This document shows positions 1 to 64,000 of a stretch of DNA of 64,000 nt, piece by piece (positions within the stretch are counted from its first letter, which is position 1; every line of letters begins with the position of its first letter). The DNA comes from Geminicoccaceae bacterium. Lineage in GTDB: Bacteria; Pseudomonadota; Alphaproteobacteria; Geminicoccales; Geminicoccaceae. Location of the stretch: NCBI GenBank assembly GCA_028279345.1, contig JANQNY010000006.1, forward strand, positions 124,001 through 188,000, given 5' to 3'. A program made the translations under genes and the position numbers. The notes under the pieces were generated by a model. That model made no database searches. It was not told the DNA's origin and worked only from the letters and a program-made list of their open reading frames with translations.

Positions 1-432
1 GAGCGACCATTTCGGGTTGAAGCCCATGCCGAGCATCCCGATGCCGGCGGGCTCGGTGATCGCCTTCACCTCCTGGAGATGCCGGTTCGCCTCGGTGCAG
101 GTGTCATGCAGCGTCGCGAGCGGCGCCCCGGACAGCTCGAACTGGCCGCCCGGCTCGAGGGTGATGCTGGCGCGCTCTCGGGTCAGCGCCACCGGCAGTT
201 CGGCCTCGCGGACGATCTGCCAGTCGAAGCGATCGGCGAACCGCTCGAGGAGCCACCGGATACCGCCCGAACCCTCATAGTCGAGCGGCCGCAGGTCATC
301 GCGGTGGTAGACGAACTTCTCGTGCTCCGTGCCGATGCGAAACGCGGCCCGAGCCTTCTCGCCGGCCGCCAGGTGTCCGACCAGCTCGGCCTTGCTCTCG
401 ATGGGGCGTTCGCCGCCGGCTTCTGTGGCCAC
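1..432 (-). CDS. gshA: Glutamate-cysteine ligase (GCS2/plant-type), N-terminal part
   Basis: This gene enters from the left edge on the minus strand; only the first 144 codons are present. It would make gamma-glutamylcysteine, the first step of glutathione synthesis, in the cytosol. The readable N-terminus carries the family hallmarks IGTEHEKF near residue 34 and LEPGGQFELSGAPL near residues 94-107, followed by a TLHDTC/EANRHL stretch, as in the alphaproteobacterial/plant-type ligases. I chose a GTG start at 432 because a GGAGGA lies five bases upstream; there is no ATG with comparable spacing. It follows the ParA-like gene in the same direction after an 88-base gap. Family assignment is strong; the catalytic C-terminal half is outside the window. 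Confidence 0.88.
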   Translation of the reverse strand, partial: MATEAGGERPIESKAELVGHLAAGEKARAAFRIGTEHEKFVYHRDDLRPLDYEGSGGIRWLLERFADRFDWQIVREAELPVALTRERASITLEPGGQFELSGAPLATLHDTCTEANRHLQEVKAITEPAGIGMLGMGFNPKWSL

Positions 433-520
433 CGCTGTCCTCCGGGGCATGGGACGGCGTCACGCCGTCAGGGGGCGGTGCATAGTCCAGAGCGAGCGCA
501 TCGCCAAGCACACGGAGCGC

Positions 521-1150
521 TCACAGGCGCGCGCGCACGGCCTCCGCCAACGCCAGCGTCTCCGCAGCGGCTCGGCCGCGCGGCTCGGTCTCGATGACGC
601 CTGCACCACGATGCATGCTCTGCGCGAAGGCGCTCCGGTTGCCGAGGCCGACGGGAAGCGACCCATGCCCGCGCTCAGCCAGCGCCGTCACCGCCTCGTC
701 GATGATTCGCCCACGGGGCGGCACGCGATTCCAGACGACGGCGGCCGGCCGCCGCTCCGCTTCGGCTAGCTCGATGGTGGCGCCACTCGCCCAGACGTCG
801 AGCAGGCTCGGTTGGCACGGCACGAGCACGAGCGAGGCGGCGCGGATCGCCGTCCGCGATTCGGTCGCCGCATGCGGCGGGCTGTCCACCACGACCACGT
901 CGTGCGCACGAACGAGCTGATCGATGGCGAGCTTCAGCTTCCAGCCCTGCGCGACCTCGATGGTCACCGGCCATCGACGATCGGCCTCGCCGCGTAGCGC
1001 GCCCCATGACGCCAAGGTGCCTTGCGGGTCGATGTCCAGGCAGGCCACCCGCAATCCTTCTTGGGCGAGCGTGACCGCGAGCTGAGCAACCATCGTGGTC
1101 TTGCCGCAGCCGCCCTTCTGCTGGGCGACGGTAACGACGGCGGCGCTCAT
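521..1150 (-). CDS. ParA/MinD-like P-loop ATPase (orphan)
   Basis: 209 residues. The N-terminus has the deviant Walker A motif KGGCGKTT (residues 12-19) and a Walker B-like CLDIDPQG, typical of ParA/MinD/Soj ATPases that act as ATP-dependent dimers positioning DNA or protein cargo. A DSPPHA motif after the central strands fits the switch II region. It is short for a chromosomal ParA (about 250-290 aa), lacks an N-terminal HTH and has no parB beside it, so it is an orphan family member. Similar short proteins occur as VirC1/ParA-like ATPases. Cargo cannot be deduced. It lies just upstream of the glutamate-cysteine ligase and is divergent from the small exported protein at 1305. Confidence 0.85.
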   Translation of the reverse strand: MSAAVVTVAQQKGGCGKTTMVAQLAVTLAQEGLRVACLDIDPQGTLASWGALRGEADRRWPVTIEVAQGWKLKLAIDQLVRAHDVVVVDSPPHAATESRTAIRAASLVLVPCQPSLLDVWASGATIELAEAERRPAAVVWNRVPPRGRIIDEAVTALAERGHGSLPVGLGNRSAFAQSMHRGAGVIETEPRGRAAAETLALAEAVRARL

Positions 1151-1212
1151 CGAGCAGTGGCCTCAAGGTGCGGCGTGGTGGTGACGGGGAGTACGAACGA
1201 CACGAGCATGAT

Positions 1213-1248
1213 GAAGTCCCATTAGCTTAACCGCTCCTTTAGGACTTC
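1213..1248. repeat. 7-bp inverted repeat in divergent intergenic region
   Basis: GAAGTCC at 1213-1219 is mirrored by GGACTTC at 1242-1248, with a 22-base AT-richer loop. It sits between the ParA-like gene and the divergent exported protein, so it could be an operator or a hairpin in the leader. No known regulator motif was recognised. Confidence 0.3.
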
Positions 1249-1304
1249 GTGCGCAACTGGTCGAGCCGGGTACTGGACCCGACGTGTGAGCTTTAGAGGT
1301 CGCC

Positions 1305-1667
1305 ATGCGCCGAACCATGATCGTCGTCCTCTTCGGCCTCTCGGCCGCTCTCAGCCTCCCTGCCTCCGCCGAGGACGGCAAGCGCGCGCCGGAAGGGATC
1401 GCGTGCGGCAAGCACGCCGCCTTGGTTGCCGCACTCTCCGAACGCTACGAGGAGCGGCAAGTGTCGCTGGGCCTGCAAAACAACGGACGACTGTTCGAGC
1501 TCTACGCTTCGGGCAAGACCGGCACGTGGACGGTCTTGTCGACGCGCACGGACGGCACGAGCTGCATCCTCGCGGTAGGGCGCCATTACGAGCAGCGAGA
1601 TCCGTCGACGACGCCCGATTCCACCGCCGACGACCCGCATCAAAACCAGCAGGGCACGGCCAGCTGA
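1305..1667 (+). CDS. Small exported hypothetical protein
   Basis: 120 residues. A cleavable Sec signal peptide is clear: basic MRRT, a hydrophobic stretch to about residue 18, then a SLPASAED-type cleavage region near residue 22. The mature part has two cysteines, one in an IACGKH context and one in a TDGTSCILAVG context; they could form a disulfide. The W-T-V-L-S-T-R-T-D-G-T-S-C ending resembles a family of small periplasmic proteins common in alphaproteobacteria with no assigned function. Start at 1305 has a weak AGAGG upstream. The tail after residue 105 is polar and low in complexity. Function unknown. Confidence 0.7.
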   Translation: MRRTMIVVLFGLSAALSLPASAEDGKRAPEGIACGKHAALVAALSERYEERQVSLGLQNNGRLFELYASGKTGTWTVLSTRTDGTSCILAVGRHYEQRDPSTTPDSTADDPHQNQQGTAS

Positions 1668-1713
1668 CCGCCAACGGCGACGCGGCAGTCAATAGGTCTG
1701 GCGCTGCTTCGAG

Positions 1714-1974
1714 CTACACGCGCTCCAGCTCGCGTGGGGCGCTCTGGGGCGCCCGGGCGTCAACCACGAGATCAACCAACTCCTTCGGCAACGGCGGCAG
1801 ACCGTCGTCACCTGGCAGCGGGGTAGGCACCGGCTTCGGTAGCGCGCTACCGCCGTCATTGCCGCCCCGTCGGGATCGCCTGACGGCATAGAGCTGCTGC
1901 ACAGCCAGCGCCATCGGCGCGCCAAAAGACAGCACCATGTTGATGATCGTGAAGGTGTCGGTATCAAGCAGCAT
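1714..1974 (-). CDS. Small membrane-anchored hypothetical protein
   Basis: 86 residues from ATG at 1974, chosen because GGAG lies five bases upstream; a longer reading frame from 2031 has no such signal. Residues 6-27 form one hydrophobic segment (TFTIINMVLSFGAPMALAVQ), followed by a basic RRSRRGG and a proline-rich cytoplasmic-looking tail containing PPLPKELVDLVVDARAP. This layout, single N-terminal helix plus Pro-rich tail, is frequent among short uncharacterised alphaproteobacterial proteins. It is convergent with the exported protein ending at 1667. No function can be proposed. Confidence 0.5.
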   Translation of the reverse strand: MLLDTDTFTIINMVLSFGAPMALAVQQLYAVRRSRRGGNDGGSALPKPVPTPLPGDDGLPPLPKELVDLVVDARAPQSAPRELERV

Positions 1975-2150
1975 CAGCGCTCCGGCGTCTCGACCCGTGC
2001 TCGATGTTCTCAGGTAACGTCGACAACGCAAGGCCCAATCGCGACCGACCGAAGGTCGCAGGTTCGCTCCGTCGCCGGCCGAGGCGCCACGTTCACCTGA
2101 CCTTCAAACGCGGGCTGGCAAGACGACTTCGACTTTCGGAGAATTTCAAC

Positions 2151-2750
2151 ATGCAGACGCGGCGTTCGCTCCTCGCTCTCTTCGGTTCGGTCGCATTCGC
2201 GGGACCGGTCGCTGCCGAACTACCGCCAAACGTCGTTGGGCACGTGCAAAACTATCTGAATGGCGTGCGCACCCTTCGTGCGCGTTTCACGCAGATCGAC
2301 GATGCCAGCCGGATCGCGCGCGGCCGCGTCTACATCCAGCGACCAGGACGGCTCAGGTTCGAATACGACCCACCGGAGCAGCTCCTGCTCGTCGCCACCG
2401 ATTGGCGGCTCATCATGTACGACGGTGAAACCGATCAGACGACGACATTGCCGGTTGATCGCACGCCCTTGGGCGTGCTCCTCGATGATCCGATCCGGCT
2501 AACCGGCGAGGTCACGATCCGCAGCATCGCGGAGGTCGATGATCAGCTTGAGCTTACGGTCTTCAAGACGGCAGAGCCTGGGCTTGGGACGCTCGAACTG
2601 TACTTCGATTTGCGCCCGATGGCGCTTCGGCGCTGGCGGGTGCGTGACGCGCAGGGCAAGACCACCGAGATCTTGCTCGAGGACGTCGAGACCAACATCG
2701 AGCTGCGGCGTGACCTCTTCATGCCGGAGAGCATGCTCCGACGTGGCTAG
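2151..2750 (+). CDS. lolA: Outer-membrane lipoprotein carrier LolA
   Basis: 199 residues. LolA is the periplasmic chaperone that receives lipoproteins from LolCDE and hands them to the outer membrane. A Sec signal peptide ends around the VAA-E junction near residue 22. The mature protein shows the LolA fold signature: YLNGVRTLRARFTQ near the start, GRVYIQRPGRLRFEYDPP, a LLLVATDWRLIMYD strand, and a DPIRLTG segment. ATG at 2151 is preferred over in-frame codons from 2004 because it begins exactly at the signal peptide. Length matches the family (about 200 aa). The lipoprotein gene follows about 100 bases downstream. Confidence 0.9.
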   Translation: MQTRRSLLALFGSVAFAGPVAAELPPNVVGHVQNYLNGVRTLRARFTQIDDASRIARGRVYIQRPGRLRFEYDPPEQLLLVATDWRLIMYDGETDQTTTLPVDRTPLGVLLDDPIRLTGEVTIRSIAEVDDQLELTVFKTAEPGLGTLELYFDLRPMALRRWRVRDAQGKTTEILLEDVETNIELRRDLFMPESMLRRG

Positions 2751-2855
2751 AGCGCTGTCCACGTTCCTTGGACGACCTGCGATCGCTCGTACCCGCTTGA
2801 TGGCATCGCGCGTCCTTGGGAGGCAACCTGGGCCCGAGCTTGACGTCGTGCGGAC

Positions 2856-3437
2856 GTGAACGCGAAGGGCCACAGCCATAAGCTGCGGGCGCTGGTGACC
2901 GTGGTCGCGGCCATCGTTCTCAGCGGCTGTGCGGCGAGCGGGCCACTGGTCGAGCCGGTGGTGGGCACATCGCCGCGCGACGCGCGGATCGCGCTCGAAC
3001 TCGCCGCGCGCAGCGGCCCGGTGTCGGGACGCGTCGAAGGCCTTCCCGACGGGCCGGACACGGCGACGACGGAACAGGCGATCCTGGCCGTGATGGGCGA
3101 TGCGGTTGAGGCACTCTCAGTGGGCTTCACCACCACCGCTCCGGCCGATGGCGCCCCGATCCTGGTCGTGACCTTGGGTGCGCTCCCCGGCGCCAACCCC
3201 TGCCTCACGCCGCCCGCGTTTGGCGAGCCGACCCTGGTCGCTGCGGCGTTCTGTGCGAACGATCAGCCGATCGGCGCCGTCTTCGGTACGGCCGAAGGCG
3301 AGGACGATGCCGCCCGCACCCGCCTCTACCGGCGCCTTGCCCGCACGCTTTTTCCGAACCTCTACGCCGAGCGCTACGGTATCGGCTACGGCCTCGAGTC
3401 CCTCGGTTTGCCGACCGGCGGCGCCGAAACCTTCTGA
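2856..3437 (+). CDS. Putative lipoprotein, function unknown
   Basis: 193 residues from a GTG start. The N-terminus has a basic segment, a hydrophobic helix and a lipobox VLSGC with the lipidated cysteine at residue 25, so it should be an anchored lipoprotein. The rest alternates small hydrophobic and acidic residues with two further cysteines (ANPCLTPP and AFCANDQ), perhaps a disulfide. No catalytic motif or known family was recognised. It follows lolA in the same direction, though nothing links their functions beyond proximity. Confidence 0.65.
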   Translation: MNAKGHSHKLRALVTVVAAIVLSGCAASGPLVEPVVGTSPRDARIALELAARSGPVSGRVEGLPDGPDTATTEQAILAVMGDAVEALSVGFTTTAPADGAPILVVTLGALPGANPCLTPPAFGEPTLVAAAFCANDQPIGAVFGTAEGEDDAARTRLYRRLARTLFPNLYAERYGIGYGLESLGLPTGGAETF

Positions 3438-3561
3438 GCGGTCCGAGCGCTCGGTTGGCGGCAGCTCGGCCTCGCCTCCTCCCCAAGCCCCCGCCGCTCG
3501 AATGGGACCAACGTGGAGGCGCACCCTTTATCGCGCGGGCCGCGTCGGGTAGGAGGAACGC

Positions 3562-3753
3562 ATGAACACGCTCGGATACCTGACCGTCGCCGCGATGCTG
3601 GTTACGGCGGTCATCCTCGTCGTCGGCATGGTGGGCTTCTATCGCGGCGGCGAGTTCAACGAACGGTACGGCAACATCATGATGCGCGCGCGTGTGATCA
3701 GCCAAGGGGTGACTGTGGTGCTGCTCGTCTTGTTTCTCCTGAGCCAGGCTTGA
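3562..3753 (+). CDS. HIG1-type twin transmembrane small protein
   Basis: 63 residues, two membrane helices (about 5-27 and 45-62) joined by a short loop carrying the HIG1-like pattern N-x-x-M-x-x-R-V-x-x-Q (NIMMRARVISQG). HIG1-domain proteins assist respiratory complexes, chiefly cytochrome oxidase, in mitochondria and some alphaproteobacteria. A GGAGGAA ribosome site lies just upstream of ATG 3562. The gene stops four bases before the cobalamin adenosyltransferase start, and this same pairing is common in alphaproteobacteria. Family assignment is good; a direct role in respiratory complex assembly here is inference. Confidence 0.8.
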   Translation: MNTLGYLTVAAMLVTAVILVVGMVGFYRGGEFNERYGNIMMRARVISQGVTVVLLVLFLLSQA

Positions 3754-3757
3754 GCCG

Positions 3758-4318
3758 ATGGTGGTGCTCAACCGGATCTACACGAAGGGCGGCGACGAGG
3801 GGAAAACCTCGCTCGGCGACGGCAGCCGCGTCTTGAAGCACGACCTCCGCGTCGAGAGCTACGGCACCGTCGACGAGGCCAACGCCGCGATCGGCCTCGC
3901 GCGCCTGCACGTCGAGGGTGATGCCGACGCCATGCTGGCACGTGTGCAGAACGACCTCTTCGACCTCGGCGCCGACCTGTGCCGACCCGAAGGCGACGAA
4001 GCGGCGCCCGGCCTTCGCGTGACGCCTTCGCAGGTCGAACGGCTAGAGCGCGAGATCGACGCGATGAACGACGAGCTCGAGCCGCTCACGTCCTTCATCC
4101 TGCCCGGCGGCACGACGGTCTCGGCGCATCTCCATCACGCGCGCACCGTGACGCGTCGCGCCGAGCGGCTTGTGGTGGACCTCGCCGGCCGCGAGCGGGT
4201 CTCGCCGACCGCGATCCACTACCTCAACCGCCTCTCGGACCACCTCTTCGTCGCCGCGCGCTACCTCAACGACCGCGGTCGCGCCGACGTCCTGTGGGTC
4301 CCCGGAGCGAACCGGTGA
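3758..4318 (+). CDS. Cob(I)alamin adenosyltransferase, PduO/MMAB type
   Basis: 186 residues. It transfers the adenosyl group from ATP to cob(I)alamin to form coenzyme B12. The N-terminal ATP-binding loop is seen as YTKGGDEGKTSLGDG (residues 8-22). The conserved ESYGTVDEANAAIG (about 34-47) and the RTVTRRAERLV helix containing the catalytic arginine region are present, as is the C-terminal LNRLSDHLFVAAR signature. Length and layout match single-domain PduO-type trimers rather than CobA/CobO. It is the second gene of a set with the HIG1 protein and precedes etfBA; a partner adenosylcobalamin enzyme (e.g. methylmalonyl-CoA mutase) is not in the window. Confidence 0.93.
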   Translation: MVVLNRIYTKGGDEGKTSLGDGSRVLKHDLRVESYGTVDEANAAIGLARLHVEGDADAMLARVQNDLFDLGADLCRPEGDEAAPGLRVTPSQVERLEREIDAMNDELEPLTSFILPGGTTVSAHLHHARTVTRRAERLVVDLAGRERVSPTAIHYLNRLSDHLFVAARYLNDRGRADVLWVPGANR

Positions 4319-4425
4319 GCGCGACGGGCCGCAGAATTGACAAGCCGACGAGCAGAAGGCTATCGCGCAGTGCAACATAGCGCCAAGACGAACAGGCCCG
4401 CCGCACGCGGGTGGGAGCGGTACGC

Positions 4426-5187
4426 ATGAAACTCCTCGTCCCGATCAAGCGGGTGGTCGACTACAACGTGCGGGTGCGCGTGAAGGCGGACGGCAGCGGT
4501 GTCGACACCAGCAACGTCAAGATGTCGATGAACCCCTTCGACGAGATCGCCGTCGAGGAGGCGATCCGCCTCAAGGAGAAGGGTACGGCGAGCGAGATCG
4601 TCGCCGTGAGCATTGGCGAGGCCAAGGCGCAGGAGACACTCCGGACCGCGATGGCGATGGGTGCCGATCGCTCGATCCACGTGGCGACGAGCGCTGCTAC
4701 GGACACGGAGCTGCAACCTCTCGAAGTCGCCAAGCTGCTGAAGGCCGTCGTCGAGCGGGAGAACCCGGACCTCGTTCTCATGGGCAAACAGGCGATCGAC
4801 GACGACAGCAACCAGACCGCGCAGATGCTCGCAGCGCTGCTCGGCTGGCCCCAGGGCACCTTCGCCTCGAAGATCGAGCCAAGCGAGGGCGGTTTGAACG
4901 TGACCCGCGAGGTGGACGCCGGACTCGAGACGGTGGCGCTCAAGCTGCCGGCCATCGTCAGCGTGGACCTGCGCCTCAATGAGCCGCGCTATGCATCGCT
5001 GCCGAACATCATGAAGGCGAAGAAGAAGCCGATCGACCAGCTCACGCCCGAGGAGCTGGGCGTCGATACGGCGCCGCGGCTGACCTACGTCAAGGTCGAG
5101 GAACCGCCGAAGCGCGAGGCAGGCATCCGCGTCGACGACGTGCCGACGCTGGTGGAGAAGCTGAAGTCCGAAGCGGGGGTGATGTGA
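4426..5187 (+). CDS. etfB: Electron transfer flavoprotein, beta subunit
   Basis: 253 residues. EtfB binds AMP and, with EtfA, carries electrons from acyl-CoA dehydrogenases to ETF-ubiquinone oxidoreductase. The start [15 protein letters not shown], the [12 protein letters not shown] motif near residue 39, [16 protein letters not shown] near residue 115 and the recognition-loop-like [20 protein letters not shown] near residue 180 are all diagnostic. ATG 4426 was chosen over a codon 15 bases earlier because the family begins at MKLL. Its TGA overlaps the ATG of etfA by one base (TGATG), so the two are translationally coupled. Confidence 0.96.
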
Positions 5188-6125
5188 TGGCTCAGATCCT
5201 CGTCGTCGCGGAGCATGACAACCAGACGCTCGCTAAGGCAACGCTGCATGCGGTGACGGCGGCGCAGGCCTTGGGCGACGTGACCTTGCTGGTGGCTGGC
5301 TCGGGCGCGGGCAGCGTCGCCGAAGCGGCGGCCGCGGTCGGCGGCGTCGCGAAAGTGGTGCACGTCGACGACGCGCTCTACGAGAACGCGGTCGCCGAGG
5401 ACCTGGCAGCGCTCGTGGTCGCCATGGCCGACGGCTATGAGGGCTTCGTTGCCGGGTCCTCCTCGTTCGGCAAGAACGTGATGCCGCGTATCGCGGCGCT
5501 CCTGGACATCGCCCAGATCTCCGACATCGTCGAAGTGCTCGACGCGAAGCGGTTCAAGCGGTTCATCTACGCGGGCAATGCGCTCGCGACGGTTGAGACG
5601 CGCGATCCAAAGGTGGTGCTGACGGTGCGGACGACAGCCTTTCCCGCGGCGCCGGCCGAGGGCGGCAGCGCCAGCGTCGAGACGATCCAGGCGCTTGCGC
5701 CCACCGACCTCGCGAAGTTCGTCGGTCGCGACGTCTCTGAGTCCGAGCGCCCTGACCTCACCTCGGCGCGCGTGGTCGTCTCCGGCGGTCGTGGGATGGG
5801 CTCGGGCGAGAACTTCGCCATCCTCGAAGCGCTCGCCGACCAGCTCGGCGCCGCCGTCGGCGCGTCGCGTGCGGCGGTCGACGCGGGCTTCGTCCCCAAC
5901 GAGTACCAAGTCGGGCAGACCGGCAAGATCGTGGCGCCCGAGCTCTACATCGCGGTCGGCATCTCCGGCGCCATCCAACACCTCGCCGGGATGAAGGACA
6001 GCAAGGTCATCGTGGCGATCAACAAGGATGAAGAGGCACCGATCTTCCAGGTCGCCGATTACGGCTTGGTGGGGGACCTTTTCCAGCTGGTCCCGGAGCT
6101 GACGGAAGCTGTTAAGCGGCCGTAA
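5187..6125 (+). CDS. etfA: Electron transfer flavoprotein, alpha subunit
   Basis: 312 residues. The C-terminal half holds the FAD-binding signature: [46 protein letters not shown] and [17 protein letters not shown], all intact. The N-terminal domain I starts [13 protein letters not shown]. With EtfB it forms the heterodimer feeding beta-oxidation electrons into ubiquinone. Start is ATG 5187, overlapping the etfB stop. The next gene, 28 bases on, is a 3-hydroxyacyl-CoA dehydrogenase, giving an acyl-CoA oxidation cluster. Confidence 0.96.
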
Positions 6126-6152
6126 GCCGCCCGAGCCACGAAGGACGTAGAG

Positions 6153-7064
<912 letters not shown>

Positions 7065-7131
7065 CGCGGCCCTCGCCTCAGCCGCCGAGCGCGCTAGCTC
7101 CCGTAGTCGAGACCGACGCCGGGAGCTCGTC

Positions 7132-7551
7132 ATGCGCATGCTCGTGCTTGCCATTGCCCTCCTCGCCGCGCCCTGGGAGGCCATGGCGGGGCCCGTCGGC
7201 GAGGCGGACGACGCGGCCATCCGCACCGTCGTAGAGGCGCAGCTCCAAGCGTTCCAGAATGACGACGCCTCCGCCGCGTTCGCCAAGGCCTCGCCAACTA
7301 TCCAGCAGCTGTTCCGCACGCCTGAGGGCTTCATGGCCATGGTGCGGCATGGCTATGCGTCGGTCTATCGCCCGCAGATGGTCGAGCTATTGGACATCGT
7401 CACCTTCCGCGGACAACCCACGCTTCGGGTCTATGTCGTCGGGCCCGACGGCCGCGCCGCGATCGCCAACTATCTCATGCAGCAACAGCCCGACGGCTCG
7501 TGGCGCATCAATGGCTGCGTCATGGAAGAGCTGCCGGAGGTCGCCGCCTGA
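7132..7551 (+). CDS. DUF4864 exported protein
   Basis: 139 residues with a short Sec signal peptide ending after AMA near residue 20. The mature part matches the DUF4864 pattern: AIRTVVEAQLQAF near the start, FAKASPTIQQLF, a MVRHGYASVYRP motif and a C-terminal DGSWRINGCVMEE. The fold is likely SnoaL/NTF2-like (alpha+beta cone), but no catalytic activity is known. It lies 67 bases after the dehydrogenase on the same strand and is convergent with pqiC, 18 bases away. Confidence 0.8.
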   Translation: MRMLVLAIALLAAPWEAMAGPVGEADDAAIRTVVEAQLQAFQNDDASAAFAKASPTIQQLFRTPEGFMAMVRHGYASVYRPQMVELLDIVTFRGQPTLRVYVVGPDGRAAIANYLMQQQPDGSWRINGCVMEELPEVAA

Positions 7552-7569
7552 GGCGCGCCAGCTCTCGGC

Positions 7570-8154
7570 TCAGGCGGAACGGATGGCGGCTGCGAGCTCG
7601 GCGGTCATCGCCGTGAGCGCGCGGTTGAGCGCGGCCACGGCCGGATCGAGGTCGTCACCGGGTGTGAAGCCTTGGCGCTGCTCGATGCGACCGCTGGCGA
7701 GCAGCCGGTCGGCGCGGTTAAACAGCCGCCATAGCGCCGTCACCTCGACCTCCCCCGCAGCTGTCATGTCGAGCGCTACGATTTCCAACTCGACGACGCG
7801 ATCGAGATCGACGAACCGCCTTGCAGGCAAGACGTAGACTTGGTCAAGGCCGAGGTGGGCGGCGAGATCTTCGGCGGTGACCAGCGTGATCATCTGGTCG
7901 AGCGGCGCCGCCCAGGCATCCGTCGCTGTCACGTCGAGCGCATTGCCCTCCTCCGCCAAAACGATCTCGCCGCGCTCGCTCGCGGGCGGGATGCTGACAA
8001 GCTCGAGCCCGACCAGCGAAGAACCAGCCGGCGCCGCCGACGGAGGCGGCGGTCCCTGGGGCACGAGCCGGTAGTAGTCGGTGGGCTCGCTCTGCAGGCA
8101 GGCGCTCAGGGTGACCAGCACGAGCATGGCCGAAACGCGGCGCAAGCGTGTCAT
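7570..8154 (-). CDS. pqiC: PqiC-like ABC/MCE-associated outer-membrane lipoprotein
   Basis: 194 residues. The signal ends at the lipobox TLSAC (cysteine 19), so it is a lipoprotein. Sequence features of the PqiC/YmbA (ABC-type transport auxiliary lipoprotein) family follow: a YYRLVP start to the mature domain, LVGLELVSIPPASERGEIV, a WAAPLDQMI segment and a C-terminal helical LDPAVAALNRALTAMTAEL. In the family it docks the PqiB tunnel at the outer membrane. Its ATG shares one base with the pqiB stop. The set pqiA-pqiB-pqiC in that order matches the intermembrane lipid-transport operon of enterobacteria. Confidence 0.88.
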   Translation of the reverse strand: MTRLRRVSAMLVLVTLSACLQSEPTDYYRLVPQGPPPPSAAPAGSSLVGLELVSIPPASERGEIVLAEEGNALDVTATDAWAAPLDQMITLVTAEDLAAHLGLDQVYVLPARRFVDLDRVVELEIVALDMTAAGEVEVTALWRLFNRADRLLASGRIEQRQGFTPGDDLDPAVAALNRALTAMTAELAAAIRSA

Positions 8155-9869
8155 CAGCGGCTTCCCCGGCGGCCTTGAATGAGCGCTTCCGGGTTGCGCT
8201 CGAGGAACTCGACGAGACCACGGATGGCGCGCGCTGTGGCACGAAGCTCGGCCATCAGGGCCTCCGCCTCGAAGGTCGCACGACCAGCGCCGGCCACGAC
8301 GCCCTCGGCCGTGGCAAAGGCACCGCTGGCGCTCTCGAGCGTGCTTCTGGCGTCACGCATGAGCGGCTCCGAATCGCGCTCCACCCGTTCGGCCAACCGT
8401 TGCACCGAAACCGCCGTCGCGCGCAGCGCCCGCAGGGCTTCCGGCAGGTCCGGCGAAGCGAGCAGGGCCTGGGCCGTCTCGATCAAGCTGCTCAGGTCTT
8501 CACCGATGACGTCGAGCGGTAGGCTCTGGAGGTTGGTGAGGACACCCTGGACCGAAGCTTCGAGCTGGGCGAGCGTGGACGGCACCGTCGGAATGACCGC
8601 GATCCCGTCTTCAGTAACGAGCTCCGCCGAAGGGGCGTTGGAGACGAAGTCGAGCTGCACCTCGAGGGCCCCGGTGATGATGTTCGTCGACGCGAGCCTC
8701 GCGCGCATGCCGCGTTCCAAGAGCATCGCAGCGCGTTCGGTGGCGCTCAACGCACCGACGCCGCCGCCATGAAGCTCGATCACCATGTCGAACAGATCGG
8801 CGCGCACCGGAAGGCTCAGCTCGGCGTTGTCGAGATCGACTTCGAGGTCGATAGCGACCACCTCGCCTACCGTGATCCCACGGAACGTCACGGGCGCGCC
8901 GACCTCGAGCCCAGCCAACGAGTCCTCGAAATACATGACTGTCGGGATCCGGTTCCGGTCCTGGGGCTGCTCATTCGCCGCCTCTTGGTCGGCGAACAAG
9001 GTGTAGCGCGTGCAGTCCTGTGCCATCGGCACATCGCTTGCTTGCGTGCGGGTCTCCAGCGCGACACCACCACTGAGCAGGGCGCCGATCGACAAGAGTT
9101 CAACACGCACCCGTCGGCCGGTGAGGTTTAGCGCGATGCCGCTCGCGTTGAAGAACCGGCTGTTGTCCAAGACCAACGTGTCGAACGGGTCGCTCACGAA
9201 AATCTCGACGGTGAACGGGGCAGCTGTGGCGACCGCGGGCTCCTCGCATACCAGCTCCCCGTCCCTCAGCTCCGGACGTGCGTCGATCTGAAAGCCCGTC
9301 ACTTCGCCGATACGCACCTGCCGAAAGAACACGGGCGAGCCGACTTTGAGCGCACCGAGTTGCTGGGCGTCGAGGACAAAGCGTCTGCCAGGCGCGTCGC
9401 GTGGTAGGGGCGGCCGGCGCGGAAAACCCTCGAACGTGCGCGTCTCCTCCCCACTGCCGGGCTCGACGGCAATGAAGGGGCCCGACAGCAGGGTGGAAAG
9501 CCCGGTCACGCCCTCAAATCCCAGCTCTGGTTGCACGATCCAGAACCGTGTTTCGGTTCGGAGATAGCTCTCGGCCTCGGGCACCATTGCTGCCGTCACG
9601 ACGACCGTCTCGTTGTCCGGCGCGAGGCGCACGGCGGAAATCGTGCCGACGACGACATCGCGCAGCTTGATCTGGGTCTTGCCGGCGGTGATGCCGGCAG
9701 CGGTCGGAAAGGTCAGCGTGATCGTTGGCCCCCTGTTCTGGATCGTCGTCCAGACGAGCCAGGCGCCGAGTGCAACGGCCACCAGGGGGATCAGCCATAC
9801 CGCCGACACGCCGCGCGCCTTGCGCACCTCGGGTGCCGATGCTGGCGGCGATGCATCAGACTCGGTCAT
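8154..9869 (-). CDS. pqiB: PqiB-like MCE-family intermembrane transport protein
   Basis: 571 residues, similar to E. coli PqiB (about 546). One N-terminal helix (residues 25-45, GVSAVWLIPLVAVALGAWLV) anchors it in the inner membrane. Three MCE repeats can be seen, beginning GPTITLTFPTAAGI, GRRFVLDAQQLGAL and NRIPTVMYFEDSLAGLEVG, each with a G-x-x-V-x-x-I-G-E/T-V core. A long C-terminal helical/amphipathic region follows (residues about 430-560) that in PqiB forms the needle-like tunnel for lipids. ATG 9869 was chosen over an upstream codon because the segment before it overlaps pqiA more than is plausible; it still overlaps pqiA by 14 bases. Confidence 0.92.
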   Translation of the reverse strand: MTESDASPPASAPEVRKARGVSAVWLIPLVAVALGAWLVWTTIQNRGPTITLTFPTAAGITAGKTQIKLRDVVVGTISAVRLAPDNETVVVTAAMVPEAESYLRTETRFWIVQPELGFEGVTGLSTLLSGPFIAVEPGSGEETRTFEGFPRRPPLPRDAPGRRFVLDAQQLGALKVGSPVFFRQVRIGEVTGFQIDARPELRDGELVCEEPAVATAAPFTVEIFVSDPFDTLVLDNSRFFNASGIALNLTGRRVRVELLSIGALLSGGVALETRTQASDVPMAQDCTRYTLFADQEAANEQPQDRNRIPTVMYFEDSLAGLEVGAPVTFRGITVGEVVAIDLEVDLDNAELSLPVRADLFDMVIELHGGGVGALSATERAAMLLERGMRARLASTNIITGALEVQLDFVSNAPSAELVTEDGIAVIPTVPSTLAQLEASVQGVLTNLQSLPLDVIGEDLSSLIETAQALLASPDLPEALRALRATAVSVQRLAERVERDSEPLMRDARSTLESASGAFATAEGVVAGAGRATFEAEALMAELRATARAIRGLVEFLERNPEALIQGRRGSR

Positions 9870-11094
9870 GCCGGTCGCCGAGGCTATCCCAGAGCAAGCG
9901 CGGATCGAAAGCCATCGCCGCAATCATCGTGATCACCACCACGCCGCAAAAGGCTAGCGCTCCTATTCCCGCGTCGATGGAGAACAGTGATCCAACCTTG
10001 ACCAGGCCGGTCAACACCGCAACCACGAAGACGTCGACCATCGACCAGCGACCGATCCACTCCACCGCTGCGTAGAGCTGTGTCTTGCGACGCAGGTGCC
10101 GCGTCGAGCGCATCTGCACGCTGAGCAAGAGAAAGAGCAGAGCCAGGAACTTCAAGATCGGCACGAGGACGCTGGCGATGAAGATGACCACGGCGACCGG
10201 GTAGTCGCCGAGTTCGATGAGGTCGATGACGCCGCCGAGGATCGTGCCGGGATAGGCCGTTCCGAAGTTGGTGATGACCATCATCGGGTAGGTGTTCGCC
10301 GGAATGTAGAGCAGCATTGCCGTGAGCAGGAGCGCCCAGGTCCGTTGCGTGCTCGCCGTCTTCCGCCGATGCAGGCCAGCACCGCAGCGGGGACACTCAT
10401 GCGTGCCTGGCGAAGCGATGAAGCCGCAATCGTGGCATGCCGCACCGTTCTCAGCCGACGGCTCGACCGGTCGGCCGATGCGCGACCAAACATCGTCGGG
10501 ATCGGTGACCGTATCCGCCCAGCTGACGAGCAAGATCGTCGCGAACAACGCCACCGCTGCCGGACCGACGGAGATGTCCGCATAGGACATCAGCTTCACG
10601 TAGGAGACGATCAGGCCCAGGAGGTAGACCTCCAACATGGACCAGGGCCCCTGCAGGCGCGTGAGCCGGTAGGCCATCCGCGCCGCGGGGCTGGGTCGGC
10701 CACGCCCAGCCTCGATCAGTGCACAGAGCCCGAGGACGATGCGCAGTGCCGGAAAGACGCTTGCGAAGAGGACGCCGACCGCAGCGACATGCCAAAAGCC
10801 CTCGTCCGCCAGGGCCACGAACCCGGTGAGCAGATTCGCCTGCGCCGTGGTCCCCTGGATCTCGATGCTGATCAGCGGAAACACGTGCGCCACAAGCCAC
10901 ATGACGGAGGCCGCAACATGCAAGGCGATGCCGCGCGCGATGCCGTCTGGTCTTGGCGCGTAGAGAAAAAGCCCGCAGCGCCGGCAGTTCGCCACGCGCC
11001 CGGGTGGCAGCGGCTCGCGCACATGGACCGTGCCGCAATGGTGGCAGGCGATCCTAGACGCCATGGCAGGCGCGGCTGCGGCACTCGTGGTCAC
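9856..11094 (-). CDS. pqiA: PqiA-like integral membrane protein with two zinc-ribbon motifs
   Basis: 412 residues. Two CxxC...CxxC zinc-ribbon-like modules (CHHCG...CRRCG near residues 17-41; CHDCG...CPRCG near 220-237) each precede a set of about four membrane helices, the duplicated PqiA layout. PqiA acts in the inner membrane with PqiB/PqiC in lipid trafficking between membranes. Frame is open from a GTG at 11094; ATG 11064, just before the first zinc ribbon, is a credible alternative start because no clear ribosome site precedes either. First gene of the pqiABC set. Confidence 0.88.
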   Translation of the reverse strand: MTTSAAAAPAMASRIACHHCGTVHVREPLPPGRVANCRRCGLFLYAPRPDGIARGIALHVAASVMWLVAHVFPLISIEIQGTTAQANLLTGFVALADEGFWHVAAVGVLFASVFPALRIVLGLCALIEAGRGRPSPAARMAYRLTRLQGPWSMLEVYLLGLIVSYVKLMSYADISVGPAAVALFATILLVSWADTVTDPDDVWSRIGRPVEPSAENGAACHDCGFIASPGTHECPRCGAGLHRRKTASTQRTWALLLTAMLLYIPANTYPMMVITNFGTAYPGTILGGVIDLIELGDYPVAVVIFIASVLVPILKFLALLFLLLSVQMRSTRHLRRKTQLYAAVEWIGRWSMVDVFVVAVLTGLVKVGSLFSIDAGIGALAFCGVVVITMIAAMAFDPRLLWDSLGDRHDRV

Positions 11095-11177
11095 GTCGAT
11101 CGATCAGGCTCCTTGAGGCACCAGCTTAGCACGGGGCCGGCCACCTCTAGCCGGGTTGGGCCTCGCTGACGGTGCGC

Positions 11178-12095
11178 TCATCCTTCCCGCTGGATGCTGT
11201 AGAGGTCCTCAGGCGGAATGACGAGATCGCTGAGCAGCTTCCCGGCGACGGCGAGCACCAAGAGTGCCAAGAGCACGCGCAGCTGATCGCCGCGCAACAG
11301 GGCACCCACGCGCGAGCCCCACTGGGCGCCCACGACGCCACCGATGATCAGCAGTGCTGCCAGCACGACATCCACCGTGCCGTTGTTGACCGCGTGCAGG
11401 TAGGTCGTGAGCGCCGTGACGAAGGTGATCTGAAAGAGCGAGGTTCCCACCACGACCGCCGTCGGCATGCCGATCAGGTAGATCATTGCCGGCACCATGA
11501 TGAAGCCGCCGCCCACCCCCATCATCGCGCCGACGAGACCGATGGCGAAGCCGACGGCGAGCGGCACGAGGACGCTGATGTGCAGCCGCGACCGCGTGAA
11601 ACGAAGCTTGAACGGCAGAGCGCGGGTCCAAGAGCGCCGGCGGTGTTCATCGGCAAACCGGCCGCCGCTGAACCGGTGACGGATCCAGGCGCCGATGCTC
11701 TCGACCAGCATCAGCGTGCCGACGGCGCCCAGCAGCAGCACGTAGAGCACCGAGACCAGGAGATCGAGCTGGCCCTGGGCCTTGAACCAGCTGAAGAGCT
11801 GCACGCCCAGTGCCGAGCCCGCGGCACCGCCGACGGTGAGCACCCAGCCCATCCGGAAGTCCACCGTGCTGCGGCGCATATGAGCGAGGACACCAGAGAC
11901 CGACGAGGCAAGGATCTGGCTCGCCTGGGTTGCCACGGCCACGGCAGCGGGAATGCCGATGAACAGCAGGAGCGGTGTCATCAGAAAACCGCCACCCACG
12001 CCGAAGATGCCGGAAAGAAAACCGACCCCAGCGCCGAGCCCGAGCACGAGCAGCGCGTTCACCGACATCTCGGCGATCGGTAAGTAGAGGTCCAT
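11178..12095 (-). CDS. TauE/SafE (TSUP) family permease
   Basis: 305 residues with about eight membrane helices in two related halves. The first half has GVGFLSGIFGVGGGFLMTPLL (residues 23-43) and the second GFAIGLVGAMMGVGGGFIMVP (about 191-211), the duplicated G-x-G-G-G-F motif of the TSUP family. Members export sulfite, sulfoacetate or organosulfur compounds or import anions; the substrate here is unknown. It lies upstream of pqiA on the same strand with a gap of 83 bases, so cotranscription is possible. It is divergent from the RND pair. Confidence 0.9.
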   Translation of the reverse strand: MDLYLPIAEMSVNALLVLGLGAGVGFLSGIFGVGGGFLMTPLLLFIGIPAAVAVATQASQILASSVSGVLAHMRRSTVDFRMGWVLTVGGAAGSALGVQLFSWFKAQGQLDLLVSVLYVLLLGAVGTLMLVESIGAWIRHRFSGGRFADEHRRRSWTRALPFKLRFTRSRLHISVLVPLAVGFAIGLVGAMMGVGGGFIMVPAMIYLIGMPTAVVVGTSLFQITFVTALTTYLHAVNNGTVDVVLAALLIIGGVVGAQWGSRVGALLRGDQLRVLLALLVLAVAGKLLSDLVIPPEDLYSIQREG

Positions 12096-12262
12096 GTTCG
12101 GGACAATCCCCGCGAGCAGAACGACGATTGCTGCCGCCCCCGCGGCGTGTCAAGCGAGCCCTCAGCCCGCCCCTGCGGCAATCGGGAGCGTTGGTCTCGG
12201 TTGACGAACACGGTCGCCGGCCGACTTTGGAGGAGTTCTAGTCCTGCGCGAGTTTCATCGCG

Positions 12263-13645
12263 ATGCGAGCTCCTGACGACAGCCCCAAGCGCGGCGCCGT
12301 GTGGCGCCGCTTGCTGCTCGTGCCGCCGCTCGCCCTCGGTTTGGCCTTCCTGGTCTGGCAGATCCGCGCCGAGCGCGGTCCCGAAGTGCCGGCGATCGCC
12401 GAGCGGGTGACGCCAGTGGAGGTGTTCATCGTCGCGCCCACCACACTCGTCCCGCGTGCGATCGGCTACGGCACCGTTGAACCCGGCCGCACCTTTCGCG
12501 CCATCGCCGAGATCCCAGGCCGCGTCGTCGAGCGCCATCCGTTGCTGGTGCGCGGCAGCCTGTTGCCCGCCGGGACGCTCGTCGCGCGTATCGAGCGGGC
12601 CGACTACGAGCTGATGAGAACACGCGCGGAAGCCGAGATCCGACGCCTCGAGGCGCTGGTCGAGCAACTCGACGTCCGCCGAGCCAATCTCGAGCGCTCG
12701 CTCGAAATCGAGGAGCGTGCCGAGCGTCTCGCCGAAGACGACCTTGAGCGACAACGCGCGCTGCGCGCACGCGGCAGCACCAGCGCCGCCGTCGTCGATC
12801 AGGCCGAAACGGCCCTTCTGGCCCAGCGTGACCAGGTTCAGACCGTGCGGGCAAACCTCGCCGAGCTGGACCCCGAGATCGCCATTTCCGAGGCGGACAT
12901 CGCGTTCAAGCAGGCCGAGCTGCGGCAGGCCGAGCTCGACCTCGAGCGGACCGAGATCTACCTGCCGTTCGATGCCCGCGTCGCCGAGGTCGAGGTGGAG
13001 ACCGGCGAGTACGTACAGCCCGGGGCCGTGCTGGCCACCTTCGACAGCATCGACCGAGCCGAGGTCGACGCGCAGTTCGCGCTCTCGCAGCTACGTCCGC
13101 TGATCCCGGCGGACCTCGAACTGCCCGCGCTCGACCTCGATATGCTGCGCGGGCTCCCGGAGTGGCTCGGCCTCAGTGCCCAAGTCCGCCTCGAAGAGCG
13201 AGACGTTGACGTGGTCTGGCCGGCGCGCTTCGACCGACCCAGCGACCGCATCGATCCGCAGACCCGTACGCTCGGCCTGATCGTCGCCGTCGACGACCCC
13301 TATGGCGATCTGCGTCCGGGACAGCGGCCACCGCTGACCAAAGGCATGTTCGTCGAGGTGGTGCTGGAGGGGCAACCGCAGCGCGACAGTCTCGTCGTGC
13401 CGATCGAGGCGATCCACGGCCTGGGGACCGACCCGCATGTCTGGCTCGCCGACGACGAGGACCGGCTGCGCCGCCGCTCGGTCGAGCTCGCCAGTGTGGC
13501 GGGTGATCTCGCCGTGATCGACGGCGGGCTCGAGCCCGGCGACCGGGTCGTCATGACGGCCTTGCGCGCGGCGGTCGACGGCATGCGGCTCGAGCCGACG
13601 CCGCGCGCACCGCTCACCGCGAACCTCAGCGCGGCGCAGCCATGA
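12263..13645 (+). CDS. RND efflux periplasmic adaptor (HlyD/MFP family)
   Basis: 460 residues. One N-terminal helix (about 15-34) serves as membrane anchor. It is followed by a lipoyl half, a long coiled coil of heptad-like Glu/Arg/Leu (about 113-225, e.g. RRLEALVEQLDVRR and LAQRDQVQTVRANL), the second lipoyl half (YLPFDARVAEVEVETGEYVQPG) and beta-barrel and membrane-proximal domains. This is the adaptor joining an RND pump to an outer-membrane channel; no TolC-like gene is nearby. An in-frame TAG lies eight codons upstream, so ATG 12263 is the only practical start. It overlaps the pump gene by four bases (ATGA). Confidence 0.92.
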   Translation: MRAPDDSPKRGAVWRRLLLVPPLALGLAFLVWQIRAERGPEVPAIAERVTPVEVFIVAPTTLVPRAIGYGTVEPGRTFRAIAEIPGRVVERHPLLVRGSLLPAGTLVARIERADYELMRTRAEAEIRRLEALVEQLDVRRANLERSLEIEERAERLAEDDLERQRALRARGSTSAAVVDQAETALLAQRDQVQTVRANLAELDPEIAISEADIAFKQAELRQAELDLERTEIYLPFDARVAEVEVETGEYVQPGAVLATFDSIDRAEVDAQFALSQLRPLIPADLELPALDLDMLRGLPEWLGLSAQVRLEERDVDVVWPARFDRPSDRIDPQTRTLGLIVAVDDPYGDLRPGQRPPLTKGMFVEVVLEGQPQRDSLVVPIEAIHGLGTDPHVWLADDEDRLRRRSVELASVAGDLAVIDGGLEPGDRVVMTALRAAVDGMRLEPTPRAPLTANLSAAQP

Positions 13646-16600
13646 TTGCCTTGTTCGCCCGGCACCCGACCGCGGCGAACCTGATGATGGTGTTGATGAT
13701 TGCCGTGGGCCTGGTGAGCCTGCCGCAACTCCAGCGCGCGACCTTCCCCGACTTCGACACTGCCAGCGTCGCCGTGACGATCGCCTATCCGGGCGCGTCC
13801 GCAACCGAAGGCGAGGAAGCGATCTGTCTGCCGATCGAGGAAGCGCTCGAGGGGCTCGTCGACCTCGAGGAGCTGCGCTGTGCTGCGCGCGAGGGTGCCG
13901 TCACCGCCACCGCCGAGATGCGCGACGGCGGAGATCTCGTTCGGTTCGTCGCCAACGTCCGCACCGAGATCGACGCCATCGACAGCTTCCCTGATCTCGC
14001 CGAGACGCCGCTCATCCGCGAGCAGAACCTGTTCGATCGCGTCTTTTCCGTCGCCGTCGCGGGCCCGATGAGCGAGCGCGACCTCAAGCGCTACGCCGAG
14101 GACCTGAAGACCCGCATCCTACGGGAGACGACCGCGCGCACGGTGGAGATCCAGGGCTTCGCCGAGCCGCAGATCAGGATCGCGCTCGACCCAGCGATCC
14201 TCAGGCGTTTCGGCCTCGATCTGACCCAGGTCGCCGACATCGTCCGCCGCCAGAGCCTGGACCTGCCGACCGGCTCGATCGAGACGGAGGGCCAGGACCT
14301 GCTGGTGCGGCTGGCCGACAAGCGCCGTACTGCCGAGAGCTTCCGCGAACTCGTGATCATCGGCGGTGAGGCCGGGGGCGAGGTCCGCCTGGGCCAGCTC
14401 GCCCTCGTCACAGAAGCCTTCGACGACCCGGCCATCCGCATCGAGCTCGACGGCGAGCGCGCTGCGGTCCTGCAGATCGACAAGACCGAAGATCAGGACA
14501 CGCTCAGGGTGATGGCGAGCGTCCAAGCGTTTCTGGACACCGAGCGCGCGGCCGCGCCGCCAGGTGTCCGCTACGTCATCACCCGCGATTCCTCTTCGAT
14601 CGTGCAGGATCGCCTTGACCTCTTGACCGAGAACGGCGCCTACGGGCTCGTTCTGGTCTTCCTCGTCATGTCCGCCTTCTTCTCCTTCCGCTTCGCCTTT
14701 TGGGTGGCGATGGCCTTGCCCGCGACCTTTCTCGCGGCGGCAGCGGCCATGGTGGCGATCGGCTACTCCATCAACATGATCACGATGGTGGCGCTCCTGA
14801 TCGCCATCGGCATCATCATGGACGACAGCATCGTCATCGCCGAGAACATCGCCGCCAAGCTGCAAGCGGGGGCCGCACCGGTCGACGCCGCGATCGAGGG
14901 CGCCCGGCAGGTGGTCCCAAGCGTGATGGCATCGTTCGCCACCTCGATCTGCGTCTTCCTCCCGCTGGCCTTTCTCGAGGGCAATATCGGCAAGGTCCTG
15001 ACCGCCGTCCCGGTGGTGCTGATCATCGTCCTCTGCTTCAGTCTCATCGAAGCGTTCTTCATCCTCCCGCACCACATCGCCGGCGCGCTCTCCCAAGGCG
15101 AGCCATCGCGCTTTCATCGCTGGTTCCAAGGCCGCTTCGACACCTTCCGCGATCGGCTTATGGGGCCCTTCGTCGATCGATGCGTCGAGTGGCGCTATCT
15201 GGTCCTGGGCATCGCCTTCGGCGCGTTCCTAGCCGCACTCGGGCTCGTCGTCGGCGGCGTGGTCGGGTTCCGCGCCTTCCCCGATCTCGAAGGCGACACG
15301 ATCGAGGCGCGCGTGCTCATGCCTCAGGGCACGCCCCTGGCTCACACCGAGCGGGCCGTCGCCCAGATCCTCGACGGCCTGGATGTCCTCGATGCGGAGA
15401 CGCGCGCCACCCATCCGGACGAGCGCTCGTTGGTGCGCGCCCGCTTCGTCCGCTACGGCACCAACGCCGACGTCACCGAGCAGGGGGCGCATCTGGCTAG
15501 CGTCGTCGTCGACCTGATCCCCAATGCCGAGCGGCACGTGTCCGTGCCGGAGCTCTTGAACCAGTGGCGCGACGCCGTAGGGCCGGTGCCCGAAGCCACC
15601 GTTGTCGCCTACAAGGAGCCGATCATCGGCCCGGGCGGGCGCGCGCTCGAGATCGAGATCAGCGGCGACGATCTGGGCGCGCTCGAACAGGCTGCAGACG
15701 TGCTGCAGTCGTGGTTCGCCCAGTTTCCTGGCGTGGCCGACCTGCAGCACGACCTGCGTCCGGGTAAGCCGGAGATTCAGCTCGCGCTGCGTCAGGGCGC
15801 GCGCGGACTGGGTCTCGACAGCCGGATGCTGGCGCAGCAGGTGCGCGCGGCGCTCACCGGCGAGGAAGCCACCGAGCTGCAGATCGACCGCGAGACCATC
15901 GAGGTCAATGTCGAGCTGAGCCAGAGTGGCCTCTCCACGCTCCAGGACCTGGACACCTTCCCGATCCTGCTCGCCGACGGACGCACGGTACCGCTGGGGT
16001 CCATCGCCACCTTCACCTGGGGACAAGGCCTGGCGCAGATCAACCGGGTCGACGGGGTGCGCGTCGTGACGCTCACCGGCGACTTCGACCGCGAGCGGAT
16101 CGACGTGGAGGGCCTCTTCGCCAGGGCCGCAGCGGAGATCGTGCCCGAGCTGGAGGTGCGGTTTCCGGGCGTCGCCGTCGACTTCGAAGGTGAGCGCGCC
16201 GAGCAGCAAGAGACCGGCGATTCTATGCGTCGGGCGTTCCTCATCGGTCTGCTTGCCATGTTCGTGCTCTTGAGCTTCCTCTTCGCCAGCTACGCGGAGC
16301 CGATCATCGTGCTGCTCGCGATCCCGATGGCGGCGATCGGCGCGATCCTGGGCCATCTGGTGATGGGCCTCGACCTCTCGATGCCGTCGGTTCTGGGTCT
16401 GAGCGCGCTCGCGGGCATCGTCGTCAACGATTCGATCCTGCTTGTGAACTTCGTGAAGCTTCGTGCGGCTGAACTGGGCGACGTGGTCGCCGCCGCCAAG
16501 CAGGCGAGCCGTGACCGCTTGCGCGCGGTGCTCCTCACCTCGCTCACGACCATCGCGGGCGTGACGCCGATCCTCTTCGAGACGAGCCTGCAGGCGCAGG

Positions 16601-16764
16601 TGCTGATCCCGCTCGTGACCTCGATCGCCTTCGGCCTGATGGCCTCGACGGTCCTGGTCCTGGTCGTCATTCCCTGCGCCTTCGCCGTCTTGCACGACTT
16701 GGGACTTGCCTCAACGGCCCGACGCCCCTCGTTGGCCGAGCCACCGCCTCACGCCGCGAGCTAA
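13642..16764 (+). CDS. RND efflux transporter permease (AcrB/HAE-1 like)
   Basis: 1040 residues, standard length for a proton-driven RND pump trimer. The N-terminus MIALFARHPTAANLMMVL leads into TM1. The first periplasmic loop contains TFPDFDTASVAVTIAYPGAS. The TM4 aspartate pair is present in IAIGIIMDDSIVIAENI, as is the TM10 region NDSILLVNFVKLR. Twelve helices and two large periplasmic loops are recognisable. It is translated from an ATGA overlap with its adaptor, so the two make one operon. Substrate is unknown; the sequence is closer to broad HAE-1-like pumps than to CusA-type metal pumps because metal-binding Met clusters are not evident. Confidence 0.94.
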   Translation: MIALFARHPTAANLMMVLMIAVGLVSLPQLQRATFPDFDTASVAVTIAYPGASATEGEEAICLPIEEALEGLVDLEELRCAAREGAVTATAEMRDGGDLVRFVANVRTEIDAIDSFPDLAETPLIREQNLFDRVFSVAVAGPMSERDLKRYAEDLKTRILRETTARTVEIQGFAEPQIRIALDPAILRRFGLDLTQVADIVRRQSLDLPTGSIETEGQDLLVRLADKRRTAESFRELVIIGGEAGGEVRLGQLALVTEAFDDPAIRIELDGERAAVLQIDKTEDQDTLRVMASVQAFLDTERAAAPPGVRYVITRDSSSIVQDRLDLLTENGAYGLVLVFLVMSAFFSFRFAFWVAMALPATFLAAAAAMVAIGYSINMITMVALLIAIGIIMDDSIVIAENIAAKLQAGAAPVDAAIEGARQVVPSVMASFATSICVFLPLAFLEGNIGKVLTAVPVVLIIVLCFSLIEAFFILPHHIAGALSQGEPSRFHRWFQGRFDTFRDRLMGPFVDRCVEWRYLVLGIAFGAFLAALGLVVGGVVGFRAFPDLEGDTIEARVLMPQGTPLAHTERAVAQILDGLDVLDAETRATHPDERSLVRARFVRYGTNADVTEQGAHLASVVVDLIPNAERHVSVPELLNQWRDAVGPVPEATVVAYKEPIIGPGGRALEIEISGDDLGALEQAADVLQSWFAQFPGVADLQHDLRPGKPEIQLALRQGARGLGLDSRMLAQQVRAALTGEEATELQIDRETIEVNVELSQSGLSTLQDLDTFPILLADGRTVPLGSIATFTWGQGLAQINRVDGVRVVTLTGDFDRERIDVEGLFARAAAEIVPELEVRFPGVAVDFEGERAEQQETGDSMRRAFLIGLLAMFVLLSFLFASYAEPIIVLLAIPMAAIGAILGHLVMGLDLSMPSVLGLSALAGIVVNDSILLVNFVKLRAAELGDVVAAAKQASRDRLRAVLLTSLTTIAGVTPILFETSLQAQVLIPLVTSIAFGLMASTVLVLVVIPCAFAVLHDLGLASTARRPSLAEPPPHAAS

Positions 16765-17019
16765 TGCACAGGGAATCTCAATGATGTGGCGCGGATACGG
16801 GGTTCGCAGGCTCGTCTCCGACAGGAAGCCGCTTTTTTTGGAACGATGTCCATGCCCGCTTGGCGGACGAAGCGGACCTGTGAGGGCATGCCGATCAGGC
16901 CCCTTCGCCTGCTTCGTGCTCAGAGCTGTAGGATTGGCGGAACCACGCTCGACGCCGCCGTTTCCCAACAGTAGTCTGTACTTTGGCTTGCCTCAGTTCG
17001 CACATACTATCCAACATCA

Positions 17020-17919
17020 ATGAAATCGTCGCCTATCGGACGCATGCGCGCAGTTTCCAGCCATAGTCCACATATATTATCTGGCATCATTTACATGTCT
17101 ATGGCCGTTTTCTTGTTTTCTATTGTGGACGTTCTAGCAAAAATGCTTGCTAGCGATTATCCGGTAAATCAAATAATCTTCTTTCGCATGCTCTTTGGGC
17201 TTCTTCCAGCCATCATTCTTCTCCGATCTTTCAGCGTGGGAAGTAGCGCCCTCTACACCAGACGACCCCTGACGCACCTCTGGCGTGCGGCGACCGGTCT
17301 TGGTGCTATGGGCCTGTTTTTCTACGCGCTTCCGCTTATGCCACTTGGAGATGCCGTGGCGCTGTCTTTTGCAAAAACCCTCTTTCTCGCGCTTCTCGCG
17401 GTACCGTTGTTAGGCGAGCGACTGACCATGGGGAGGATGATCGGAACGTGTGTCGGGTTCCTGGGCGTGATTCTGATCATTCGACCATCGGGCGCTTACG
17501 AAGGATGGGCAGGTCCCGCCTTCGCCCTCGCCAGCGCGCTCTGCTTTGCACTTTCGATGATCACGATCCGCAGACTCAGCGCGACGGAATCGACACCGCT
17601 CATCGTCCTTTACTACACGGCGACGGCCACATTGGTCTCCGGCGTATCGCTGCTGTGGGGATGGGTGACGCCGACCCCCTCGGCCCTAGGTTTATTCATC
17701 GTGTTGGGTGTCGTGGGTGGCACCGGGCAGTTGTTCATGACCGCCGCCTTCCGCCGTGCGCCTGCGAGCGTTGTCGGCCCTTTCAACTACGCGGCCATCA
17801 TCTGGGCAGCGTTGTTTGGCTACTTGATTTGGCACGAGCAGCTGGACATCGTCTTCGCAATCGGGGCGACGACTATCATCGTCAGTGGTGTCTGGCTGGC
17901 GCGCCACGAGACGGTCTGA
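17020..17919 (+). CDS. DMT-superfamily (EamA) permease
   Basis: 299 residues, ten predicted helices in two EamA repeats (about 20-150 and 160-290). The motif SGIIYMSMAVFLFSIVDVLAKML opens repeat one. Drug/metabolite exporters of this kind move amino acids, nucleotides or toxins; no substrate can be assigned. Its first third is distinctly AT-richer than the flanking genes (e.g. TTTTCTTGTTTTCTATTG), a sign of acquisition. No good ribosome site precedes ATG 17020; later in-frame ATGs at about 17044 and 17095 are possible. It stands alone between the RND operon and a second low-GC gene. Confidence 0.85.
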   Translation: MKSSPIGRMRAVSSHSPHILSGIIYMSMAVFLFSIVDVLAKMLASDYPVNQIIFFRMLFGLLPAIILLRSFSVGSSALYTRRPLTHLWRAATGLGAMGLFFYALPLMPLGDAVALSFAKTLFLALLAVPLLGERLTMGRMIGTCVGFLGVILIIRPSGAYEGWAGPAFALASALCFALSMITIRRLSATESTPLIVLYYTATATLVSGVSLLWGWVTPTPSALGLFIVLGVVGGTGQLFMTAAFRRAPASVVGPFNYAAIIWAALFGYLIWHEQLDIVFAIGATTIIVSGVWLARHETV

Positions 17920-18000
17920 GGCTCGCACGCCACGAGATGGCGATGGCGCTCCGATGTTCGCAATGGGCCGGCTCCAACCCTCGCCGCGCAGAGCACCGCT

Positions 18001-18555
18001 ATGGGTATAGCTTCAGACAAGAAAGACAAGGACAAACCGCAAGAAAACCTAGCAATTCTTGCCACGTCTCGCGACAATGGAGATACGTCACATGCTCTCA
18101 ATGAATTAACAAGCAATCATGTGGTAGATGTAATAAGTTTTAGCAAGTTAAATATTTCACCATTTGATTACCACAACTGCAACATTGATGATGATTTTCT
18201 TTGTCCGTTAATACGAATGACTGAAGCTACCACTATTATCGTTGCAACACCCGTATATTGGTATAGCATGAGCGCTCAGATGAAAATCATATTTGACCGC
18301 CTCAGTGATCTGATAACAATTAACAAGCAAGTCGGCAGAAAGCTAGTTGGCAAATCAGCTGCATTCCTCGCGGTTGGGAGTGACGAATTTTTGCCAATTG
18401 GGTTTGCTAACCCGTTTGAAATGACATTTCGCTATTTTGATATGTCGTTTGCGGGAAGCTTTTACATATGCACAGGCGAACGGGCCCTTTCTGAAGTCGA
18501 ACGTCGTCGCCAGTTGGACAGCTTCGCTGCTCGCCTATGGGGCTCCTCAGTCTGA
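18001..18555 (+). CDS. Flavodoxin-like NAD(P)H-dependent oxidoreductase (low GC)
   Basis: 184 residues. The fold is that of NADPH-dependent FMN reductases/flavodoxin-like quinone reductases: an early strand NLAILATSR followed by a loop with T-S, a central TTIIVATPVYWYSMSAQMK segment (the family's P-V-Y-W-x-x-x-S-x-x-x-K motif around residues 80-95), and then DRLSDLI. FMN is the likely cofactor. Codon use and base composition are far more AT-rich than anywhere else in the window until the last ~25 codons, arguing for transfer. The ATG has no clear ribosome site. Substrate unknown. Confidence 0.75.
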   Translation: MGIASDKKDKDKPQENLAILATSRDNGDTSHALNELTSNHVVDVISFSKLNISPFDYHNCNIDDDFLCPLIRMTEATTIIVATPVYWYSMSAQMKIIFDRLSDLITINKQVGRKLVGKSAAFLAVGSDEFLPIGFANPFEMTFRYFDMSFAGSFYICTGERALSEVERRRQLDSFAARLWGSSV

Positions 18556-18940
18556 ATTGGTTCGACCTATTCGGCACTGAGCGATCTCCGAGCTGCGCCG
18601 TCGGGTGGCGCCTAAGGGCTCGACTACGACCTTGCCGTGCTTCTTGCCGAGGGTCGTTGCGCGGACGAAACGGGCACTCGACCACCACGGAGGCTTGCTC
18701 ACCACTTCGAACCATCCAAAAACAAGCCGCTACCCGCTCTCTCGAAGGAGCTACGCTGGTCATTCGCGTTGGCAGACGAAGCCTTCGAGACGAGCCCGAA
18801 CCCTCTCGATACGGTCGATTCGCTGTTGTATGAACTCTCGCTGCCGAGTTCGCATGGCGCGCTTCGGATGCGCTGACTAGGGCCGTCGTGATCGCACGAT
18901 GGGTATCGAGACTGGCCGATGTGGCAAAAGGAGAAGAAGA
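18556..18940. other. Gene-free stretch, no function seen
   Basis: Between the low-GC reductase and the VOC protein lie about 385 bases without a convincing gene. Three overlapping short forward frames (about 80-98 codons) exist, but their translations are rich in Arg/Ser/Thr and match nothing I recognise. Base composition returns to mixed GC. It may be the remnant of the boundary of the acquired segment. No repeats or hairpins stood out. Confidence 0.4.
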
Positions 18941-19357
18941 ATGATTGCCTACGTCACGGTCGGTGTCGACGACATCGCGCTTGCGGAGAAATTCTACTCG
19001 TCGTTCCTGCCACGCCTCGGCTACGTCTTGGAGGTCGCGCCCGAAGGACTGGGCTACTCGATCCCCAGCACGAGCGATCAGCAGTCCGCGCCGGCCGATC
19101 TCTACGTCAGAACACCCTACGACGGGCAGGCAGCATCGGTCGGCAACGGCACGATGGTGGCCTTCAAGGTGCAAACTCAGGCCATGGTCCGTGAGCTTCA
19201 CGCTGCTGCGCTTGCCGCTGGTGGGCGGGACGAGGGGGCGCCTGGCTTTCGCGCCCAATATGGCGCCCACTTCTACGTGGGTTATCTACGCGATCCCCAA
19301 GGCAACAAGATCGCGCTCTTCTGCAACAGCCGGGACGAGCCCAAACGACCGGACTGA
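18941..19357 (+). CDS. VOC (glyoxalase/bleomycin-resistance fold) family protein
   Basis: 138 residues. Starts IAYVTVGVDDIALAEKFYSSFLPRLGY, the classical opening strand-helix of VOC proteins; a C-terminal HFYVGYLRDPQGNKIALFC supplies the second metal-site half, with a histidine and a D-P-x-G-N-K-I turn. Such small VOC proteins include dioxygenases, lyases and thiol transferases; the specific reaction is unknown. ATG 18941 was chosen over an earlier in-frame codon because AAGGAGAAG lies directly upstream. Stands alone. Confidence 0.85.
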   Translation: MIAYVTVGVDDIALAEKFYSSFLPRLGYVLEVAPEGLGYSIPSTSDQQSAPADLYVRTPYDGQAASVGNGTMVAFKVQTQAMVRELHAAALAAGGRDEGAPGFRAQYGAHFYVGYLRDPQGNKIALFCNSRDEPKRPD

Positions 19358-19567
19358 CTCCGCCGCGAGGCCGCACAACCAAGCCCAAGGCCTAGGAAAG
19401 GACGCCCGGGTGTTTCGTGGCGGCTGGTCGGGAATGGCAACTTCGGGGCTCGAAGCAGCCACGTGAACGTCTTCCGCCAAAGCGGGGTCAATGCCAAAGG
19501 CGGTTCAAGCGCCTCGGGCGCCGCATGCGCCATCCGATGGTGTCAGCTTGCTGCTGCCCGCCGGGCC

Positions 19568-20446
19568 TCAGGCGACGAGATCGTCGGCGGGGGCCGCGAA
19601 CACCTGCGTCCAGTACTCGCCATACCGGTCGGCATTGCCATCGTCGACGAAACCGACGCCGATCTCCGTGTAGTGGGGACTCAGCATGTTCAAGCGGTGG
19701 CCGGGGCTGTCGAACCAGGCGGCGACGACCTCGTCCGGCGTCGCATAGCCAGCGGCGATGTTCTCGCCGACCCAAGTCCAATCATAGCCGGCGTCATCGA
19801 CCCGGTCGCCGACTCGATCACCGTCGCTTCCGACATGACTGAAGAAGTTCTTCGCGGCCATGTCGGCGCTGTGGCCGTCGGCGGCTTCGCTCAAGGCTGC
19901 GTTCACGGCGAGCGGATCGAGCCCATTCCGTGCGCGCAACGCGTTCGTCAGGTCGACGACCTGCCTTTCGAAGCCGTCCAGACCAGCGCTAGGCTTTGCT
20001 TCGGGCGGTTCCTCGGTCGACTGCTCCGCTTCGATCGGGATCAGCTCGATATAGTCGATCGCTGCATATTCGCCCCCCCGGGCACTCGCCCAGATGTGGA
20101 TATCGTCGCCAGGCGACAGCTCGACACTATCGTGCGTCTTCGTCTCCGTGGCATTCCGCTCGCCGCGGCGCGAATAACCGAGATCGTCGTCCATAGTGAA
20201 GCCAGCCAACTCGCCGCCGGCATTGACCGTTACCCGCGATTTACCATCATTCTCATCGAAGTAGTGCACGACGATTTCATACTCGCCGGCATCACCTGTG
20301 AACTCGGTCTTGAATTTGCCTTTGTTGCCCGGCCTCAGCCAGACGAATGCGTCATCGGAAGCGAAGCCGGCGCTGCCGACGACGTCGTAGCCATAGACGA
20401 TCTCCATATCTTCCGCTTCGATTCGGATGGCGTTGCTGGTCGCCAT
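19568..20446 (-). CDS. CBM-like + CAP/SCP domain protein without signal peptide
   Basis: 292 residues in two domains. Residues about 5-115 look like a CBM6/CBM35-type beta-sandwich: IRIEAEDM at the start, a GEYEIVVHYFDENDGKS strand-loop and GEYAAIDYIELIP at the end. After an acidic linker, residues about 145-285 are a CAP (SCP/PR-1) domain: LTNALRARNGLDPL, SEAADGHSADMA, GENIAAGYATPDEVV, SPGHRLNML and a closing GVGFVDDGNADRYGEYWTQVF. The CAP pocket residues His, Glu and His are all present. No Sec or Tat signal is seen, although CAP proteins are normally extracellular. GGAG upstream of ATG 20446 supports this start. Role unknown. Confidence 0.85.
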   Translation of the reverse strand: MATSNAIRIEAEDMEIVYGYDVVGSAGFASDDAFVWLRPGNKGKFKTEFTGDAGEYEIVVHYFDENDGKSRVTVNAGGELAGFTMDDDLGYSRRGERNATETKTHDSVELSPGDDIHIWASARGGEYAAIDYIELIPIEAEQSTEEPPEAKPSAGLDGFERQVVDLTNALRARNGLDPLAVNAALSEAADGHSADMAAKNFFSHVGSDGDRVGDRVDDAGYDWTWVGENIAAGYATPDEVVAAWFDSPGHRLNMLSPHYTEIGVGFVDDGNADRYGEYWTQVFAAPADDLVA

Positions 20447-20725
20447 TGTCGTCCTGCTCCCCTGGATCGATGCATGCGGATAGCCTCACGGTACATCTAA
20501 CCCTTTGACTGCATCGCCGGACATCTATTCCGAGCGATGGAAGCAACTGCCTCCGACCAATGATCAGCGGATGATTGTCGAAGAAGGGCAAGGTGATCGT
20601 GGGTCAACGAGCCTCAAGCAAGCTGGCCAACCAGCCGCGCGGCGCACCCGTAGCCGAAGGCCTTGCGCCTGCGCGCCCGCTATGGCCCTTACGCGCCAGC
20701 ACGCCAGCTCGGAGCCTCTTGATCC

Positions 20726-21256
20726 ATGCACCGACGTCTTTTCCTCACCCTCGCGGTGACAGCCCTGCTCTTCACATCGGTCGCCCGCGCGGCCGAGCCG
20801 GAAGACACCCTCTACCTCGAGCTCGACACAGGTCGCGTCGTGATCGAGCTACTGCCGAACGTGGCACCCGCGCATGTCGCACGAATCAAGGAACTCACCC
20901 GGGAGGGCTTCTACAACGGCGTCGTCTTCCATCGCGTCATCCCGGGCTTCATGGCGCAATCCGGCGATCCCACCGGGACTGGCCGAGGCGGCTCCGACAG
21001 GCCCGACCTGCCTGCCGAGTTCTCGAGCCTGCCCTTCGAGCGCGGCACCGTCGGTGCTGCGCGGACGGCGGACCCCAACAGCGCCAACAGCCAGTGGTTC
21101 ATCACGTTCGGGCCGACGCCACATCTCAACGGTGACTACACCGTCTGGGGACGCGTGATCGACGGCATGGAAGCCGTAGATGCTATCGCCCCCGGCGAGC
21201 CACCTGTCGAGCCGACGCAGATCATCGAGGCGCGCATCGCCGCTGACGTCGACTGA
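20726..21256 (+). CDS. ppiA: Exported peptidyl-prolyl cis-trans isomerase (cyclophilin)
   Basis: 176 residues. A Sec signal peptide (MHRRLFLTLAVTALLF...ARAAE) precedes a complete cyclophilin domain: FYNGVVFHRVIPGFMAQSGDPTGTG with the catalytic-region Arg, GTVGAART and NSQWFITF. It should act in the periplasm on prolyl peptide bonds of folding exported proteins. The cytosolic paralogue begins 28 bases downstream on the same strand, so the two form an operon. Confidence 0.93.
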   Translation: MHRRLFLTLAVTALLFTSVARAAEPEDTLYLELDTGRVVIELLPNVAPAHVARIKELTREGFYNGVVFHRVIPGFMAQSGDPTGTGRGGSDRPDLPAEFSSLPFERGTVGAARTADPNSANSQWFITFGPTPHLNGDYTVWGRVIDGMEAVDAIAPGEPPVEPTQIIEARIAADVD

Positions 21257-21284
21257 CCCCCTTCACAAGCGAGGACACACCGTC

Positions 21285-21764
21285 ATGAGCACGGTCGACC
21301 TGGAAGATATTCTCTATCTCGATCTCGAGCATGGCCGGATCGTGATCCAGCTCTTGTCGGGCACGGCACCTGGGCATGTCGAGCGCATCAAGGAGCTGAC
21401 CCGCGAGGGGTTCTACGACGGCGTCGTGTTCCACCGCGTCATCCCGGGCTTCATGGCCCAGTCGGGCGATCCCACCGGCACCGGCCGGGGCGGCTCCGAC
21501 AAGCCGGACCTCAAGGCGGAGTTCTCCAAGCTGCCGTTCGAGCGGGGGACGGTGGGGGCCGCGCGGACCAACAACCCCGACAGCGCCAACAGCCAGTGGT
21601 TCATCTGCTTTCAGCCCACCCCGCACCTCAACGGCCAGTATACGATTTGGGGGCAGGTAACGAAGGGCATGGACGTGGTCGACAAGATCGCTACGGGCGA
21701 GCCGCCGCGGCAGCCCGACAAGATCGTCAAGGCGAGCATCGCCGCGGACGTCGAGGCCGGCTAG
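21285..21764 (+). CDS. ppiB: Cytosolic peptidyl-prolyl cis-trans isomerase (cyclophilin)
   Basis: 159 residues, cyclophilin domain only. FYDGVVFHRVIPGFMAQSGDP, SDKPDLKAEFSKLPFERGTVGAART and SANSQWFICF are near-identical to the preceding gene, showing a tandem duplication followed by gain or loss of the signal peptide. ATG 21285 gives the standard N-terminus; the preceding in-frame stretch overlaps ppiA and is Ser/Arg-rich, hence not coding. Probably a general cytosolic foldase. Confidence 0.93.
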   Translation: MSTVDLEDILYLDLEHGRIVIQLLSGTAPGHVERIKELTREGFYDGVVFHRVIPGFMAQSGDPTGTGRGGSDKPDLKAEFSKLPFERGTVGAARTNNPDSANSQWFICFQPTPHLNGQYTIWGQVTKGMDVVDKIATGEPPRQPDKIVKASIAADVEAG

Positions 21765-21803
21765 AGGGATATCCTGTCAGAGCAAATCCGGCGCCATCCG
21801 CCC

Positions 21804-21848
21804 CGCCCTTCCGCCCCTGAGCGTAGGATGCCATCGGGCGGAAGGGCG
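21804..21848. repeat. Perfect 13-bp inverted repeat, possible terminator
   Basis: CGCCCTTCCGCCC at 21804-21816 is matched exactly by its reverse complement at 21836-21848 with a 19-base loop. It starts 40 bases after the ppiB stop and ends 39 bases before the ABC-F start. The stem would be very stable in RNA. No T-run follows, so Rho-independent termination is uncertain; an attenuator or processing hairpin is also possible. Confidence 0.55.
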
Positions 21849-21887
21849 GAGGCGCGGGTGGTTCCAGCTCAGTAGGAACGACGCCAG

Positions 21888-23777
21888 ATGATCACGTTCG
21901 CCGGGGTCACGGTCCGCATCGGCGGGCGGTCGCTCCTCGAGCAGGTCGACCTCGCCCTCCCGCTCGACCAGCGTTATGGCCTGGTCGGCCGGAACGGGAC
22001 TGGCAAGTCGACACTCCTGCGCCTGCTGGAGGGCAGCCTCGAGCCCGATGAGGGCACCTTGGAGCGGCCGGAACGGTTGATCATCGGGGCCGTGGCGCAG
22101 GAAGCGCCGGGCGGGCAGCAGACGCCCCTGGCAGCCGTGCTGGCGGCCGACAAGGAACGCGCACGCTTGGTCTTGGAGCGCGACACCACGAGCGATCCGA
22201 TGCGGCTCGCCGAGATCGAGACCAGGCTGCACGAGATCGGCGCCGACGCGGCACCGGCGCGCGCGGCGCGCATCTTGAAGGGCCTCGGCTTCGATGACGC
22301 CATGCAGGCGGCCCCGCTCTCAGGCTTCTCGGGCGGTTGGCGCATGCGTGTGGCGCTCGCGGCGGTCCTGTTTGTCGAGCCCGATCTGCTCCTCTTGGAC
22401 GAGCCCACCAATCACCTCGATCTCGAAGCCGCGATCTGGCTCACCGATCACCTCAAGCGCTACCCGCGCACCCTCATCCTGGTGAGCCACGACCGCGAGC
22501 TCCTGAATGCGGTGCCGCAGGCGATCGTCCACCTGAGCCAGCAGCGCCTCAGGCTCTATCGCGGCAACTACGACGCCTTCGCCAGGACACGCGGCGAGCA
22601 GGCCATCCTGGAGGCCAAGGAGGCGGCCAAGGTCGCCGAGCGCAAGGCGCACCTGCAGAGCTTCGTCGACCGCTTCCGCTACAAGGCCTCGAAGGCTCGC
22701 CAAGCGCAGAGCCGGCTCAAGATGATCGAGCGGCTGGGCGATGCCGCACCGCAACCGCCCGAGCCCGACGTGGTTTTCACCCTACCGCGACCGACCCCGC
22801 CGCCACCGCCGATGATCACCCTCGATGAGGCGTCGGTCGGCTATGACGGCAAGCCGGTGCTGCGCGATCTCGACCTGCGCCTGAACCCGGAGGATCGGAT
22901 CGCGCTGCTGGGCGCCAACGGCAATGGCAAGTCCACGCTCGCCAAGCTGCTCGCCGACCGGCTCGCGCCGCTCTCCGGCAAAATCGTCCGCGCCCGCGAT
23001 CTGCGGGTCGGCTTCTTCGCCCAGCACCAGATCGAGGACCTCGAGCCCGAGGACAGCGCCCTCGACCATCTGAGGCGACTGAGGCCGGACGCCCGCGAGC
23101 AGGCGCTGCGGGCGGAGCTGGCGCGCTTCGGTCTCGGCGCGGAGAAGAGCGGCACGCCCGCGGCACGGCTCTCGGGCGGCGAGAAGGCACGGCTCGCGCT
23201 TTGCCTCCTCTGCGTTGCCCAGCCGCAGCTCTTGATCCTCGACGAGCCTACGAACCACCTCGACATCGACAGCCGCGAAGCGCTTGTCGAGGCGTTGAAC
23301 GACTATCCGGGTGCCGTCGTCATCGTCAGCCACGACATCCAGCTCCTGGAGCTGACCGCCGATGAGCTGTGGCTGGTCAATGACGGGCGCGTCAGGCATT
23401 TCGAGGGCGACCTGGGCGACTATCGCCGATGGCTCAAGGATGGCACGCCGCCGCCCGCCAAGCAGACTCCCCAGCCGGTGCGACCGGCAGCTCCCTCGCC
23501 GGTCCCCTCCGCGGCACCAGGCAGGCGGCTCGATCCGGCGCTCCGCCGCAGCAAGCTGGCACCGCTGCGCCGTGCGCTCGGCGAGGTCGAACGGCGCATC
23601 GCGCAGCTCGAGCGTGAGAAGCAGGCCCTAGCCCAACGGATGGCCGATCCGGTGACCTTTGCCGACGACGGGGTAGCACAGGCAGCGGTCCGCCAGCTCG
23701 GTCATGTCGAGCACGAAATGGCCACACTCGAGGCACGCTGGCTGGAGCTCGGCGAGGCGATCGATCAGCTGAGCTGA
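21888..23777 (+). CDS. ABC-F family ATPase (YheS/Uup type)
   Basis: 629 residues without membrane segments, two ABC domains in tandem. Walker A motifs are GRNGTGKST (about residue 36) and GANGNGKST (about 344); signature motifs are SGFSGGWRMR and RLSGGEKARL; both Walker B copies read LDEPTNHLD. The inter-domain linker is charged and helical, and a C-terminal coiled coil (about 555-625) resembles Uup/YheS. ABC-F proteins bind the ribosomal E site and relieve stalls or act on peptide-bond chemistry; they are not transporters. Which subfamily it is in is not settled. No ribosome-protection resistance context is present. Confidence 0.92.
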   Translation: MITFAGVTVRIGGRSLLEQVDLALPLDQRYGLVGRNGTGKSTLLRLLEGSLEPDEGTLERPERLIIGAVAQEAPGGQQTPLAAVLAADKERARLVLERDTTSDPMRLAEIETRLHEIGADAAPARAARILKGLGFDDAMQAAPLSGFSGGWRMRVALAAVLFVEPDLLLLDEPTNHLDLEAAIWLTDHLKRYPRTLILVSHDRELLNAVPQAIVHLSQQRLRLYRGNYDAFARTRGEQAILEAKEAAKVAERKAHLQSFVDRFRYKASKARQAQSRLKMIERLGDAAPQPPEPDVVFTLPRPTPPPPPMITLDEASVGYDGKPVLRDLDLRLNPEDRIALLGANGNGKSTLAKLLADRLAPLSGKIVRARDLRVGFFAQHQIEDLEPEDSALDHLRRLRPDAREQALRAELARFGLGAEKSGTPAARLSGGEKARLALCLLCVAQPQLLILDEPTNHLDIDSREALVEALNDYPGAVVIVSHDIQLLELTADELWLVNDGRVRHFEGDLGDYRRWLKDGTPPPAKQTPQPVRPAAPSPVPSAAPGRRLDPALRRSKLAPLRRALGEVERRIAQLEREKQALAQRMADPVTFADDGVAQAAVRQLGHVEHEMATLEARWLELGEAIDQLS

Positions 23778-23803
23778 GACCTAAGGCCTCCTTAAGGTTG
23801 ACT

Positions 23804-23832
23804 TTGCCTGCTGGCCGTGCCTGTGCTACCTT
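23804..23832 (+). promoter_or_regulatory. Putative sigma-70-like promoter of the phasin-like gene
   Basis: TTGCCT at 23804-23809 and TACCTT at 23827-23832 are separated by 17 bases. An alternative upstream box TTGACT is at 23798-23803. The GTG start at 23874 would leave a leader of about 35 bases. Position and spacing are right; the hexamers are only moderate matches. Confidence 0.4.
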
Positions 23833-23833
23833 G

Positions 23834-23848
23834 TGCTGCGTTGCAGCA
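23834..23848. promoter_or_regulatory. Palindrome TGCTGC-GTT-GCAGCA, candidate PhaR operator
   Basis: A perfect 6-bp inverted repeat with a 3-base centre sits directly downstream of the predicted -10 box and ahead of the phasin-like gene. Its core is CTGC-N3-GCAG, which is the binding pattern I recall for PhaR, the PHB-sensing repressor of phasin genes in alphaproteobacteria. The position over the transcription start suits a repressor. The regulator gene is not in the window, so the link is inference. Confidence 0.5.
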
Positions 23849-23873
23849 TAAGGCCTTGCGTGGAGACGGCCCC

Positions 23874-24461
23874 GTGAAGAACCCCTTCCTCGATGCCATG
23901 GCAGCGCCAATGGCGATGACCTCGGCCACCAAGTTCATGCGGCTCCTGCAGGAGCAGCAGATGGACACGGTCGAAACCAGCGTGAGGGCCCTCTCCTGTC
24001 GTGATCCGATGCAGCTCGTGACGCTGCACCAGGCGTTCCTGCAGCGGATGGTGGGGCGCTGGACGGCAGCGGCCGCCGCGGCGAAGGACAGCGCGAAGGG
24101 CGCAGCCAAGGATACGAAGGCAGCCGTACAGAAGGCAGAGGCCGTCCTCAAGGAGGCGAAGACCGCTGCTACGCCTCCACCGCCGGCAGCTCCCAAGTTG
24201 GCGCAGGCAACGCCGAAGGTCGTGCCCGCCCCAGTCAAGCCGCCGGCGCCGAAGCTCGCCGCCGCCAACGACGACCTGACGGTGATCAAGGGCATCGGCC
24301 CCAAGTTCGCAAAGACACTGAACGAGCATGGCATCACCAGCTACCGCCAGCTTGCGAGCCTCAAGCCGAAGGAGGTGGAGGCTCTCGAAGCCAAGCTGGG
24401 CTTCAGCGGCCGCTTCGAGCGCGAAGGCTGGATCGAGCAGGCGCGCGAACTGGCGCACTGA
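23874..24461 (+). CDS. Phasin-like protein with C-terminal helix-hairpin-helix domain
   Basis: 195 residues from GTG 23874, chosen because GGAG lies eight bases upstream and the longer frame has no such site. Residues 1-65 are helical, Met/Gln-rich and short-phasin-like (NPFLDAMAAPMAM, FMRLLQEQQMDTVETS). An Ala/Lys/Pro-rich linker follows (about 65-130, resembling histone-H1-like or PHB-granule DNA-binding tails). The C-terminus (about 135-195) has DDLTVIKGIGPKFAKTLNEHGITSYRQLASL, a helix-hairpin-helix/SAF-type DNA-binding module also seen in ribosomal- and nuclease-linked proteins. It may link PHB granules to DNA. Assignment of the N-terminus to phasins is moderate. Confidence 0.7.
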   Translation: MKNPFLDAMAAPMAMTSATKFMRLLQEQQMDTVETSVRALSCRDPMQLVTLHQAFLQRMVGRWTAAAAAAKDSAKGAAKDTKAAVQKAEAVLKEAKTAATPPPPAAPKLAQATPKVVPAPVKPPAPKLAAANDDLTVIKGIGPKFAKTLNEHGITSYRQLASLKPKEVEALEAKLGFSGRFEREGWIEQARELAH

Positions 24462-24476
24462 TAGGGCGTCTGGCGC

Positions 24477-25277
24477 TCAGTAGCTGAACGAGCGGCACTC
24501 CTCATTGCCGACGCAGGCACGCCGCGTGTAGAGCGCTGCCTGCAGCCCACCTTGGACGCGCGTGCGCATCACGAGCGGCACCATCGCCTCGTCGTCGCTG
24601 ACCAGGACGACGAGGCGCCGTTCCTCGCGGTCGCCGTCATCGAAGCCCGCGAGCGGCCGGAGCAAGACCTCGAGCTCAAAGATGGGCGTGGGGCCCGTGT
24701 CGAAGTCGGCGTCGCGCCGCTCCACGAGGCGCACCGCTAGATCGTAGCGGCGCCGACCGTCGAACACGGCGAACCGCGTCGTGTCGGGGCCACCGTCGCG
24801 CGCGCTAAAGAGCCAGCCGCGGATGGCGGTGAACGCCGCCAGCGGATCGACGGTGCCGTCCCGCAGCGCCGCCGGCACCTCCGACGGCTCCTCCTTGCCG
24901 CGCTTGAAGGTGGCGAGGTCGATGACCCGCCCGTCGCCGTCATAGCGGATCATGACGCGGCGATTTGAGCGCTTACTTTCGGTCTCGAAGTCGAAGCTCA
25001 GCGTTCTGGGTCGCGTGCCGTCCAGGCGCGAGAGTGAGTGGCTCGCGCTGCTGAAGCCGGTGAGCTCGCGCGCGAGACCGACCGTCTCGACCAACAGATC
25101 CTGAGTCACCTCCTCGGCCTGGACCTGGGTGCTCAGCTCGGCGCGACCGACGGTCATCCCGAGAAAGCTCATATCCATCTCGAGCACGAGGTCCTCGGGC
25201 GCTGCCGCCGACGTGCTGGGCCCATCGACGAGCAAAGCCGCGGCGAGCGCCACGCCGCATAAACGAGCAGCCATCAT
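24477..25277 (-). CDS. DUF3108 exported protein
   Basis: 266 residues, Sec signal peptide ending near AAA-PEDL (residue 26). The mature part matches DUF3108: LVLEMDMSFLGMTVGRAELS near the start, a central PLAAFTAIRGWLF and ending in FELEVLLRPLAGF...VPLVMRTRV. The fold is a beta-rich periplasmic or lipid-binding-like domain of unknown role. ATG 25274 (second Met) is an equally good start. It is divergent from uvrA and convergent with the phasin-like gene 15 bases away. Confidence 0.82.
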   Translation of the reverse strand: MMAARLCGVALAAALLVDGPSTSAAAPEDLVLEMDMSFLGMTVGRAELSTQVQAEEVTQDLLVETVGLARELTGFSSASHSLSRLDGTRPRTLSFDFETESKRSNRRVMIRYDGDGRVIDLATFKRGKEEPSEVPAALRDGTVDPLAAFTAIRGWLFSARDGGPDTTRFAVFDGRRRYDLAVRLVERRDADFDTGPTPIFELEVLLRPLAGFDDGDREERRLVVLVSDDEAMVPLVMRTRVQGGLQAALYTRRACVGNEECRSFSY

Positions 25278-25423
25278 GTCGTCATGTCCTCAGCCGTTTG
25301 GCACGACCGGGTTAGGCGCGCCGCGTTGAACGGGTTGTTAATGTGGACCTGCGTGCACGCTGGCCCAGGGCTCGGCTGCGCGCCATATTGGGGCGGTCGC
25401 AATCTGGAGCGTCAGCGAAGGCC

Positions 25424-28279
<2,856 letters not shown>

Positions 28280-28310
28280 GACGCCGTCGCGTCGGCCAGT
28301 GCAGGGATGA

Positions 28311-28958
28311 CTACCGCTTCCGCCGGCGCAGATACGCGCCGACGCCCAGAACAGCCAAACCCGCCAGCAGCATCGGCGCGGCCGCGGGCAATGGGACGAC
28401 GTTGATCGCGAAATCGCCGTTGCGCTGATTGCCGTTGGCATCGAGAAAGTCGGGCAACGAGCTTCCGGCAAAGCCTGCGGTCAACGAGGTCGGATGGATC
28501 GTGTCCCAGTGCGAGATAAAGACCTGGTAGCTCCCCGGGCCGAACGCTGCAGGCGTGGCAGCGAGGTTCGCCTCAATCACAACATCGAATGCTGCGCCAG
28601 TGGAGGGATCGACCGTGGTGGAGCCATCGTCGGTCGTGGTCCCGGGGACGATCTCGGTACTCAGCGTGCCGGGATCGGGGACATCGACGGTGATGACCTC
28701 GTAGATGGAGACCCGAACATGCGCTCCGCCGGCTGGCACCGGCGCACCATCGACATCTTCACCGCCAGCGTAGCCGATACCTTCCAATCGATAGACGCCC
28801 GGAGTGGCGATCTCGAGGTCGAGCAACGCGGAATCGCTCGGGTTCGCGAGCGTGCCCGACAAGGTGATCGGCGGCACCGCAGCGTCGGCGACGGTCGACG
28901 CGGACATCGCCAGCCAAGCTCCCAGGACGATCACCAAGGATGACGCAGTTCGAACCAT
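28311..28958 (-). CDS. VPLPA-CTERM (PEP-CTERM-like) exported protein
   Basis: 215 residues. Signal peptide from MVRTASSLVIVLGAWLAMSAST. The middle is beta-rich with TPGVYRLEGIGYAGGED and no known catalytic motif. The C-terminus is NVVPLPAAAPMLLAGLAVLG followed by a basic RRRKR: a VPLPA-type sorting signal, hydrophobic helix and positive tail, the exosortase-type recognition pattern. Thus it is likely processed and displayed on, or secreted from, the cell with an exopolysaccharide system; no exosortase is in the window. ATG 28958 was chosen over 28976 because GGGGGAG lies six bases upstream. It is convergent with uvrA. Confidence 0.78.
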   Translation of the reverse strand: MVRTASSLVIVLGAWLAMSASTVADAAVPPITLSGTLANPSDSALLDLEIATPGVYRLEGIGYAGGEDVDGAPVPAGGAHVRVSIYEVITVDVPDPGTLSTEIVPGTTTDDGSTTVDPSTGAAFDVVIEANLAATPAAFGPGSYQVFISHWDTIHPTSLTAGFAGSSLPDFLDANGNQRNGDFAINVVPLPAAAPMLLAGLAVLGVGAYLRRRKR

Positions 28959-29055
28959 GTTCCACTCCCCCAACATAATTTACAAACCGTAACGTGCTCG
29001 GTCATGCGACACAAGGTGCTTGTCGATCAAGCGTGTCTCAAATGAAGTGCCGACG

Positions 29056-30033
29056 ATGACGATGAAGCCCACCCCGGTAGCCGTTGAAGTCTGTCGTGGC
29101 GGTCTCGTCGAGAGCCGCCACCGGGTGGCGCTCGCGGTGGCGGAGCCGGACGGCCGCCTGCTGCATCAGCTCGGCGACGTCAAGACGCCCATCTACCCGC
29201 GCTCCTCGGTCAAGCCGATCCAGGCCGTGTCGCTCCTTGATACGGGCGCCGCCGACGCGTTCGAGGTGACCGCCGAGGAGCTGGCCCTCGCCTGCGCCTC
29301 GCATGGCGGCGAGCCCATGCATGTCGAGCGGGTGCGTGCCTGGCTCGCGCGCATCGGTCTCGACGAGGGTGCCCTCGCCTGCGGCGCCCACGCGCCGATG
29401 CATCGGCCGAGCGCGCGGGTGCTCAGAGCCGGAGGCGACGGGCCGACGGCCGTGCACAACAACTGCTCGGGCAAGCACACCGGCATGCTCTCGACCGCCA
29501 TCCATCTGGGCGAGCCGACTGCGGGCTATCTGGAGCCCGACCACCCGGTGCAACGGCGCATCCGCGAAGTCTTTGAAGAGCTGAGCGGCGAGCGCATGGC
29601 CCCGCCCGGCGTCGACGGCTGCGGCGTCCCCAACTGGCCGATGCCGCTCGCGACCCTCGCGGTCGCGCTCGCCAAGCTGATGGAGCGGGGTGAGACCGCG
29701 GAGCGCATCTTCGCCGCCATGCGCGCGCACCCAGAGCTGGTCGCCGGCACAGGGCGGATCGACACGGCACTGATGCAAGCGCGGCCCGACATCGTCTCTA
29801 AGGGCGGCGCCGAAGGCGTGCATATCGCCATCCTGCCCGAGCGGCGCCTCGCCCTGGCGCTGAAGGCCGAGGACGGCGCCAGCCGTGCCGCCGACGTGGC
29901 GCTGATCGCAGCACTCGACAAGCTCGTCGGCGGGGACGAGCGCCTACGCAGCCTCGGCACGGCGCCCGTGCACAGCGTCGCCGGCCGCTTGGTCGGCGAA
30001 GTGCGCCCGACACGTGGCTGGCCCGATGCTTGA
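29056..30033 (+). CDS. L-asparaginase, Asparaginase_II (rhizobial thermolabile) family
   Basis: 325 residues. It hydrolyses L-asparagine to aspartate and ammonia. The family's S-x-x-K dyad is visible in RSSVKPIQAV (about residues 49-58), followed by EELALACASHGGEPMH, NNCSGKHTGML (about 135-145) and DGCGVPNWPMPLA. It is the fold related to serine beta-lactamases, not the E. coli AnsA/AnsB fold. ATG 29056 or 29062 are both possible, with no strong ribosome site. It stands alone after the divergent VPLPA gene. Confidence 0.88.
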   Translation: MTMKPTPVAVEVCRGGLVESRHRVALAVAEPDGRLLHQLGDVKTPIYPRSSVKPIQAVSLLDTGAADAFEVTAEELALACASHGGEPMHVERVRAWLARIGLDEGALACGAHAPMHRPSARVLRAGGDGPTAVHNNCSGKHTGMLSTAIHLGEPTAGYLEPDHPVQRRIREVFEELSGERMAPPGVDGCGVPNWPMPLATLAVALAKLMERGETAERIFAAMRAHPELVAGTGRIDTALMQARPDIVSKGGAEGVHIAILPERRLALALKAEDGASRAADVALIAALDKLVGGDERLRSLGTAPVHSVAGRLVGEVRPTRGWPDA

Positions 30034-30134
30034 GAACTCAGGCGCGGCTTCTCCGATTTCTTCTCCGTCTAGTCACCCGAGCCACCATCTCAACAGTCCC
30101 AAATCTCGTCTTGGCGTCAAAGCCTGATACTTGC

Positions 30135-30728
30135 ATGACCATCAAGCCGAACAAACGGGAGCAGATTGGCGTCTATTTGGAGTTCGCGCGCCCATACTAC
30201 GAAAGTAAGGATGCAGCCCACGACTTCCGGCATATTCGGCGCGTCGCGGCACGGTCAGATGAACTTGCGAAGTGCGCTGACGATGAGATTCGCCTGGATC
30301 GTCTGTGCTGCCTCGTGGCGTTTCACGGCCTTGGCGGCAAGCTCGCCGACGACGCCCAGCTTGCGGAGCGCATAACGATATTCCTCGCGACGTTGGGATG
30401 GTCAGCGCCAGAGATCGAAGCGTTGCTGGCCGCATTGGCAAGACATGTGTCGGACCCGCAAACGGCAGAGGAGAGGATCGTCCATGACGCCAACCTTTTC
30501 GAAGTGACCGGACCGTTCGGCATCGCCAAGGCGTTCACCGTAGGCGGCGCCCGTGGTCAGTCCTACGAGCGCACCTTGGAGATCTTCGAGCGGAACCTCG
30601 ACAAGGCGACTTTCCGAACCTCAGCCGCCCGCGCGGCCTACGCACCTCGAAAGGTGTACGCACACGCGTTCATCAAAGCGCTTCGCGCTGACCTCGAAGA
30701 CGATCACGCAGGCATGGACGATGGCTGA
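30135..30728 (+). CDS. HD-domain-like protein with substituted HD pair
   Basis: 197 residues from ATG 30135. The arrangement of HD phosphohydrolases is recognisable: AHDFRHIRRVAAR (His29, Asp30, His33), a helix, then VAFHGLGGKL where the hallmark His-Asp pair should be, a later LARHVSDPQ and ERIVHDANLFE with the distal Asp near 118. At the HD site the second residue is Gly65 instead of Asp, so one metal ligand is missing. It could be an inactive or altered member of the uncharacterised YedJ-like branch. Unremarkable codon use; no partner gene. It ends 85 bases before the broken transketolase copy. Confidence 0.7.
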   Translation: MTIKPNKREQIGVYLEFARPYYESKDAAHDFRHIRRVAARSDELAKCADDEIRLDRLCCLVAFHGLGGKLADDAQLAERITIFLATLGWSAPEIEALLAALARHVSDPQTAEERIVHDANLFEVTGPFGIAKAFTVGGARGQSYERTLEIFERNLDKATFRTSAARAAYAPRKVYAHAFIKALRADLEDDHAGMDDG

Positions 30729-30812
30729 CATGGCGTGAGTGCGCCGGGCCACGTCGCGCATTGCGACCATACTCGGGACCATTGGGAAACACGGCGCCGG
30801 GACGAAACCCGG

Positions 30813-31064
30813 ATGCCGTTCGACTGGGCGAAGCTGCCGCTGCTCGAGGAACTCGAGCGCAAGGCGCTATGGCTCGCCCGCAGGACGGTGCACAACGCCA
30901 ACCACCTGCGCCCCCTGCGCGACGGTTTGAAGGTGAGCGGCCACCGTCGTCCTCGGCGTCCGTCGTCAGCCTGACGATCGCCAAGCCGCACGCCTCGCCC
31001 GTGTTCCACGCCATCCCGTACGTCTTGGGGAACCGGACGGAGGACCAGCTCGAGCGCTTCCGCG
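30813..31064 (+). pseudogene. Truncated, frameshifted copy of the transketolase-like gene 5' end
   Basis: The translation MPF-DWAKLPLLEELERK-ALWLA then HNANHLRP-LRDGLKVSGH matches residues 1-45 of the gene at 35266. A frameshift near 30940 then moves the match to another forward frame (SSSASVVSL, KPHASPVFHAI, LGNRTEDQLERFRA). Fourteen residues (about 42 bases) present in the intact gene between SVVSL and KPHASP are missing. Homology stops after about 80 codons. It is therefore a dead partial duplicate lying upstream of the protease gene. Confidence 0.85.
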
Positions 31065-31206
31065 CAGCGACGTGCGCTGCCGACCGCGGTCACTCTTCCG
31101 GACGCTGAGATGGACGCGCTTGCGCCACGCCACGCAGGTCGCCCGCCTTGTGCGGTTGCAAAATGCGCCAAAGTAGGCGAAATATAAGCGATAGTGATCA
31201 GCGATG

Positions 31207-31212
31207 TATAAT
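31207..31212 (+). promoter_or_regulatory. Candidate -10 box (TATAAT) of the metalloprotease gene
   Basis: A perfect TATAAT lies in an AT-rich stretch (31157-31232) 20 bases upstream of the ATG at 31233. No good -35 hexamer occurs at 16-18 bases, so it may need an activator or another sigma factor. It is placed outside the pseudogene, so the protease probably has its own promoter. Confidence 0.3.
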
Positions 31213-31232
31213 CCATTTCTAATAAATACGGG

Positions 31233-34200
31233 ATGGCGCATATGTCTACATTGCTACTCAGGCGTTGGCGACCACAATACCGGAACCCACTTTACCTGTT
31301 AATTTTTGTTGGACTTGTCTTTGGCGGAAGAGCGGTCGCGCAAATAGACGTTGGCGCGTCATTTGACTGCCCGTTGGGGAGCTGCGACGCCAACACATCG
31401 GATGAAGGCGGCGATCATCACAACGTGGTGCTCGCTGAGCACCTGGCGGAGGCACGCGCCTCCGGCAACGGAGCCGCAGAACGTTCGGCATTTGCCGAGG
31501 TCGGTGTGCGGTTTCGCCCCTGCTTCACCGGACCGGTTCGCCTAGGCATGCACGACATCGACATCGACGGCCGTCTGCGCGGTTTCGGCGGTGGCCCGGT
31601 GATTCGCGGCGACGTCAACGTCCGCACCATCTTGCGCGACGTCACCGATGGCATCGAGCTTCACAATGAAGTCGTTTTCGAGGAGGAGGAACGCGGCAAC
31701 GTCGGCGTCACGGTCAATCATGACATCAGCGTCAACCGGGAGAGCTTCGTCACCGAGACAGTAACCGAGAACCACACCTATGACTTCGTGGTCCGCGTGA
31801 ACGCGCGGAAGTTCGGCCTCAACGGCATGTCGGATTTTCAGCAGGGCGGCCGTGGCGTGAGCTTCGACCGGGTCTCTCTCGTACCGCAGCTCGAAGACAC
31901 GGACGGCGACGGGCTTTTCGATCAGTGGGAGATCTCGGGCATCGACGAAGATTGCGATGCCATTGTTGAGGTCGACTTGCCGCAAATGGGCGCCGACCCG
32001 ACGATCAAGGACGTCTTCCTCGAGCTCGATTGGATGACCGGTGAGGCGCCGACGCAGGCGGCGGTCCGTGCGGTCGTCAACGCATTCGCGTTGGCACCCG
32101 GTACCGCGGGCGGCACGAACACGCCGGGCCAGGGCATCAACCTGTGGGTCGACACCGGCGACCTCACCGACCCCACCGCTAGCGAGGATGATGCCGGGCC
32201 CAACACGTGCGGGGACGGTTTCGACAACATGCTGGACGGCGCGGAGGACCAGCTCGATCCGGACTGCCTCGTCGGCGCCCTCGCCTTCTCCAGCTTGGGA
32301 GCGGACCTCGGCGGCGGCAACGGCTTCCCCGTGAGCGGCGTCCCGGACATGTTCAACGACGCCGACGTCGATGGCGAGACCGACTTCGAGGAAGCCAAGT
32401 TCGATCCGGGACGGGGCAACTTCGATCCGGCGCGCCTCCGGGTGTTCCGTTACGCCATCAACGCCGTGCCGGCTGGACCTCCGCCGAACATGGGGGGCCA
32501 GGCGCTCCACAACGACTTCGTGCTGTTCAATCAGAACGCCGGCCTGCTGATGCACGAGCTGGGCCACACGCTCGGCCTGGGGCATGGCGGGCCGTACGAT
32601 GACGTCGAGGGCGGGGATGACGAGGTCAACTGCAAGCCAAACTACCTCAGCGTGATGAACTATCGTTTTCAAGGAGGTATTCAGGTCTCGGGTGGATTAG
32701 GCAACGGTCAAGACATCGACGGCGATGGCACGCCAGACGGTTTCATTCTCGATTACTCGCCGCCACGCTTCTCAACCGGTCCCGGCACGTTCGGTCGGAA
32801 CGCAGCGCTAGCGGCCGTCGACGAGACGGCGTGGTCAGAGGCGGTCGTTCAGGACGTCGGCGACGCCGCGAATATCAGCGCTTGGACGATCGCCAATCAG
32901 AGCCTCTTCACCGGCATGGTCAACGCGCCACCGGATTGGAACGGGGATGGCGACACCAACGACCAAGCGCCGCCGTCGATCGATTTCAACACCTCAGCAT
33001 GGACACCGAACGCCGCCGAGGGCACGGGCACCTGTTCCGATGGAATGGACCACGACTTAGACGGGCTCACCGACATCAACGACCCGGACTGCATTGTGAA
33101 CCAGCGGTGCGGACTAGCGAGTAACGCGTCGGTGCAGCAGTACAACGGAGCCAATGACTGGGACAATCTCGATCTGGATCCGAACCGGTACGCCCAAGCA
33201 GATTCGGGCGATATTCCGGGCTGGAACGATGAGCCGGGTCTCGATGACATCCGTCGCCTGCAAGCCGCCATGCAGACGACGGACATCGCTGCCGTTGCAA
33301 AGGAAGCCGACGTCGATCCGGTCGCCGCAGGTCAGCCGCTGAACTACACGATCACTGTCGAGAATCTCGGGCCCAGGGCGACGACCGAAGTCATTCTAAC
33401 TGATCTTTTGTCGCCGGACTTGCATTTCCTTGACGGAGAGCCGTCGTGCGAGGAAGCGAACGACGATGTTGTTTGCGCCGTCGGTGGCTTGGACCCTGGT
33501 GACAGCAGAGACGTGACGATCAACACCAGGGTCAGCGTCGACCTCGCCTGTGCGCCTGGTGAGCAGTTCACGGAGCTGGTGAACCTCGCCGAGACGACCA
33601 ACCTTGGCGGTCCCGACAGCGACCCCAGCAACGACACCGTTCAGCTCACCTCGTCGGCGCTCTGCGCTCGCTACGAGTATGCGGCCAAGTATGTCTGCGG
33701 GCGTCAATCCTCGAGAGACGACCCACGGCTAAGCATCGGCGAATACAAGACCACCGTTAATGTTCATAATCCTAATGATGAGGACGTCTTTTTCTTCAAG
33801 AAGGTCGCACTGGCCTTCCCGCCGGCCGAGCAAGCGCCGGGTGACGTGATTCCGATAGCCATCGATCAGTTGGCCTACGACGAGGCGCTCAAGGTGGACT
33901 GTGCGGAAGTTCGCGAGGCGCTGGAGGCGTCGCCGCAAGACTACGTCGAGGGTTACGTCATCGTTCAGAGCCCGCTCAGTCTCGATGTCGACGCCGTGTA
34001 CACGACAGAGGTCAGAGACGACGACGGGAGGGTCGTGTCCAGCAGCCTCGACGTTGAAGCCGTTGACGAACGCGAGCGTCGGCGCACGGCGGACTTGGAA
34101 GTTACCAAGAACGTGACCACTGCCACGATCGCGGAGTATCAGGTGGAAGGTCCTCAGCCTGTAAGGTTTGCCTACCACTTGGCGCTCTACGCAATCCAGC

Positions 34201-34562
34201 TAACGAACAACGGACCCGACACCGCGCACAACGTGGTCCTCAACGACGCCCTTTCGGTCAACGCTACCAACGGACTGGGAGCAGCGGCGATCTTTCCGGA
34301 GCCGATGACGCTGCCGGAGGGTGCGGAAGTCACGGATCTCGAGTTCGTCGGCCCGCATCTTTCAACCATGACGATCGCGATCGGCGACCTCGAACCGGAG
34401 GCGGCTGTCGAGGTTGCGTTTTGGGCTCTGGCCCTGACGGTCGTGATCGGTGATGGTGATCCGCATATCGAGCTACTCGACAAGGTCTCCACCGGGAGCA
34501 TCGCCGCCGAGATCGCACCCGGAAACAACTCGGTCGAGGTCGTGTCGGTCCTTGTTCCATGA
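31233..34562 (+). CDS. Large secreted metzincin-type zinc metalloprotease with DUF11-like modules
   Basis: 1109 residues. A long N-terminal signal region (basic RRWRPQYRN, then PLYLLIFVGLVFGGRAVA) indicates export. An Asp-rich Ca-binding-like repeat (DTDGDGLFDQWE, about 221-232) and two C-x-DG-x-D...DPDC modules (about 325 and 600) follow. The catalytic zinc site is HELGHTLGLGH (His441, Glu442, His445, His451), with a Met-turn in SVMNYR (Met475): metzincin clan. Two DUF11/CARDB-like beta domains lie near 685-800 (NYTITVENLGPRA) and 975-1105 (AIQLTNNGPDTA). The start has no strong ribosome site; M4 (31242) is possible. Substrate unknown. Followed within 44 bases by a small exported protein. 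Confidence 0.85.
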   Translation: MAHMSTLLLRRWRPQYRNPLYLLIFVGLVFGGRAVAQIDVGASFDCPLGSCDANTSDEGGDHHNVVLAEHLAEARASGNGAAERSAFAEVGVRFRPCFTGPVRLGMHDIDIDGRLRGFGGGPVIRGDVNVRTILRDVTDGIELHNEVVFEEEERGNVGVTVNHDISVNRESFVTETVTENHTYDFVVRVNARKFGLNGMSDFQQGGRGVSFDRVSLVPQLEDTDGDGLFDQWEISGIDEDCDAIVEVDLPQMGADPTIKDVFLELDWMTGEAPTQAAVRAVVNAFALAPGTAGGTNTPGQGINLWVDTGDLTDPTASEDDAGPNTCGDGFDNMLDGAEDQLDPDCLVGALAFSSLGADLGGGNGFPVSGVPDMFNDADVDGETDFEEAKFDPGRGNFDPARLRVFRYAINAVPAGPPPNMGGQALHNDFVLFNQNAGLLMHELGHTLGLGHGGPYDDVEGGDDEVNCKPNYLSVMNYRFQGGIQVSGGLGNGQDIDGDGTPDGFILDYSPPRFSTGPGTFGRNAALAAVDETAWSEAVVQDVGDAANISAWTIANQSLFTGMVNAPPDWNGDGDTNDQAPPSIDFNTSAWTPNAAEGTGTCSDGMDHDLDGLTDINDPDCIVNQRCGLASNASVQQYNGANDWDNLDLDPNRYAQADSGDIPGWNDEPGLDDIRRLQAAMQTTDIAAVAKEADVDPVAAGQPLNYTITVENLGPRATTEVILTDLLSPDLHFLDGEPSCEEANDDVVCAVGGLDPGDSRDVTINTRVSVDLACAPGEQFTELVNLAETTNLGGPDSDPSNDTVQLTSSALCARYEYAAKYVCGRQSSRDDPRLSIGEYKTTVNVHNPNDEDVFFFKKVALAFPPAEQAPGDVIPIAIDQLAYDEALKVDCAEVREALEASPQDYVEGYVIVQSPLSLDVDAVYTTEVRDDDGRVVSSSLDVEAVDERERRRTADLEVTKNVTTATIAEYQVEGPQPVRFAYHLALYAIQLTNNGPDTAHNVVLNDALSVNATNGLGAAAIFPEPMTLPEGAEVTDLEFVGPHLSTMTIAIGDLEPEAAVEVAFWALALTVVIGDGDPHIELLDKVSTGSIAAEIAPGNNSVEVVSVLVP

Positions 34563-34606
34563 GGCGACGCGCGGCGCTCCGGCCACCATCAGGAGGAGCT
34601 GAGCGA

Positions 34607-34873
34607 ATGTCGGCACAGGTGACGATCCTGTCGATCTTGCTGACCGGTGGCGCGCTGCTGTCGCATGGCGCGGCGGCTAGCGATAGGCCGCAAACGGCCT
34701 ATCCCGAAGCGCCGTGCGCTGAGTACGAGCGACGCCTTATCGACGTTCTGGACAGGCAGACGCGGCTGCCCTCGACGTCGTTTGCCGCGGCGCGGCAGGT
34801 CGAAGAGCGCGCTCAGCAGCTCACGCAATCACGGGAGTTTGTCGACTATCTGCGCTGCCTGTCAGAGCAGTGA
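34607..34873 (+). CDS. Small exported protein next to the metalloprotease
   Basis: 88 residues from ATG 34607, which has AGGAGGAGC upstream. A Sec signal peptide (SAQVTILSILLTGGALLSHG...AAA-SD) is clear. The mature 63 residues hold two cysteines (APCAEYERR and YLRCLSEQ) that could pair, and a helical centre. The gene starts 44 bases after the protease stop on the same strand, so cotranscription is likely. It might be an inhibitor, chaperone or unrelated; no family is recognised. Confidence 0.65.
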   Translation: MSAQVTILSILLTGGALLSHGAAASDRPQTAYPEAPCAEYERRLIDVLDRQTRLPSTSFAAARQVEERAQQLTQSREFVDYLRCLSEQ

Positions 34874-35265
34874 GGTAGCTACAACCGGCTGGCGTCGAGG
34901 TGCCGGGCCCGAGTTCGCGATGCTCTGGCGTAGGTGGCACGGGCGAGGCCAAGCATGTGGCGTTGCGCGCTCCTTTGATCTGCGGTGCCACCGTCCAATC
35001 GGACTACGCGGTGGCAGCGGTCGGCGTCGACGCACCAGGTCAGCGACCGAATGCCTCGCCGCCGTCCGCGCGAGACATAGGCCGTGGCACCAGATGCAAG
35101 GCGTGCGTTCGCAACACCCCCGGCTGGCCGCCTGTTGATTTGCGGGTGAGATCAGTCACGTTGCATGCTCCACGATGATGGGTACGCGGGCGGGGGCTTC
35201 CCGCCGCGCCGCCTTAGGGCTCGGAAGCCCATGTGCCACCGGCGTCATAGCGGGGGATCGGAACG
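34874..35265. other. Gene-free spacer upstream of the transketolase-like gene
   Basis: About 390 bases with no convincing reading frame; a 92-codon forward frame from 34900 has Cys/Gly/Pro-rich composition and no match I recognise. A hairpin GGCGGG-GGCTT-CCCGCC lies at 35189-35205, about 60 bases before the start codon. It could be the degraded 3' border of the inserted protease segment plus the transketolase promoter. Confidence 0.4.
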
Positions 35266-37641
35266 ATGCCGTTCGATCGGGCGCAGCTGCCGCTGCTCGA
35301 GGAACTCGAGCGCAAGGTGTTGTGGCTCGCCTGCTGGACCGTCCACAATGCCAACCACCTGCGTCCCGCGCGCGACGGGGTGAAGGTTGGCGGCCACCAG
35401 TCGTCTTCCGCTTCCGTCGTCAGTCTGATGACCGCGCTCTACTTCGCTGTGCTGAGGGCGCAGGACCGGGTCGCCGTCAAGCCGCACGCGTCGCCCGTGT
35501 TCCACGCCATCCAGTATCTCTTGGGGAACCAGACGCGGGACCAGCTCGAGCGCTTCCGCGCCTTCGGCGGTGCGCAGTCCTACCCGTCGCGCACCAAGGA
35601 CAAGGACGACGTCGACTTCTCCACAGGGTCAGTGGGCTTGGGCGTCGGCGTCACGCTCTTTGCGGCTCTCGTCCAGGACTACCTTCTGAACCACGAACTC
35701 GTACCGGAGGGCACCGAACGCGGCCGGATGATCGCGCTCATGGGCGACGCCGAGCTCGACGAGGGCAACATCTACGAGGCGCTCTTGGAAGGCTGGAAGC
35801 AGGACGTCCGCGATCTCTGGTGGATCGTCGACTACAACCGGCAGAGCCTGGACGGCGTCGTCAACGACGAGCTGTTCCGCCGCATCGAGATGTTCTTCGC
35901 GAATGTCGGCTGGCGGGTGGTCAACATCAAATATGGCGAGAAGCTCAGGCGCGCCTTCGAGGGTCCCTGCGGTGAGGCGCTCAAAGACTGGATCGACGAC
36001 TGCCCCAACCAGCTCTATTCGGCGCTGACATTCAAGGGAGGTGCGGCGTGGCGCGACCGCCTACGGCACGATCTGGGCGGCACGTCGGGTCTCAAGACGT
36101 TGTTGGACAGTCACGACGACCCGGCCTTGCAGCGCCTGATGACCAATCTCGGCGGGCATGACCTCGAAACGCTGCTCGACGCGTTCGAGGCCGTCGACGA
36201 CGACCATCCCACCTGCTTCGTCGCCTACACGATCAAGGGCTACGGACTGCCGCTCGCGGGCCACAAGGACAACCATGCAGGGCTCATGACGCCCGAGCAG
36301 ATGGCGCGGCTCCGCGGCGGGCATGGTGTGGACGAGGGCGCAGAGTGGTCGCCGGTGGCGGGGCTCGCAGCTCCGTCCGCGAAGCTTCAGGCGTTCCTCC
36401 GCGATGTTCCCTTCGCCAAGCGGGTCCCCATAGCCCCGCCGCCGCGACTGCAGGTGCCGCCCCTTGCGGCGCCACCCGCGCCCGTCCAGTCGACGCAGGA
36501 AGCCTTCGGCAAGATCCTCAACGACCTCGCGCGCTCGAACGCACCGATCGCCCATCACGTCATCACGACCTCACCGGACGTCACGATCTCGACCAATCTG
36601 GCGGGCTGGGTCAACCAGCGGGCCATCTTTCATCGCCAGCTTCGCCCCGATCTCTTCCGCGAGGAGCAGGTCGCCTCGCCGCTCAAATGGGATCAAGGGC
36701 CGCACGGTCAGCACCTGGAGCTCGGCATCGCCGAGAACAACCTGTTCTTGGCGCTCGCTGCGATGGGCCTCGCCCATCGGCTCTTCGGCGGTCGACTCTT
36801 GCCGGTCGGCACGCTCTACGACCCCTTCATCGCCCGCGGCCTCGATAGCCTCAACTATGCCTGCTACCAGGACGCGCGCTTTCTTCTGGCGGCGACCCCT
36901 TCCGGCATCTCGCTCGCCCCCGAAGGGGGTGCGCACCAATCGGTCGGCACGCCGCTCGTCGGGCTCGCGCAGGACGGCCTCGCCGCCTTTGAGCCCGCCT
37001 ATGCGGACGAGCTGGCGTGGCTGATTGAGTGGGCGCTCGCGTATCTCCAGAACGACGGGACGGGCAGCTCCGCCACCGGTTGGGACCGCGATCTCGAAGG
37101 TGGCTCCGTCTATCTCCGCCTTTCCACCAAGCCGCTGAACCAGCCTGCGCGCACGCTCGACGCGACGCTCAAGCAGGCGATCGTCGACGGCGGCTATTGG
37201 CAGACGCCACCCACACCCGAGACCAGGATCGCCATCGCCTATCAAGGCGTGTTGGCAGCCGAGGCCGAGGCCGCCGTCGAGACGCTTGCAGACGAAGGCG
37301 AGCCGGCCGCCCTGCTGGCGGTGACGTCGGCGGATCGCCTGAACGCCGGCTGGCACGCGGCGCAGCGCCGTCGCCAGACCGAGGCGGCGCGCGTGGCCTC
37401 GCAAGCGGAGACGCTGCTCGCCGACCTGCCGCGCCGCGCCGCGCTGGTGACGCTGATCGACGGGCACCCGGCGACCCTCTCGTGGCTTGGCGGCGTCCTA
37501 GGTCACCGCGTGCTGCCGCTCGGGGTGGAGCATTTCGGCCAATCGGGTGACACCATCGACCTCTATCGTCACCATCGGGTCGACGCGGATGCCGTTCTCG
37601 ACGCGGCGGCACACGCCCTGGTCACGACGCTAACCGCATAG
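35266..37641 (+). CDS. Transketolase / thiamine-diphosphate E1-like enzyme
   Basis: 791 residues, longer than classical transketolase (about 660) and shorter than AceE (about 890). The thiamine-diphosphate motif is GDAELDEGN...YNRQ (about residues 163-192). An early KVGGHQSSSASVVSLMTALYF is the substrate/cofactor-entry region, with PHASPVFHAI after it. Pyrimidine domain ELGIAENNLFLALAAMGLAHRL (about 485-506) has the catalytic Glu. The C-terminal transketolase-type domain ends near 790. Such proteins are annotated as transketolase or as pyruvate dehydrogenase E1 homologues; substrate choice is unsettled. No E2/E3 is adjacent. Its first 80 codons are duplicated as a pseudogene at 30813. Confidence 0.85.
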   Translation: MPFDRAQLPLLEELERKVLWLACWTVHNANHLRPARDGVKVGGHQSSSASVVSLMTALYFAVLRAQDRVAVKPHASPVFHAIQYLLGNQTRDQLERFRAFGGAQSYPSRTKDKDDVDFSTGSVGLGVGVTLFAALVQDYLLNHELVPEGTERGRMIALMGDAELDEGNIYEALLEGWKQDVRDLWWIVDYNRQSLDGVVNDELFRRIEMFFANVGWRVVNIKYGEKLRRAFEGPCGEALKDWIDDCPNQLYSALTFKGGAAWRDRLRHDLGGTSGLKTLLDSHDDPALQRLMTNLGGHDLETLLDAFEAVDDDHPTCFVAYTIKGYGLPLAGHKDNHAGLMTPEQMARLRGGHGVDEGAEWSPVAGLAAPSAKLQAFLRDVPFAKRVPIAPPPRLQVPPLAAPPAPVQSTQEAFGKILNDLARSNAPIAHHVITTSPDVTISTNLAGWVNQRAIFHRQLRPDLFREEQVASPLKWDQGPHGQHLELGIAENNLFLALAAMGLAHRLFGGRLLPVGTLYDPFIARGLDSLNYACYQDARFLLAATPSGISLAPEGGAHQSVGTPLVGLAQDGLAAFEPAYADELAWLIEWALAYLQNDGTGSSATGWDRDLEGGSVYLRLSTKPLNQPARTLDATLKQAIVDGGYWQTPPTPETRIAIAYQGVLAAEAEAAVETLADEGEPAALLAVTSADRLNAGWHAAQRRRQTEAARVASQAETLLADLPRRAALVTLIDGHPATLSWLGGVLGHRVLPLGVEHFGQSGDTIDLYRHHRVDADAVLDAAAHALVTTLTA

Positions 37642-37726
37642 TGCAATTGCGAACTGCTGGAGCCGGGGTGCACTAGGGAGAGAGAGCGCCTCGGCGGCGC
37701 GCTGTTTGACGCGACAAGGCACCCTG

Positions 37727-38428
37727 ATGGATCTCGACTACCAGATCGTCGAGCGGGCGGAGGGATATCCCTACGACCTCCGTGAGGAGGCCTTTGTCTT
37801 CAAGAACGGTGAGGTTCAGCCCTACGATTTCGCCGAGCTTCGGCAGCGCACGCCGGTCGTAGCGATCGGCTCGAACGCATCGCCTCGACGTCTCGCGAGC
37901 AAGTTTGGTGACGAAGCCGTGGTGCCGGTCCGCCCGGCGCAGTTGCGCGATCGTGCCGTCGTCTACGCAGCCGCCGTCACGATCTATGGCGCGATCCCCG
38001 CGACGATCACCGAGGTGCCAGGAGCGACGGCGCTGGTTGCCGTAACCTATCTCGACGATGCCCAGCTCCGGCGCATGAATGCGACCGAGAGCCTCGATCG
38101 CAATTATGAACTCGTCGACGTCGGCCGGTCCGTGATGATCGACGACGAGCCGATTGCCGGTCGTGTGCTTGCCTATCGGAGCCTCTATGGGCCGCTGAGG
38201 ATCAACGGCCAGCCCGTGCGGTTGGCGGAGGTGCCCACCGTCGGGACAACATTCGGCGCCGCCTATCAATCCGGGATGCTGGCCCTTCTCCACCAGCGCT
38301 TCGCGGCGCCCGGCGAGATCTACGCCTCCTTCATCGGTGACCTCGTGGCCTCGCCTGAGCGCCGCGCGGAGATCATGGCACAGTTGGCAGCGGGCCTGTC
38401 GACAAAGCCGCGCTGCAACGCCGGGTAG
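37727..38428 (+). CDS. Hypothetical protein with gamma-glutamylcyclotransferase-like features
   Basis: 233 residues from ATG 37727 with AAGG eight bases upstream; an upstream TTG is possible. The segment VVAIGSNASPRRLASKF resembles the Y-G-S-N loop of gamma-glutamylcyclotransferase (GGCT)-fold proteins, and MNATESLDRNYELVDVG could be the region with the catalytic Glu. The rest does not match strongly. If correct it might act on gamma-glutamyl compounds; that is weak inference. It follows the transketolase-like gene by 85 bases and is convergent with DUF924. Confidence 0.6.
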   Translation: MDLDYQIVERAEGYPYDLREEAFVFKNGEVQPYDFAELRQRTPVVAIGSNASPRRLASKFGDEAVVPVRPAQLRDRAVVYAAAVTIYGAIPATITEVPGATALVAVTYLDDAQLRRMNATESLDRNYELVDVGRSVMIDDEPIAGRVLAYRSLYGPLRINGQPVRLAEVPTVGTTFGAAYQSGMLALLHQRFAAPGEIYASFIGDLVASPERRAEIMAQLAAGLSTKPRCNAG

Positions 38429-38494
38429 CTAGCGGCAGGGCACGCCAAGCGCACCTCGCGGCAGTCTTGGAGTCTCCAGGCGCACCCCGAGCGT

Positions 38495-39037
38495 TCAGAA
38501 GCCGGCGCCGGGTTGGCTCAGATACTCTTGTTCCTCGAGCGTCGAGACACGGCCCAAGGCGGCGTTGCGGTGGGGGAAGCGCCCGAAGCGACGGACCACG
38601 TCGCGGTGCCGATGCGCGTAGTCGGCGTATTCGGCGTCGCCTAGCGCCTCCATGAGCTCACAGCAGCGGTCCTGGTCCTCGAGATCTTCGCTGTGCTCCA
38701 GCGGCAAATAGAGAAACGCCCGCTCGTCGACGCTGAGTGCGGCCGGCACACCGCGGGCGATGGCGGCGTCGGTCTCGGCCCTGGCAACCGAATCATACGC
38801 GAAGGCGCGCGCTTCACCGCGCCACAGGTTGCGCGGTAGCTGGTCCAAGGCAACGATCAGGGCGACCGTGCCCTTGGGCGTCGCGCGCCAATCGCGCAGC
38901 TCGCCCGCTACGGCCTGCTCGGGGAGCGAGCCGAACCGCTCGCGGATCATCTGGTCCACGGTGTCGTCGCGCGTGAACCAAGCCGCCCGCGTCAGCTCCT
39001 CGAACCAGAAGCGCCAGAGCGCCAGCGGTCCAGTCAT
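38495..39037 (-). CDS. DUF924 family protein
   Basis: 180 residues. The DUF924 pattern is complete: LRFWFEEL-like start (LWRFWFEELTR), WFTRDD, ALIVALDQLPRNLWRGEARAFAYD, FLYLPLEHSEDLEDQDR and RFGRFPHRNAALGR. The fold is all-helical and resembles TPR-like repeats; its biochemical role is unknown. ATG 39037 overlaps the stop of the permease upstream by four bases, so it is translated in the same operon. A much longer frame extends upstream but is the shadow of that permease. Confidence 0.88.
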   Translation of the reverse strand: MTGPLALWRFWFEELTRAAWFTRDDTVDQMIRERFGSLPEQAVAGELRDWRATPKGTVALIVALDQLPRNLWRGEARAFAYDSVARAETDAAIARGVPAALSVDERAFLYLPLEHSEDLEDQDRCCELMEALGDAEYADYAHRHRDVVRRFGRFPHRNAALGRVSTLEEQEYLSQPGAGF

Positions 39038-39999
39038 GGCGTCGTCTCCTCGGGAGAGCCGCGCCGCACTACGAAGCGCTTCAACAGCGATGGCAACAGG
39101 TAAATCGGGAACTGGGCGAGACCGAGGAAGACGACCGTTTTCGGATCGGCGCCGCCCCCCATCGCGGCGACCACCAAGCCGAAGTTCTTGAAACCCGACA
39201 TCAGCCCCACGGTCATGGCGATCCGCCAACCGCACCAAGCGAACAAAAGCGTGCCGACCAGGTTGAGACCGATGGCCAACGCGAAGACCGCGAACAGGCA
39301 GTCCACGACAAAGCGTGGCTCCGCGATCGCCATGGCGGTGACGCCGTCCATGACGGCAAGCCCAAACGCGAGCAAGGCAAGCACGGCGATGCCGTCGAGG
39401 GCTGGCGAGACGTCGCGCACACGCGCGGCCCCAAGCCAGCCGCGAAGTAGGATCGCTACGACGCTGGCGCCGCCGATGAGAGCGACGAGCCGCGCGAGCA
39501 GGCTCACGGGCGAGGTCGTCAGCTCGACGCCGATGACGAGGCCGGCAAGCGGCGGCAGGGTAAGTGGCACGAGCGCCGTCGCGATGACCCCGAGCGCCAG
39601 GGCGAACGCCGCGTCTAAACCGAGAATGAGCGCATAGGCAATGCCACCGATCAGCGGGGCCGACGCGGCGGTGAGGATCAGGTGGTCGCCCAGGAAACCG
39701 GGGGCCGCGAGCTGCGCGATCGGCGCCACCAGCATTGGCGCGCCGACCAGCACCCAAAGCACCGCTAGTGCCAAGAGCTTCGGTCGCCCAAGGCTCGCCC
39801 GCACCGCGGCCGGCTCCAGCCGGAGAACCGTCACCAGCATCAAGACGAAGATGGCGACCGGCAAGAGCGGCCGGGCGGCTGCCGCGAGTGGTGGTACGAT
39901 CACGCCGAGGAAGATGCCGGCAGCGAGGAACCGCGTCGCCTGACGCCCCATCACACCGAGCAGACGATCTGCAACCGCCAGGAAAGCGCCGCCGGTCAC
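39034..39999 (-). CDS. Bile-acid:sodium-symporter-like (BASS) permease
   Basis: 321 residues, about ten hydrophobic helices. The layout and GLMSGFKNFGLVVAAMG segment resemble the G-F-K-N-x-x-L motif of BASS/ACR3-like transporters, in the crossing helices that bind Na+. Substrate unknown; bile acids are unlikely in this setting, and organic acids or pantoate-type substrates are typical. It is cotranscribed with DUF924. The exact start is uncertain (an ATG at residue 17 is possible) because no clear ribosome site was seen. Confidence 0.72.
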   Translation of the reverse strand: MTGGAFLAVADRLLGVMGRQATRFLAAGIFLGVIVPPLAAAARPLLPVAIFVLMLVTVLRLEPAAVRASLGRPKLLALAVLWVLVGAPMLVAPIAQLAAPGFLGDHLILTAASAPLIGGIAYALILGLDAAFALALGVIATALVPLTLPPLAGLVIGVELTTSPVSLLARLVALIGGASVVAILLRGWLGAARVRDVSPALDGIAVLALLAFGLAVMDGVTAMAIAEPRFVVDCLFAVFALAIGLNLVGTLLFAWCGWRIAMTVGLMSGFKNFGLVVAAMGGGADPKTVVFLGLAQFPIYLLPSLLKRFVVRRGSPEETTP

Positions 40000-40231
40000 G
40001 CCGTCAGCTCCCCCACCCAGGGAGGAGCCGCGGTCGTACGTAGCGCGGATGAGCGGGTCAGCGGCCGGCGCGTCCGCTCCGGCCGGCAGCGGTGCCGCGG
40101 GCGGACACTCGCGCGCGGGCGACGGGCGGCGAGGAGAGCCGACATGTCGTGATAGCGTTCCCGTGGTGGGCTGGCATTGCTAGACGGCTCGATATCGCGG
40201 CCAAGCCGAGCCAACAAGCAGGAGCACCGGG

Positions 40232-41560
40232 ATGATCCCCCGCTACAGCCGTCCCGAGATGGCCGCCCTCTTCGAGCCTGCCGCCAAGCTGGAGCTGTGG
40301 CTCCAGATCGAGCTGGCCGTCGCCGAGGCGATGGCCGCGCTCGACCTGCTCCCGCAGGCGCCGATCGAGGCACTGAGGCAAGCCTGCGTCGCCAACCATG
40401 CGCGACTCATCGACGCCGAGCGGGTCGAGGCGATCGAGCGGACCACGCGCCACGACGTCATCGCCTTTCTCACCCACGTCGAGGAGGTGGTCGGCGAAAA
40501 CGCGCGCTTCCTCCATCTCGGCATGACCTCGTCTGACCTCCTGGACACCACGCTCGCCGTACAGATGACGCGCGCTTCGGACCTGTTGATCGCCGAGAGC
40601 GACCGCCTGCTCGAAGCGCTTGGCCGGCGTGCTCGCGAGCACGCGCACACGGTCTGTATCGGCCGCTCACACGGCATCCACGCCGAGCCCACCACGTTCG
40701 GTCTCAAGCTCGCCGGCCATCATGCCGAGTTCCAGCGGGCCCGACGGCGGTTGCTGACGGCGCGCGCGGAGATCGCGACCTGCGCCCTCTCAGGCGCTGT
40801 CGGCACGTTCGCCAACATCGATCCGCAGATCGAGGCCCACGTCGCCGAGCGCTTGGCACTGCGTCCGGAGCCCGTCTCGACCCAGGTCATCCCGCGCGAT
40901 CGCCATGCGGCGTTCCTCGCGGCCCTGGCGATCGTCGCCGGCGGTATCGAGCGGTTCGCCGTCGAGGTGCGCCACCTGCAGCGGACAGAGGTCGGCGAGG
41001 TCGAGGAGGCATTCGGCAAGGGGCAGAAGGGTAGCTCCGCCATGCCGCACAAGCGTAATCCGGTGCTAAGCGAGAACCTCACCGGGCTTGCGCGCTTGAT
41101 CCGCGCACAAGTTCACCCGGCGCTCGAGAACATCGCACTCTGGCACGAGCGCGACATCTCGCACAGTTCGGTCGAGCGGATCGCCATCCCCGAAGCCTGC
41201 ATCCTCGCGGACTTCGCGCTCGCCCGGCTGACCGGCCTCATCGACGGCCTGGTCGTGTTCGAGGACCGCATGCGCGACAACCTCGACAGCACCCACGGGC
41301 TCATTCACTCGCAACGCGTGCTCTTGGCGCTCGCCGCCGCCGGCCTGCCACGCCAGCGTGCCTACGAGATCGTGCAGGCGCACGCTATGCGGGCCTGGCA
41401 GAAGAAGGTCCCGCTGCTCGGGCTCTTGGCCGATGATCCGGAGGTCACCCGTCACCTGGGCGAGGACGAGCTCGCCGGGCTCTTCGATCTCGCCCATCAC
41501 ACCGCGCGCGTCGACGCGTTGCTCGGACGGGTTCTCGACCCACCAGGCGCGGCCAACTGA
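40232..41560 (+). CDS. purB: Adenylosuccinate lyase
   Basis: 442 residues. It cleaves SAICAR to AICAR and adenylosuccinate to AMP in purine synthesis. The fumarase/aspartase superfamily signature [14 protein letters not shown] (about residues 268-281) contains the catalytic Ser; TRHDVIAFL and [14 protein letters not shown] (about 94-107) complete the active site, with the general acid His in [18 protein letters not shown] lies upstream of ATG 40232. It is divergent from the BASS-like permease. Confidence 0.96.
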
Positions 41561-41748
41561 GCACGAGAGTACGCAAATAGCTTCGCAAGGCGCGCAAGAA
41601 AGCGGCATCGTCATCGCCAGTTACGCGAATATCCTTCGACAGACCATCGCCAAGGCCGATTCTTTCCGGTAGTATCTTGACATATACGGCTAAGTGCCTG
41701 TGATCATGGTCCGGTCTTGGGTCGCCGTGCATTGCCGCGGAGGGGGCT

Positions 41749-43026
41749 TTGAACAAGGCTGTCTGGCTGATCGCGCTAGCCGCGATATGTCTCACATTGA
41801 CCGCCGGCAACGCCGACGCGCGACGCTACGCATCAATGGTCGTGGACGCGCGCACTGGTACGATCCTCCACGCGGATGCACCGGACCGTTGGGTCTATCC
41901 GGCGTCGCTCACGAAGATCATGACGCTCTACATGCTGTTCGACGCGCTGGAGCGTGGGCGGCTCACGATGGAGACGCCGCTTCCTGTTTCGGCTCGAGCC
42001 GCAGCGCAACCGCCGTCGAAGTTCGGTCTTCGGGTCGGTCAGCGGATCAAGGTCCGGGACGCCATCATGGGGCTCGTGACCAAGTCCGCCAACGATGTGG
42101 CGGTCGTCGTGGCCGAAGCGATCTCGGGCAGCGAAAGCCGGTTCGCGCAACAGATGACGCAGCGAGCCCGCGACATGGGGTTACGCTCGACGACCTTCCG
42201 CAACGCCTCCGGCTTGCCGAACGCGCAGCAGAAGACGACGGCCCGCGACATGATCCGTCTGGCGATCGCGATCCAACGCGATTTCCCACAGTACTACGGC
42301 CTCTTCGCCACCCAGAGTTTCAGCTATGCCGGCAAGCGCTATCGGAACCACAATCGGCTTCTGGAGAGCTATGGCGGCACCGACGGCATCAAGACCGGCT
42401 ATATCCGGGCCTCTGGCTTCAATCTCGCCGCATCGGTCGAGCGTGACGGCCGCCGGCTGGTCGCTGTGGTCTTCGGCGGCAAGACCAGCAAGAGCCGCAA
42501 CGCGCACATGGCGGAACTGCTCGACCAAGGATTTGTCGATGCCGCGCGGCGTGGTCCGGCCTGGGCCGGCAAGCCGACACCGCGGCGGCCGAGCAGCCTC
42601 GCCTCGACCACCTTTGCAACGCGAGCCGAGCCCGTTGCCTCGGTCTCAGGCGCGGCGCCGCCTAAGCGCCGCCCGCCGATGATCATGGCAGCATCCAGCG
42701 ACGAGTCCAAACCGCTGCGCGTCAGCATGATCCCGGCCGCTGGAGCAGCGGTGCCCGATCAGGTTCCGAAGCTGGTGTTCGGCGTCGAAGTCGGTGCTTT
42801 TCGCTCTGCCGGCGAGGCTCGACGGGCCGCGGACGCCGTCGCCTCGATCGCGCCGCTGGTCATGGCCGGCGCGCAGATCGAGGTCGCACAGGTCAGCGCA
42901 GGCGACACCACGCTCTACCGCGCGCGGCGGATAGGGTTGACACCCGACGCTGCCGCTGCCGTGTGCGAAGCGATGATCCGGCTGGGCCAGAGATGTGACG
43001 TCATCAGCCGCCATGAGGCATCGTAA
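41749..43026 (+). CDS. D-alanyl-D-alanine carboxypeptidase (DacC/DacF-like) with C-terminal SPOR-like domain
   Basis: 425 residues from a TTG start with GGAGGGGG just upstream. A signal peptide ends near NADA-R. Penicillin-binding motifs are all intact: SLTK (Ser53-Lys56), SAN (113-115) and KTG (215-217), so it should trim the pentapeptide of peptidoglycan in the periplasm. A Pro/Ala linker (about 265-345) is followed by a domain with FGVEVGAFRSAGEARRAADAV and ARRIGLTPDAAAAVCEAM, the SPOR pattern that binds denuded glycan at the septum. The combination is common in Rhodospirillales-type DacC enzymes. It ends 10 bases before the convergent RraA gene. Confidence 0.92.
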   Translation: MNKAVWLIALAAICLTLTAGNADARRYASMVVDARTGTILHADAPDRWVYPASLTKIMTLYMLFDALERGRLTMETPLPVSARAAAQPPSKFGLRVGQRIKVRDAIMGLVTKSANDVAVVVAEAISGSESRFAQQMTQRARDMGLRSTTFRNASGLPNAQQKTTARDMIRLAIAIQRDFPQYYGLFATQSFSYAGKRYRNHNRLLESYGGTDGIKTGYIRASGFNLAASVERDGRRLVAVVFGGKTSKSRNAHMAELLDQGFVDAARRGPAWAGKPTPRRPSSLASTTFATRAEPVASVSGAAPPKRRPPMIMAASSDESKPLRVSMIPAAGAAVPDQVPKLVFGVEVGAFRSAGEARRAADAVASIAPLVMAGAQIEVAQVSAGDTTLYRARRIGLTPDAAAAVCEAMIRLGQRCDVISRHEAS

Positions 43027-43036
43027 TCTCGACCGG

Positions 43037-43696
43037 TCAAAGCACGCCGTAGCGCGCGAAGACGTCAGCTAGTTTCGCACCCGCCTCCAGGTCTGCGCGA
43101 GTCCTGTCCTCGCCAGCCGCCTTCGCCAATGCTGCTTGAACGACCGCTTCTTCGACCGCGCGCGGCAGAACCACCACGCCGTCGGCATCGCCGAAGACCA
43201 GATCGCCGGGTTCGACCATCACGCCGCCGCACCGCACCGGCACATCCATGCGCACCATTTGCCCACGCCCCTTGCTGTCGAGGGGCCCAATCCCGCCCGC
43301 GTAGACTGGGAAGCGCTGCTGGCGGATCTGCCGGATGTCGCGGACGAGACCATCGGTCACACAGCCGACGGCACCGCGCGCCCGGGCTGCCGTCGTCAGC
43401 AGCTCGCCCCAAGGCCCGATCCGCTCACTCGGACCGTCACAGGCGAGCACCGCGACATCACCGGGCCGGAGGTCGTCGACGAGCGCGATCTCCACTTCAT
43501 AAGGGTTGGCGCCGTCGTCTACGTGCCAAACGGGCATGTAGAGGCCGGTCCGCGCCCGCCCCACAAGAACCAGCGTTTCGTCGAGCGGCCGCACGAATGG
43601 CCGCATGGCCTGCTCGCGCAACCCGTGGGCGTCAAGGGTGTCTGAGATGATCGACGAGGTGAGCCGCGACGCCAAGCCTGGGTCCAGGGGAGCCAC
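43037..43696 (-). CDS. RraA-family protein (HMG/CHA aldolase-like)
   Basis: 219 residues, GTG start. The core motif GELLTTAARARGAVGCVTDGLVRDI contains the conserved G-x-x-G...DG-x-x-RD that binds divalent metal and the 2-oxo acid in 4-hydroxy-4-methyl-2-oxoglutarate/4-carboxy-4-hydroxy-2-oxoadipate aldolases; PVRCGGVMVEPGDLVFGDADGVVV is the other half of the site. Class II pyruvate aldolases of this family also decarboxylate oxaloacetate; RNase E regulation is limited to some members. It is downstream of an SDR and pyruvate kinase on the same strand, suggesting a role near pyruvate, but the substrate is unknown. Confidence 0.85.
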   Translation of the reverse strand: MAPLDPGLASRLTSSIISDTLDAHGLREQAMRPFVRPLDETLVLVGRARTGLYMPVWHVDDGANPYEVEIALVDDLRPGDVAVLACDGPSERIGPWGELLTTAARARGAVGCVTDGLVRDIRQIRQQRFPVYAGGIGPLDSKGRGQMVRMDVPVRCGGVMVEPGDLVFGDADGVVVLPRAVEEAVVQAALAKAAGEDRTRADLEAGAKLADVFARYGVL

Positions 43697-43702
43697 CGTC
43701 GT

Positions 43703-44479
43703 TCAGCCGTCGCCGGCGAGGTCGAACAACATGCCCGCCGCCTGGAACCCACCATCCACCGCCAAGACTTGGCCCGTCGTGAACGCTGCTTCGTCGCTGG
43801 CCAAGTAGACGCAGGCACCCGCGATCTCGGCGGGCTCGCCATAGCGATTCTGCGGAACGTGGCGGAGCCAGCCCGCGCGTGTCTCGGGCGTGTGCATGGC
43901 CTTGATCAGTGGCGTCTCGATCGGCCCGGGTGCGACGGCATTGACCGTGATGCCCCAAGGCCCCAGCTCCACCGCCGCCACCTGGGTCATGTTGATGACC
44001 GCCGCCTTGCTGGCGCCGTAGGCCGTTCGCCCGGTCGACCCACGCACGCCGGACACGGACGCGATGTTGATGATGCGCCCGCCCTTGCCCCGCTTCCGCA
44101 TGGCACGTGCCGCTTCCCGCATGCCGAGGAAGACGCCCATGACGTTGATCTCGAGAAGCCGTCGGAACGCGGCACTCTCGGTCGCGACCATCGGGGTCTG
44201 AAAGGCGATGCCGGCATTGTTGACGATGATGTCGAGCCCACGCGCGGCGGCAAGCTCGGCGATGGAATCGGCCATCGCCGCCTCGTCGGTGACGTCGAGC
44301 GCCCGCCCCTCACCCTTGCCACCGGCCGCGGCCGACGCTGCGCTGGTCGCTTCCGCCGCCGCGCCGTCGACATCGGTCGCCACAACATAGGCGCCGGCCG
44401 CCGCGAGCCGTTCGGTGATTCCCTCGCCGATCCCCGCCCCAGCGCCTGTGACCAACGCGGTCTTCCCGTCCAATCGCAT
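43703..44479 (-). CDS. SDR-family NAD(P)-dependent oxidoreductase
   Basis: 258 residues, classical SDR. TGAGAGIGEG (residues 11-20) binds the cofactor, VNNAG near 87, catalytic Ser in NIASVSGV, Tyr-x-x-x-Lys in AYGASKAAV (about 157-165). ATG 44479 (MRLDGKTALVTG) is preferred over an earlier frame start. An acidic Asp after the second strand (VATDVDG) favours NAD over NADP. Substrate is unknown; the RraA-family gene begins six bases downstream. Confidence 0.92.
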   Translation of the reverse strand: MRLDGKTALVTGAGAGIGEGITERLAAAGAYVVATDVDGAAAEATSAASAAAGGKGEGRALDVTDEAAMADSIAELAAARGLDIIVNNAGIAFQTPMVATESAAFRRLLEINVMGVFLGMREAARAMRKRGKGGRIINIASVSGVRGSTGRTAYGASKAAVINMTQVAAVELGPWGITVNAVAPGPIETPLIKAMHTPETRAGWLRHVPQNRYGEPAEIAGACVYLASDEAAFTTGQVLAVDGGFQAAGMLFDLAGDG

Positions 44480-44545
44480 TGCCACGCTCCTCCGCGCGCC
44501 CCTCACCTCGATGTGCACGAGCAAGGCACGGGCGCCAAGCGGATC

Positions 44546-45973
44546 TCAGCCGTCCCGTTCGCTGACATAGGCGATGCGGAGCATGTTCGTGGCGCCCGGC
44601 GTCCCGAACGGTAGGCCCGCGGTGACGACCAGCGCCTGCCCCGGCCGCGCCAGATCGAGCTGAACCGCGGCGTCACGCGCCTTCTGGATCATGTCGTCGA
44701 GGTCTAGGGCGTCCCGGCAAACGAAGGGGCGGACGCCCCAGACTACGGTCAGCCGCCGCGCCGTGCCGAGCCTAGTAATGAGCCCAATGATCGGGTGTCC
44801 GGGACGCTCACGCGCCGCCCGCAACGTAGTCGTGCCGGCGGTGGAGTAGGTCACGATGGCTGCAGCGCCGATCGTGCGTGCAACGGACGATGCCGCTTGG
44901 GTGATAGCGTCGTCGGCGGTCTGCTGGGCCTCGGCGGCGTAGGCGGTGACATAGGGTCGGTAGAGCGGATCACGCTCCACCTGACGAATGACCCGAGCCA
45001 TGATCGCCACGGCCTCGCCCGCGTAGTCGCCGACGGCGCTCTCCGCCGATAGCATCAGCGCGTCGGCACCGTCGTAGCAGGCGGTCGCCACGTCCGAAGC
45101 CTCGGCCCGGGTGGGCGACGGCGCCTTGATCATGCTCTCGAGCATCTGCGTCGCCACGACGACCGGCTTGCCCGCGGCTCTGGCCGCCCGGATGATCCGC
45201 TTTTGCAGGCCCGGCACCTCCTCGGGCGGCAGCTCCACACCCAAGTCGCCGCGCGCAATCATCAGCCCCTCGGAAAGGTCGAGGATCGCCTCCAGATGAT
45301 CGATCGCCGAAGGCTTCTCGATCTTCGCCATGATCGCGGCGCGGCCAGCGACCAGGCGACGGGCCTCGGCCACGTCTTCGGGCCGCTGGACAAAGCTCAA
45401 CGCGACCCAATCGAACCCCGCGTCGAGACCAAAGCGAAGGTCGTTGCGGTCTTTGCCGGTAAGCGGGGATACGCGCAGCATGGCGTTGGGCACGTTGACG
45501 CCCTTGTGGTCCGAGATGAGGCCGCCCACCTCAATCATCGCCTCCACATAGTCGTCCCCGGCCTTCTCCACCCGTGCCCGAACCTTGCCGTCGTCGAGCA
45601 GCAGCTCGGTGCCAGGCTCGACGGCCTCGAAGATCTCTCGATGAGGAAGCTGCACACGCTGCTGGTCGCCCGGCACGTCATCGAGGTCGAAGCGAAACCG
45701 CTGGCCCGTCACCAACATGGCCTTGCCGCTGCCGAAATGCCCGACGCGCAGCTTCGGTCCCTGCAGGTCCATGAGCGCACCGATCGGCCGTCCGAGCTCG
45801 TCCTCGAGTTCCCGCACAGCGGCCAGCCGGTCGGCATGCTCGTCCTGGCTGCCGTGGCTGAAGTTGAAGCGAAACACGTTCACGCCGGCCAAAACCAGCG
45901 CCCTGATCCGATCCTTGGTCGACGACGCTGGTCCCAGCGTGGCGACGATCTTCGTCGAGGCCTGGCGTCGCAT
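44546..45973 (-). CDS. pyk: Pyruvate kinase
   Basis: 475 residues. ADP + PEP to ATP + pyruvate. Motifs are complete: TKIVATLGPAS at the start, NVFRFNFSHGS, MDLQGPKLRVG, the catalytic Lys in AAIMAKIEKPSAIDH, IARGDLGVELP, TQMLESMIKAP(S)PTRAE and the effector domain at the C-terminus. Ends in the usual phosphate-site-like region. It is the upstream gene of the SDR and RraA genes, gap 66 bases, and is divergent from the peptide ABC set across a palindrome. Confidence 0.96.
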   Translation of the reverse strand: MRRQASTKIVATLGPASSTKDRIRALVLAGVNVFRFNFSHGSQDEHADRLAAVRELEDELGRPIGALMDLQGPKLRVGHFGSGKAMLVTGQRFRFDLDDVPGDQQRVQLPHREIFEAVEPGTELLLDDGKVRARVEKAGDDYVEAMIEVGGLISDHKGVNVPNAMLRVSPLTGKDRNDLRFGLDAGFDWVALSFVQRPEDVAEARRLVAGRAAIMAKIEKPSAIDHLEAILDLSEGLMIARGDLGVELPPEEVPGLQKRIIRAARAAGKPVVVATQMLESMIKAPSPTRAEASDVATACYDGADALMLSAESAVGDYAGEAVAIMARVIRQVERDPLYRPYVTAYAAEAQQTADDAITQAASSVARTIGAAAIVTYSTAGTTTLRAARERPGHPIIGLITRLGTARRLTVVWGVRPFVCRDALDLDDMIQKARDAAVQLDLARPGQALVVTAGLPFGTPGATNMLRIAYVSERDG

Positions 45974-46022
45974 GCTCTAATCCCCCAATGAGCCGGGTGT
46001 CTGCTGGCACGTGCGCGTGCGG

Positions 46023-46042
46023 GCGACAACCGCCGTTGTCGC
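46023..46042. promoter_or_regulatory. Perfect 8-bp palindrome between pyk and peptide ABC set
   Basis: GCGACAAC and GTTGTCGC flank a four-base centre CGCC. It lies in the middle of a 121-base divergent region with pyk on one side and the binding protein on the other, the right place for an operator shared by both, though a transcript hairpin is also possible. No regulator could be named. Confidence 0.4.
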
Positions 46043-46094
46043 AAGCGTCGGCAGCGGCCAACTTGCAGCTCTGGAATAACGAGGAGGCGGGTTC

Positions 46095-47747
46095 ATGCTG
46101 CGGTTTGTCGTTGCCATCGCCCTGTGCTTTGCATTCCCGGCCGCGGGCTGGGCTCGCGATACGCTCAGAATCGGCATGACGCAGTTCCCGTCGACGTTGC
46201 ACCCGAGCATCGATTCGATGCTGGCCAAGACCTATGTCCACGGCATGACGCTCCGCCCGATCACCGGTTTCGACCACGACTGGGAGGTGGCATGCTTCCT
46301 ATGCACCGAAGTTCCCAGCTTCGAGAACGGCCGCGCCGAGCGCGTGGAACGCGACGACGGCAGCGTTGGTGTGCGCGTGCGCTACGATCTGCACCCGGAC
46401 GCGCGCTGGGGCGACGGCGTGCCCGTGACGACCGACGACATCCTCTTCGCTTGGCGCTTTGGCACGCACCCGGCTAGCACCGTCCCAGCGCGTGAGGCCT
46501 ATACCGACGTTCTCGACATCGAGGTGCACGGCCCGAAGAGCTTCACTCTGGACCTCAAGGACCTCACCTATCGCTACAACGCTGCCAACGTGCTCAGGCC
46601 CCTACCGGCACATCTCGAGGCCGAGATCTTCGAGGCATCCCCTGAGACCTACCGCAACCGCACCCTCTATGACACCGACCCGACGGAGCCTGGCCTTTGG
46701 ATGGGTCCCTATCGGATCGCGGAGGTAGCGACGGGACAGTACGTCGTCCTAGAGCGCAATCCCGAGTGGTTCGGCGAAGAGCCGTACTTCGAGCGCATCG
46801 TCATCGAGGTCGTCGAGAACACCCCGGCGCTCGAGGCCCGCCTGCTCGCCGGTGAGATCGACATGATCCCCGGCGAGGGTGGGCTGCCGATCGACCAGGC
46901 GATCGCCTTCGCCGAACGTGGCGACGACCGCTTTCGCGTGGTCTACGAGCCGAGCCTCTTCTACGAGCACCTCGAAGCCAATCTGGACAACCCGATCTTC
47001 CAGGACGTGCGCGTGCGGCAGGCACTCTTGCATGCGGTCGACCGAGAGGCGCTCTCAGAGCGTTTGTTCGCGGGCGAGCAGCCGGTGGCAGCGACCAGCG
47101 TGCACCCCTTGGACTGGACGCACGCCGACGACCTCGAGCCCCACCCCTTCAACGTCGAGCTGGCGCGTGAGCTGCTTGACGAGGCCGGCTGGACCGTTGG
47201 CCCGGGCGGCGTGCGCACCAACGCCGCGGGCGACCGCCTCTCCTTCGAGCTGTCGACCACCGCCGGCAACCGCACCCGCGAGCTGGTCCAGCAGTATCTG
47301 CAGGCGCAGTGGGCCGCCATCGGTGTCGAGGCCGTGATCCGCAACCTGCCGCCGCGCGTCCTCTTCGCAGAACATCTGAGCAGGCGGCAGTTCCCCGGCA
47401 TGGCGATGTTCGCCTGGGTCAGCACACCCGAGCACCTGCCCCAGACGACGTTGCACTCGACGATGATTCCTTCGGCCGAGAACAGCTGGAGTGGCCAGAA
47501 CTATGCGGGCTACGCGAACCCACAGATGGACGCACTGATCGATGCCATCGAGGTCGAGCTCGACCGCGAGGCGCGTGCCGAACTGTGGCGGCGGTTCCAG
47601 GAGCTCTACGCGACCGACCTGCCTGCCCTACCGCTCTTCTTCCGCGCCAACGCGCACATTTGGCCCACCTGGCTCGAGGGCGTGCGGCCGACGGGCCACC
47701 AGGACATCAGTACGCTCTGGGTGGAAGAGTGGCGGCCGAAGGACTGA
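46095..47747 (+). CDS. ABC transporter substrate-binding protein, family 5 (oligopeptide type)
   Basis: 550 residues, Sec signal peptide to about ARA/RD near residue 21. The family 5 (OppA/DppA) pattern is clear: RIGMTQFPSTLHPSID, the WGDGVPVTTDDILFAWRF motif (about 112-129), DVRVRQALLHAVDREAL and the C-terminal YATDLPALPLFFRAN. GAGGAGG lies seven bases before ATG 46095. It is the first gene of an importer with two permeases. Peptide, nickel or opine specificity cannot be determined from sequence. Confidence 0.93.
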   Translation: MLRFVVAIALCFAFPAAGWARDTLRIGMTQFPSTLHPSIDSMLAKTYVHGMTLRPITGFDHDWEVACFLCTEVPSFENGRAERVERDDGSVGVRVRYDLHPDARWGDGVPVTTDDILFAWRFGTHPASTVPAREAYTDVLDIEVHGPKSFTLDLKDLTYRYNAANVLRPLPAHLEAEIFEASPETYRNRTLYDTDPTEPGLWMGPYRIAEVATGQYVVLERNPEWFGEEPYFERIVIEVVENTPALEARLLAGEIDMIPGEGGLPIDQAIAFAERGDDRFRVVYEPSLFYEHLEANLDNPIFQDVRVRQALLHAVDREALSERLFAGEQPVAATSVHPLDWTHADDLEPHPFNVELARELLDEAGWTVGPGGVRTNAAGDRLSFELSTTAGNRTRELVQQYLQAQWAAIGVEAVIRNLPPRVLFAEHLSRRQFPGMAMFAWVSTPEHLPQTTLHSTMIPSAENSWSGQNYAGYANPQMDALIDAIEVELDREARAELWRRFQELYATDLPALPLFFRANAHIWPTWLEGVRPTGHQDISTLWVEEWRPKD

Positions 47748-47753
47748 CCGCGT

Positions 47754-48710
47754 TTGTCCGCCTACCTCGTTCGCCGCAGCGCCGAGGCGCTGGTCGCCTT
47801 CGTCATCGTCTCGGTGCTGGTCTTTGCGCTCGTCGGCCTGATGCCGGGGGACCCGCTGGATCTGCAGCTCAAGGGCGACCCGGACATCACCACCGCCGAC
47901 GTCGAGCGGCTCAAGGCGATCTACGGGCTCGACCGCCCCTTGTGGGAGCGCTACGCGGCCTGGGCCCGAGGCGCGCTCAGCGGAAATCTGGGCTTCTCGC
48001 GTCTCTACGCGCAGCCGGTGACCGCCGTCTTAGGTGATCCGATCCTCAACACCGTCGTCCTGTTGGGCGCGAGCCTCGTACTCGGTCTCGCGATCGCCCT
48101 GCCGCTAGCCGTAGCCGCCGCCGCGCGCCCCGGCAGTCCGCTCGACCTCGGCATCAACCTCTTCGCCTTCGCCGGCTTCTCCGTGCCGTCCTTCTGGCTG
48201 GCGCTCTTGATGATCTTGTTCTTCGCGGTCGATCTCGGCTGGCTGCCCTCCGGCGGTGTCCACGCGATCGGCGATGACAGCCTGGCGAGCCGGGCGCGCC
48301 ATCTGGTCCTGCCTGCACTCACGCTGACGGTGCTCAGCACCGGCATCTATCTGCGCTTCGCGCGCGGTGCGCTCCTGGAGGTGATCGGCGAGGACTTCAT
48401 GCGGACGGCCCGAGCGAAGGGGCTCTCGCACATCGGAGCACTGGTGCACCACGCGCTGCCCAACGCGCTCCTGCCGCTCGTCACGATCGTGGCGCTCCAG
48501 CTCGGCACGCTGCTCTCGGGCGCGCTGGTCGTCGAGGTGGTCTTCGCCTATCGCGGCATGGGCAAGCTCATCTTCGATGCGATCCTCGCCAACGACTACA
48601 ACCTGGCGATGGCGGCCCTGCTGCTGGCGACCGCACTGACGCTGATCTGCAATGTCCTCGCCGATGTCGCCTACGGTTGGCTCGACCCGCGGATCCGCTA
48701 TGGCACCTGA
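47754..48710 (+). CDS. ABC transporter permease, DppB/OppB type
   Basis: 318 residues, TTG start. Six helices. The N-terminus has YLVRRSAEALVAFVIVSVLVF and a GDP motif (MPGDPLDLQLKGDPDI); the cytoplasmic EAA loop is ARTAKGLSHIGALVHHALPNALLPLV (preceded by YLRFARGALLEVIGEDFMRT). Pairs with the following permease; the two overlap by 11 bases. Part of the peptide-type importer starting at 46095. Confidence 0.92.
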   Translation: MSAYLVRRSAEALVAFVIVSVLVFALVGLMPGDPLDLQLKGDPDITTADVERLKAIYGLDRPLWERYAAWARGALSGNLGFSRLYAQPVTAVLGDPILNTVVLLGASLVLGLAIALPLAVAAAARPGSPLDLGINLFAFAGFSVPSFWLALLMILFFAVDLGWLPSGGVHAIGDDSLASRARHLVLPALTLTVLSTGIYLRFARGALLEVIGEDFMRTARAKGLSHIGALVHHALPNALLPLVTIVALQLGTLLSGALVVEVVFAYRGMGKLIFDAILANDYNLAMAALLLATALTLICNVLADVAYGWLDPRIRYGT

Positions 48711-49581
48711 GCTTGCCTTGCGCGTCGGGCGCAGCCGCCCAGGCTCGCTGATGATCCTTGCCGGCGGCACCCTCGCCTTGCTTGCCGCACTCTGCCTTGC
48801 CGCACCTCTGATCGCCGCCTTGCTTGGCTTGGACGGCACGCAAGTCGACCTCCTGAACCGCTTGGCGCCGCCGGGCGGCGACCACCTGCTCGGCACCGAT
48901 GAGCTCGGGCGCGACTACCTCATCCGGCTCCTGGAGGGTGGTCGTGTTTCGCTCCTCGTGGGCCTGGGCGGGGCGCTCGCGGCCGGTGTCATCGGCACGT
49001 TCATCGGCGTCGTCAGTGGCTATGCCGGCGGCCGACTCGATGCCTTCTTGATGCGCCTGACCGACGTCGTCATCGCCTTACCGATCCTGCCCCTGCTCCT
49101 CATCGTTGCCGCGGTCGACCTCGGCAAGCTGGGGCTCGCCACGAACGACGGCGGTGGCGCGCTTCGGATCATCCTCATCGTGGCGCTCTTCGGCTGGACG
49201 ACGGTCGCCCGCGTCGCCCGCGCCACGACGCTCAGCGTGCGTCGACGCACCTACGTGCTCGCCGCCGAAGCCTTGGGCGCTCGGCCGCCGCGGATCGTGG
49301 CGTTTCACATCCTGCCGAACGTCGCGGGACCGATCATCGTCGCCACCACGCTCACGATCGGAACCGTCGTCCTCACCGAATCGGTCCTCAGCTTTCTGGG
49401 CTTGGGCATCCAGCCGCCACTGCCGTCCTGGGGCAACCTGTTGAGCGGCGCGCAGACCCTGCTCGCGCAGGCCCCGCACCTGGCGGTGCTGCCGGGCCTG
49501 GCCATCTTCATCACCGTCGTCGCCTTCAACCTCCTGGGCGACGGGCTGCAGGCGCGGCTGGACCGTCGCCGTCGCGCGTAG
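48700..49581 (+). CDS. ABC transporter permease, DppC/OppC type
   Basis: 293 residues. The HLLGTDELGRDYLIRLLEGGRVSLLVG motif and GVVSGYAGGRLDAFLMRLTDVVIALP are diagnostic of the OppC partner; the EAA loop is EALGARPPRIVAFHILPNVAGPIIV. Six helices. ATG 48700 gives a sensible start inside the end of the previous gene. No ABC ATPase follows: the next gene is a P-loop-degenerate protein, so the ATP-binding subunits must be encoded elsewhere. Confidence 0.92.
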   Translation: MAPELALRVGRSRPGSLMILAGGTLALLAALCLAAPLIAALLGLDGTQVDLLNRLAPPGGDHLLGTDELGRDYLIRLLEGGRVSLLVGLGGALAAGVIGTFIGVVSGYAGGRLDAFLMRLTDVVIALPILPLLLIVAAVDLGKLGLATNDGGGALRIILIVALFGWTTVARVARATTLSVRRRTYVLAAEALGARPPRIVAFHILPNVAGPIIVATTLTIGTVVLTESVLSFLGLGIQPPLPSWGNLLSGAQTLLAQAPHLAVLPGLAIFITVVAFNLLGDGLQARLDRRRRA

Positions 49582-49674
49582 CCTTGGCTCGCGCTGGGGT
49601 TTCGGCATTGACAATCGGTCTACGCAGGGGGAGCACGGGGCGCGCCAACCCGTTCGCCGGCACGGAGTGACCGC

Positions 49675-50469
49675 GTGTCCAGAGCGCCCAGTCCATGCCC
49701 GCCATCGGGCACCCCGATCGACCACCGCTCTGACGATGCGGCTGGCGGTCCCATGCGGCTGGTCGTCGGCTCGATCGGCCGGGTCATGCGCCGCTCGCGA
49801 GACACGCCTCGGATCGACAACGTCGAGCAGCTCGCCGGTCTGGGCGGTGTGCCGGCCTGGGAGATAGTACCGACGCCGCCTCGTCCAGCCCGCATCCGGA
49901 GCAATTGGACCACGCGCGACGGCCTCGCAATGCTGGTTCAGGAGCTCGAGGGCTGCGATCTGCCCGCGAGGACGCTCGCCGTTGCAAGTGTCGACGGCCG
50001 CCTTGCCGCCGCACCAATGGCGATCGCCTTGGCCCAGGCGTGGAGCCTGGCAGGACCAGCCGTCCTCGCGATCGATCTGACTGCCGATCGACAGGCGCTC
50101 CCCGAGCATCTCCGCTTCGCGCACCTGCCGGCCTTCGACGACCTGCTCGCCGGGCTTGCGCGGTGGAGCGAGGCGCTCCTACCGCTGACCGACTTGGGGC
50201 CATGGTTGCTTACCGCCCGCCGCACCGGCGGTGGCGCGCCGCCATCAGCGTTGACGCCGCTCCTGGCCGAAGCGACGAGGCGCTTCGACCGCGTGCTGGT
50301 GGCAACATCGCCGTTGAGCGCGGCGGACGGGCGACGTGCAGCGGGGCTCTGTGCCAGGACCCTCGCGCTCGTGCACCGACGGCGAACGGCGACAGCCGAT
50401 GTCCGAGCCTCGCTCGCCGAGCTCGACGCGTCAGGTGGCGTTGCCGCCGGCACCCTTCTGGTCGGCTAG
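49675..50469 (+). CDS. BY-kinase/CpsD-like protein with apparently missing Walker A
   Basis: 264 residues, GTG start with GGAG seven bases upstream. The layout follows bacterial tyrosine kinases (CpsD/BY-kinase): a linker with RIDNVEQLAGLGGVPAWEIVP, then ARTLAVASVDG where the P-loop should occur, then VLAIDLTADRQ (Walker A-prime-like Asp) and RFDRVLVATSPLSAADG (Walker B-like). However, the expected G-x-G-K-S/T is replaced by SVDGRLAAAP, with no Lys or Thr, so nucleotide binding is probably lost. No Tyr cluster is present at the C-terminus. It sits between the ABC permeases and comF; no polysaccharide genes are nearby. Function unknown. Confidence 0.6.
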   Translation: MSRAPSPCPPSGTPIDHRSDDAAGGPMRLVVGSIGRVMRRSRDTPRIDNVEQLAGLGGVPAWEIVPTPPRPARIRSNWTTRDGLAMLVQELEGCDLPARTLAVASVDGRLAAAPMAIALAQAWSLAGPAVLAIDLTADRQALPEHLRFAHLPAFDDLLAGLARWSEALLPLTDLGPWLLTARRTGGGAPPSALTPLLAEATRRFDRVLVATSPLSAADGRRAAGLCARTLALVHRRRTATADVRASLAELDASGGVAAGTLLVG

Positions 50470-50475
50470 GAAGAG

Positions 50476-51243
50476 ATGATAGCGTTGCGGCCCTCCTGGA
50501 CGGCGATCGAGCGCTTCGCCACGTCGTTCGTCGATCTGGCGCTACCGCACCGCTGCGCCATGTGCGGTTCGGTGCTTGGCGCGGAGCGCGGCGTATGCGG
50601 CGGCTGCTGGGCACAGCTGAGCTTCATCGCCGAGCCCGTCTGCTCGGTCTGTGGGCGGCCCCGCACCGTCGATGAGACACCGGTCGACCCTTGTGTGCGC
50701 TGCCGCGCGCACCCGCCGCTGTTGCGCCGCACGCGCGCGGCGCTCGCCTATGACGACGCGAGCCGACGCCTCGTGATCGCCTTCAAGCACCATGCGCGTC
50801 TGAGCCTCCGGCCGCTGCTGGTGCGCTGGCTCCGCCGCGCCGCCGCGGACCTGATCGACGAGGTCGATCTCGTGGCGCCGGTGCCGCTCCACCGCCACCG
50901 GCTCCTGCACCGCGGCTACAATCAAGCGGCGGTTCTCGCGGCACCGCTCGCGGATCGCGCCGCGCACTATGTGCCGGACCTGCTCATCAAGCGCCGCTCG
51001 ACCCGGCCGCAACAGGGGCTTGGCGCTCAGGCGCGCGCCAGCAACGTCACGGCGCGGGCGTTCCAGATCAATCCACGCTGGCAGGCGCAGGTCAAAGGGC
51101 GCCGCGTGCTACTGGTCGACGACGTCGTCACCACCGGCGCCACGCTGGACGCCTGCGGCCGGGTCCTTGCGCGCGGCGGCGTCGCCAGCGTCGACGGCGT
51201 CTGTTTGGCGCGGGTGACGCGGCCCGACCGGCCACCAATATAA
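50476..51243 (+). CDS. comF: ComF family phosphoribosyltransferase-like protein
   Basis: 255 residues. An N-terminal zinc-binding double ribbon (CAMCGSVL...CGGCW and CSVCGRPR...CVRCR) is followed by a PRTase-like domain with YDDASRRLVIAFKHHA, APVPLHRHRLLHRGYNQA and the PRPP loop RRVLLVDDVVTTGATL (about residues 211-226). ComF takes part in DNA uptake in naturally competent bacteria, but most proteobacterial ComF proteins (GntX-like) have other or unknown roles. It starts six bases after the previous gene and is followed by grxC, an order common in alphaproteobacteria. Confidence 0.92.
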   Translation: MIALRPSWTAIERFATSFVDLALPHRCAMCGSVLGAERGVCGGCWAQLSFIAEPVCSVCGRPRTVDETPVDPCVRCRAHPPLLRRTRAALAYDDASRRLVIAFKHHARLSLRPLLVRWLRRAAADLIDEVDLVAPVPLHRHRLLHRGYNQAAVLAAPLADRAAHYVPDLLIKRRSTRPQQGLGAQARASNVTARAFQINPRWQAQVKGRRVLLVDDVVTTGATLDACGRVLARGGVASVDGVCLARVTRPDRPPI

Positions 51244-51271
51244 TCCTCAGGTAACGTGCGGAGAACGTCAG

Positions 51272-51544
51272 TTGGCGGCGGTCGAAATCTACACCTCCCC
51301 CTTGTGCGGTTACTGCCATGCGGCGAAACAGCTGCTCGCGGAAAAGCAGGTCATCTTCGTCGAGGTCGATGTCTGGGCCGAGCCAACGCGCAAGTCCGAG
51401 ATGATCGAGCGCGCCAACGGCCGGCGCACGGTGCCGCAAGTGTTCATCGACGGCGAGGGCATCGGCGGCTATGACGACCTCGCCGAGTTGGCCCGGACGG
51501 GCCACCTGGACCGACTGTTGGGCGCGGCGGAACGGCCCCAGTAG
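51272..51544 (+). CDS. grxC: Glutaredoxin 3
   Basis: 90 residues from a TTG start with GGAG eight bases upstream. Thioredoxin fold with a dithiol active site CGYC (SPLCGYCHAAK), the cis-Pro in RRTVPQVFIDG and the GGYDDL glutathione-binding turn. It reduces disulfides with glutathione in the cytosol, working with the glutathione reductase at 60984 and the synthetase substrate from the ligase at the left edge. Confidence 0.95.
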   Translation: MAAVEIYTSPLCGYCHAAKQLLAEKQVIFVEVDVWAEPTRKSEMIERANGRRTVPQVFIDGEGIGGYDDLAELARTGHLDRLLGAAERPQ

Positions 51545-51545
51545 A

Positions 51546-51953
51546 ATGATCCGATATGCGCTTCGCTGCGCTTGCGGACATGCGTTCGAAGCGTGGTTCA
51601 ACAACGCCGCGGCCTATGACGAGCAAGAGCGACGACACCTCATCACCTGTCCGATCTGTAGTGGCTCGGACGTCACCAAGGCGCCGATGGCACCGGCGAT
51701 CGGGCGAAGCCGGCCATCCGTTGCGCCCGATCCCGCACAGATGCGGGCGGCGCTGATGCAGTTGAACCGGCACGTCAAACAGCATGCGGAGGCGGTGGGC
51801 GAGCGCTTCACGGAGGAGGCACGCGCCATTCACCGGGGCGACGCGGCGGAACGGCCGATCTGGGGACAGGCGAGCCCGACGGATGCCAGCGATCTGCGCG
51901 ACGAGGGGATCGACGTGGTGCCGCTCCCGGACGTCCCCGATCACGACGCGTGA
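51546..51953 (+). CDS. DUF1178 family protein
   Basis: 135 residues from ATG 51546, one base after the grxC stop. The N-terminus has a zinc-ribbon-like pattern CACGHAFEAWF...CPICSGSDV (four cysteines), and the C-terminus contains GDAAERPIWGQASPTDASDL, the conserved tail of the family. Function unknown, but the grxC-DUF1178-ubiG neighbourhood is typical for alphaproteobacteria. It ends three bases before the convergent ubiG. Confidence 0.88.
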   Translation: MIRYALRCACGHAFEAWFNNAAAYDEQERRHLITCPICSGSDVTKAPMAPAIGRSRPSVAPDPAQMRAALMQLNRHVKQHAEAVGERFTEEARAIHRGDAAERPIWGQASPTDASDLRDEGIDVVPLPDVPDHDA

Positions 51954-51956
51954 GGC

Positions 51957-52682
51957 TCAAGACCGCCGGGCGCTGATCATGTAGTTCACCGAGACACGGT
52001 CGGTCAGGTGGAACGCGTCGGCCCTGCCGTCCCACGCGACGCCCTGGAGCCCGGTGACGACGAACCCTGCCCGCCGCAGCCAGCCGGCCAGCTCCGCCGG
52101 CCTCACGAAACGCCGCCAATCGTGCGTGCCGCGCGGCAACCAGCCGAGCACATATTCTGCGGCGACGATCGCCTGCGCGAAGCTCGAGAACGTGCGGTTG
52201 ACGGTCGTCAGGCAGAGGGTGCCTTCGGGCGCAACGACCCTTCCGAGGTCTCGAACGAAGGCAGCCTGACCCTCGACATGCTCGATCACCTCCGACGCCA
52301 CGACTAGATCAAAGCGCTCGCCAGCTGCCGCGAGCGCGGCCACGCTCTTGTGCAAGTAGGTGATCTGGAGCCCCTGGTCGGCGGCGTGCCGACGGGCGGC
52401 ATCGAGCGACTCGCCGGCTAGATCGATGCCGGTCACGTCGGCCCCCAGCCGAGCGAGAGGCTCAGCCAACACGCCACCCCCGCAGCCGACATCGAGCGCG
52501 CGCAAGCCCTTGAGCGGCCGCCCGCCCGTCGGTTCCCGACCGGTGAGCACAGCATCACGGATGAACGCGATGCGCAGCGGATTGAACCGGTGCAGCGGCG
52601 CCATCGGTCCGTCCTCGTCCCACCAGTCGTCGGCAAGAGCATCAAACTTCTCAATTTCCGCCGAATCCGCGGCGCTGCTCAT
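51957..52682 (-). CDS. ubiG: Ubiquinone biosynthesis O-methyltransferase UbiG
   Basis: 241 residues. UbiG methylates the two phenolic hydroxyls in ubiquinone synthesis with S-adenosylmethionine. The SAM motif LDVGCGGGVLAEPLARLGADVTGID (motif I), DDWWDEDGPMAPLHRFNPLR at the start, and EVIEHVEG and HDWRRFVRPAEL are canonical. ATG 52682 has GGGGAG upstream; a longer in-frame extension would lack homology. Divergent from lysC. Confidence 0.95.
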   Translation of the reverse strand: MSSAADSAEIEKFDALADDWWDEDGPMAPLHRFNPLRIAFIRDAVLTGREPTGGRPLKGLRALDVGCGGGVLAEPLARLGADVTGIDLAGESLDAARRHAADQGLQITYLHKSVAALAAAGERFDLVVASEVIEHVEGQAAFVRDLGRVVAPEGTLCLTTVNRTFSSFAQAIVAAEYVLGWLPRGTHDWRRFVRPAELAGWLRRAGFVVTGLQGVAWDGRADAFHLTDRVSVNYMISARRS

Positions 52683-52807
52683 GGGGTACTCCCCGCCAGG
52701 TTGTTGCTCGATCGGGTCAGCGCCCGCTTGCTTCGCAGCGCACAGGGTGGATATGAAGCCCGCGTCGTCAATGCCGCTGGGAAAGCGGCTACCTTGGAAG
52801 GGTCGAG

Positions 52808-54031
52808 GTGACACGCACCGTGCAGAAGTTCGGCGGTACGTCCGTCGCCGACCCGGAGTGCATCCAGAACGCGGCGACACGCGTTCAAGCCGCACTTGCG
52901 AACGGCGAACGCGTTGCGGTTGTGGTGTCCGCGATGGCCGGCCACACCAACCAACTCGTCGACTGGGTCGAGACGCTCGGCGGGCCTCTGGCCGACCGCG
53001 CGGAGCACGACGTCGTGGTTGCCGCGGGCGAGCAGATCACCAGCGGCCTGCTTGCCTTGGCGCTTCGGAACCGTGGCGTGCCCGCGCGCTCGCTCCAGGG
53101 CTGGCAGATCGCGGTGCGAACGGACAACACGCACGGTGCGGCGCGCATCAACAGCATCGATACCGAAGCGATCGGCCGGGTTCTCGACGCCGGTAAGGTG
53201 GCCGTGGTGCCCGGCTTTCAAGGCCTGGGCCCCGATGGCCGCGTGACGACGCTAGGCCGCGGTGGCTCCGACACGTCGGCGGTGGCGCTCGCTGCCGCCT
53301 TGGCAGCGGCACGGTGCGATATTTTCACCGATGTCGCCGGAGTATATACAACCGATCCGCGCATCGTGCCCCGCGCTAGAAAACTGCAGAGTGTGACCTA
53401 CGAGGAAATGCTCGAAATGGCGTCGCTGGGCGCGAAAGTTTTGCAGACCCGTTCCGTCGCACTTGCCATGCAGTACAATGTGCCGGTCCAGGTCCTGTCG
53501 AGTTTCGATGACGAGCCGGGCACGATGGTGGTGGCGGATGAGCGCATGATGGAGCACCAGACGGTCGCGGGCATCACCTACAATCGCGACGAAGCCAAGG
53601 TGACACTGGTGGGCGTCCGCGATCAGCCCGGCGTGGCGGCTTCCGTTTTCGGACCGCTCGCCGAGGCGAAGGTCAACGTCGACATGATCGTGCAGAGCGT
53701 GTCGCCCGACGGCAGGACGACGGACGTGACGTTCACGGTCGCCGCGACCGATCTAAGCCGTGCCAAGGAGATCATCGAACCTCACGCCCGCGACTTGGGC
53801 TGCCAGCGCATCGATGCCGATGGCGGCGTGGTGAAGATCTCGGTCATCGGCGTGGGCATGCGCTCGCACGCGGGCGTCGCGCACCGCATGTTCCAGGTGC
53901 TCGGCGAACGCGGCATCAACATCCAGGCGATCTCCACGTCGGAGATCAAGATCAGCGTTCTGGTTCCGGAAGAGTATACGGAGCTTGCTCTGCGGACACT
54001 GCACACGGCCTACGGTCTCGACGCCGAATGA
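52808..54031 (+). CDS. lysC: Aspartate kinase
   Basis: 407 residues, GTG start. It phosphorylates aspartate at the head of the Lys/Met/Thr pathway. KFGGTSV (about residues 6-12), TTLGRGGSDTSAVALAA (about 148-164) and FTDVAGVYTTDPRI are the kinase motifs; two ACT domains (VTLVGVRDQPGVAASVF and SVIGVGMRSHAGVAHRMF) provide feedback inhibition by lysine or threonine. The last four bases overlap the next gene (ATGA), so the three-gene set lysC - nitronate monooxygenase - ptsP is translationally coupled. Confidence 0.96.
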   Translation: MTRTVQKFGGTSVADPECIQNAATRVQAALANGERVAVVVSAMAGHTNQLVDWVETLGGPLADRAEHDVVVAAGEQITSGLLALALRNRGVPARSLQGWQIAVRTDNTHGAARINSIDTEAIGRVLDAGKVAVVPGFQGLGPDGRVTTLGRGGSDTSAVALAAALAAARCDIFTDVAGVYTTDPRIVPRARKLQSVTYEEMLEMASLGAKVLQTRSVALAMQYNVPVQVLSSFDDEPGTMVVADERMMEHQTVAGITYNRDEAKVTLVGVRDQPGVAASVFGPLAEAKVNVDMIVQSVSPDGRTTDVTFTVAATDLSRAKEIIEPHARDLGCQRIDADGGVVKISVIGVGMRSHAGVAHRMFQVLGERGINIQAISTSEIKISVLVPEEYTELALRTLHTAYGLDAE

Positions 54032-55065
54032 GCGTCAGCGACCCCGTTCGTGGGCGCGCCCGGCTGGCGGCGCTGACCCGTCGCGGCCGCGCCCTCTTGG
54101 GCACCGAGATCGCACTCATGGGCGGTGCGATGACCTGGGTGTCCGAGCGCAATCTCGTCGCCGCCATCTCCGATGCCGGCGCTTTCGGGGTGCTCGCCTG
54201 CGGGTCAATGGACCCGGATCGACTGGGCTTGGAGATCGAGGCGACGCGAGCGCTCACGGAACGGCCCTTCGGCGTCAACTTGATTCTCATGCACCCTGAG
54301 CTTGAAGCGCTCATCGCGCGCTGCGTGGAGCTCGGCGTGAGCCACGTCGTCTTTGCGGGCGGCGTGCCGAGCCGCGAGCACGTCACCCTCGCCAAGCGGG
54401 GCGGCGCCAGGGTCATCGCCTTCGCGCCCTCGGCGGCGATCGGCAGACGACTGGTGCGCGCCGGTGTCGACGGCCTCGTCATCGAGGGCGCCGAAGCGGG
54501 CGGCCACATCGGACCCGTGTCGACGAGCGTGCTCGCCCAGGAGATCCTGCCGGTCATCGACGATGTCCCGGTGTTCGTCGCAGGCGGCATCGGCCACGGC
54601 GAGGCGATCGCCGCCTACCTGGCGATGGGGGGATCGGGCTGCCAGCTCGGCACGCGTTTCGTCTGCGCCGAGGAATCGATCGCGCATCCGCGGTTCAAGG
54701 AAGCCTTCATCCGAGGGCAAGCGCGCGACGCACAACCTAGCGTGCAGGTGGATCCCGAGTTCAAGGTCATTCCAGTGCGCGCCCTCGCCAATCGGGCCAC
54801 GGAGCGCTTCCGGGACGCGCAGGTGGAGACGATCAGACGCTATCGCGCCGGCGAGCTCGCCCATCACGAGGCAGCACTGGCAATCGAGCACTTCTGGGCG
54901 GGCGCGCTGCGCCGGGCCGTGGTCGACGGCGACGTCGACGAAGGCTCATTAATGGCCGGTCAGTCGGTCGGGATGATCAAAGCGGTGGAGCCGACCGAGG
55001 CGATCGTCGACACATTGATTGCGGAGACCGTCGCTGCCCTCGGGCGAACGGAAGGCGCTGCGTGA
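54028..55065 (+). CDS. Nitronate monooxygenase (2-nitropropane dioxygenase-like)
   Basis: 345 residues, FMN-dependent TIM barrel. ALMGGAMTWVSERNLVAAISDAGAFGVLACG at the start, FGVNLILMHPE, VIEGAEAGGHIGP with the conserved His (about residue 159), and VFVAGGIGHGEAIAAYLAMGGSGCQLGTRF are the family motifs. It oxidises alkyl nitronates; homologues related to FabK occur. It is translated from the lysC stop and overlaps ptsP by four bases, a setting that does not itself explain its substrate. Confidence 0.9.
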   Translation: MSVSDPVRGRARLAALTRRGRALLGTEIALMGGAMTWVSERNLVAAISDAGAFGVLACGSMDPDRLGLEIEATRALTERPFGVNLILMHPELEALIARCVELGVSHVVFAGGVPSREHVTLAKRGGARVIAFAPSAAIGRRLVRAGVDGLVIEGAEAGGHIGPVSTSVLAQEILPVIDDVPVFVAGGIGHGEAIAAYLAMGGSGCQLGTRFVCAEESIAHPRFKEAFIRGQARDAQPSVQVDPEFKVIPVRALANRATERFRDAQVETIRRYRAGELAHHEAALAIEHFWAGALRRAVVDGDVDEGSLMAGQSVGMIKAVEPTEAIVDTLIAETVAALGRTEGAA

Positions 55066-57407
55066 GCGCCGGCTGGGGCAGCTCAACGACGACACCACCA
55101 GCTGCGAGCCGCGGGCCCGAACTCTCGGCGTCGCGCCGGCTCTTGCGCCGGATCATGGAGCTGGCGGCAGCCCCCATCCAGCCGCAGCAACGCCTCGACC
55201 GGATCGTCGGCCTGATCGCCGCCGACATGGTCGCCGAAGTCTGCTCGATCTACGTGCGCCGCGGCGCAAGTGTGCTGGAACTCTTCGCCACTCAGGGCCT
55301 CAAGCGCGACGCGGTCCACCATACGCGCATGAAGCCGGGCGAGGGCCTCGTCGGCCACATCGCCCAGCACTGCGAGATCGTCAATACGAGCGACGCGCAG
55401 AGCCACCCGCATTTCCACTACTTCCCGGAAACTGGCGAGGAGATCTATCGCTCCTTCCTCGGCGTGCCGATCCTCCGCGGGGGTGAGGTCGCGGGCGTCG
55501 TCGTCGTGCAGAACAAGGTGGCGCGTGTCTACGCCGAGGATGAGGTCGAGGCCCTCGAGATCATCGCTGCACTACTCGGCGAGATGCTCGCCTCGGGCGG
55601 GCTGGTCGACCCCGACCTCTACGCCGACTTTGCCGAAGCGGCCTCGCCGCCACGCCGGCTCACGGGCATCGCGCTGGTCCCAGGCGTGGCCCTTGGCGAA
55701 GCGATCCTGCATCAGCCTCCGCCGCGGGTAACGCGCTTCATCTCCGACAATCCCGAGCTCGAAACGGCGCGGCTGGAGCGGGCGGTGCAGGCGTTGCGCT
55801 TCGATGTCGATCGGCTCGTTGCCGGTGCGGGCCTCGGCTTGGGCGAGCACGGTGACGTGCTCGAGGCCTACCGGATGCTGAGCCAGGACCGTTCGTGGTC
55901 CAGGCGCCTTCACGAGGCGATCTTGACGGGGCTCACCGCAGAGGCGGCGGTCAAGCGGGTCCAGGAGGAAACAAAGGTCCATCTGAGCCAGTCGAGCAAC
56001 AACTATCTTCGCGAACGGCTGTTGGACCTCGACGATCTCGCCAACCGTCTCTTGCGGCATCTGGTCGGCACGCCGCGCCATCGCCAGCCAACCCCCCTAC
56101 CCGAGCGCGCGGTGGTCTTCGCCCGCACGCTGAGCCCGGCCGAGCTGCTGGACTACGACCGTGAGCGGCTCGCCGGCCTCGTCCTGGAGGAAGGCTCGCA
56201 CACGGCCCACGCGACGATCATCGCGAGAGCGCTCGAGGTGCCCGTCCTCGGCGGCGTCGAGCGGGCGCTGTCGGCGGCGCGCGACGGTGATCGTGTGGCA
56301 CTCGACGCCGACCACGGCCAGCTATTCCTCAGACCCAGCGACGACGTCGTCCAGGCATTTCACCGCGCCGTCGGCGCGCGTCAGCAGGCGAGCGAACGCG
56401 CCCTCTCGCTGAAGGATCTGCCGCCGATCAGCCGCGACGGCGCACAGGTGCGCTTGTCGTTGAACGGCGCCTTCCTGATGGACCTCAGAGCAGTGGACGT
56501 CACCGGCGCCGACGGTATCGGCCTCTATCGGACCGAGCTCGCTTTCATGGCCCGCGGCAGCTACCCCAGCGTCGAGGAGCAGACCCAGATCTACAGCAAG
56601 GTCGTCGACGCGCTCGGCGGCAGGCCCTGCGTGTTTCGAACGCTCGACGTCGGTAGTGACAAGGTGCTGCCCTACTGGCGCTTCCCCCAGGAGGAGAATC
56701 CGGCGCTCGGCTGGCGTGCCATTCGGCTGGTCATCGACCAGCCGCAATTGTTGCGGCAGCAGCTACGCGCGCTGATCACGGCGCATGCCGGCCGCGAGCT
56801 GCGCGTGATGTTCCCGATGATCAGCGTCGTCAGCGAGCTGGAACATGCGCGCAACGTCCTCGAGATCGAGCTTGCGGCCGCGAGGCGCGCCGGTCTCGTG
56901 CCTCCCTCCCGCGTCGAGGTCGGCGCGATGCTCGAGGTCCCGGCTTTGTTGTTCCAGCTCGACCGGCTGCTCGAGCGGATCGACTTCCTGTCGATCGGCA
57001 CCAACGACCTGCTGCAATTCCTGTTCGCGTGCGATCGCGGCAATCCGCGTCTCCATACCCGCTACGACCCGCTGTCGCCGCCGGTGCTGCGGCTGGTTCG
57101 GGAGGTGGCGACCCATTGTCGAGCCCACGATGTGCGGCTCACGGTCTGCGGCGAGATGGCGACGCAACCGCTGGAGGCCATGGCGCTCGTCGGCCTCGGC
57201 ATCCGTGACCTTTCGCTCAGCGCGACCAGCATGGGCAGCGTCAAGGCGTTGGTTCGTTCGCTCGACGTCGGTGCCCTCGGCCGGCTTCTCGATCGCCTCA
57301 TCGAATTGCCGGCCCACTCGGTGCGTGATACGCTTTTGGCCTATGCGCGTGATCACCGGGTGGAATTGCCTCCCGAACTTCCGCGCGGGCTGCTAGAGCA
57401 CGTCTGA
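55062..57407 (+). CDS. ptsP: Phosphoenolpyruvate-protein phosphotransferase PtsP (EI-Ntr)
   Basis: 781 residues, GTG start. GAF domain at about 30-165 (AEVCSIYVRRG), then the enzyme I core. The phospho-accepting His is in GSHTAHATIIARA (His383), followed by the PEP-binding barrel: LYRTELAFMARGSYPS, GSDKVLPYW, MLEVPALLFQ and SIGTNDLLQFLFACDR, and the Cys of TVCGEMA. It starts the nitrogen-related PTS cascade (NPr, EIIA-Ntr) that senses nitrogen and carbon status; ptsO/ptsN are not in the window. The lysC-ptsP neighbourhood is typical of the group. Confidence 0.94.
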   Translation: MSAGWGSSTTTPPAASRGPELSASRRLLRRIMELAAAPIQPQQRLDRIVGLIAADMVAEVCSIYVRRGASVLELFATQGLKRDAVHHTRMKPGEGLVGHIAQHCEIVNTSDAQSHPHFHYFPETGEEIYRSFLGVPILRGGEVAGVVVVQNKVARVYAEDEVEALEIIAALLGEMLASGGLVDPDLYADFAEAASPPRRLTGIALVPGVALGEAILHQPPPRVTRFISDNPELETARLERAVQALRFDVDRLVAGAGLGLGEHGDVLEAYRMLSQDRSWSRRLHEAILTGLTAEAAVKRVQEETKVHLSQSSNNYLRERLLDLDDLANRLLRHLVGTPRHRQPTPLPERAVVFARTLSPAELLDYDRERLAGLVLEEGSHTAHATIIARALEVPVLGGVERALSAARDGDRVALDADHGQLFLRPSDDVVQAFHRAVGARQQASERALSLKDLPPISRDGAQVRLSLNGAFLMDLRAVDVTGADGIGLYRTELAFMARGSYPSVEEQTQIYSKVVDALGGRPCVFRTLDVGSDKVLPYWRFPQEENPALGWRAIRLVIDQPQLLRQQLRALITAHAGRELRVMFPMISVVSELEHARNVLEIELAAARRAGLVPPSRVEVGAMLEVPALLFQLDRLLERIDFLSIGTNDLLQFLFACDRGNPRLHTRYDPLSPPVLRLVREVATHCRAHDVRLTVCGEMATQPLEAMALVGLGIRDLSLSATSMGSVKALVRSLDVGALGRLLDRLIELPAHSVRDTLLAYARDHRVELPPELPRGLLEHV

Positions 57408-57506
57408 CGATCGCTGGTTGCGCGGCTACAGGCGGCTTGAGGCTGCTGTCGACGGCCACTGGGTGGTTGCGCGCGTGACCACGAACATCTCGATCTTGAG
57501 GTCGCG

Positions 57507-58580
57507 TTGAACGAACCGTTCGCAGCCGGCGATGCCAAGGACCCTCTGAGCGGACCTCTGCTGAGGCAGATCGGCACCCATCTGCGTCTCGCCCGCGAAG
57601 AGCGCGGGCAAAGCCTCGCGGAAGTCGCTGCGGTCTTGCGCATCCGCAGAACCTATCTGCAGAACCTCGAAGACGGCGAGCTGGCCGAGATCCCGGGACG
57701 TATCTACGCGCTCGGTTTTTTGCGAACCTATGCCGATTTTCTCGAGTTCGACGGCGAAGCGATCGTCGACGAGGTCAAGCGTGCCAACGAGGAACTGCCG
57801 GAAAACCCCCAGTTGCACGTCCGCGAGCCGCTGCCCGAGAGCCAGCGGCCGCCCCTCATGCTCGTCGGCGCGTCGGTGCTGCTCGCAGCCCTCGTTTATG
57901 CCGGATGGACCTATTGGCAGGCGCATGACGGCGACCAGCTCAACGTCGCGCAGAGCATCGTCGGCCCGGCGCCGGAAACACTTGAGCCCACCGCAGCGGT
58001 AGCACCTACGGAGGAACGGCCGGCGCCGGTCGTGCCGGACTTGCCAGCTTTGCCGGCGATCCCGACGCCCCCACCGGAGAGCGTCGACGATCTCTCTGCC
58101 GAGACGGCGGAAACGACGCCTCCGGACATCGACCCCGCGGCTGCCGAGGCGACGGTCGATGCGATCATCGAGCGTGCGGAGCCGACACCGGAACCCGCCG
58201 CCGCCCCTGACACGGCGGAGCCCTCCCTGCCGGCACCCGAGACGTTGCTAGCACTCATCGAGACGGAAAGCGGCGGTACGAGCCCGCAGCCCTATGGCGA
58301 CGCGAGCGGCAGCAGCCGGATTGTCCTGGTCGCCACGGCGCCGACCTGGGTGCGCGTGCGGAGTGGCGACGAGGACTTCGAATGGACGCGCACGATGGAG
58401 CAAGGCGACGCCTTCTTCGTGCCCAACCGCGACGACTTGGCGCTGTGGACCGGCAATGCCGGCGGCTTGAAGATCATCCTCGACGGCGAAGCGCAGCCGG
58501 CGCTCGGGCAATCGGGCGAAGTCCGGCGCGACATTCCGCTTGCCGTCGATTCGTTGCGGGCCCAATACGCCGACGACTGA
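57507..58580 (+). CDS. RodZ-like helix-turn-helix membrane protein
   Basis: 357 residues, TTG start preceded by GAGG. Cytoplasmic N-terminal HTH (IGTHLRLAREERGQSLAEVAAVLRI, about 22-46, then YLQNLEDGEL and YALGFLRTYADFL), one membrane helix (about 111-130) and a periplasmic Pro/Glu/Ala-rich linker, then a C-terminal DUF4115-type domain with WVRVRSGDEDFEWTRTMEQGDAFFVP. The overall architecture matches RodZ, which anchors MreB, though most alphaproteobacterial members are called only 'helix-turn-helix domain-containing'. It lies just upstream of ispG (45 bases), as often seen. Confidence 0.8.
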   Translation: MNEPFAAGDAKDPLSGPLLRQIGTHLRLAREERGQSLAEVAAVLRIRRTYLQNLEDGELAEIPGRIYALGFLRTYADFLEFDGEAIVDEVKRANEELPENPQLHVREPLPESQRPPLMLVGASVLLAALVYAGWTYWQAHDGDQLNVAQSIVGPAPETLEPTAAVAPTEERPAPVVPDLPALPAIPTPPPESVDDLSAETAETTPPDIDPAAAEATVDAIIERAEPTPEPAAAPDTAEPSLPAPETLLALIETESGGTSPQPYGDASGSSRIVLVATAPTWVRVRSGDEDFEWTRTMEQGDAFFVPNRDDLALWTGNAGGLKIILDGEAQPALGQSGEVRRDIPLAVDSLRAQYADD

Positions 58581-58625
58581 GAGGCTTCCCGCGAGTTTGA
58601 ACCGCGCTCGACAGGCGAGGACAGG

Positions 58626-59876
58626 ATGGTCGCGCTTCCCGAGATAAACCGTCATCTGACCCACACGGTCCGCGTGGGCACCGTGACCGTGGGCGGTGGT
58701 GCCCCGGTCGTCGTGCAATCGATGACCAACACCGACACCGCGGACGTCGACGCCACCGTGCGGCAGGTGCGCGAGCTCGCTCAAGCAGGCTCCGAGATCG
58801 TCCGCATGACCGTCAACAACGACGCGGCGGCGGCGGCCGTGCCGCACGTCCGCGACCGGCTCATGGCGCTGGGCGTCGACGTGCCGTTGGCCGGCTGCTT
58901 TCACTACAACGGCCACAAGCTGCTCCACGACCATCCGGCCTGTGCCGAGGCGCTCGCCAAATACCGGATCAACCCGGGCAATGTGGGCTTTCGCGAGAAG
59001 CGCGACCGGCAGTTCGAGATGATCGTCGAGCGCGCCATCGAGTACCGGAAGCCCGTGCGCATCGGCGTCAACTGGGGCTCCCTGGACCAGGAGCTGGCGC
59101 AGACGCTCATGGATGAGAACGCCACGCTCGCCGAGCCCAAGCCGTCGGACCACGTGATGCGCGAGGCGCTCGTGCGCTCGGCGCTGGATAGCGCTGGTAA
59201 GGCCGAGGCGATCGGCTTGGCGCCGGACCGGATCATTCTGTCGGCCAAGATCAGCCGGGCGCCCGACCTCATCGCCGTCTATCGGGAGCTGGCCAGGCGC
59301 TCCCGCTATGCGCTCCACCTCGGCCTCACCGAGGCGGGCATGGGCGCCAAGGGCATCGTCGCCACAACGTCGGCGCTCGCCCCCCTCCTCCTGGAGGGCA
59401 TCGGCGATACCATCCGCGCGTCGCTGACGCCGCGACCCGGCGAGGCCCGCGTCGTCGAGGTGCAGGTCTGCCAGGAGGTCCTGCAGTCGTTGGGGCTCCG
59501 TGCGTTCGTGCCACAGGTGACCGCGTGCCCCGGCTGCGGCCGCACGACGAGCACCTTCTTTCAGGAGCTGGCGGATCGCATCGAGGGCTATCTGAAGACG
59601 CAGATGCCGATCTGGAAGCAACGTTATCCGGGCGTGGAGGAGATGAACGTCGCGGTGATGGGTTGCATCGTCAACGGCCCCGGCGAGAGCAAGCACGCCG
59701 ACATCGGCATCAGCTTGCCCGGCACCGGCGAGCAGCCGGCAGCACCCGTCTTCATCGACGGCGAGAAGCGCTTGACGCTGCGCGGCGAGCGCATCGCCGA
59801 GGAGTTCCAGACGCTGGTCGAGGACTACGTAGCCAAGCGCTTTGCCGGAGACAGCGACCGCTCCGCGGCATCTTGA
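58626..59876 (+). CDS. ispG: 4-hydroxy-3-methylbut-2-en-1-yl diphosphate synthase (flavodoxin-dependent)
   Basis: 416 residues. IspG converts MEcPP to HMBPP, the penultimate MEP-pathway step, using a [4Fe-4S] cluster and flavodoxin. Markers: [42 protein letters not shown] and IGVNWGSLD, then the cluster cysteines in [10 protein letters not shown] (about residues 301-310) and [11 protein letters not shown] (about 345). A GAGGACAGG ribosome site precedes ATG 58626. The gene after it is on the opposite strand. Confidence 0.96.
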
Positions 59877-59912
59877 GCTGCGGCCCGGCTGTCGCCGACG
59901 AGGCGCCGCAGC
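59877..59912. terminator. Inverted repeat after ispG, possible terminator
   Basis: GCTGCGGC at 59877-59884, immediately after the stop, and GCCGCAGC at 59905-59912 form a perfect 8-bp stem with a 20-base loop. It lies between the converging ispG and MaoC-like genes. There is no T-run, so this is weak evidence for termination. Confidence 0.35.
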
Positions 59913-59980
59913 CGAGACCGTCGTCAGCGGCCGCACGACCTGACTAGCCAGTGGGTGGAAGGCCGCGCGATCCCCAGCCG

Positions 59981-60838
59981 CTAGGCGAAGCCGACCTCGG
60001 CAGTCATGGCTGCCTTGCCATCGACCCGAACGGCCTCCAACACGAAACCGCCTTCGCTCTCCCGCGCCAGCAGGCGCAGTGGCTGGTTGACGAACGCCGG
60101 CATACGCGCGCGAAAGCTGAATGAGGTCGCGTTGGCACGCCGTGTCCGCATCGCCAGGTCGAGCAATTTCGAGGCGATCAGCGGGCCGTGCACGATCAAC
60201 GCCGGATAGCCCTCGACCGACGTCGCGTAGGGCTGATCGTAGTGGATGCGGTGGCCGTTGTAGGTGACCGCGGAAAAGCGAAACAGGTCGACCGTGTCGG
60301 GCGTCCAATCCTCCATGATCGAGGTGGTCGGCAGCTCGCCGCCGGCGGTCGGCAGGGCCTGCGCGGCGCCGGGGTTGAGGTAGACGATCGACTGCTTCTC
60401 GGTGAGCGCGGGCTGCCCACCCTGAACGAAGACGCTCTCGGTCTCGACGAAGATCATCTCGCCCGCCGCGCCATCCTTGCGGCTCACGCTCTTGATCGTC
60501 GTCGTCTTCTCGGTCTCCTGGTTCAGCGCGAGGTCGCCAGTGCGCTGCATCGTGCCGCCGGCGAACATGCGGCGCTCTAGCCTGATCGCGGGAATGAAGC
60601 CGCCCCGCTTCGGATGCCCGTCCGGTCCCGTCCCGGACCGCGTCGGTCTAGGCAGGAAGAAGGCCCACTGCCGGCCGAGCGGCAGCACGCTCGGATCGTC
60701 GAACGGCTCGTCGCCGAGCGTGGCGGCGAAACGATGCTCGACGTCGGCGTCGAGCCGCTCGGCCTCGGTTTGCGTGCGACCCGACGCGTCCTCGTAGCTC
60801 GCGATCTCCTCGGCGGTCAGCGGAACCTTGTCGGTCAT
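59981..60838 (-). CDS. FAS1-like/MaoC-type acyl-CoA hydratase (mesaconyl-C4-CoA hydratase-like)
   Basis: 285 residues from ATG 60838 (GGGAG eight bases upstream). The N-terminal hot-dog half is FAS1-dehydratase-like (LTAEEIASYEDASGRTQ, SVLPLGRQWAFFLP, KRGGFIPAIRLERRMFAGG). The C-terminal half contains FSAVTYNGHRIHYDQPYA and ALIVHGPLIASKLLDLA, the hydratase catalytic Asp/His region of MaoC. This two-half layout matches mesaconyl-C4-CoA hydratase and HTD2 relatives; alternatives include acyl-CoA hydratase of beta-oxidation or fatty acid synthase dehydratase. Not near other pathway genes. Confidence 0.82.
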   Translation of the reverse strand: MTDKVPLTAEEIASYEDASGRTQTEAERLDADVEHRFAATLGDEPFDDPSVLPLGRQWAFFLPRPTRSGTGPDGHPKRGGFIPAIRLERRMFAGGTMQRTGDLALNQETEKTTTIKSVSRKDGAAGEMIFVETESVFVQGGQPALTEKQSIVYLNPGAAQALPTAGGELPTTSIMEDWTPDTVDLFRFSAVTYNGHRIHYDQPYATSVEGYPALIVHGPLIASKLLDLAMRTRRANATSFSFRARMPAFVNQPLRLLARESEGGFVLEAVRVDGKAAMTAEVGFA

Positions 60839-60983
60839 CAACGCGTCTCCCACGCATGGCTTGTCTGCATGGCACCGATCTACTTGGAGGCCCCCTTTCG
60901 CCGCAACCTTCCCGACGCATCGGCATCGAAGACGTAACAACTGACACGCGCTACGTTGCGTCTTGTCCGAGCGAGAGGATGTC

Positions 60984-62369
60984 ATGAGCTTCGACTTCGA
61001 TCTGTTCGTCATCGGCGCCGGATCCGGCGGCACGCGTGCGGCGCGGATCGCCGCTGCGCACGGCGCGCGCGTGGGCATTGCCGAGCGGCAGTATCTGGGT
61101 GGCACCTGCGTCAATGTCGGCTGTGTGCCCAAGAAGCTCATGACCTTCGCCGCGTCCTATGCCCATCACATCGAGGATGCCCAAGGCTTCGGCTGGGACG
61201 TCGGCGACAGCACCCATGACTGGAAGACGCTGATCGCCAACAAGGACCGTGAGATCGACCGTCTCAACGGCGTCTACCGCCGCCTCCTGGAAGGCGCCGG
61301 CGTCAAGCTGTTCTGGGGCGACGCCCGCCTCGTTGGCGCCAACGAGGTCGCAATCGACGGCACGGTCGTCAGCGCCGAGAAGATCCTCATCGCCACCGGC
61401 GGCCGCGCGATGCTGCCCGACGTCCCGGGCGCACGCGAGCATGGGATCACGTCCGACGACGTCTTCTACCTGGATGAGATGCCGCGGCGTATCGTCGTCG
61501 TGGGCGCCGGCTATATCGGGATCGAGTTCGCCGGTGTCTTCGCACGGCTCGGCGCCGAGGTGACGATGGCGCATCGCGGCAAGCAGATCCTCAATGACGG
61601 TTTCGACCCCGACGCGCGGCGCGTGCTGCAGGAGGAACTCGCCAAGCAGGGCGTGGTCTACGCGTTCGACTGCCTCATTCGCCGCGTCGAGCGAACCCAG
61701 GGCGGCATCCTCGTGCATCGTTCGAACTGTGACAACATCGAGGTCGATCAGATTCTCTTCGCCACCGGTCGGGCACCGAACACCGAGACGCTGGGGCTCG
61801 CGGAGGTCGGCGTCCGGCAGGCGGCCAACGGGGCGATCTGCGTCGACGACGACGATCGCACCAACATTCCGTCGATCTACGCCCTCGGCGACGTCACCGA
61901 CCGCATACAGCTCACGCCGGTCGCGACTGGCGCGGGGCACGCGTTTGCTGACCGGCTTTTCGGAGGGAATGCTCGCCGCATCTCCTACGAGAACATTCCA
62001 ACCGCCGTCTTCTCCAACCCACCCATGGCGCAGGTTGGGTTGACGGAGCCCACGGCGCGGGCGCGCTTCTGCGACGACATCGACATCTTCGAGAGTACCT
62101 TCAAGTCGATGCGCTTCGCCCTCGCCGACCGTGACGAGAAGACGATGATGAAGCTCGTCGTTCAGCGCTCCACCGACCGCGTCCTCGGCGTCCATATGGT
62201 CGGTCAGGACGCGCCGGAGATCGTCCAGGGTTTCGCCGTCGCCGTGAACATGGGCGCTACCAAGGCCGACTTCGACGCAACGATCGGCATCCATCCGACG
62301 GCCGCCGAGGAGTTCGTGACGCTGCGGACGAAGCGCGCGTCCGCCGCCATGGCAGCGACGGCGGCGTGA
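60984..62369 (+). CDS. gor: Glutathione-disulfide reductase
   Basis: 461 residues. FAD-dependent NAD(P)H disulfide reductase. FAD motif GAGSGGTRAARIAA (about residues 11-24), redox pair CVNVGC with GTCVNVGCVPKKLM (about 41-54), NADPH domain VVVGAGYIGIEFAGVFARLGAEV, FAD motif IYALGDVTDRIQLTPVA and the dimer-interface His in GIHPTAAEEFVT. The latter, with AAEEFV, favours glutathione reductase over dihydrolipoamide or mercury enzymes. GAGAGG lies upstream of ATG 60984. Confidence 0.92.
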   Translation: MSFDFDLFVIGAGSGGTRAARIAAAHGARVGIAERQYLGGTCVNVGCVPKKLMTFAASYAHHIEDAQGFGWDVGDSTHDWKTLIANKDREIDRLNGVYRRLLEGAGVKLFWGDARLVGANEVAIDGTVVSAEKILIATGGRAMLPDVPGAREHGITSDDVFYLDEMPRRIVVVGAGYIGIEFAGVFARLGAEVTMAHRGKQILNDGFDPDARRVLQEELAKQGVVYAFDCLIRRVERTQGGILVHRSNCDNIEVDQILFATGRAPNTETLGLAEVGVRQAANGAICVDDDDRTNIPSIYALGDVTDRIQLTPVATGAGHAFADRLFGGNARRISYENIPTAVFSNPPMAQVGLTEPTARARFCDDIDIFESTFKSMRFALADRDEKTMMKLVVQRSTDRVLGVHMVGQDAPEIVQGFAVAVNMGATKADFDATIGIHPTAAEEFVTLRTKRASAAMAATAA

Positions 62370-62416
62370 GCGCCGCGGCAACCGCTGTTCCGCCGGCAAC
62401 CGCCGGCATCTGAGAG

Positions 62417-63235
62417 ATGGACCGACGCCGCGTGCTGGAGATTGGCCTGCTCCTTGCCGGTGGCTACGCGGCGGCGGTCGGCGGTCTCTACGTGCTGCAG
62501 GACCGTCTGATCTTCCCGCGAGGGAGGACCTCCCCGCCCTATCGCGAGTTGCCGAGCGCAGCCGAGAGCTTGGTCCTGGAGACGGCGGATGGCGCCCGCC
62601 TCGAAGGCGTTTACCTGCCCTCGCCCGACGCGTCGGCGCCCCTCGTCCTGGGTTTTCCCGGGAATGCGTGGAACGCGCAGGATTTCGCACTGTTCCTCGC
62701 CGACTGCCTGCCCGAGGCCGCCATCGTCGCGTTTCACTACCGTGGCTACCCGCCGAGCACCGGCCATCCGGGCGAGCGGGCGCTCGCCCGAGACGCACAC
62801 GCGATCGTCCGCTGTCTCGGCGAACGCTGGCCGGAGCGCCCGCTGGTCGTTGTCGGCGTGAGCATCGGCTCGGGTGTCGCCGCGCACGTGCTCGACGCCT
62901 CCGAGGTCGCGGGCGCCGTCCTCATCGTGCCCTTCGATTCCGTCCTGGCCGTCGCGCGCGAGCAATATCCGTGGGTCCCGGTCGGCGCGCTCTTGCGCCA
63001 TCCCTTCGATACGGTGGCCATGGTCGAGCGTACCGACCTGCCGATCGCCGTCCTCAGCGCCGCCGAGGACAAGCTGATCCGACCGGCGCGAACGGCGGCG
63101 CTCGTGGACCGAATCCCCAACCTTGCCTTCGAGCACACGTTCGAAGGTGCCAGTCACCACAGCATCTTCGATGAGCCGAGCTTTCCCGCGGTGCTCGACG
63201 CGGCGGTGATAAAGGTCAGTGGAGCCAACGTATGA
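62417..63235 (+). CDS. Alpha/beta hydrolase (Bem46/ABHD13-like), membrane-anchored
   Basis: 272 residues. One N-terminal helix (about 6-27) anchors it, followed by the alpha/beta hydrolase fold: FPGNAWNAQDFALFL, the HYRGYPPSTGHPGE oxyanion region, nucleophile Ser in VGVSIGSGVA (about residue 153), acid Asp near AEDKLI and His in GASHHSIFDE. A QDRLIFPRG motif after the helix is shared with the YfhR/Bem46 group. Substrate unknown. It overlaps the next gene by four bases. Confidence 0.88.
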   Translation: MDRRRVLEIGLLLAGGYAAAVGGLYVLQDRLIFPRGRTSPPYRELPSAAESLVLETADGARLEGVYLPSPDASAPLVLGFPGNAWNAQDFALFLADCLPEAAIVAFHYRGYPPSTGHPGERALARDAHAIVRCLGERWPERPLVVVGVSIGSGVAAHVLDASEVAGAVLIVPFDSVLAVAREQYPWVPVGALLRHPFDTVAMVERTDLPIAVLSAAEDKLIRPARTAALVDRIPNLAFEHTFEGASHHSIFDEPSFPAVLDAAVIKVSGANV

Positions 63236-64000
63236 GCACCGGCCTGCTCGCATTGCTCGACGACGTCACCGCCATCGCCAAGGTTGCGGCCGCCTCGCTC
63301 GACGACACGGTGAGCCAGGCCGCGCGGGCGGGCGCCAAGTCGGCGGGCGTCGTCATCGATGACGCCGCGGTCACGCCCCGCTACGTCGTGGGCTTCGCGC
63401 CTGCGCGCGAGCTGCCGATCATCGGCAAGATCGCGCTGGGCTCGCTCAAGAACAAGCTCCTCCTGCTGCTGCCCCTGGCCCTGGTGCTGAGCTTCCTAGC
63501 GCCTTGGCTCATCACACCGCTCTTGATGCTCGGCGGCGCCTATCTCTGCTTGGAAGGGGCTGAGAAGGTGAGCAGCGTTCTCTTCTCGGGCGCCGAGCAC
63601 GGCAAGGCGAAAGCAGCCGAGATCGCCGCGGGAAACGCGCGGGCGCTCGAAGATCGGCAGGTGAAAGCGGCGATCCGGACGGACCTCGTGCTGTCTGCCG
63701 AGATCATGTTCATCGCGCTCGCGACCGTGCCCGATCTCGGCATCTGGTCGCAGGCGGTTGTCCTGGCCATCGTCGGGCTGGGGATCACCGTCGCCGTCTA
63801 TGGCGCGGTGGCGATCCTCGTGAAGGCGGACGATGTCGGCCTGGCGATGGCCCGTCTTGAGGCGACGAGCCGGCTCGGCGGCCTCACGCGCCAGCTCGGA
63901 CGGCTCATCGTCGCCGGCATGCCCGCGGTGTTGAAGACGCTCACCGTCGTCGGCACGACGGCCATGCTCTGGGTCGGCGGTAGCATTCTCGTTCACGGCC
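63232..64000 (+). CDS. DUF808 (YedI-like) membrane protein, 5' part
   Basis: The gene runs off the right edge; 256 codons are present. DUF808 hallmarks are readable: GLLALLDDVTAIAKVAAASLDDT at the start, KSAGVVIDDAAVTPRYVVGF, SLKNKLLLLLPLAL, LLMLGGAYLCLEGAEK and IRTDLVLSAEIMFIALATV. Several membrane helices. E. coli YedI is the namesake and is of unknown function, probably an inner-membrane transport-like protein. ATG 63232 overlaps the hydrolase stop (ATGA), so cotranslated. Confidence 0.88.
   Translation, partial: MSTGLLALLDDVTAIAKVAAASLDDTVSQAARAGAKSAGVVIDDAAVTPRYVVGFAPARELPIIGKIALGSLKNKLLLLLPLALVLSFLAPWLITPLLMLGGAYLCLEGAEKVSSVLFSGAEHGKAKAAEIAAGNARALEDRQVKAAIRTDLVLSAEIMFIALATVPDLGIWSQAVVLAIVGLGITVAVYGAVAILVKADDVGLAMARLEATSRLGGLTRQLGRLIVAGMPAVLKTLTVVGTTAMLWVGGSILVHG

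Follow-up and report, generated by a model that had tools for sequence, protein, structure and literature searches.

PHB granules of Caulobacter crescentus are reported to be positioned on the nucleoid by PhaH, a small phasin with an N-terminus for granules and a C-terminal helix-hairpin-helix (HhH) domain for non-specific DNA binding, and without PhaH the granules are described as disorganised (2025 review PMC13052382, citing Salinas et al. 2023, Mol Microbiol, doi 10.1111/mmi.15124). PhaF of Pseudomonas putida and PhaM of Cupriavidus necator, as summarised in the same source, also combine a granule-binding N-terminus with a DNA-binding C-terminus and position granules on the nucleoid, which is the role we propose for a protein of a Geminicoccaceae bacterium; their DNA-binding part is histone-like (PMC13052382), whereas the Geminicoccaceae protein has an HhH instead. 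The regulons of AniA/PhaR in S. meliloti and of PhaR in B. diazoefficiens include phasin genes behind a near-promoter TGC palindrome, as at the locus described below, although no HhH phasin is among the targets described in the relevant sections of the two reports (PMC12542648, PMC6201568). Since the idea of an HhH-bearing protein that links granules to DNA has already been published, and for Caulobacter, the gene analysed here is to be seen as a new relative and not as a new system.

The phaH-like gene and its orthologs

The gene lies on the forward strand at 23874..24461 of the 64 kb stretch of DNA that was analysed (the window), begins with GTG and encodes a product of 195 amino acids, composed in order of a weakly phasin-like helical hairpin, a disordered Ala/Pro/Lys linker and an HhH tail. 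Its upstream neighbour, named by eye as an ABC-F-type ATPase gene, ends at 23777, and a convergent gene follows at 24477-25277. Full-length orthologs were found in two of the 30 other family genomes, G394, which is of the same genus, and G408, with 51-56% identity. The GTG start and the VKNPF N-terminus are common to both, as are the KNPF residues on their own and a CRDPM turn, and the likely ribosome-binding site, GGAG at 23862..23865 on the forward strand, was read from the sequence within a TGGAG conserved across the three orthologs (the window's own counted). The search covered 385 class genomes, 31 family/order genomes, 80 contig loci and plasmids, and none of these sets held a further full-length ortholog. 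L130, an alphaproteobacterial MAG, and L131, a Geminicoccaceae MAG, were rejected as extra orthologs, since they duplicate the loci of G394 and G408, respectively, and N-terminal matches in G386 (E 0.005) and G404 (E 0.009) were set aside, neither showing a phasin-HhH reading frame.

A candidate PhaR operator and the wider regulon

An earlier note on this DNA had pointed to a palindrome, TGCTGC-GTT-GCAGCA, overlapping a predicted transcription start, and had connected it with PhaR through the pattern CTGC-N3-GCAG. The palindrome is found at 23834-23848, 33 nt upstream of the gene, and forms the core of a candidate PhaR operator of 21 bp (23831..23851, no strand assigned) defined with a phasin-promoter matrix. 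A sigma-70 consensus scan of 23600-24600 found no promoter, so the transcription start itself was not confirmed. The short pattern proved uninformative because it is common: the window holds one copy, the core palindrome, against a mean of 2.76 in shuffles, and the genome 133 against 208 for a reversed control, and we rejected it as proof of a PhaR site when taken alone. This lack of excess is in keeping with a chance palindrome ahead of an unrelated HhH protein, a reading that is by now very unlikely and barely credible in view of what the longer box shows. The full 6+3+6 palindrome accounts for 7 of the 41 genome places listed for the looser pattern, where base composition would give 0.52, and it is the 21-bp box that discriminates. 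A matrix built from six boxes at the other phasin genes of the genome, with the window site left out, gave the window site a score of 27.0, the next best in 64 kb being 13.9; the training boxes scored 18.5-29.6 when each was left out in turn, and 4.4 Mb of simulated order-3 Markov sequence contained no hit of at least 20. The box also recurs before both orthologs despite divergence of the flanking DNA, with a score of 21.0 at 48 nt before the start in G394 and 26.6 at 26 nt in G408. The spread of 26-48 nt, together with an upstream alignment in which the G394 box is not in exact register with those of the other two genes, means that the position of the box is the same only approximately.

The published PhaR sequences agree with this site. 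The PhaR sequence of R. sphaeroides is given as CTGCNNNGCAG, S. meliloti PhaR is described with a core YGCRNYGCR flanked by AT-rich arms (PMC12542648), and footprinting and alignment yielded TGCRNYGCASMA for B. diazoefficiens (PMC6201568); the window site fits all three alike. On both strands of the genome TGCRNYGCASMA occurs 93 times, against 36 for the reversed control, and it lies just upstream of four of the five places with a Phasin_2 match, the window gene among these four. Boxes stand directly before the phasin genes of contigs C75, C41 (two) and C31, and two boxes precede a second C31 ORF that was judged a phasin and added by eye (Phasin_2 E 0.027); the training set includes both of the latter boxes. 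The fifth place, at C69 (E 0.096, with an in-frame TGA), was not counted as a phasin, and its contig carries no TGCRNYGCASMA site. From the published consensus sequences we infer that PhaR binds the box.

As the PhaR reading demands the corresponding genes, their presence was checked: the genome contains a single phaR (C57:37523-37705, TIGR01848 142.2 bits against a cut-off of 109.45) and four PhaC_N, phaC-like genes, and phaR was found in 30 of the 31 family genomes. No strict box stands before phaR or any phaC gene; weak boxes were seen at phaR (13.4) and at one phaC (15.7), the other three phaC genes having no notable box. A weak box at phaR has precedent, since S. meliloti PhaR is reported to have required the highest concentration assayed to bind its own promoter region (PMC12542648). 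The absence of strict boxes from phaR and phaC, and the occurrence of some strong boxes at genes without an obvious PHB link, would also suit another regulator of TGC palindromes acting on a protein that is not bound to granules. We consider this quite unlikely, given that the identical type of box is found at the genome's other phasin genes, which are classic PhaR targets, and that the window box fits the RNY centre of the published PhaR consensus (PMC12542648, PMC6201568).

The box was also compared among genes that share the HhH tail, for which 140 of 166 loci were parsed and scored and 26 were left out, several loci being the same gene repeated and the G408 box being scored separately. Orthologs aside, the best near-start score in these 140 loci was 16.3; the box tracks the phasin-type fusion and not the tail. 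Together with the presence of phaR and phaC, the boxes at other phasin genes and at both orthologs, and the fit to the published consensus, this supports the operator proposed in the earlier note, and control of the window gene by PhaR is well supported in silico.

Boxes of the same type were observed elsewhere. The second-best in the window, at 4360-4380 (13.9), lies about 50-60 nt before an electron-transfer-flavoprotein-beta-like gene near 4427 (by eye). Strong boxes were noted near genes named by eye as an acyl-CoA ligase-like gene (L123:1993-2004, 24.1), a fabI-type reductase gene (L015:1954-1968, 22.4), a UbiD-type decarboxylase gene (L014:2014-2028, 25.5) and a groES-like gene (L117:2067-2078, 25.1), and these four may possibly belong to a wider PhaR regulon. 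At L113, boxes at 1277-1291 and 3137-3148 (15.6 and 15.4) stand before genes that resemble, by eye, those of a CitE-like lyase and of a MaoC-like hydratase, which perhaps links PhaR to acetyl-CoA assimilation. Three PhaR-type boxes, the best scoring 24.9, are packed within 70 bp at L114 ~2017-2086 (G000:C85:31416-31484), with no clear target gene adjoining.

Protein architecture and the shared HhH tail

AlphaFold models of the three orthologs (mean pLDDT 66.8) consist of two helices, 18-40 and 45-98/99, and, beyond a low-confidence stretch at about aa 99-131, a compact HhH tail. The helices make up a predicted hairpin that includes the phasin-like segment (aa 18-87, 23925..24134, forward strand), and the Phasin_2 model (PF09361) matches this segment with E 1.1e-3 and 19.6 bits. 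The phasin-like N-terminus suggested by the earlier note holds insofar as all three orthologs match, at 19.6, 22.9 and 23.2 bits, and falls short insofar as none reaches the Pfam gathering score of 24.9. Profile alignment (hhalign) of the ortholog N-termini with the genome's four other phasins gave a probability of only 0.7%, and with the N-terminal profile as query the PDB returned nothing at E <= 1. Modelled alone, the N-terminal part is again a helical hairpin whose structural matches are generic helical ones (for the best, Z 7.8 with 3.1 A over 87 residues); no phasin is among the matches listed, which excludes nothing. We regard the protein as likely to be a phasin, and the weak phasin match together with regulon membership suggests that it binds granules. 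The low-complexity Ala/Pro/Lys linker (aa 99-131, 24168..24266, forward strand) is predicted to be disordered from its low pLDDT, and its net charge is not conserved, at +7, -10 and +2 across the three orthologs.

The tail (aa 133-194, 24270..24455, forward strand) matches HHH_5 over aa 134-170 with E 1e-5 and 26.3 bits, just under the Pfam cut-off of 27; two of the three orthologs (26.3, 33.2 and 38.7 bits) are above it, and the C-terminal HhH described earlier is borne out, with this small shortfall in the window protein. Its hairpin reads GIGPK, the form usual for DNA-binding HhH motifs. In structure comparison the tail model resembles HhH domains in Rad51 (Z 7.6, with 2.1 A over 60 residues), in DNA polymerase iota (Z 7.1, with 2.4 A over 57 residues) and in NusA (Z 6.6, with 2.6 A over 61 residues), a likeness of fold that demonstrates no function. 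Across the orthologs the HhH carries a net charge between 0 and -2, and with a linker of varying charge, DNA binding by plain electrostatics is not a conserved feature.

The tail was matched in 33 of the 385 class genomes (the window's own counted), and the ORFs that bear it, as named by eye, include the ribosomal proteins L15, L20, L21, L27 and S2, as well as NuoE and proteins with a membrane anchor. These tails are homologous to that of the window protein, their hosts being non-phasins without a strong box, and the sequence matches define a promiscuous alphaproteobacterial module. In many family genomes we also observed a membrane-anchored coiled-coil protein bearing the same tail, often with LPAGSSAR (L032, L063, L065, L066, L068, L070, L074, L075 and others). 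The NCBIfam model of PhaH has to be read in this light. NF045508 (PhasinPhaH) matches the window protein with E 3.4e-19 but reaches 70 bits where its cut-off is 250, and the alignment is confined to aa 58-194, mainly linker and tail, with aa 1-57 unaligned; the two orthologs score 67 and 77 bits, and 250 is exceeded in none of the 385 class genomes and only by the Caulobacter control. The NuoE and L21 models score about equal to that of PhaH because the tail is common to all.

Such a tail could instead dock a partner protein or a further protein of the granule, and not DNA, in a granule protein still regulated by PhaR. That it also occurs on NuoE, on ribosomal proteins and on membrane-anchored ones points this way, as do its near-zero net charge and its sequence relatives in the PDB, which are a complex I subunit (9wqv chain a, E 5e-18) and 'protein O' of a photosynthetic reaction centre (8yy9 chain O, E 4.5e-15), DNA polymerases matching at E 0.05 or worse. 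We consider this alternative unlikely, in view of the GIGPK hairpin, of nearest folds that are largely those of DNA-acting proteins, even if fold proves no function, and of the C-terminus of Caulobacter PhaH, which is reported to bind DNA (PMC13052382).

A proposed granule tether under PhaR

The reading we prefer, and consider probable, is that the gene encodes a PhaH-type phasin that is controlled by PhaR, forms a coat on PHB granules and anchors these to the chromosome. In the absence of PHB, PhaR would sit on the box just before the start codon and block transcription, and as PHB accumulates PhaR would be pulled to the granules, freeing the gene together with the other phasin genes. The N-terminal helical hairpin would then attach to granules and the flexible linker would carry the HhH tail, which would grip the nucleoid non-specifically, so that granules would be spread along the chromosome. 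By analogy with Caulobacter PhaH we infer DNA binding and granule positioning, and tethering of granules to DNA is plausible on the same grounds. The granule-to-DNA linker of the earlier note thus gains a close precedent in PhaH, which it had not named, and is supported only in part, because the phasin models stay sub-threshold in all three orthologs and the promiscuous tail occurs on many proteins without an evident DNA role.

More tentatively, Caulobacter PhaH and the Geminicoccaceae gene may be separate fusions, in which case nucleoid-tethering phasins would have more than one origin, each from the union of a phasin-type hairpin with the promiscuous alphaproteobacterial HhH tail, and would here be PhaR-controlled; we hold this to be possible and somewhat doubtful. 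With the tether under PhaR alongside the other phasins, the number of tethers would, on an independent origin, follow PHB content. The literature searched contained no statement that PhaR controls phaH, the primary PhaH paper lying outside its scope.

Taken together, these data would extend the PhaH-type granule tether beyond Caulobacter and tie it, in silico, to the PHB-sensing repressor PhaR, and they offer an example of the way in which an HhH tail common to many proteins may be put to a new use. A PhaR-linked tether also provides a testable idea, namely that cells may match granule number to segregation capacity.

Follow-up and report, generated by a model that had tools for sequence, protein, structure and literature searches.

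A gene in the window, the whole 64-kb stretch of DNA analysed here, probably encodes an exported zinc endopeptidase of the metzincin clan, which would be stabilised by calcium and would catalyse in the same manner as serralysins and astacins. The family to which it would belong has no model in Pfam or NCBIfam. The reading frame is open and, as an earlier preliminary description had proposed, codes for a 1109-residue protein with a Sec-type export signal that can be read by eye (Table 1). The sequence GGGA is located about 8 nt before the ATG at position 31242, which is probably the true start rather than 31233. The N-terminus consists of RRWRPQYR, a hydrophobic stretch (residues 20-32) and then AVA followed by Q, between which the signal peptide would be cleaved. 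Together with this signal, the acidic composition (16.7% Asp and Glu, 5.4% Lys and Arg) and the 16 Cys residues fit an exported protein. A search of this genome revealed no type II secretion secretin over the cut-off. The single GspD match was short and below its cut-off, and a type II secretion system was not accepted on this basis; hence, the enzyme may equally stay in the periplasm or on the surface or be released.

The catalytic region contains the full zinc site and the Met-turn sequence that the preliminary description had reported: HELGHTLGLGH begins at residue 441, and M475 follows H441 at a distance of 34 residues. Residues 441-451 conform to HExxHxxG/NxxH/D, the zinc motif of the metzincin clan MA(M) (PMC12237041), and this pattern is also kept in the homologs. 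Compared to the Photobacterium homolog described below, residues 296-690 have a pN/pS of 0.30, the DUF11 part one of 0.50 and residues 812-915 one of 0.23, with synonymous sites near saturation. This indicates purifying selection, with the catalytic region and the module at residues 812-950 as the constrained parts of the protein. As the zinc site and the Met-turn are furthermore preserved in homologs with 29-41% identity, the motif is not a product of chance. A tyrosine switch is known from astacins, serralysins and other metzincins (PMC12237041), and Y477 may act as such a switch here. The metzincin fold is defined by a five-stranded upper sheet, a backing helix, an active-site helix and a C-terminal helix; AlphaFold models of residues 210-690 (single sequence) and of the relative at IMG/VR locus L015 (shallow six-row alignment) had pLDDT values of 34.5 and 32.5, respectively, too low to judge the fold.

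Table 1 Features of the protease gene and its surroundings. Positions refer to the window; residue numbers refer to the 1109-residue reading frame.
Feature	Position	Strand	Basis or remark
Partial, decayed duplicate of the start of the transketolase-like gene	30812..31065	+	blastn, 75%, first ~300 bp, versus 35265-35561
Metzincin-like protease ORF	31233..34562	+	Open, 1109 aa; 1106 aa from the probable true start
Sec-type signal peptide, residues 1-36	31233..31340	+	Sequence by eye; hydropathy peak 20-36
N-terminal domain, residues 37-215	31341..31877	+	Homologous to the N-domain of G213 (BLASTP E 4e-16, 26%) and of Photobacterium L003 (71%)
DTDGDGLFDQWE, TSP3-like segment, putatively calcium-binding (222-233)	31896..31931	+	Conserved at the family front
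Metzincin-like catalytic region, residues 255-690	31995..33302	+	KDVFLELDW strand through NDW and the segment beyond; alignments, PDB profile matches
Acidic Cys module 1, C326-C345, within the catalytic region	32208..32267	+	NF033662, sub-threshold
Zinc motif HELGHTLGLGH (H441, E442, H445, H451)	32553..32585	+	Sequence, alignment
Met-turn SVMNY (residues 473-477; M475; Y477 candidate tyrosine switch)	32649..32663	+	Preceded by NCKPNYL
Acidic Cys module 2, residues 601-626 (C601-C620)	33033..33092	+	NF033662, sub-threshold
NDWDN, DW family-invariant, late in the catalytic region	33153..33167	+	Invariant alignment columns
DUF11 domain 1, residues 687-805	33291..33647	+	Pfam PF01345, best match
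Uncatalogued C-terminal module, residues 812-950	33666..34082	+	Motif TTVNVHNP ... EALKVDC ... EGY; alignment
DUF11-like domain 2, limits approximate	34095..34532	+	Second DUF11 / TIGR01451 stretch
Small 104-aa ORF	34559..34873	+	4-nt overlap with the protease stop; apparent signal peptide if the start is ATG 34607

The nearest homolog was detected in Photobacterium sp. JCM 19050 (BAXG01000003.1, L003) with 63-71% identity. A plasmid-encoded protein of Haematobacter massiliensis (WP_131389645.1), which is about 33% identical over 648 columns, is labelled just 'DUF11 domain-containing protein'. Further relatives occur in two other Alphaproteobacteria, in other Pseudomonadota, in Nonomuraea and Streptomyces (Actinomycetota), on haloarchaeal plasmids and on two IMG/VR contigs. 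Among the Pseudomonadota, both Alpha- and Gammaproteobacteria are represented. Family members were present in three of 385 alphaproteobacterial genomes, counting the window's own, and in 8 of 369 genomes of the class to which genome G558 belongs, two of these at the edge of detection. Judged by eye, these two matches look like ordinary serralysin and reprolysin-like proteins. Searches of a phage collection and with PADLOC returned no match, no relative with a reported enzyme activity was found, and open-licence papers contained nothing relevant on the motif or on the combination of a metzincin with DUF11. In the family tree, the group of the window, Photobacterium and Haematobacter proteins has a support of 100 and spans two classes; deep support is weak, and the tree was relied on for this group alone.

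HExGH, SxMxY, DW and the Gly following the third ligand are invariant across 12 aligned sequences, which derive from bacteria, archaea and a phage-like contig, and SxMxY is suitably spaced from the zinc site in all members. Most of them also contain KD[IVL]F[VL]E[VI]D, HGG and, ahead of the Met-turn, N-x-KPNY. A decayed HExGH was found in none of the relatives. Two haloarchaeal members lack the third His and have an Asp at or beside its position, which would fit an Asp as third zinc ligand as in the snapalysins and igalysins, two metzincin groups with this ligand (PMC12237041). The haloarchaeal relatives at L013:3131-4651 and L014:2314-3597, with Asp at or near the third-ligand place, also carry TSP3-like repeat arrays. 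On one IMG/VR contig (L016:1-1014, IMGVR_UViG_3300033146_002684), an open frame for a 337-aa relative lies close to a gene whose distal-tail match is weak and is a candidate for a phage-encoded metzincin. Overall, we lean towards a separate metzincin family that is distributed over Pseudomonadota, Actinomycetota, haloarchaea and a phage-like contig. Its signature would comprise KD[IVL]F[VL]E[VI]D, HExGHxLxLxHGG, N-x-KPNY-x-S[VI]MNY and DW, with a third ligand that is His in bacteria and probably Asp in haloarchaea and with an uncatalogued C-terminal module in some members.

No catalytic-domain model of Pfam or NCBIfam exceeded its cut-off on the protease. The Pfam models Reprolysin_5, Reprolysin_3, M66 and Matrixin scored 10-14 bits versus cut-offs of 20-27. 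Measured against the individual thresholds, Reprolysin_3/4/5 (M12B) reached 14 of 27 bits, Peptidase_M10 (M10A) 11 of 24, the serralysin model NF035945 (M10B) 14-15.5 of 500 and the archaemetzincin model 12.4 of 145; on the window protein, the latter two lie at 12-14 bits. Archaemetzincins are characterised by HExxHxxGxxHCx4CxMx17CxxC with a Cys4 zinc site (PMC3427221); in the protease, no Cys follows H451 directly, and C467 is the sole Cys from there to M475. These metzincin models also match the relatives, but weakly; Reprolysin_5 does so in 11 of the 12 members, with 1.6e-5 as the best value. None of them exceeded a peptidase cut-off in the scans reporting cut-offs, and the L015 relative came closest (Reprolysin_5, 23.2 of 27 bits). 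Compared with the PDB, the family profile matched serralysins (7e-6), adamalysin-type enzymes (9e-5) and MMPs (0.02-0.04), with a kinship limited to about 40-80 residues around the zinc site. An hhalign comparison to a serralysin-like protein of one of the genomes resulted in 94.9% probability over 37 columns, and an unrelated asparaginase used as control in 0.1%. These profile and hhalign matches support the metzincin clan and not any specific family, in agreement with the preliminary suggestion of a secreted metzincin outside the standard named families. It could be argued that the protease instead belongs to one of two known families, as a divergent reprolysin-like M12B or serralysin M10B enzyme that present models under-score. 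The recurrent Reprolysin_5 matches, the score of the L015 relative, the rank of serralysins as best PDB match and an SxMxY Met-turn like that of serralysins and astacins are consistent with such an origin. We regard it as rather unlikely, given that no member exceeds a peptidase cut-off in those scans, that no RTX family (serralysin beta-roll) is among the Pfam or NCBIfam matches of the protease and that the KPNY signature is missing from the serralysin and reprolysin-like outgroups. In the tree, these outgroups have branches of 2.8 and 3.3, but the split is supported by just 37-62, which leaves this alternative some weight.

The accessory parts named in the preliminary description could all be located. 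Asp-rich segments that resemble calcium-binding sites are present at residues 222-233, 494-499 and 570-577, and the L016 relative has a TSP3_bac match below the cut-off. The two C-DG-D-DPDC stretches matched the NCBIfam model acid_disulf_rpt (NF033662) below its cut-off (26.5 versus 41 bits), and the first of them is likewise present in L003 and L005. DUF11 (PF01345) matched two stretches with 77.1 bits, above its cut-off of 24.6 (E 1.7e-21). The module at residues 812-950 has no Pfam model. It was also found in Photobacterium, in the alphaproteobacterium G213, at the IMG/VR locus L015 and in a secreted-looking protein of G483 that has no protease in the stretch read. Two of 385 alphaproteobacterial genomes contain it, one being the window's own, and a query against plasmids gave no match. 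Beside a secreted-looking protein with the module (L020) lies an ORF that is sialidase-like by eye. As the module is present in several relatives and the N-domain also in G213, the order of N-domain, metzincin and 812-950 module is a recurring architecture and not an oddity of this genome. The protein had been described as unusual in its architecture. This is less well supported, with the Photobacterium protein being co-linear almost throughout and the G213 protein sharing three parts.

After Sec export, the N-domain, the metzincin domain and the C-terminal beta domains would fold, with an acidic disulfide loop as part of the metzincin domain. One zinc ion would be held by H441, H445 and H451, and E442, as general base, would activate the zinc-bound water for the attack on the peptide bond. 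M475 is predicted to form the hydrophobic floor of the zinc site, while Y477 may have the intermediate-stabilising role known from serralysins and astacins. The TSP3-like and DxDGDG segments could bind calcium and the acidic Cys modules could form disulfides. Spacer, surface or substrate-binding roles may fall to the DUF11 domains and to the module at residues 812-950. A modest guess is that the enzyme is likely used for extracellular protein breakdown for nutrition or for surface remodelling.

The protease gene was most likely acquired horizontally. It is absent from all 144 other genomes among the relatives, one of the same genus included. Its GC3 is 0.76, whereas uvrA, purB and the transketolase-like gene have 0.85-0.87; this is weak evidence for transfer because the upstream neighbour has 0.68 and some others 0.77-0.79. 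The transketolase-like gene begins at 35266, downstream of the protease, and the decayed fragment of its 5' end lies upstream, so that the protease and the 104-aa ORF are positioned between the two and may plausibly have been inserted by recombination. In Pfam and NCBIfam, the 104-aa ORF matched no family, and no relatives of it were found. In six relatives, the genes flanking the transketolase-like gene are all different from those in the window, and as gene order is not conserved there, no empty site could be demonstrated. The proposed location in an island did not find support, as the window contains no tRNA and no mobility gene was identified beside the protease. The locus rather looks like a singleton acquired gene, possibly two, than a demonstrable island. 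Elsewhere in the window, positions 17001-19000 have a GC content of 0.50-0.57 compared to about 0.67 in the remainder, and the gene at 30030-30728 (GC3 0.68) is distantly similar to HD-domain proteins (plasmid tblastn).

The 4-nt overlap of the two ORFs, the lower GC3, the partial repeat upstream and the absence from relatives would also suit cargo of a mobile genomic island, with the 104-aa ORF as cognate partner or inhibitor. We consider this unlikely, as it is opposed by the lack of a tRNA or an identified mobility gene, by the absence of a small-ORF copy beside the homologs and by the unconserved gene order, which leaves no empty site. That the enzyme specifically degrades prey or matrix, as had been speculated before, is equally doubtful. 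Export, the multi-domain build with DUF11 and an additional module, and similar modules in secreted or surface proteins are compatible with it, but no neighbouring gene, secretion system or homolog of known substrate suggests prey or matrix. The metzincin fold could even be used for binding without proteolysis, similar to the archaemetzincin homolog CarG, in which the Glu is replaced; archaemetzincins are inactive on standard substrates (PMC3427221). This appears quite improbable for a protein in which, as in its near relatives, the catalytic Glu, three ligands, Met and Tyr are intact.

The active-site design, as deduced from the motifs, is familiar; the family is without an entry in the main protein-family catalogues searched. 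With its wide yet sparse spread, it is more interesting than the protease itself, whose architecture is not unique. Should the family prove real and active, it would represent a broad group of secreted proteases that are now annotated as 'DUF11 domain-containing' or 'hypothetical', provide a clear signature for finding further members and offer a natural comparison of His and Asp as third ligand within one metzincin family. The effect would concern annotation and enzyme discovery more than principle.

Among the known systems, serralysins (M10B) resemble the protease in HExxHxxGxxH, in the SxMxY-type Met-turn with its Tyr, in being secreted and as best PDB profile match, whereas the protease differs in the segment between the third His and the Met-turn, in the lack of an RTX match and in a score below the cut-off. 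Reprolysin and adamalysin (M12B) share HExGHxLGxxH and gave the best sub-threshold Pfam matches, but the cut-off was not reached and the outgroup Met-turn is without the Tyr of SxMxY. Igalysins and snapalysins use the Asp third ligand that is predicted for the haloarchaeal relatives, whereas the window protein, for which no sequence match to them was found, has a His. The Haematobacter protein belongs to the same catalytic family and likewise has acidic Cys modules and DUF11, but its BLAST match to the protease stops before the 812-950 module. The Photobacterium protein is co-linear with the protease over residues 14-950, with the same acidic Cys modules and with 71% identity in the N-domain and 63% from the catalytic region through the C-terminal module; its tail diverges past residue 950, and the draft record contains two frame changes. 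The alphaproteobacterial G213 protein has the N-domain, the protease and the C-terminal module in common with the window protein.
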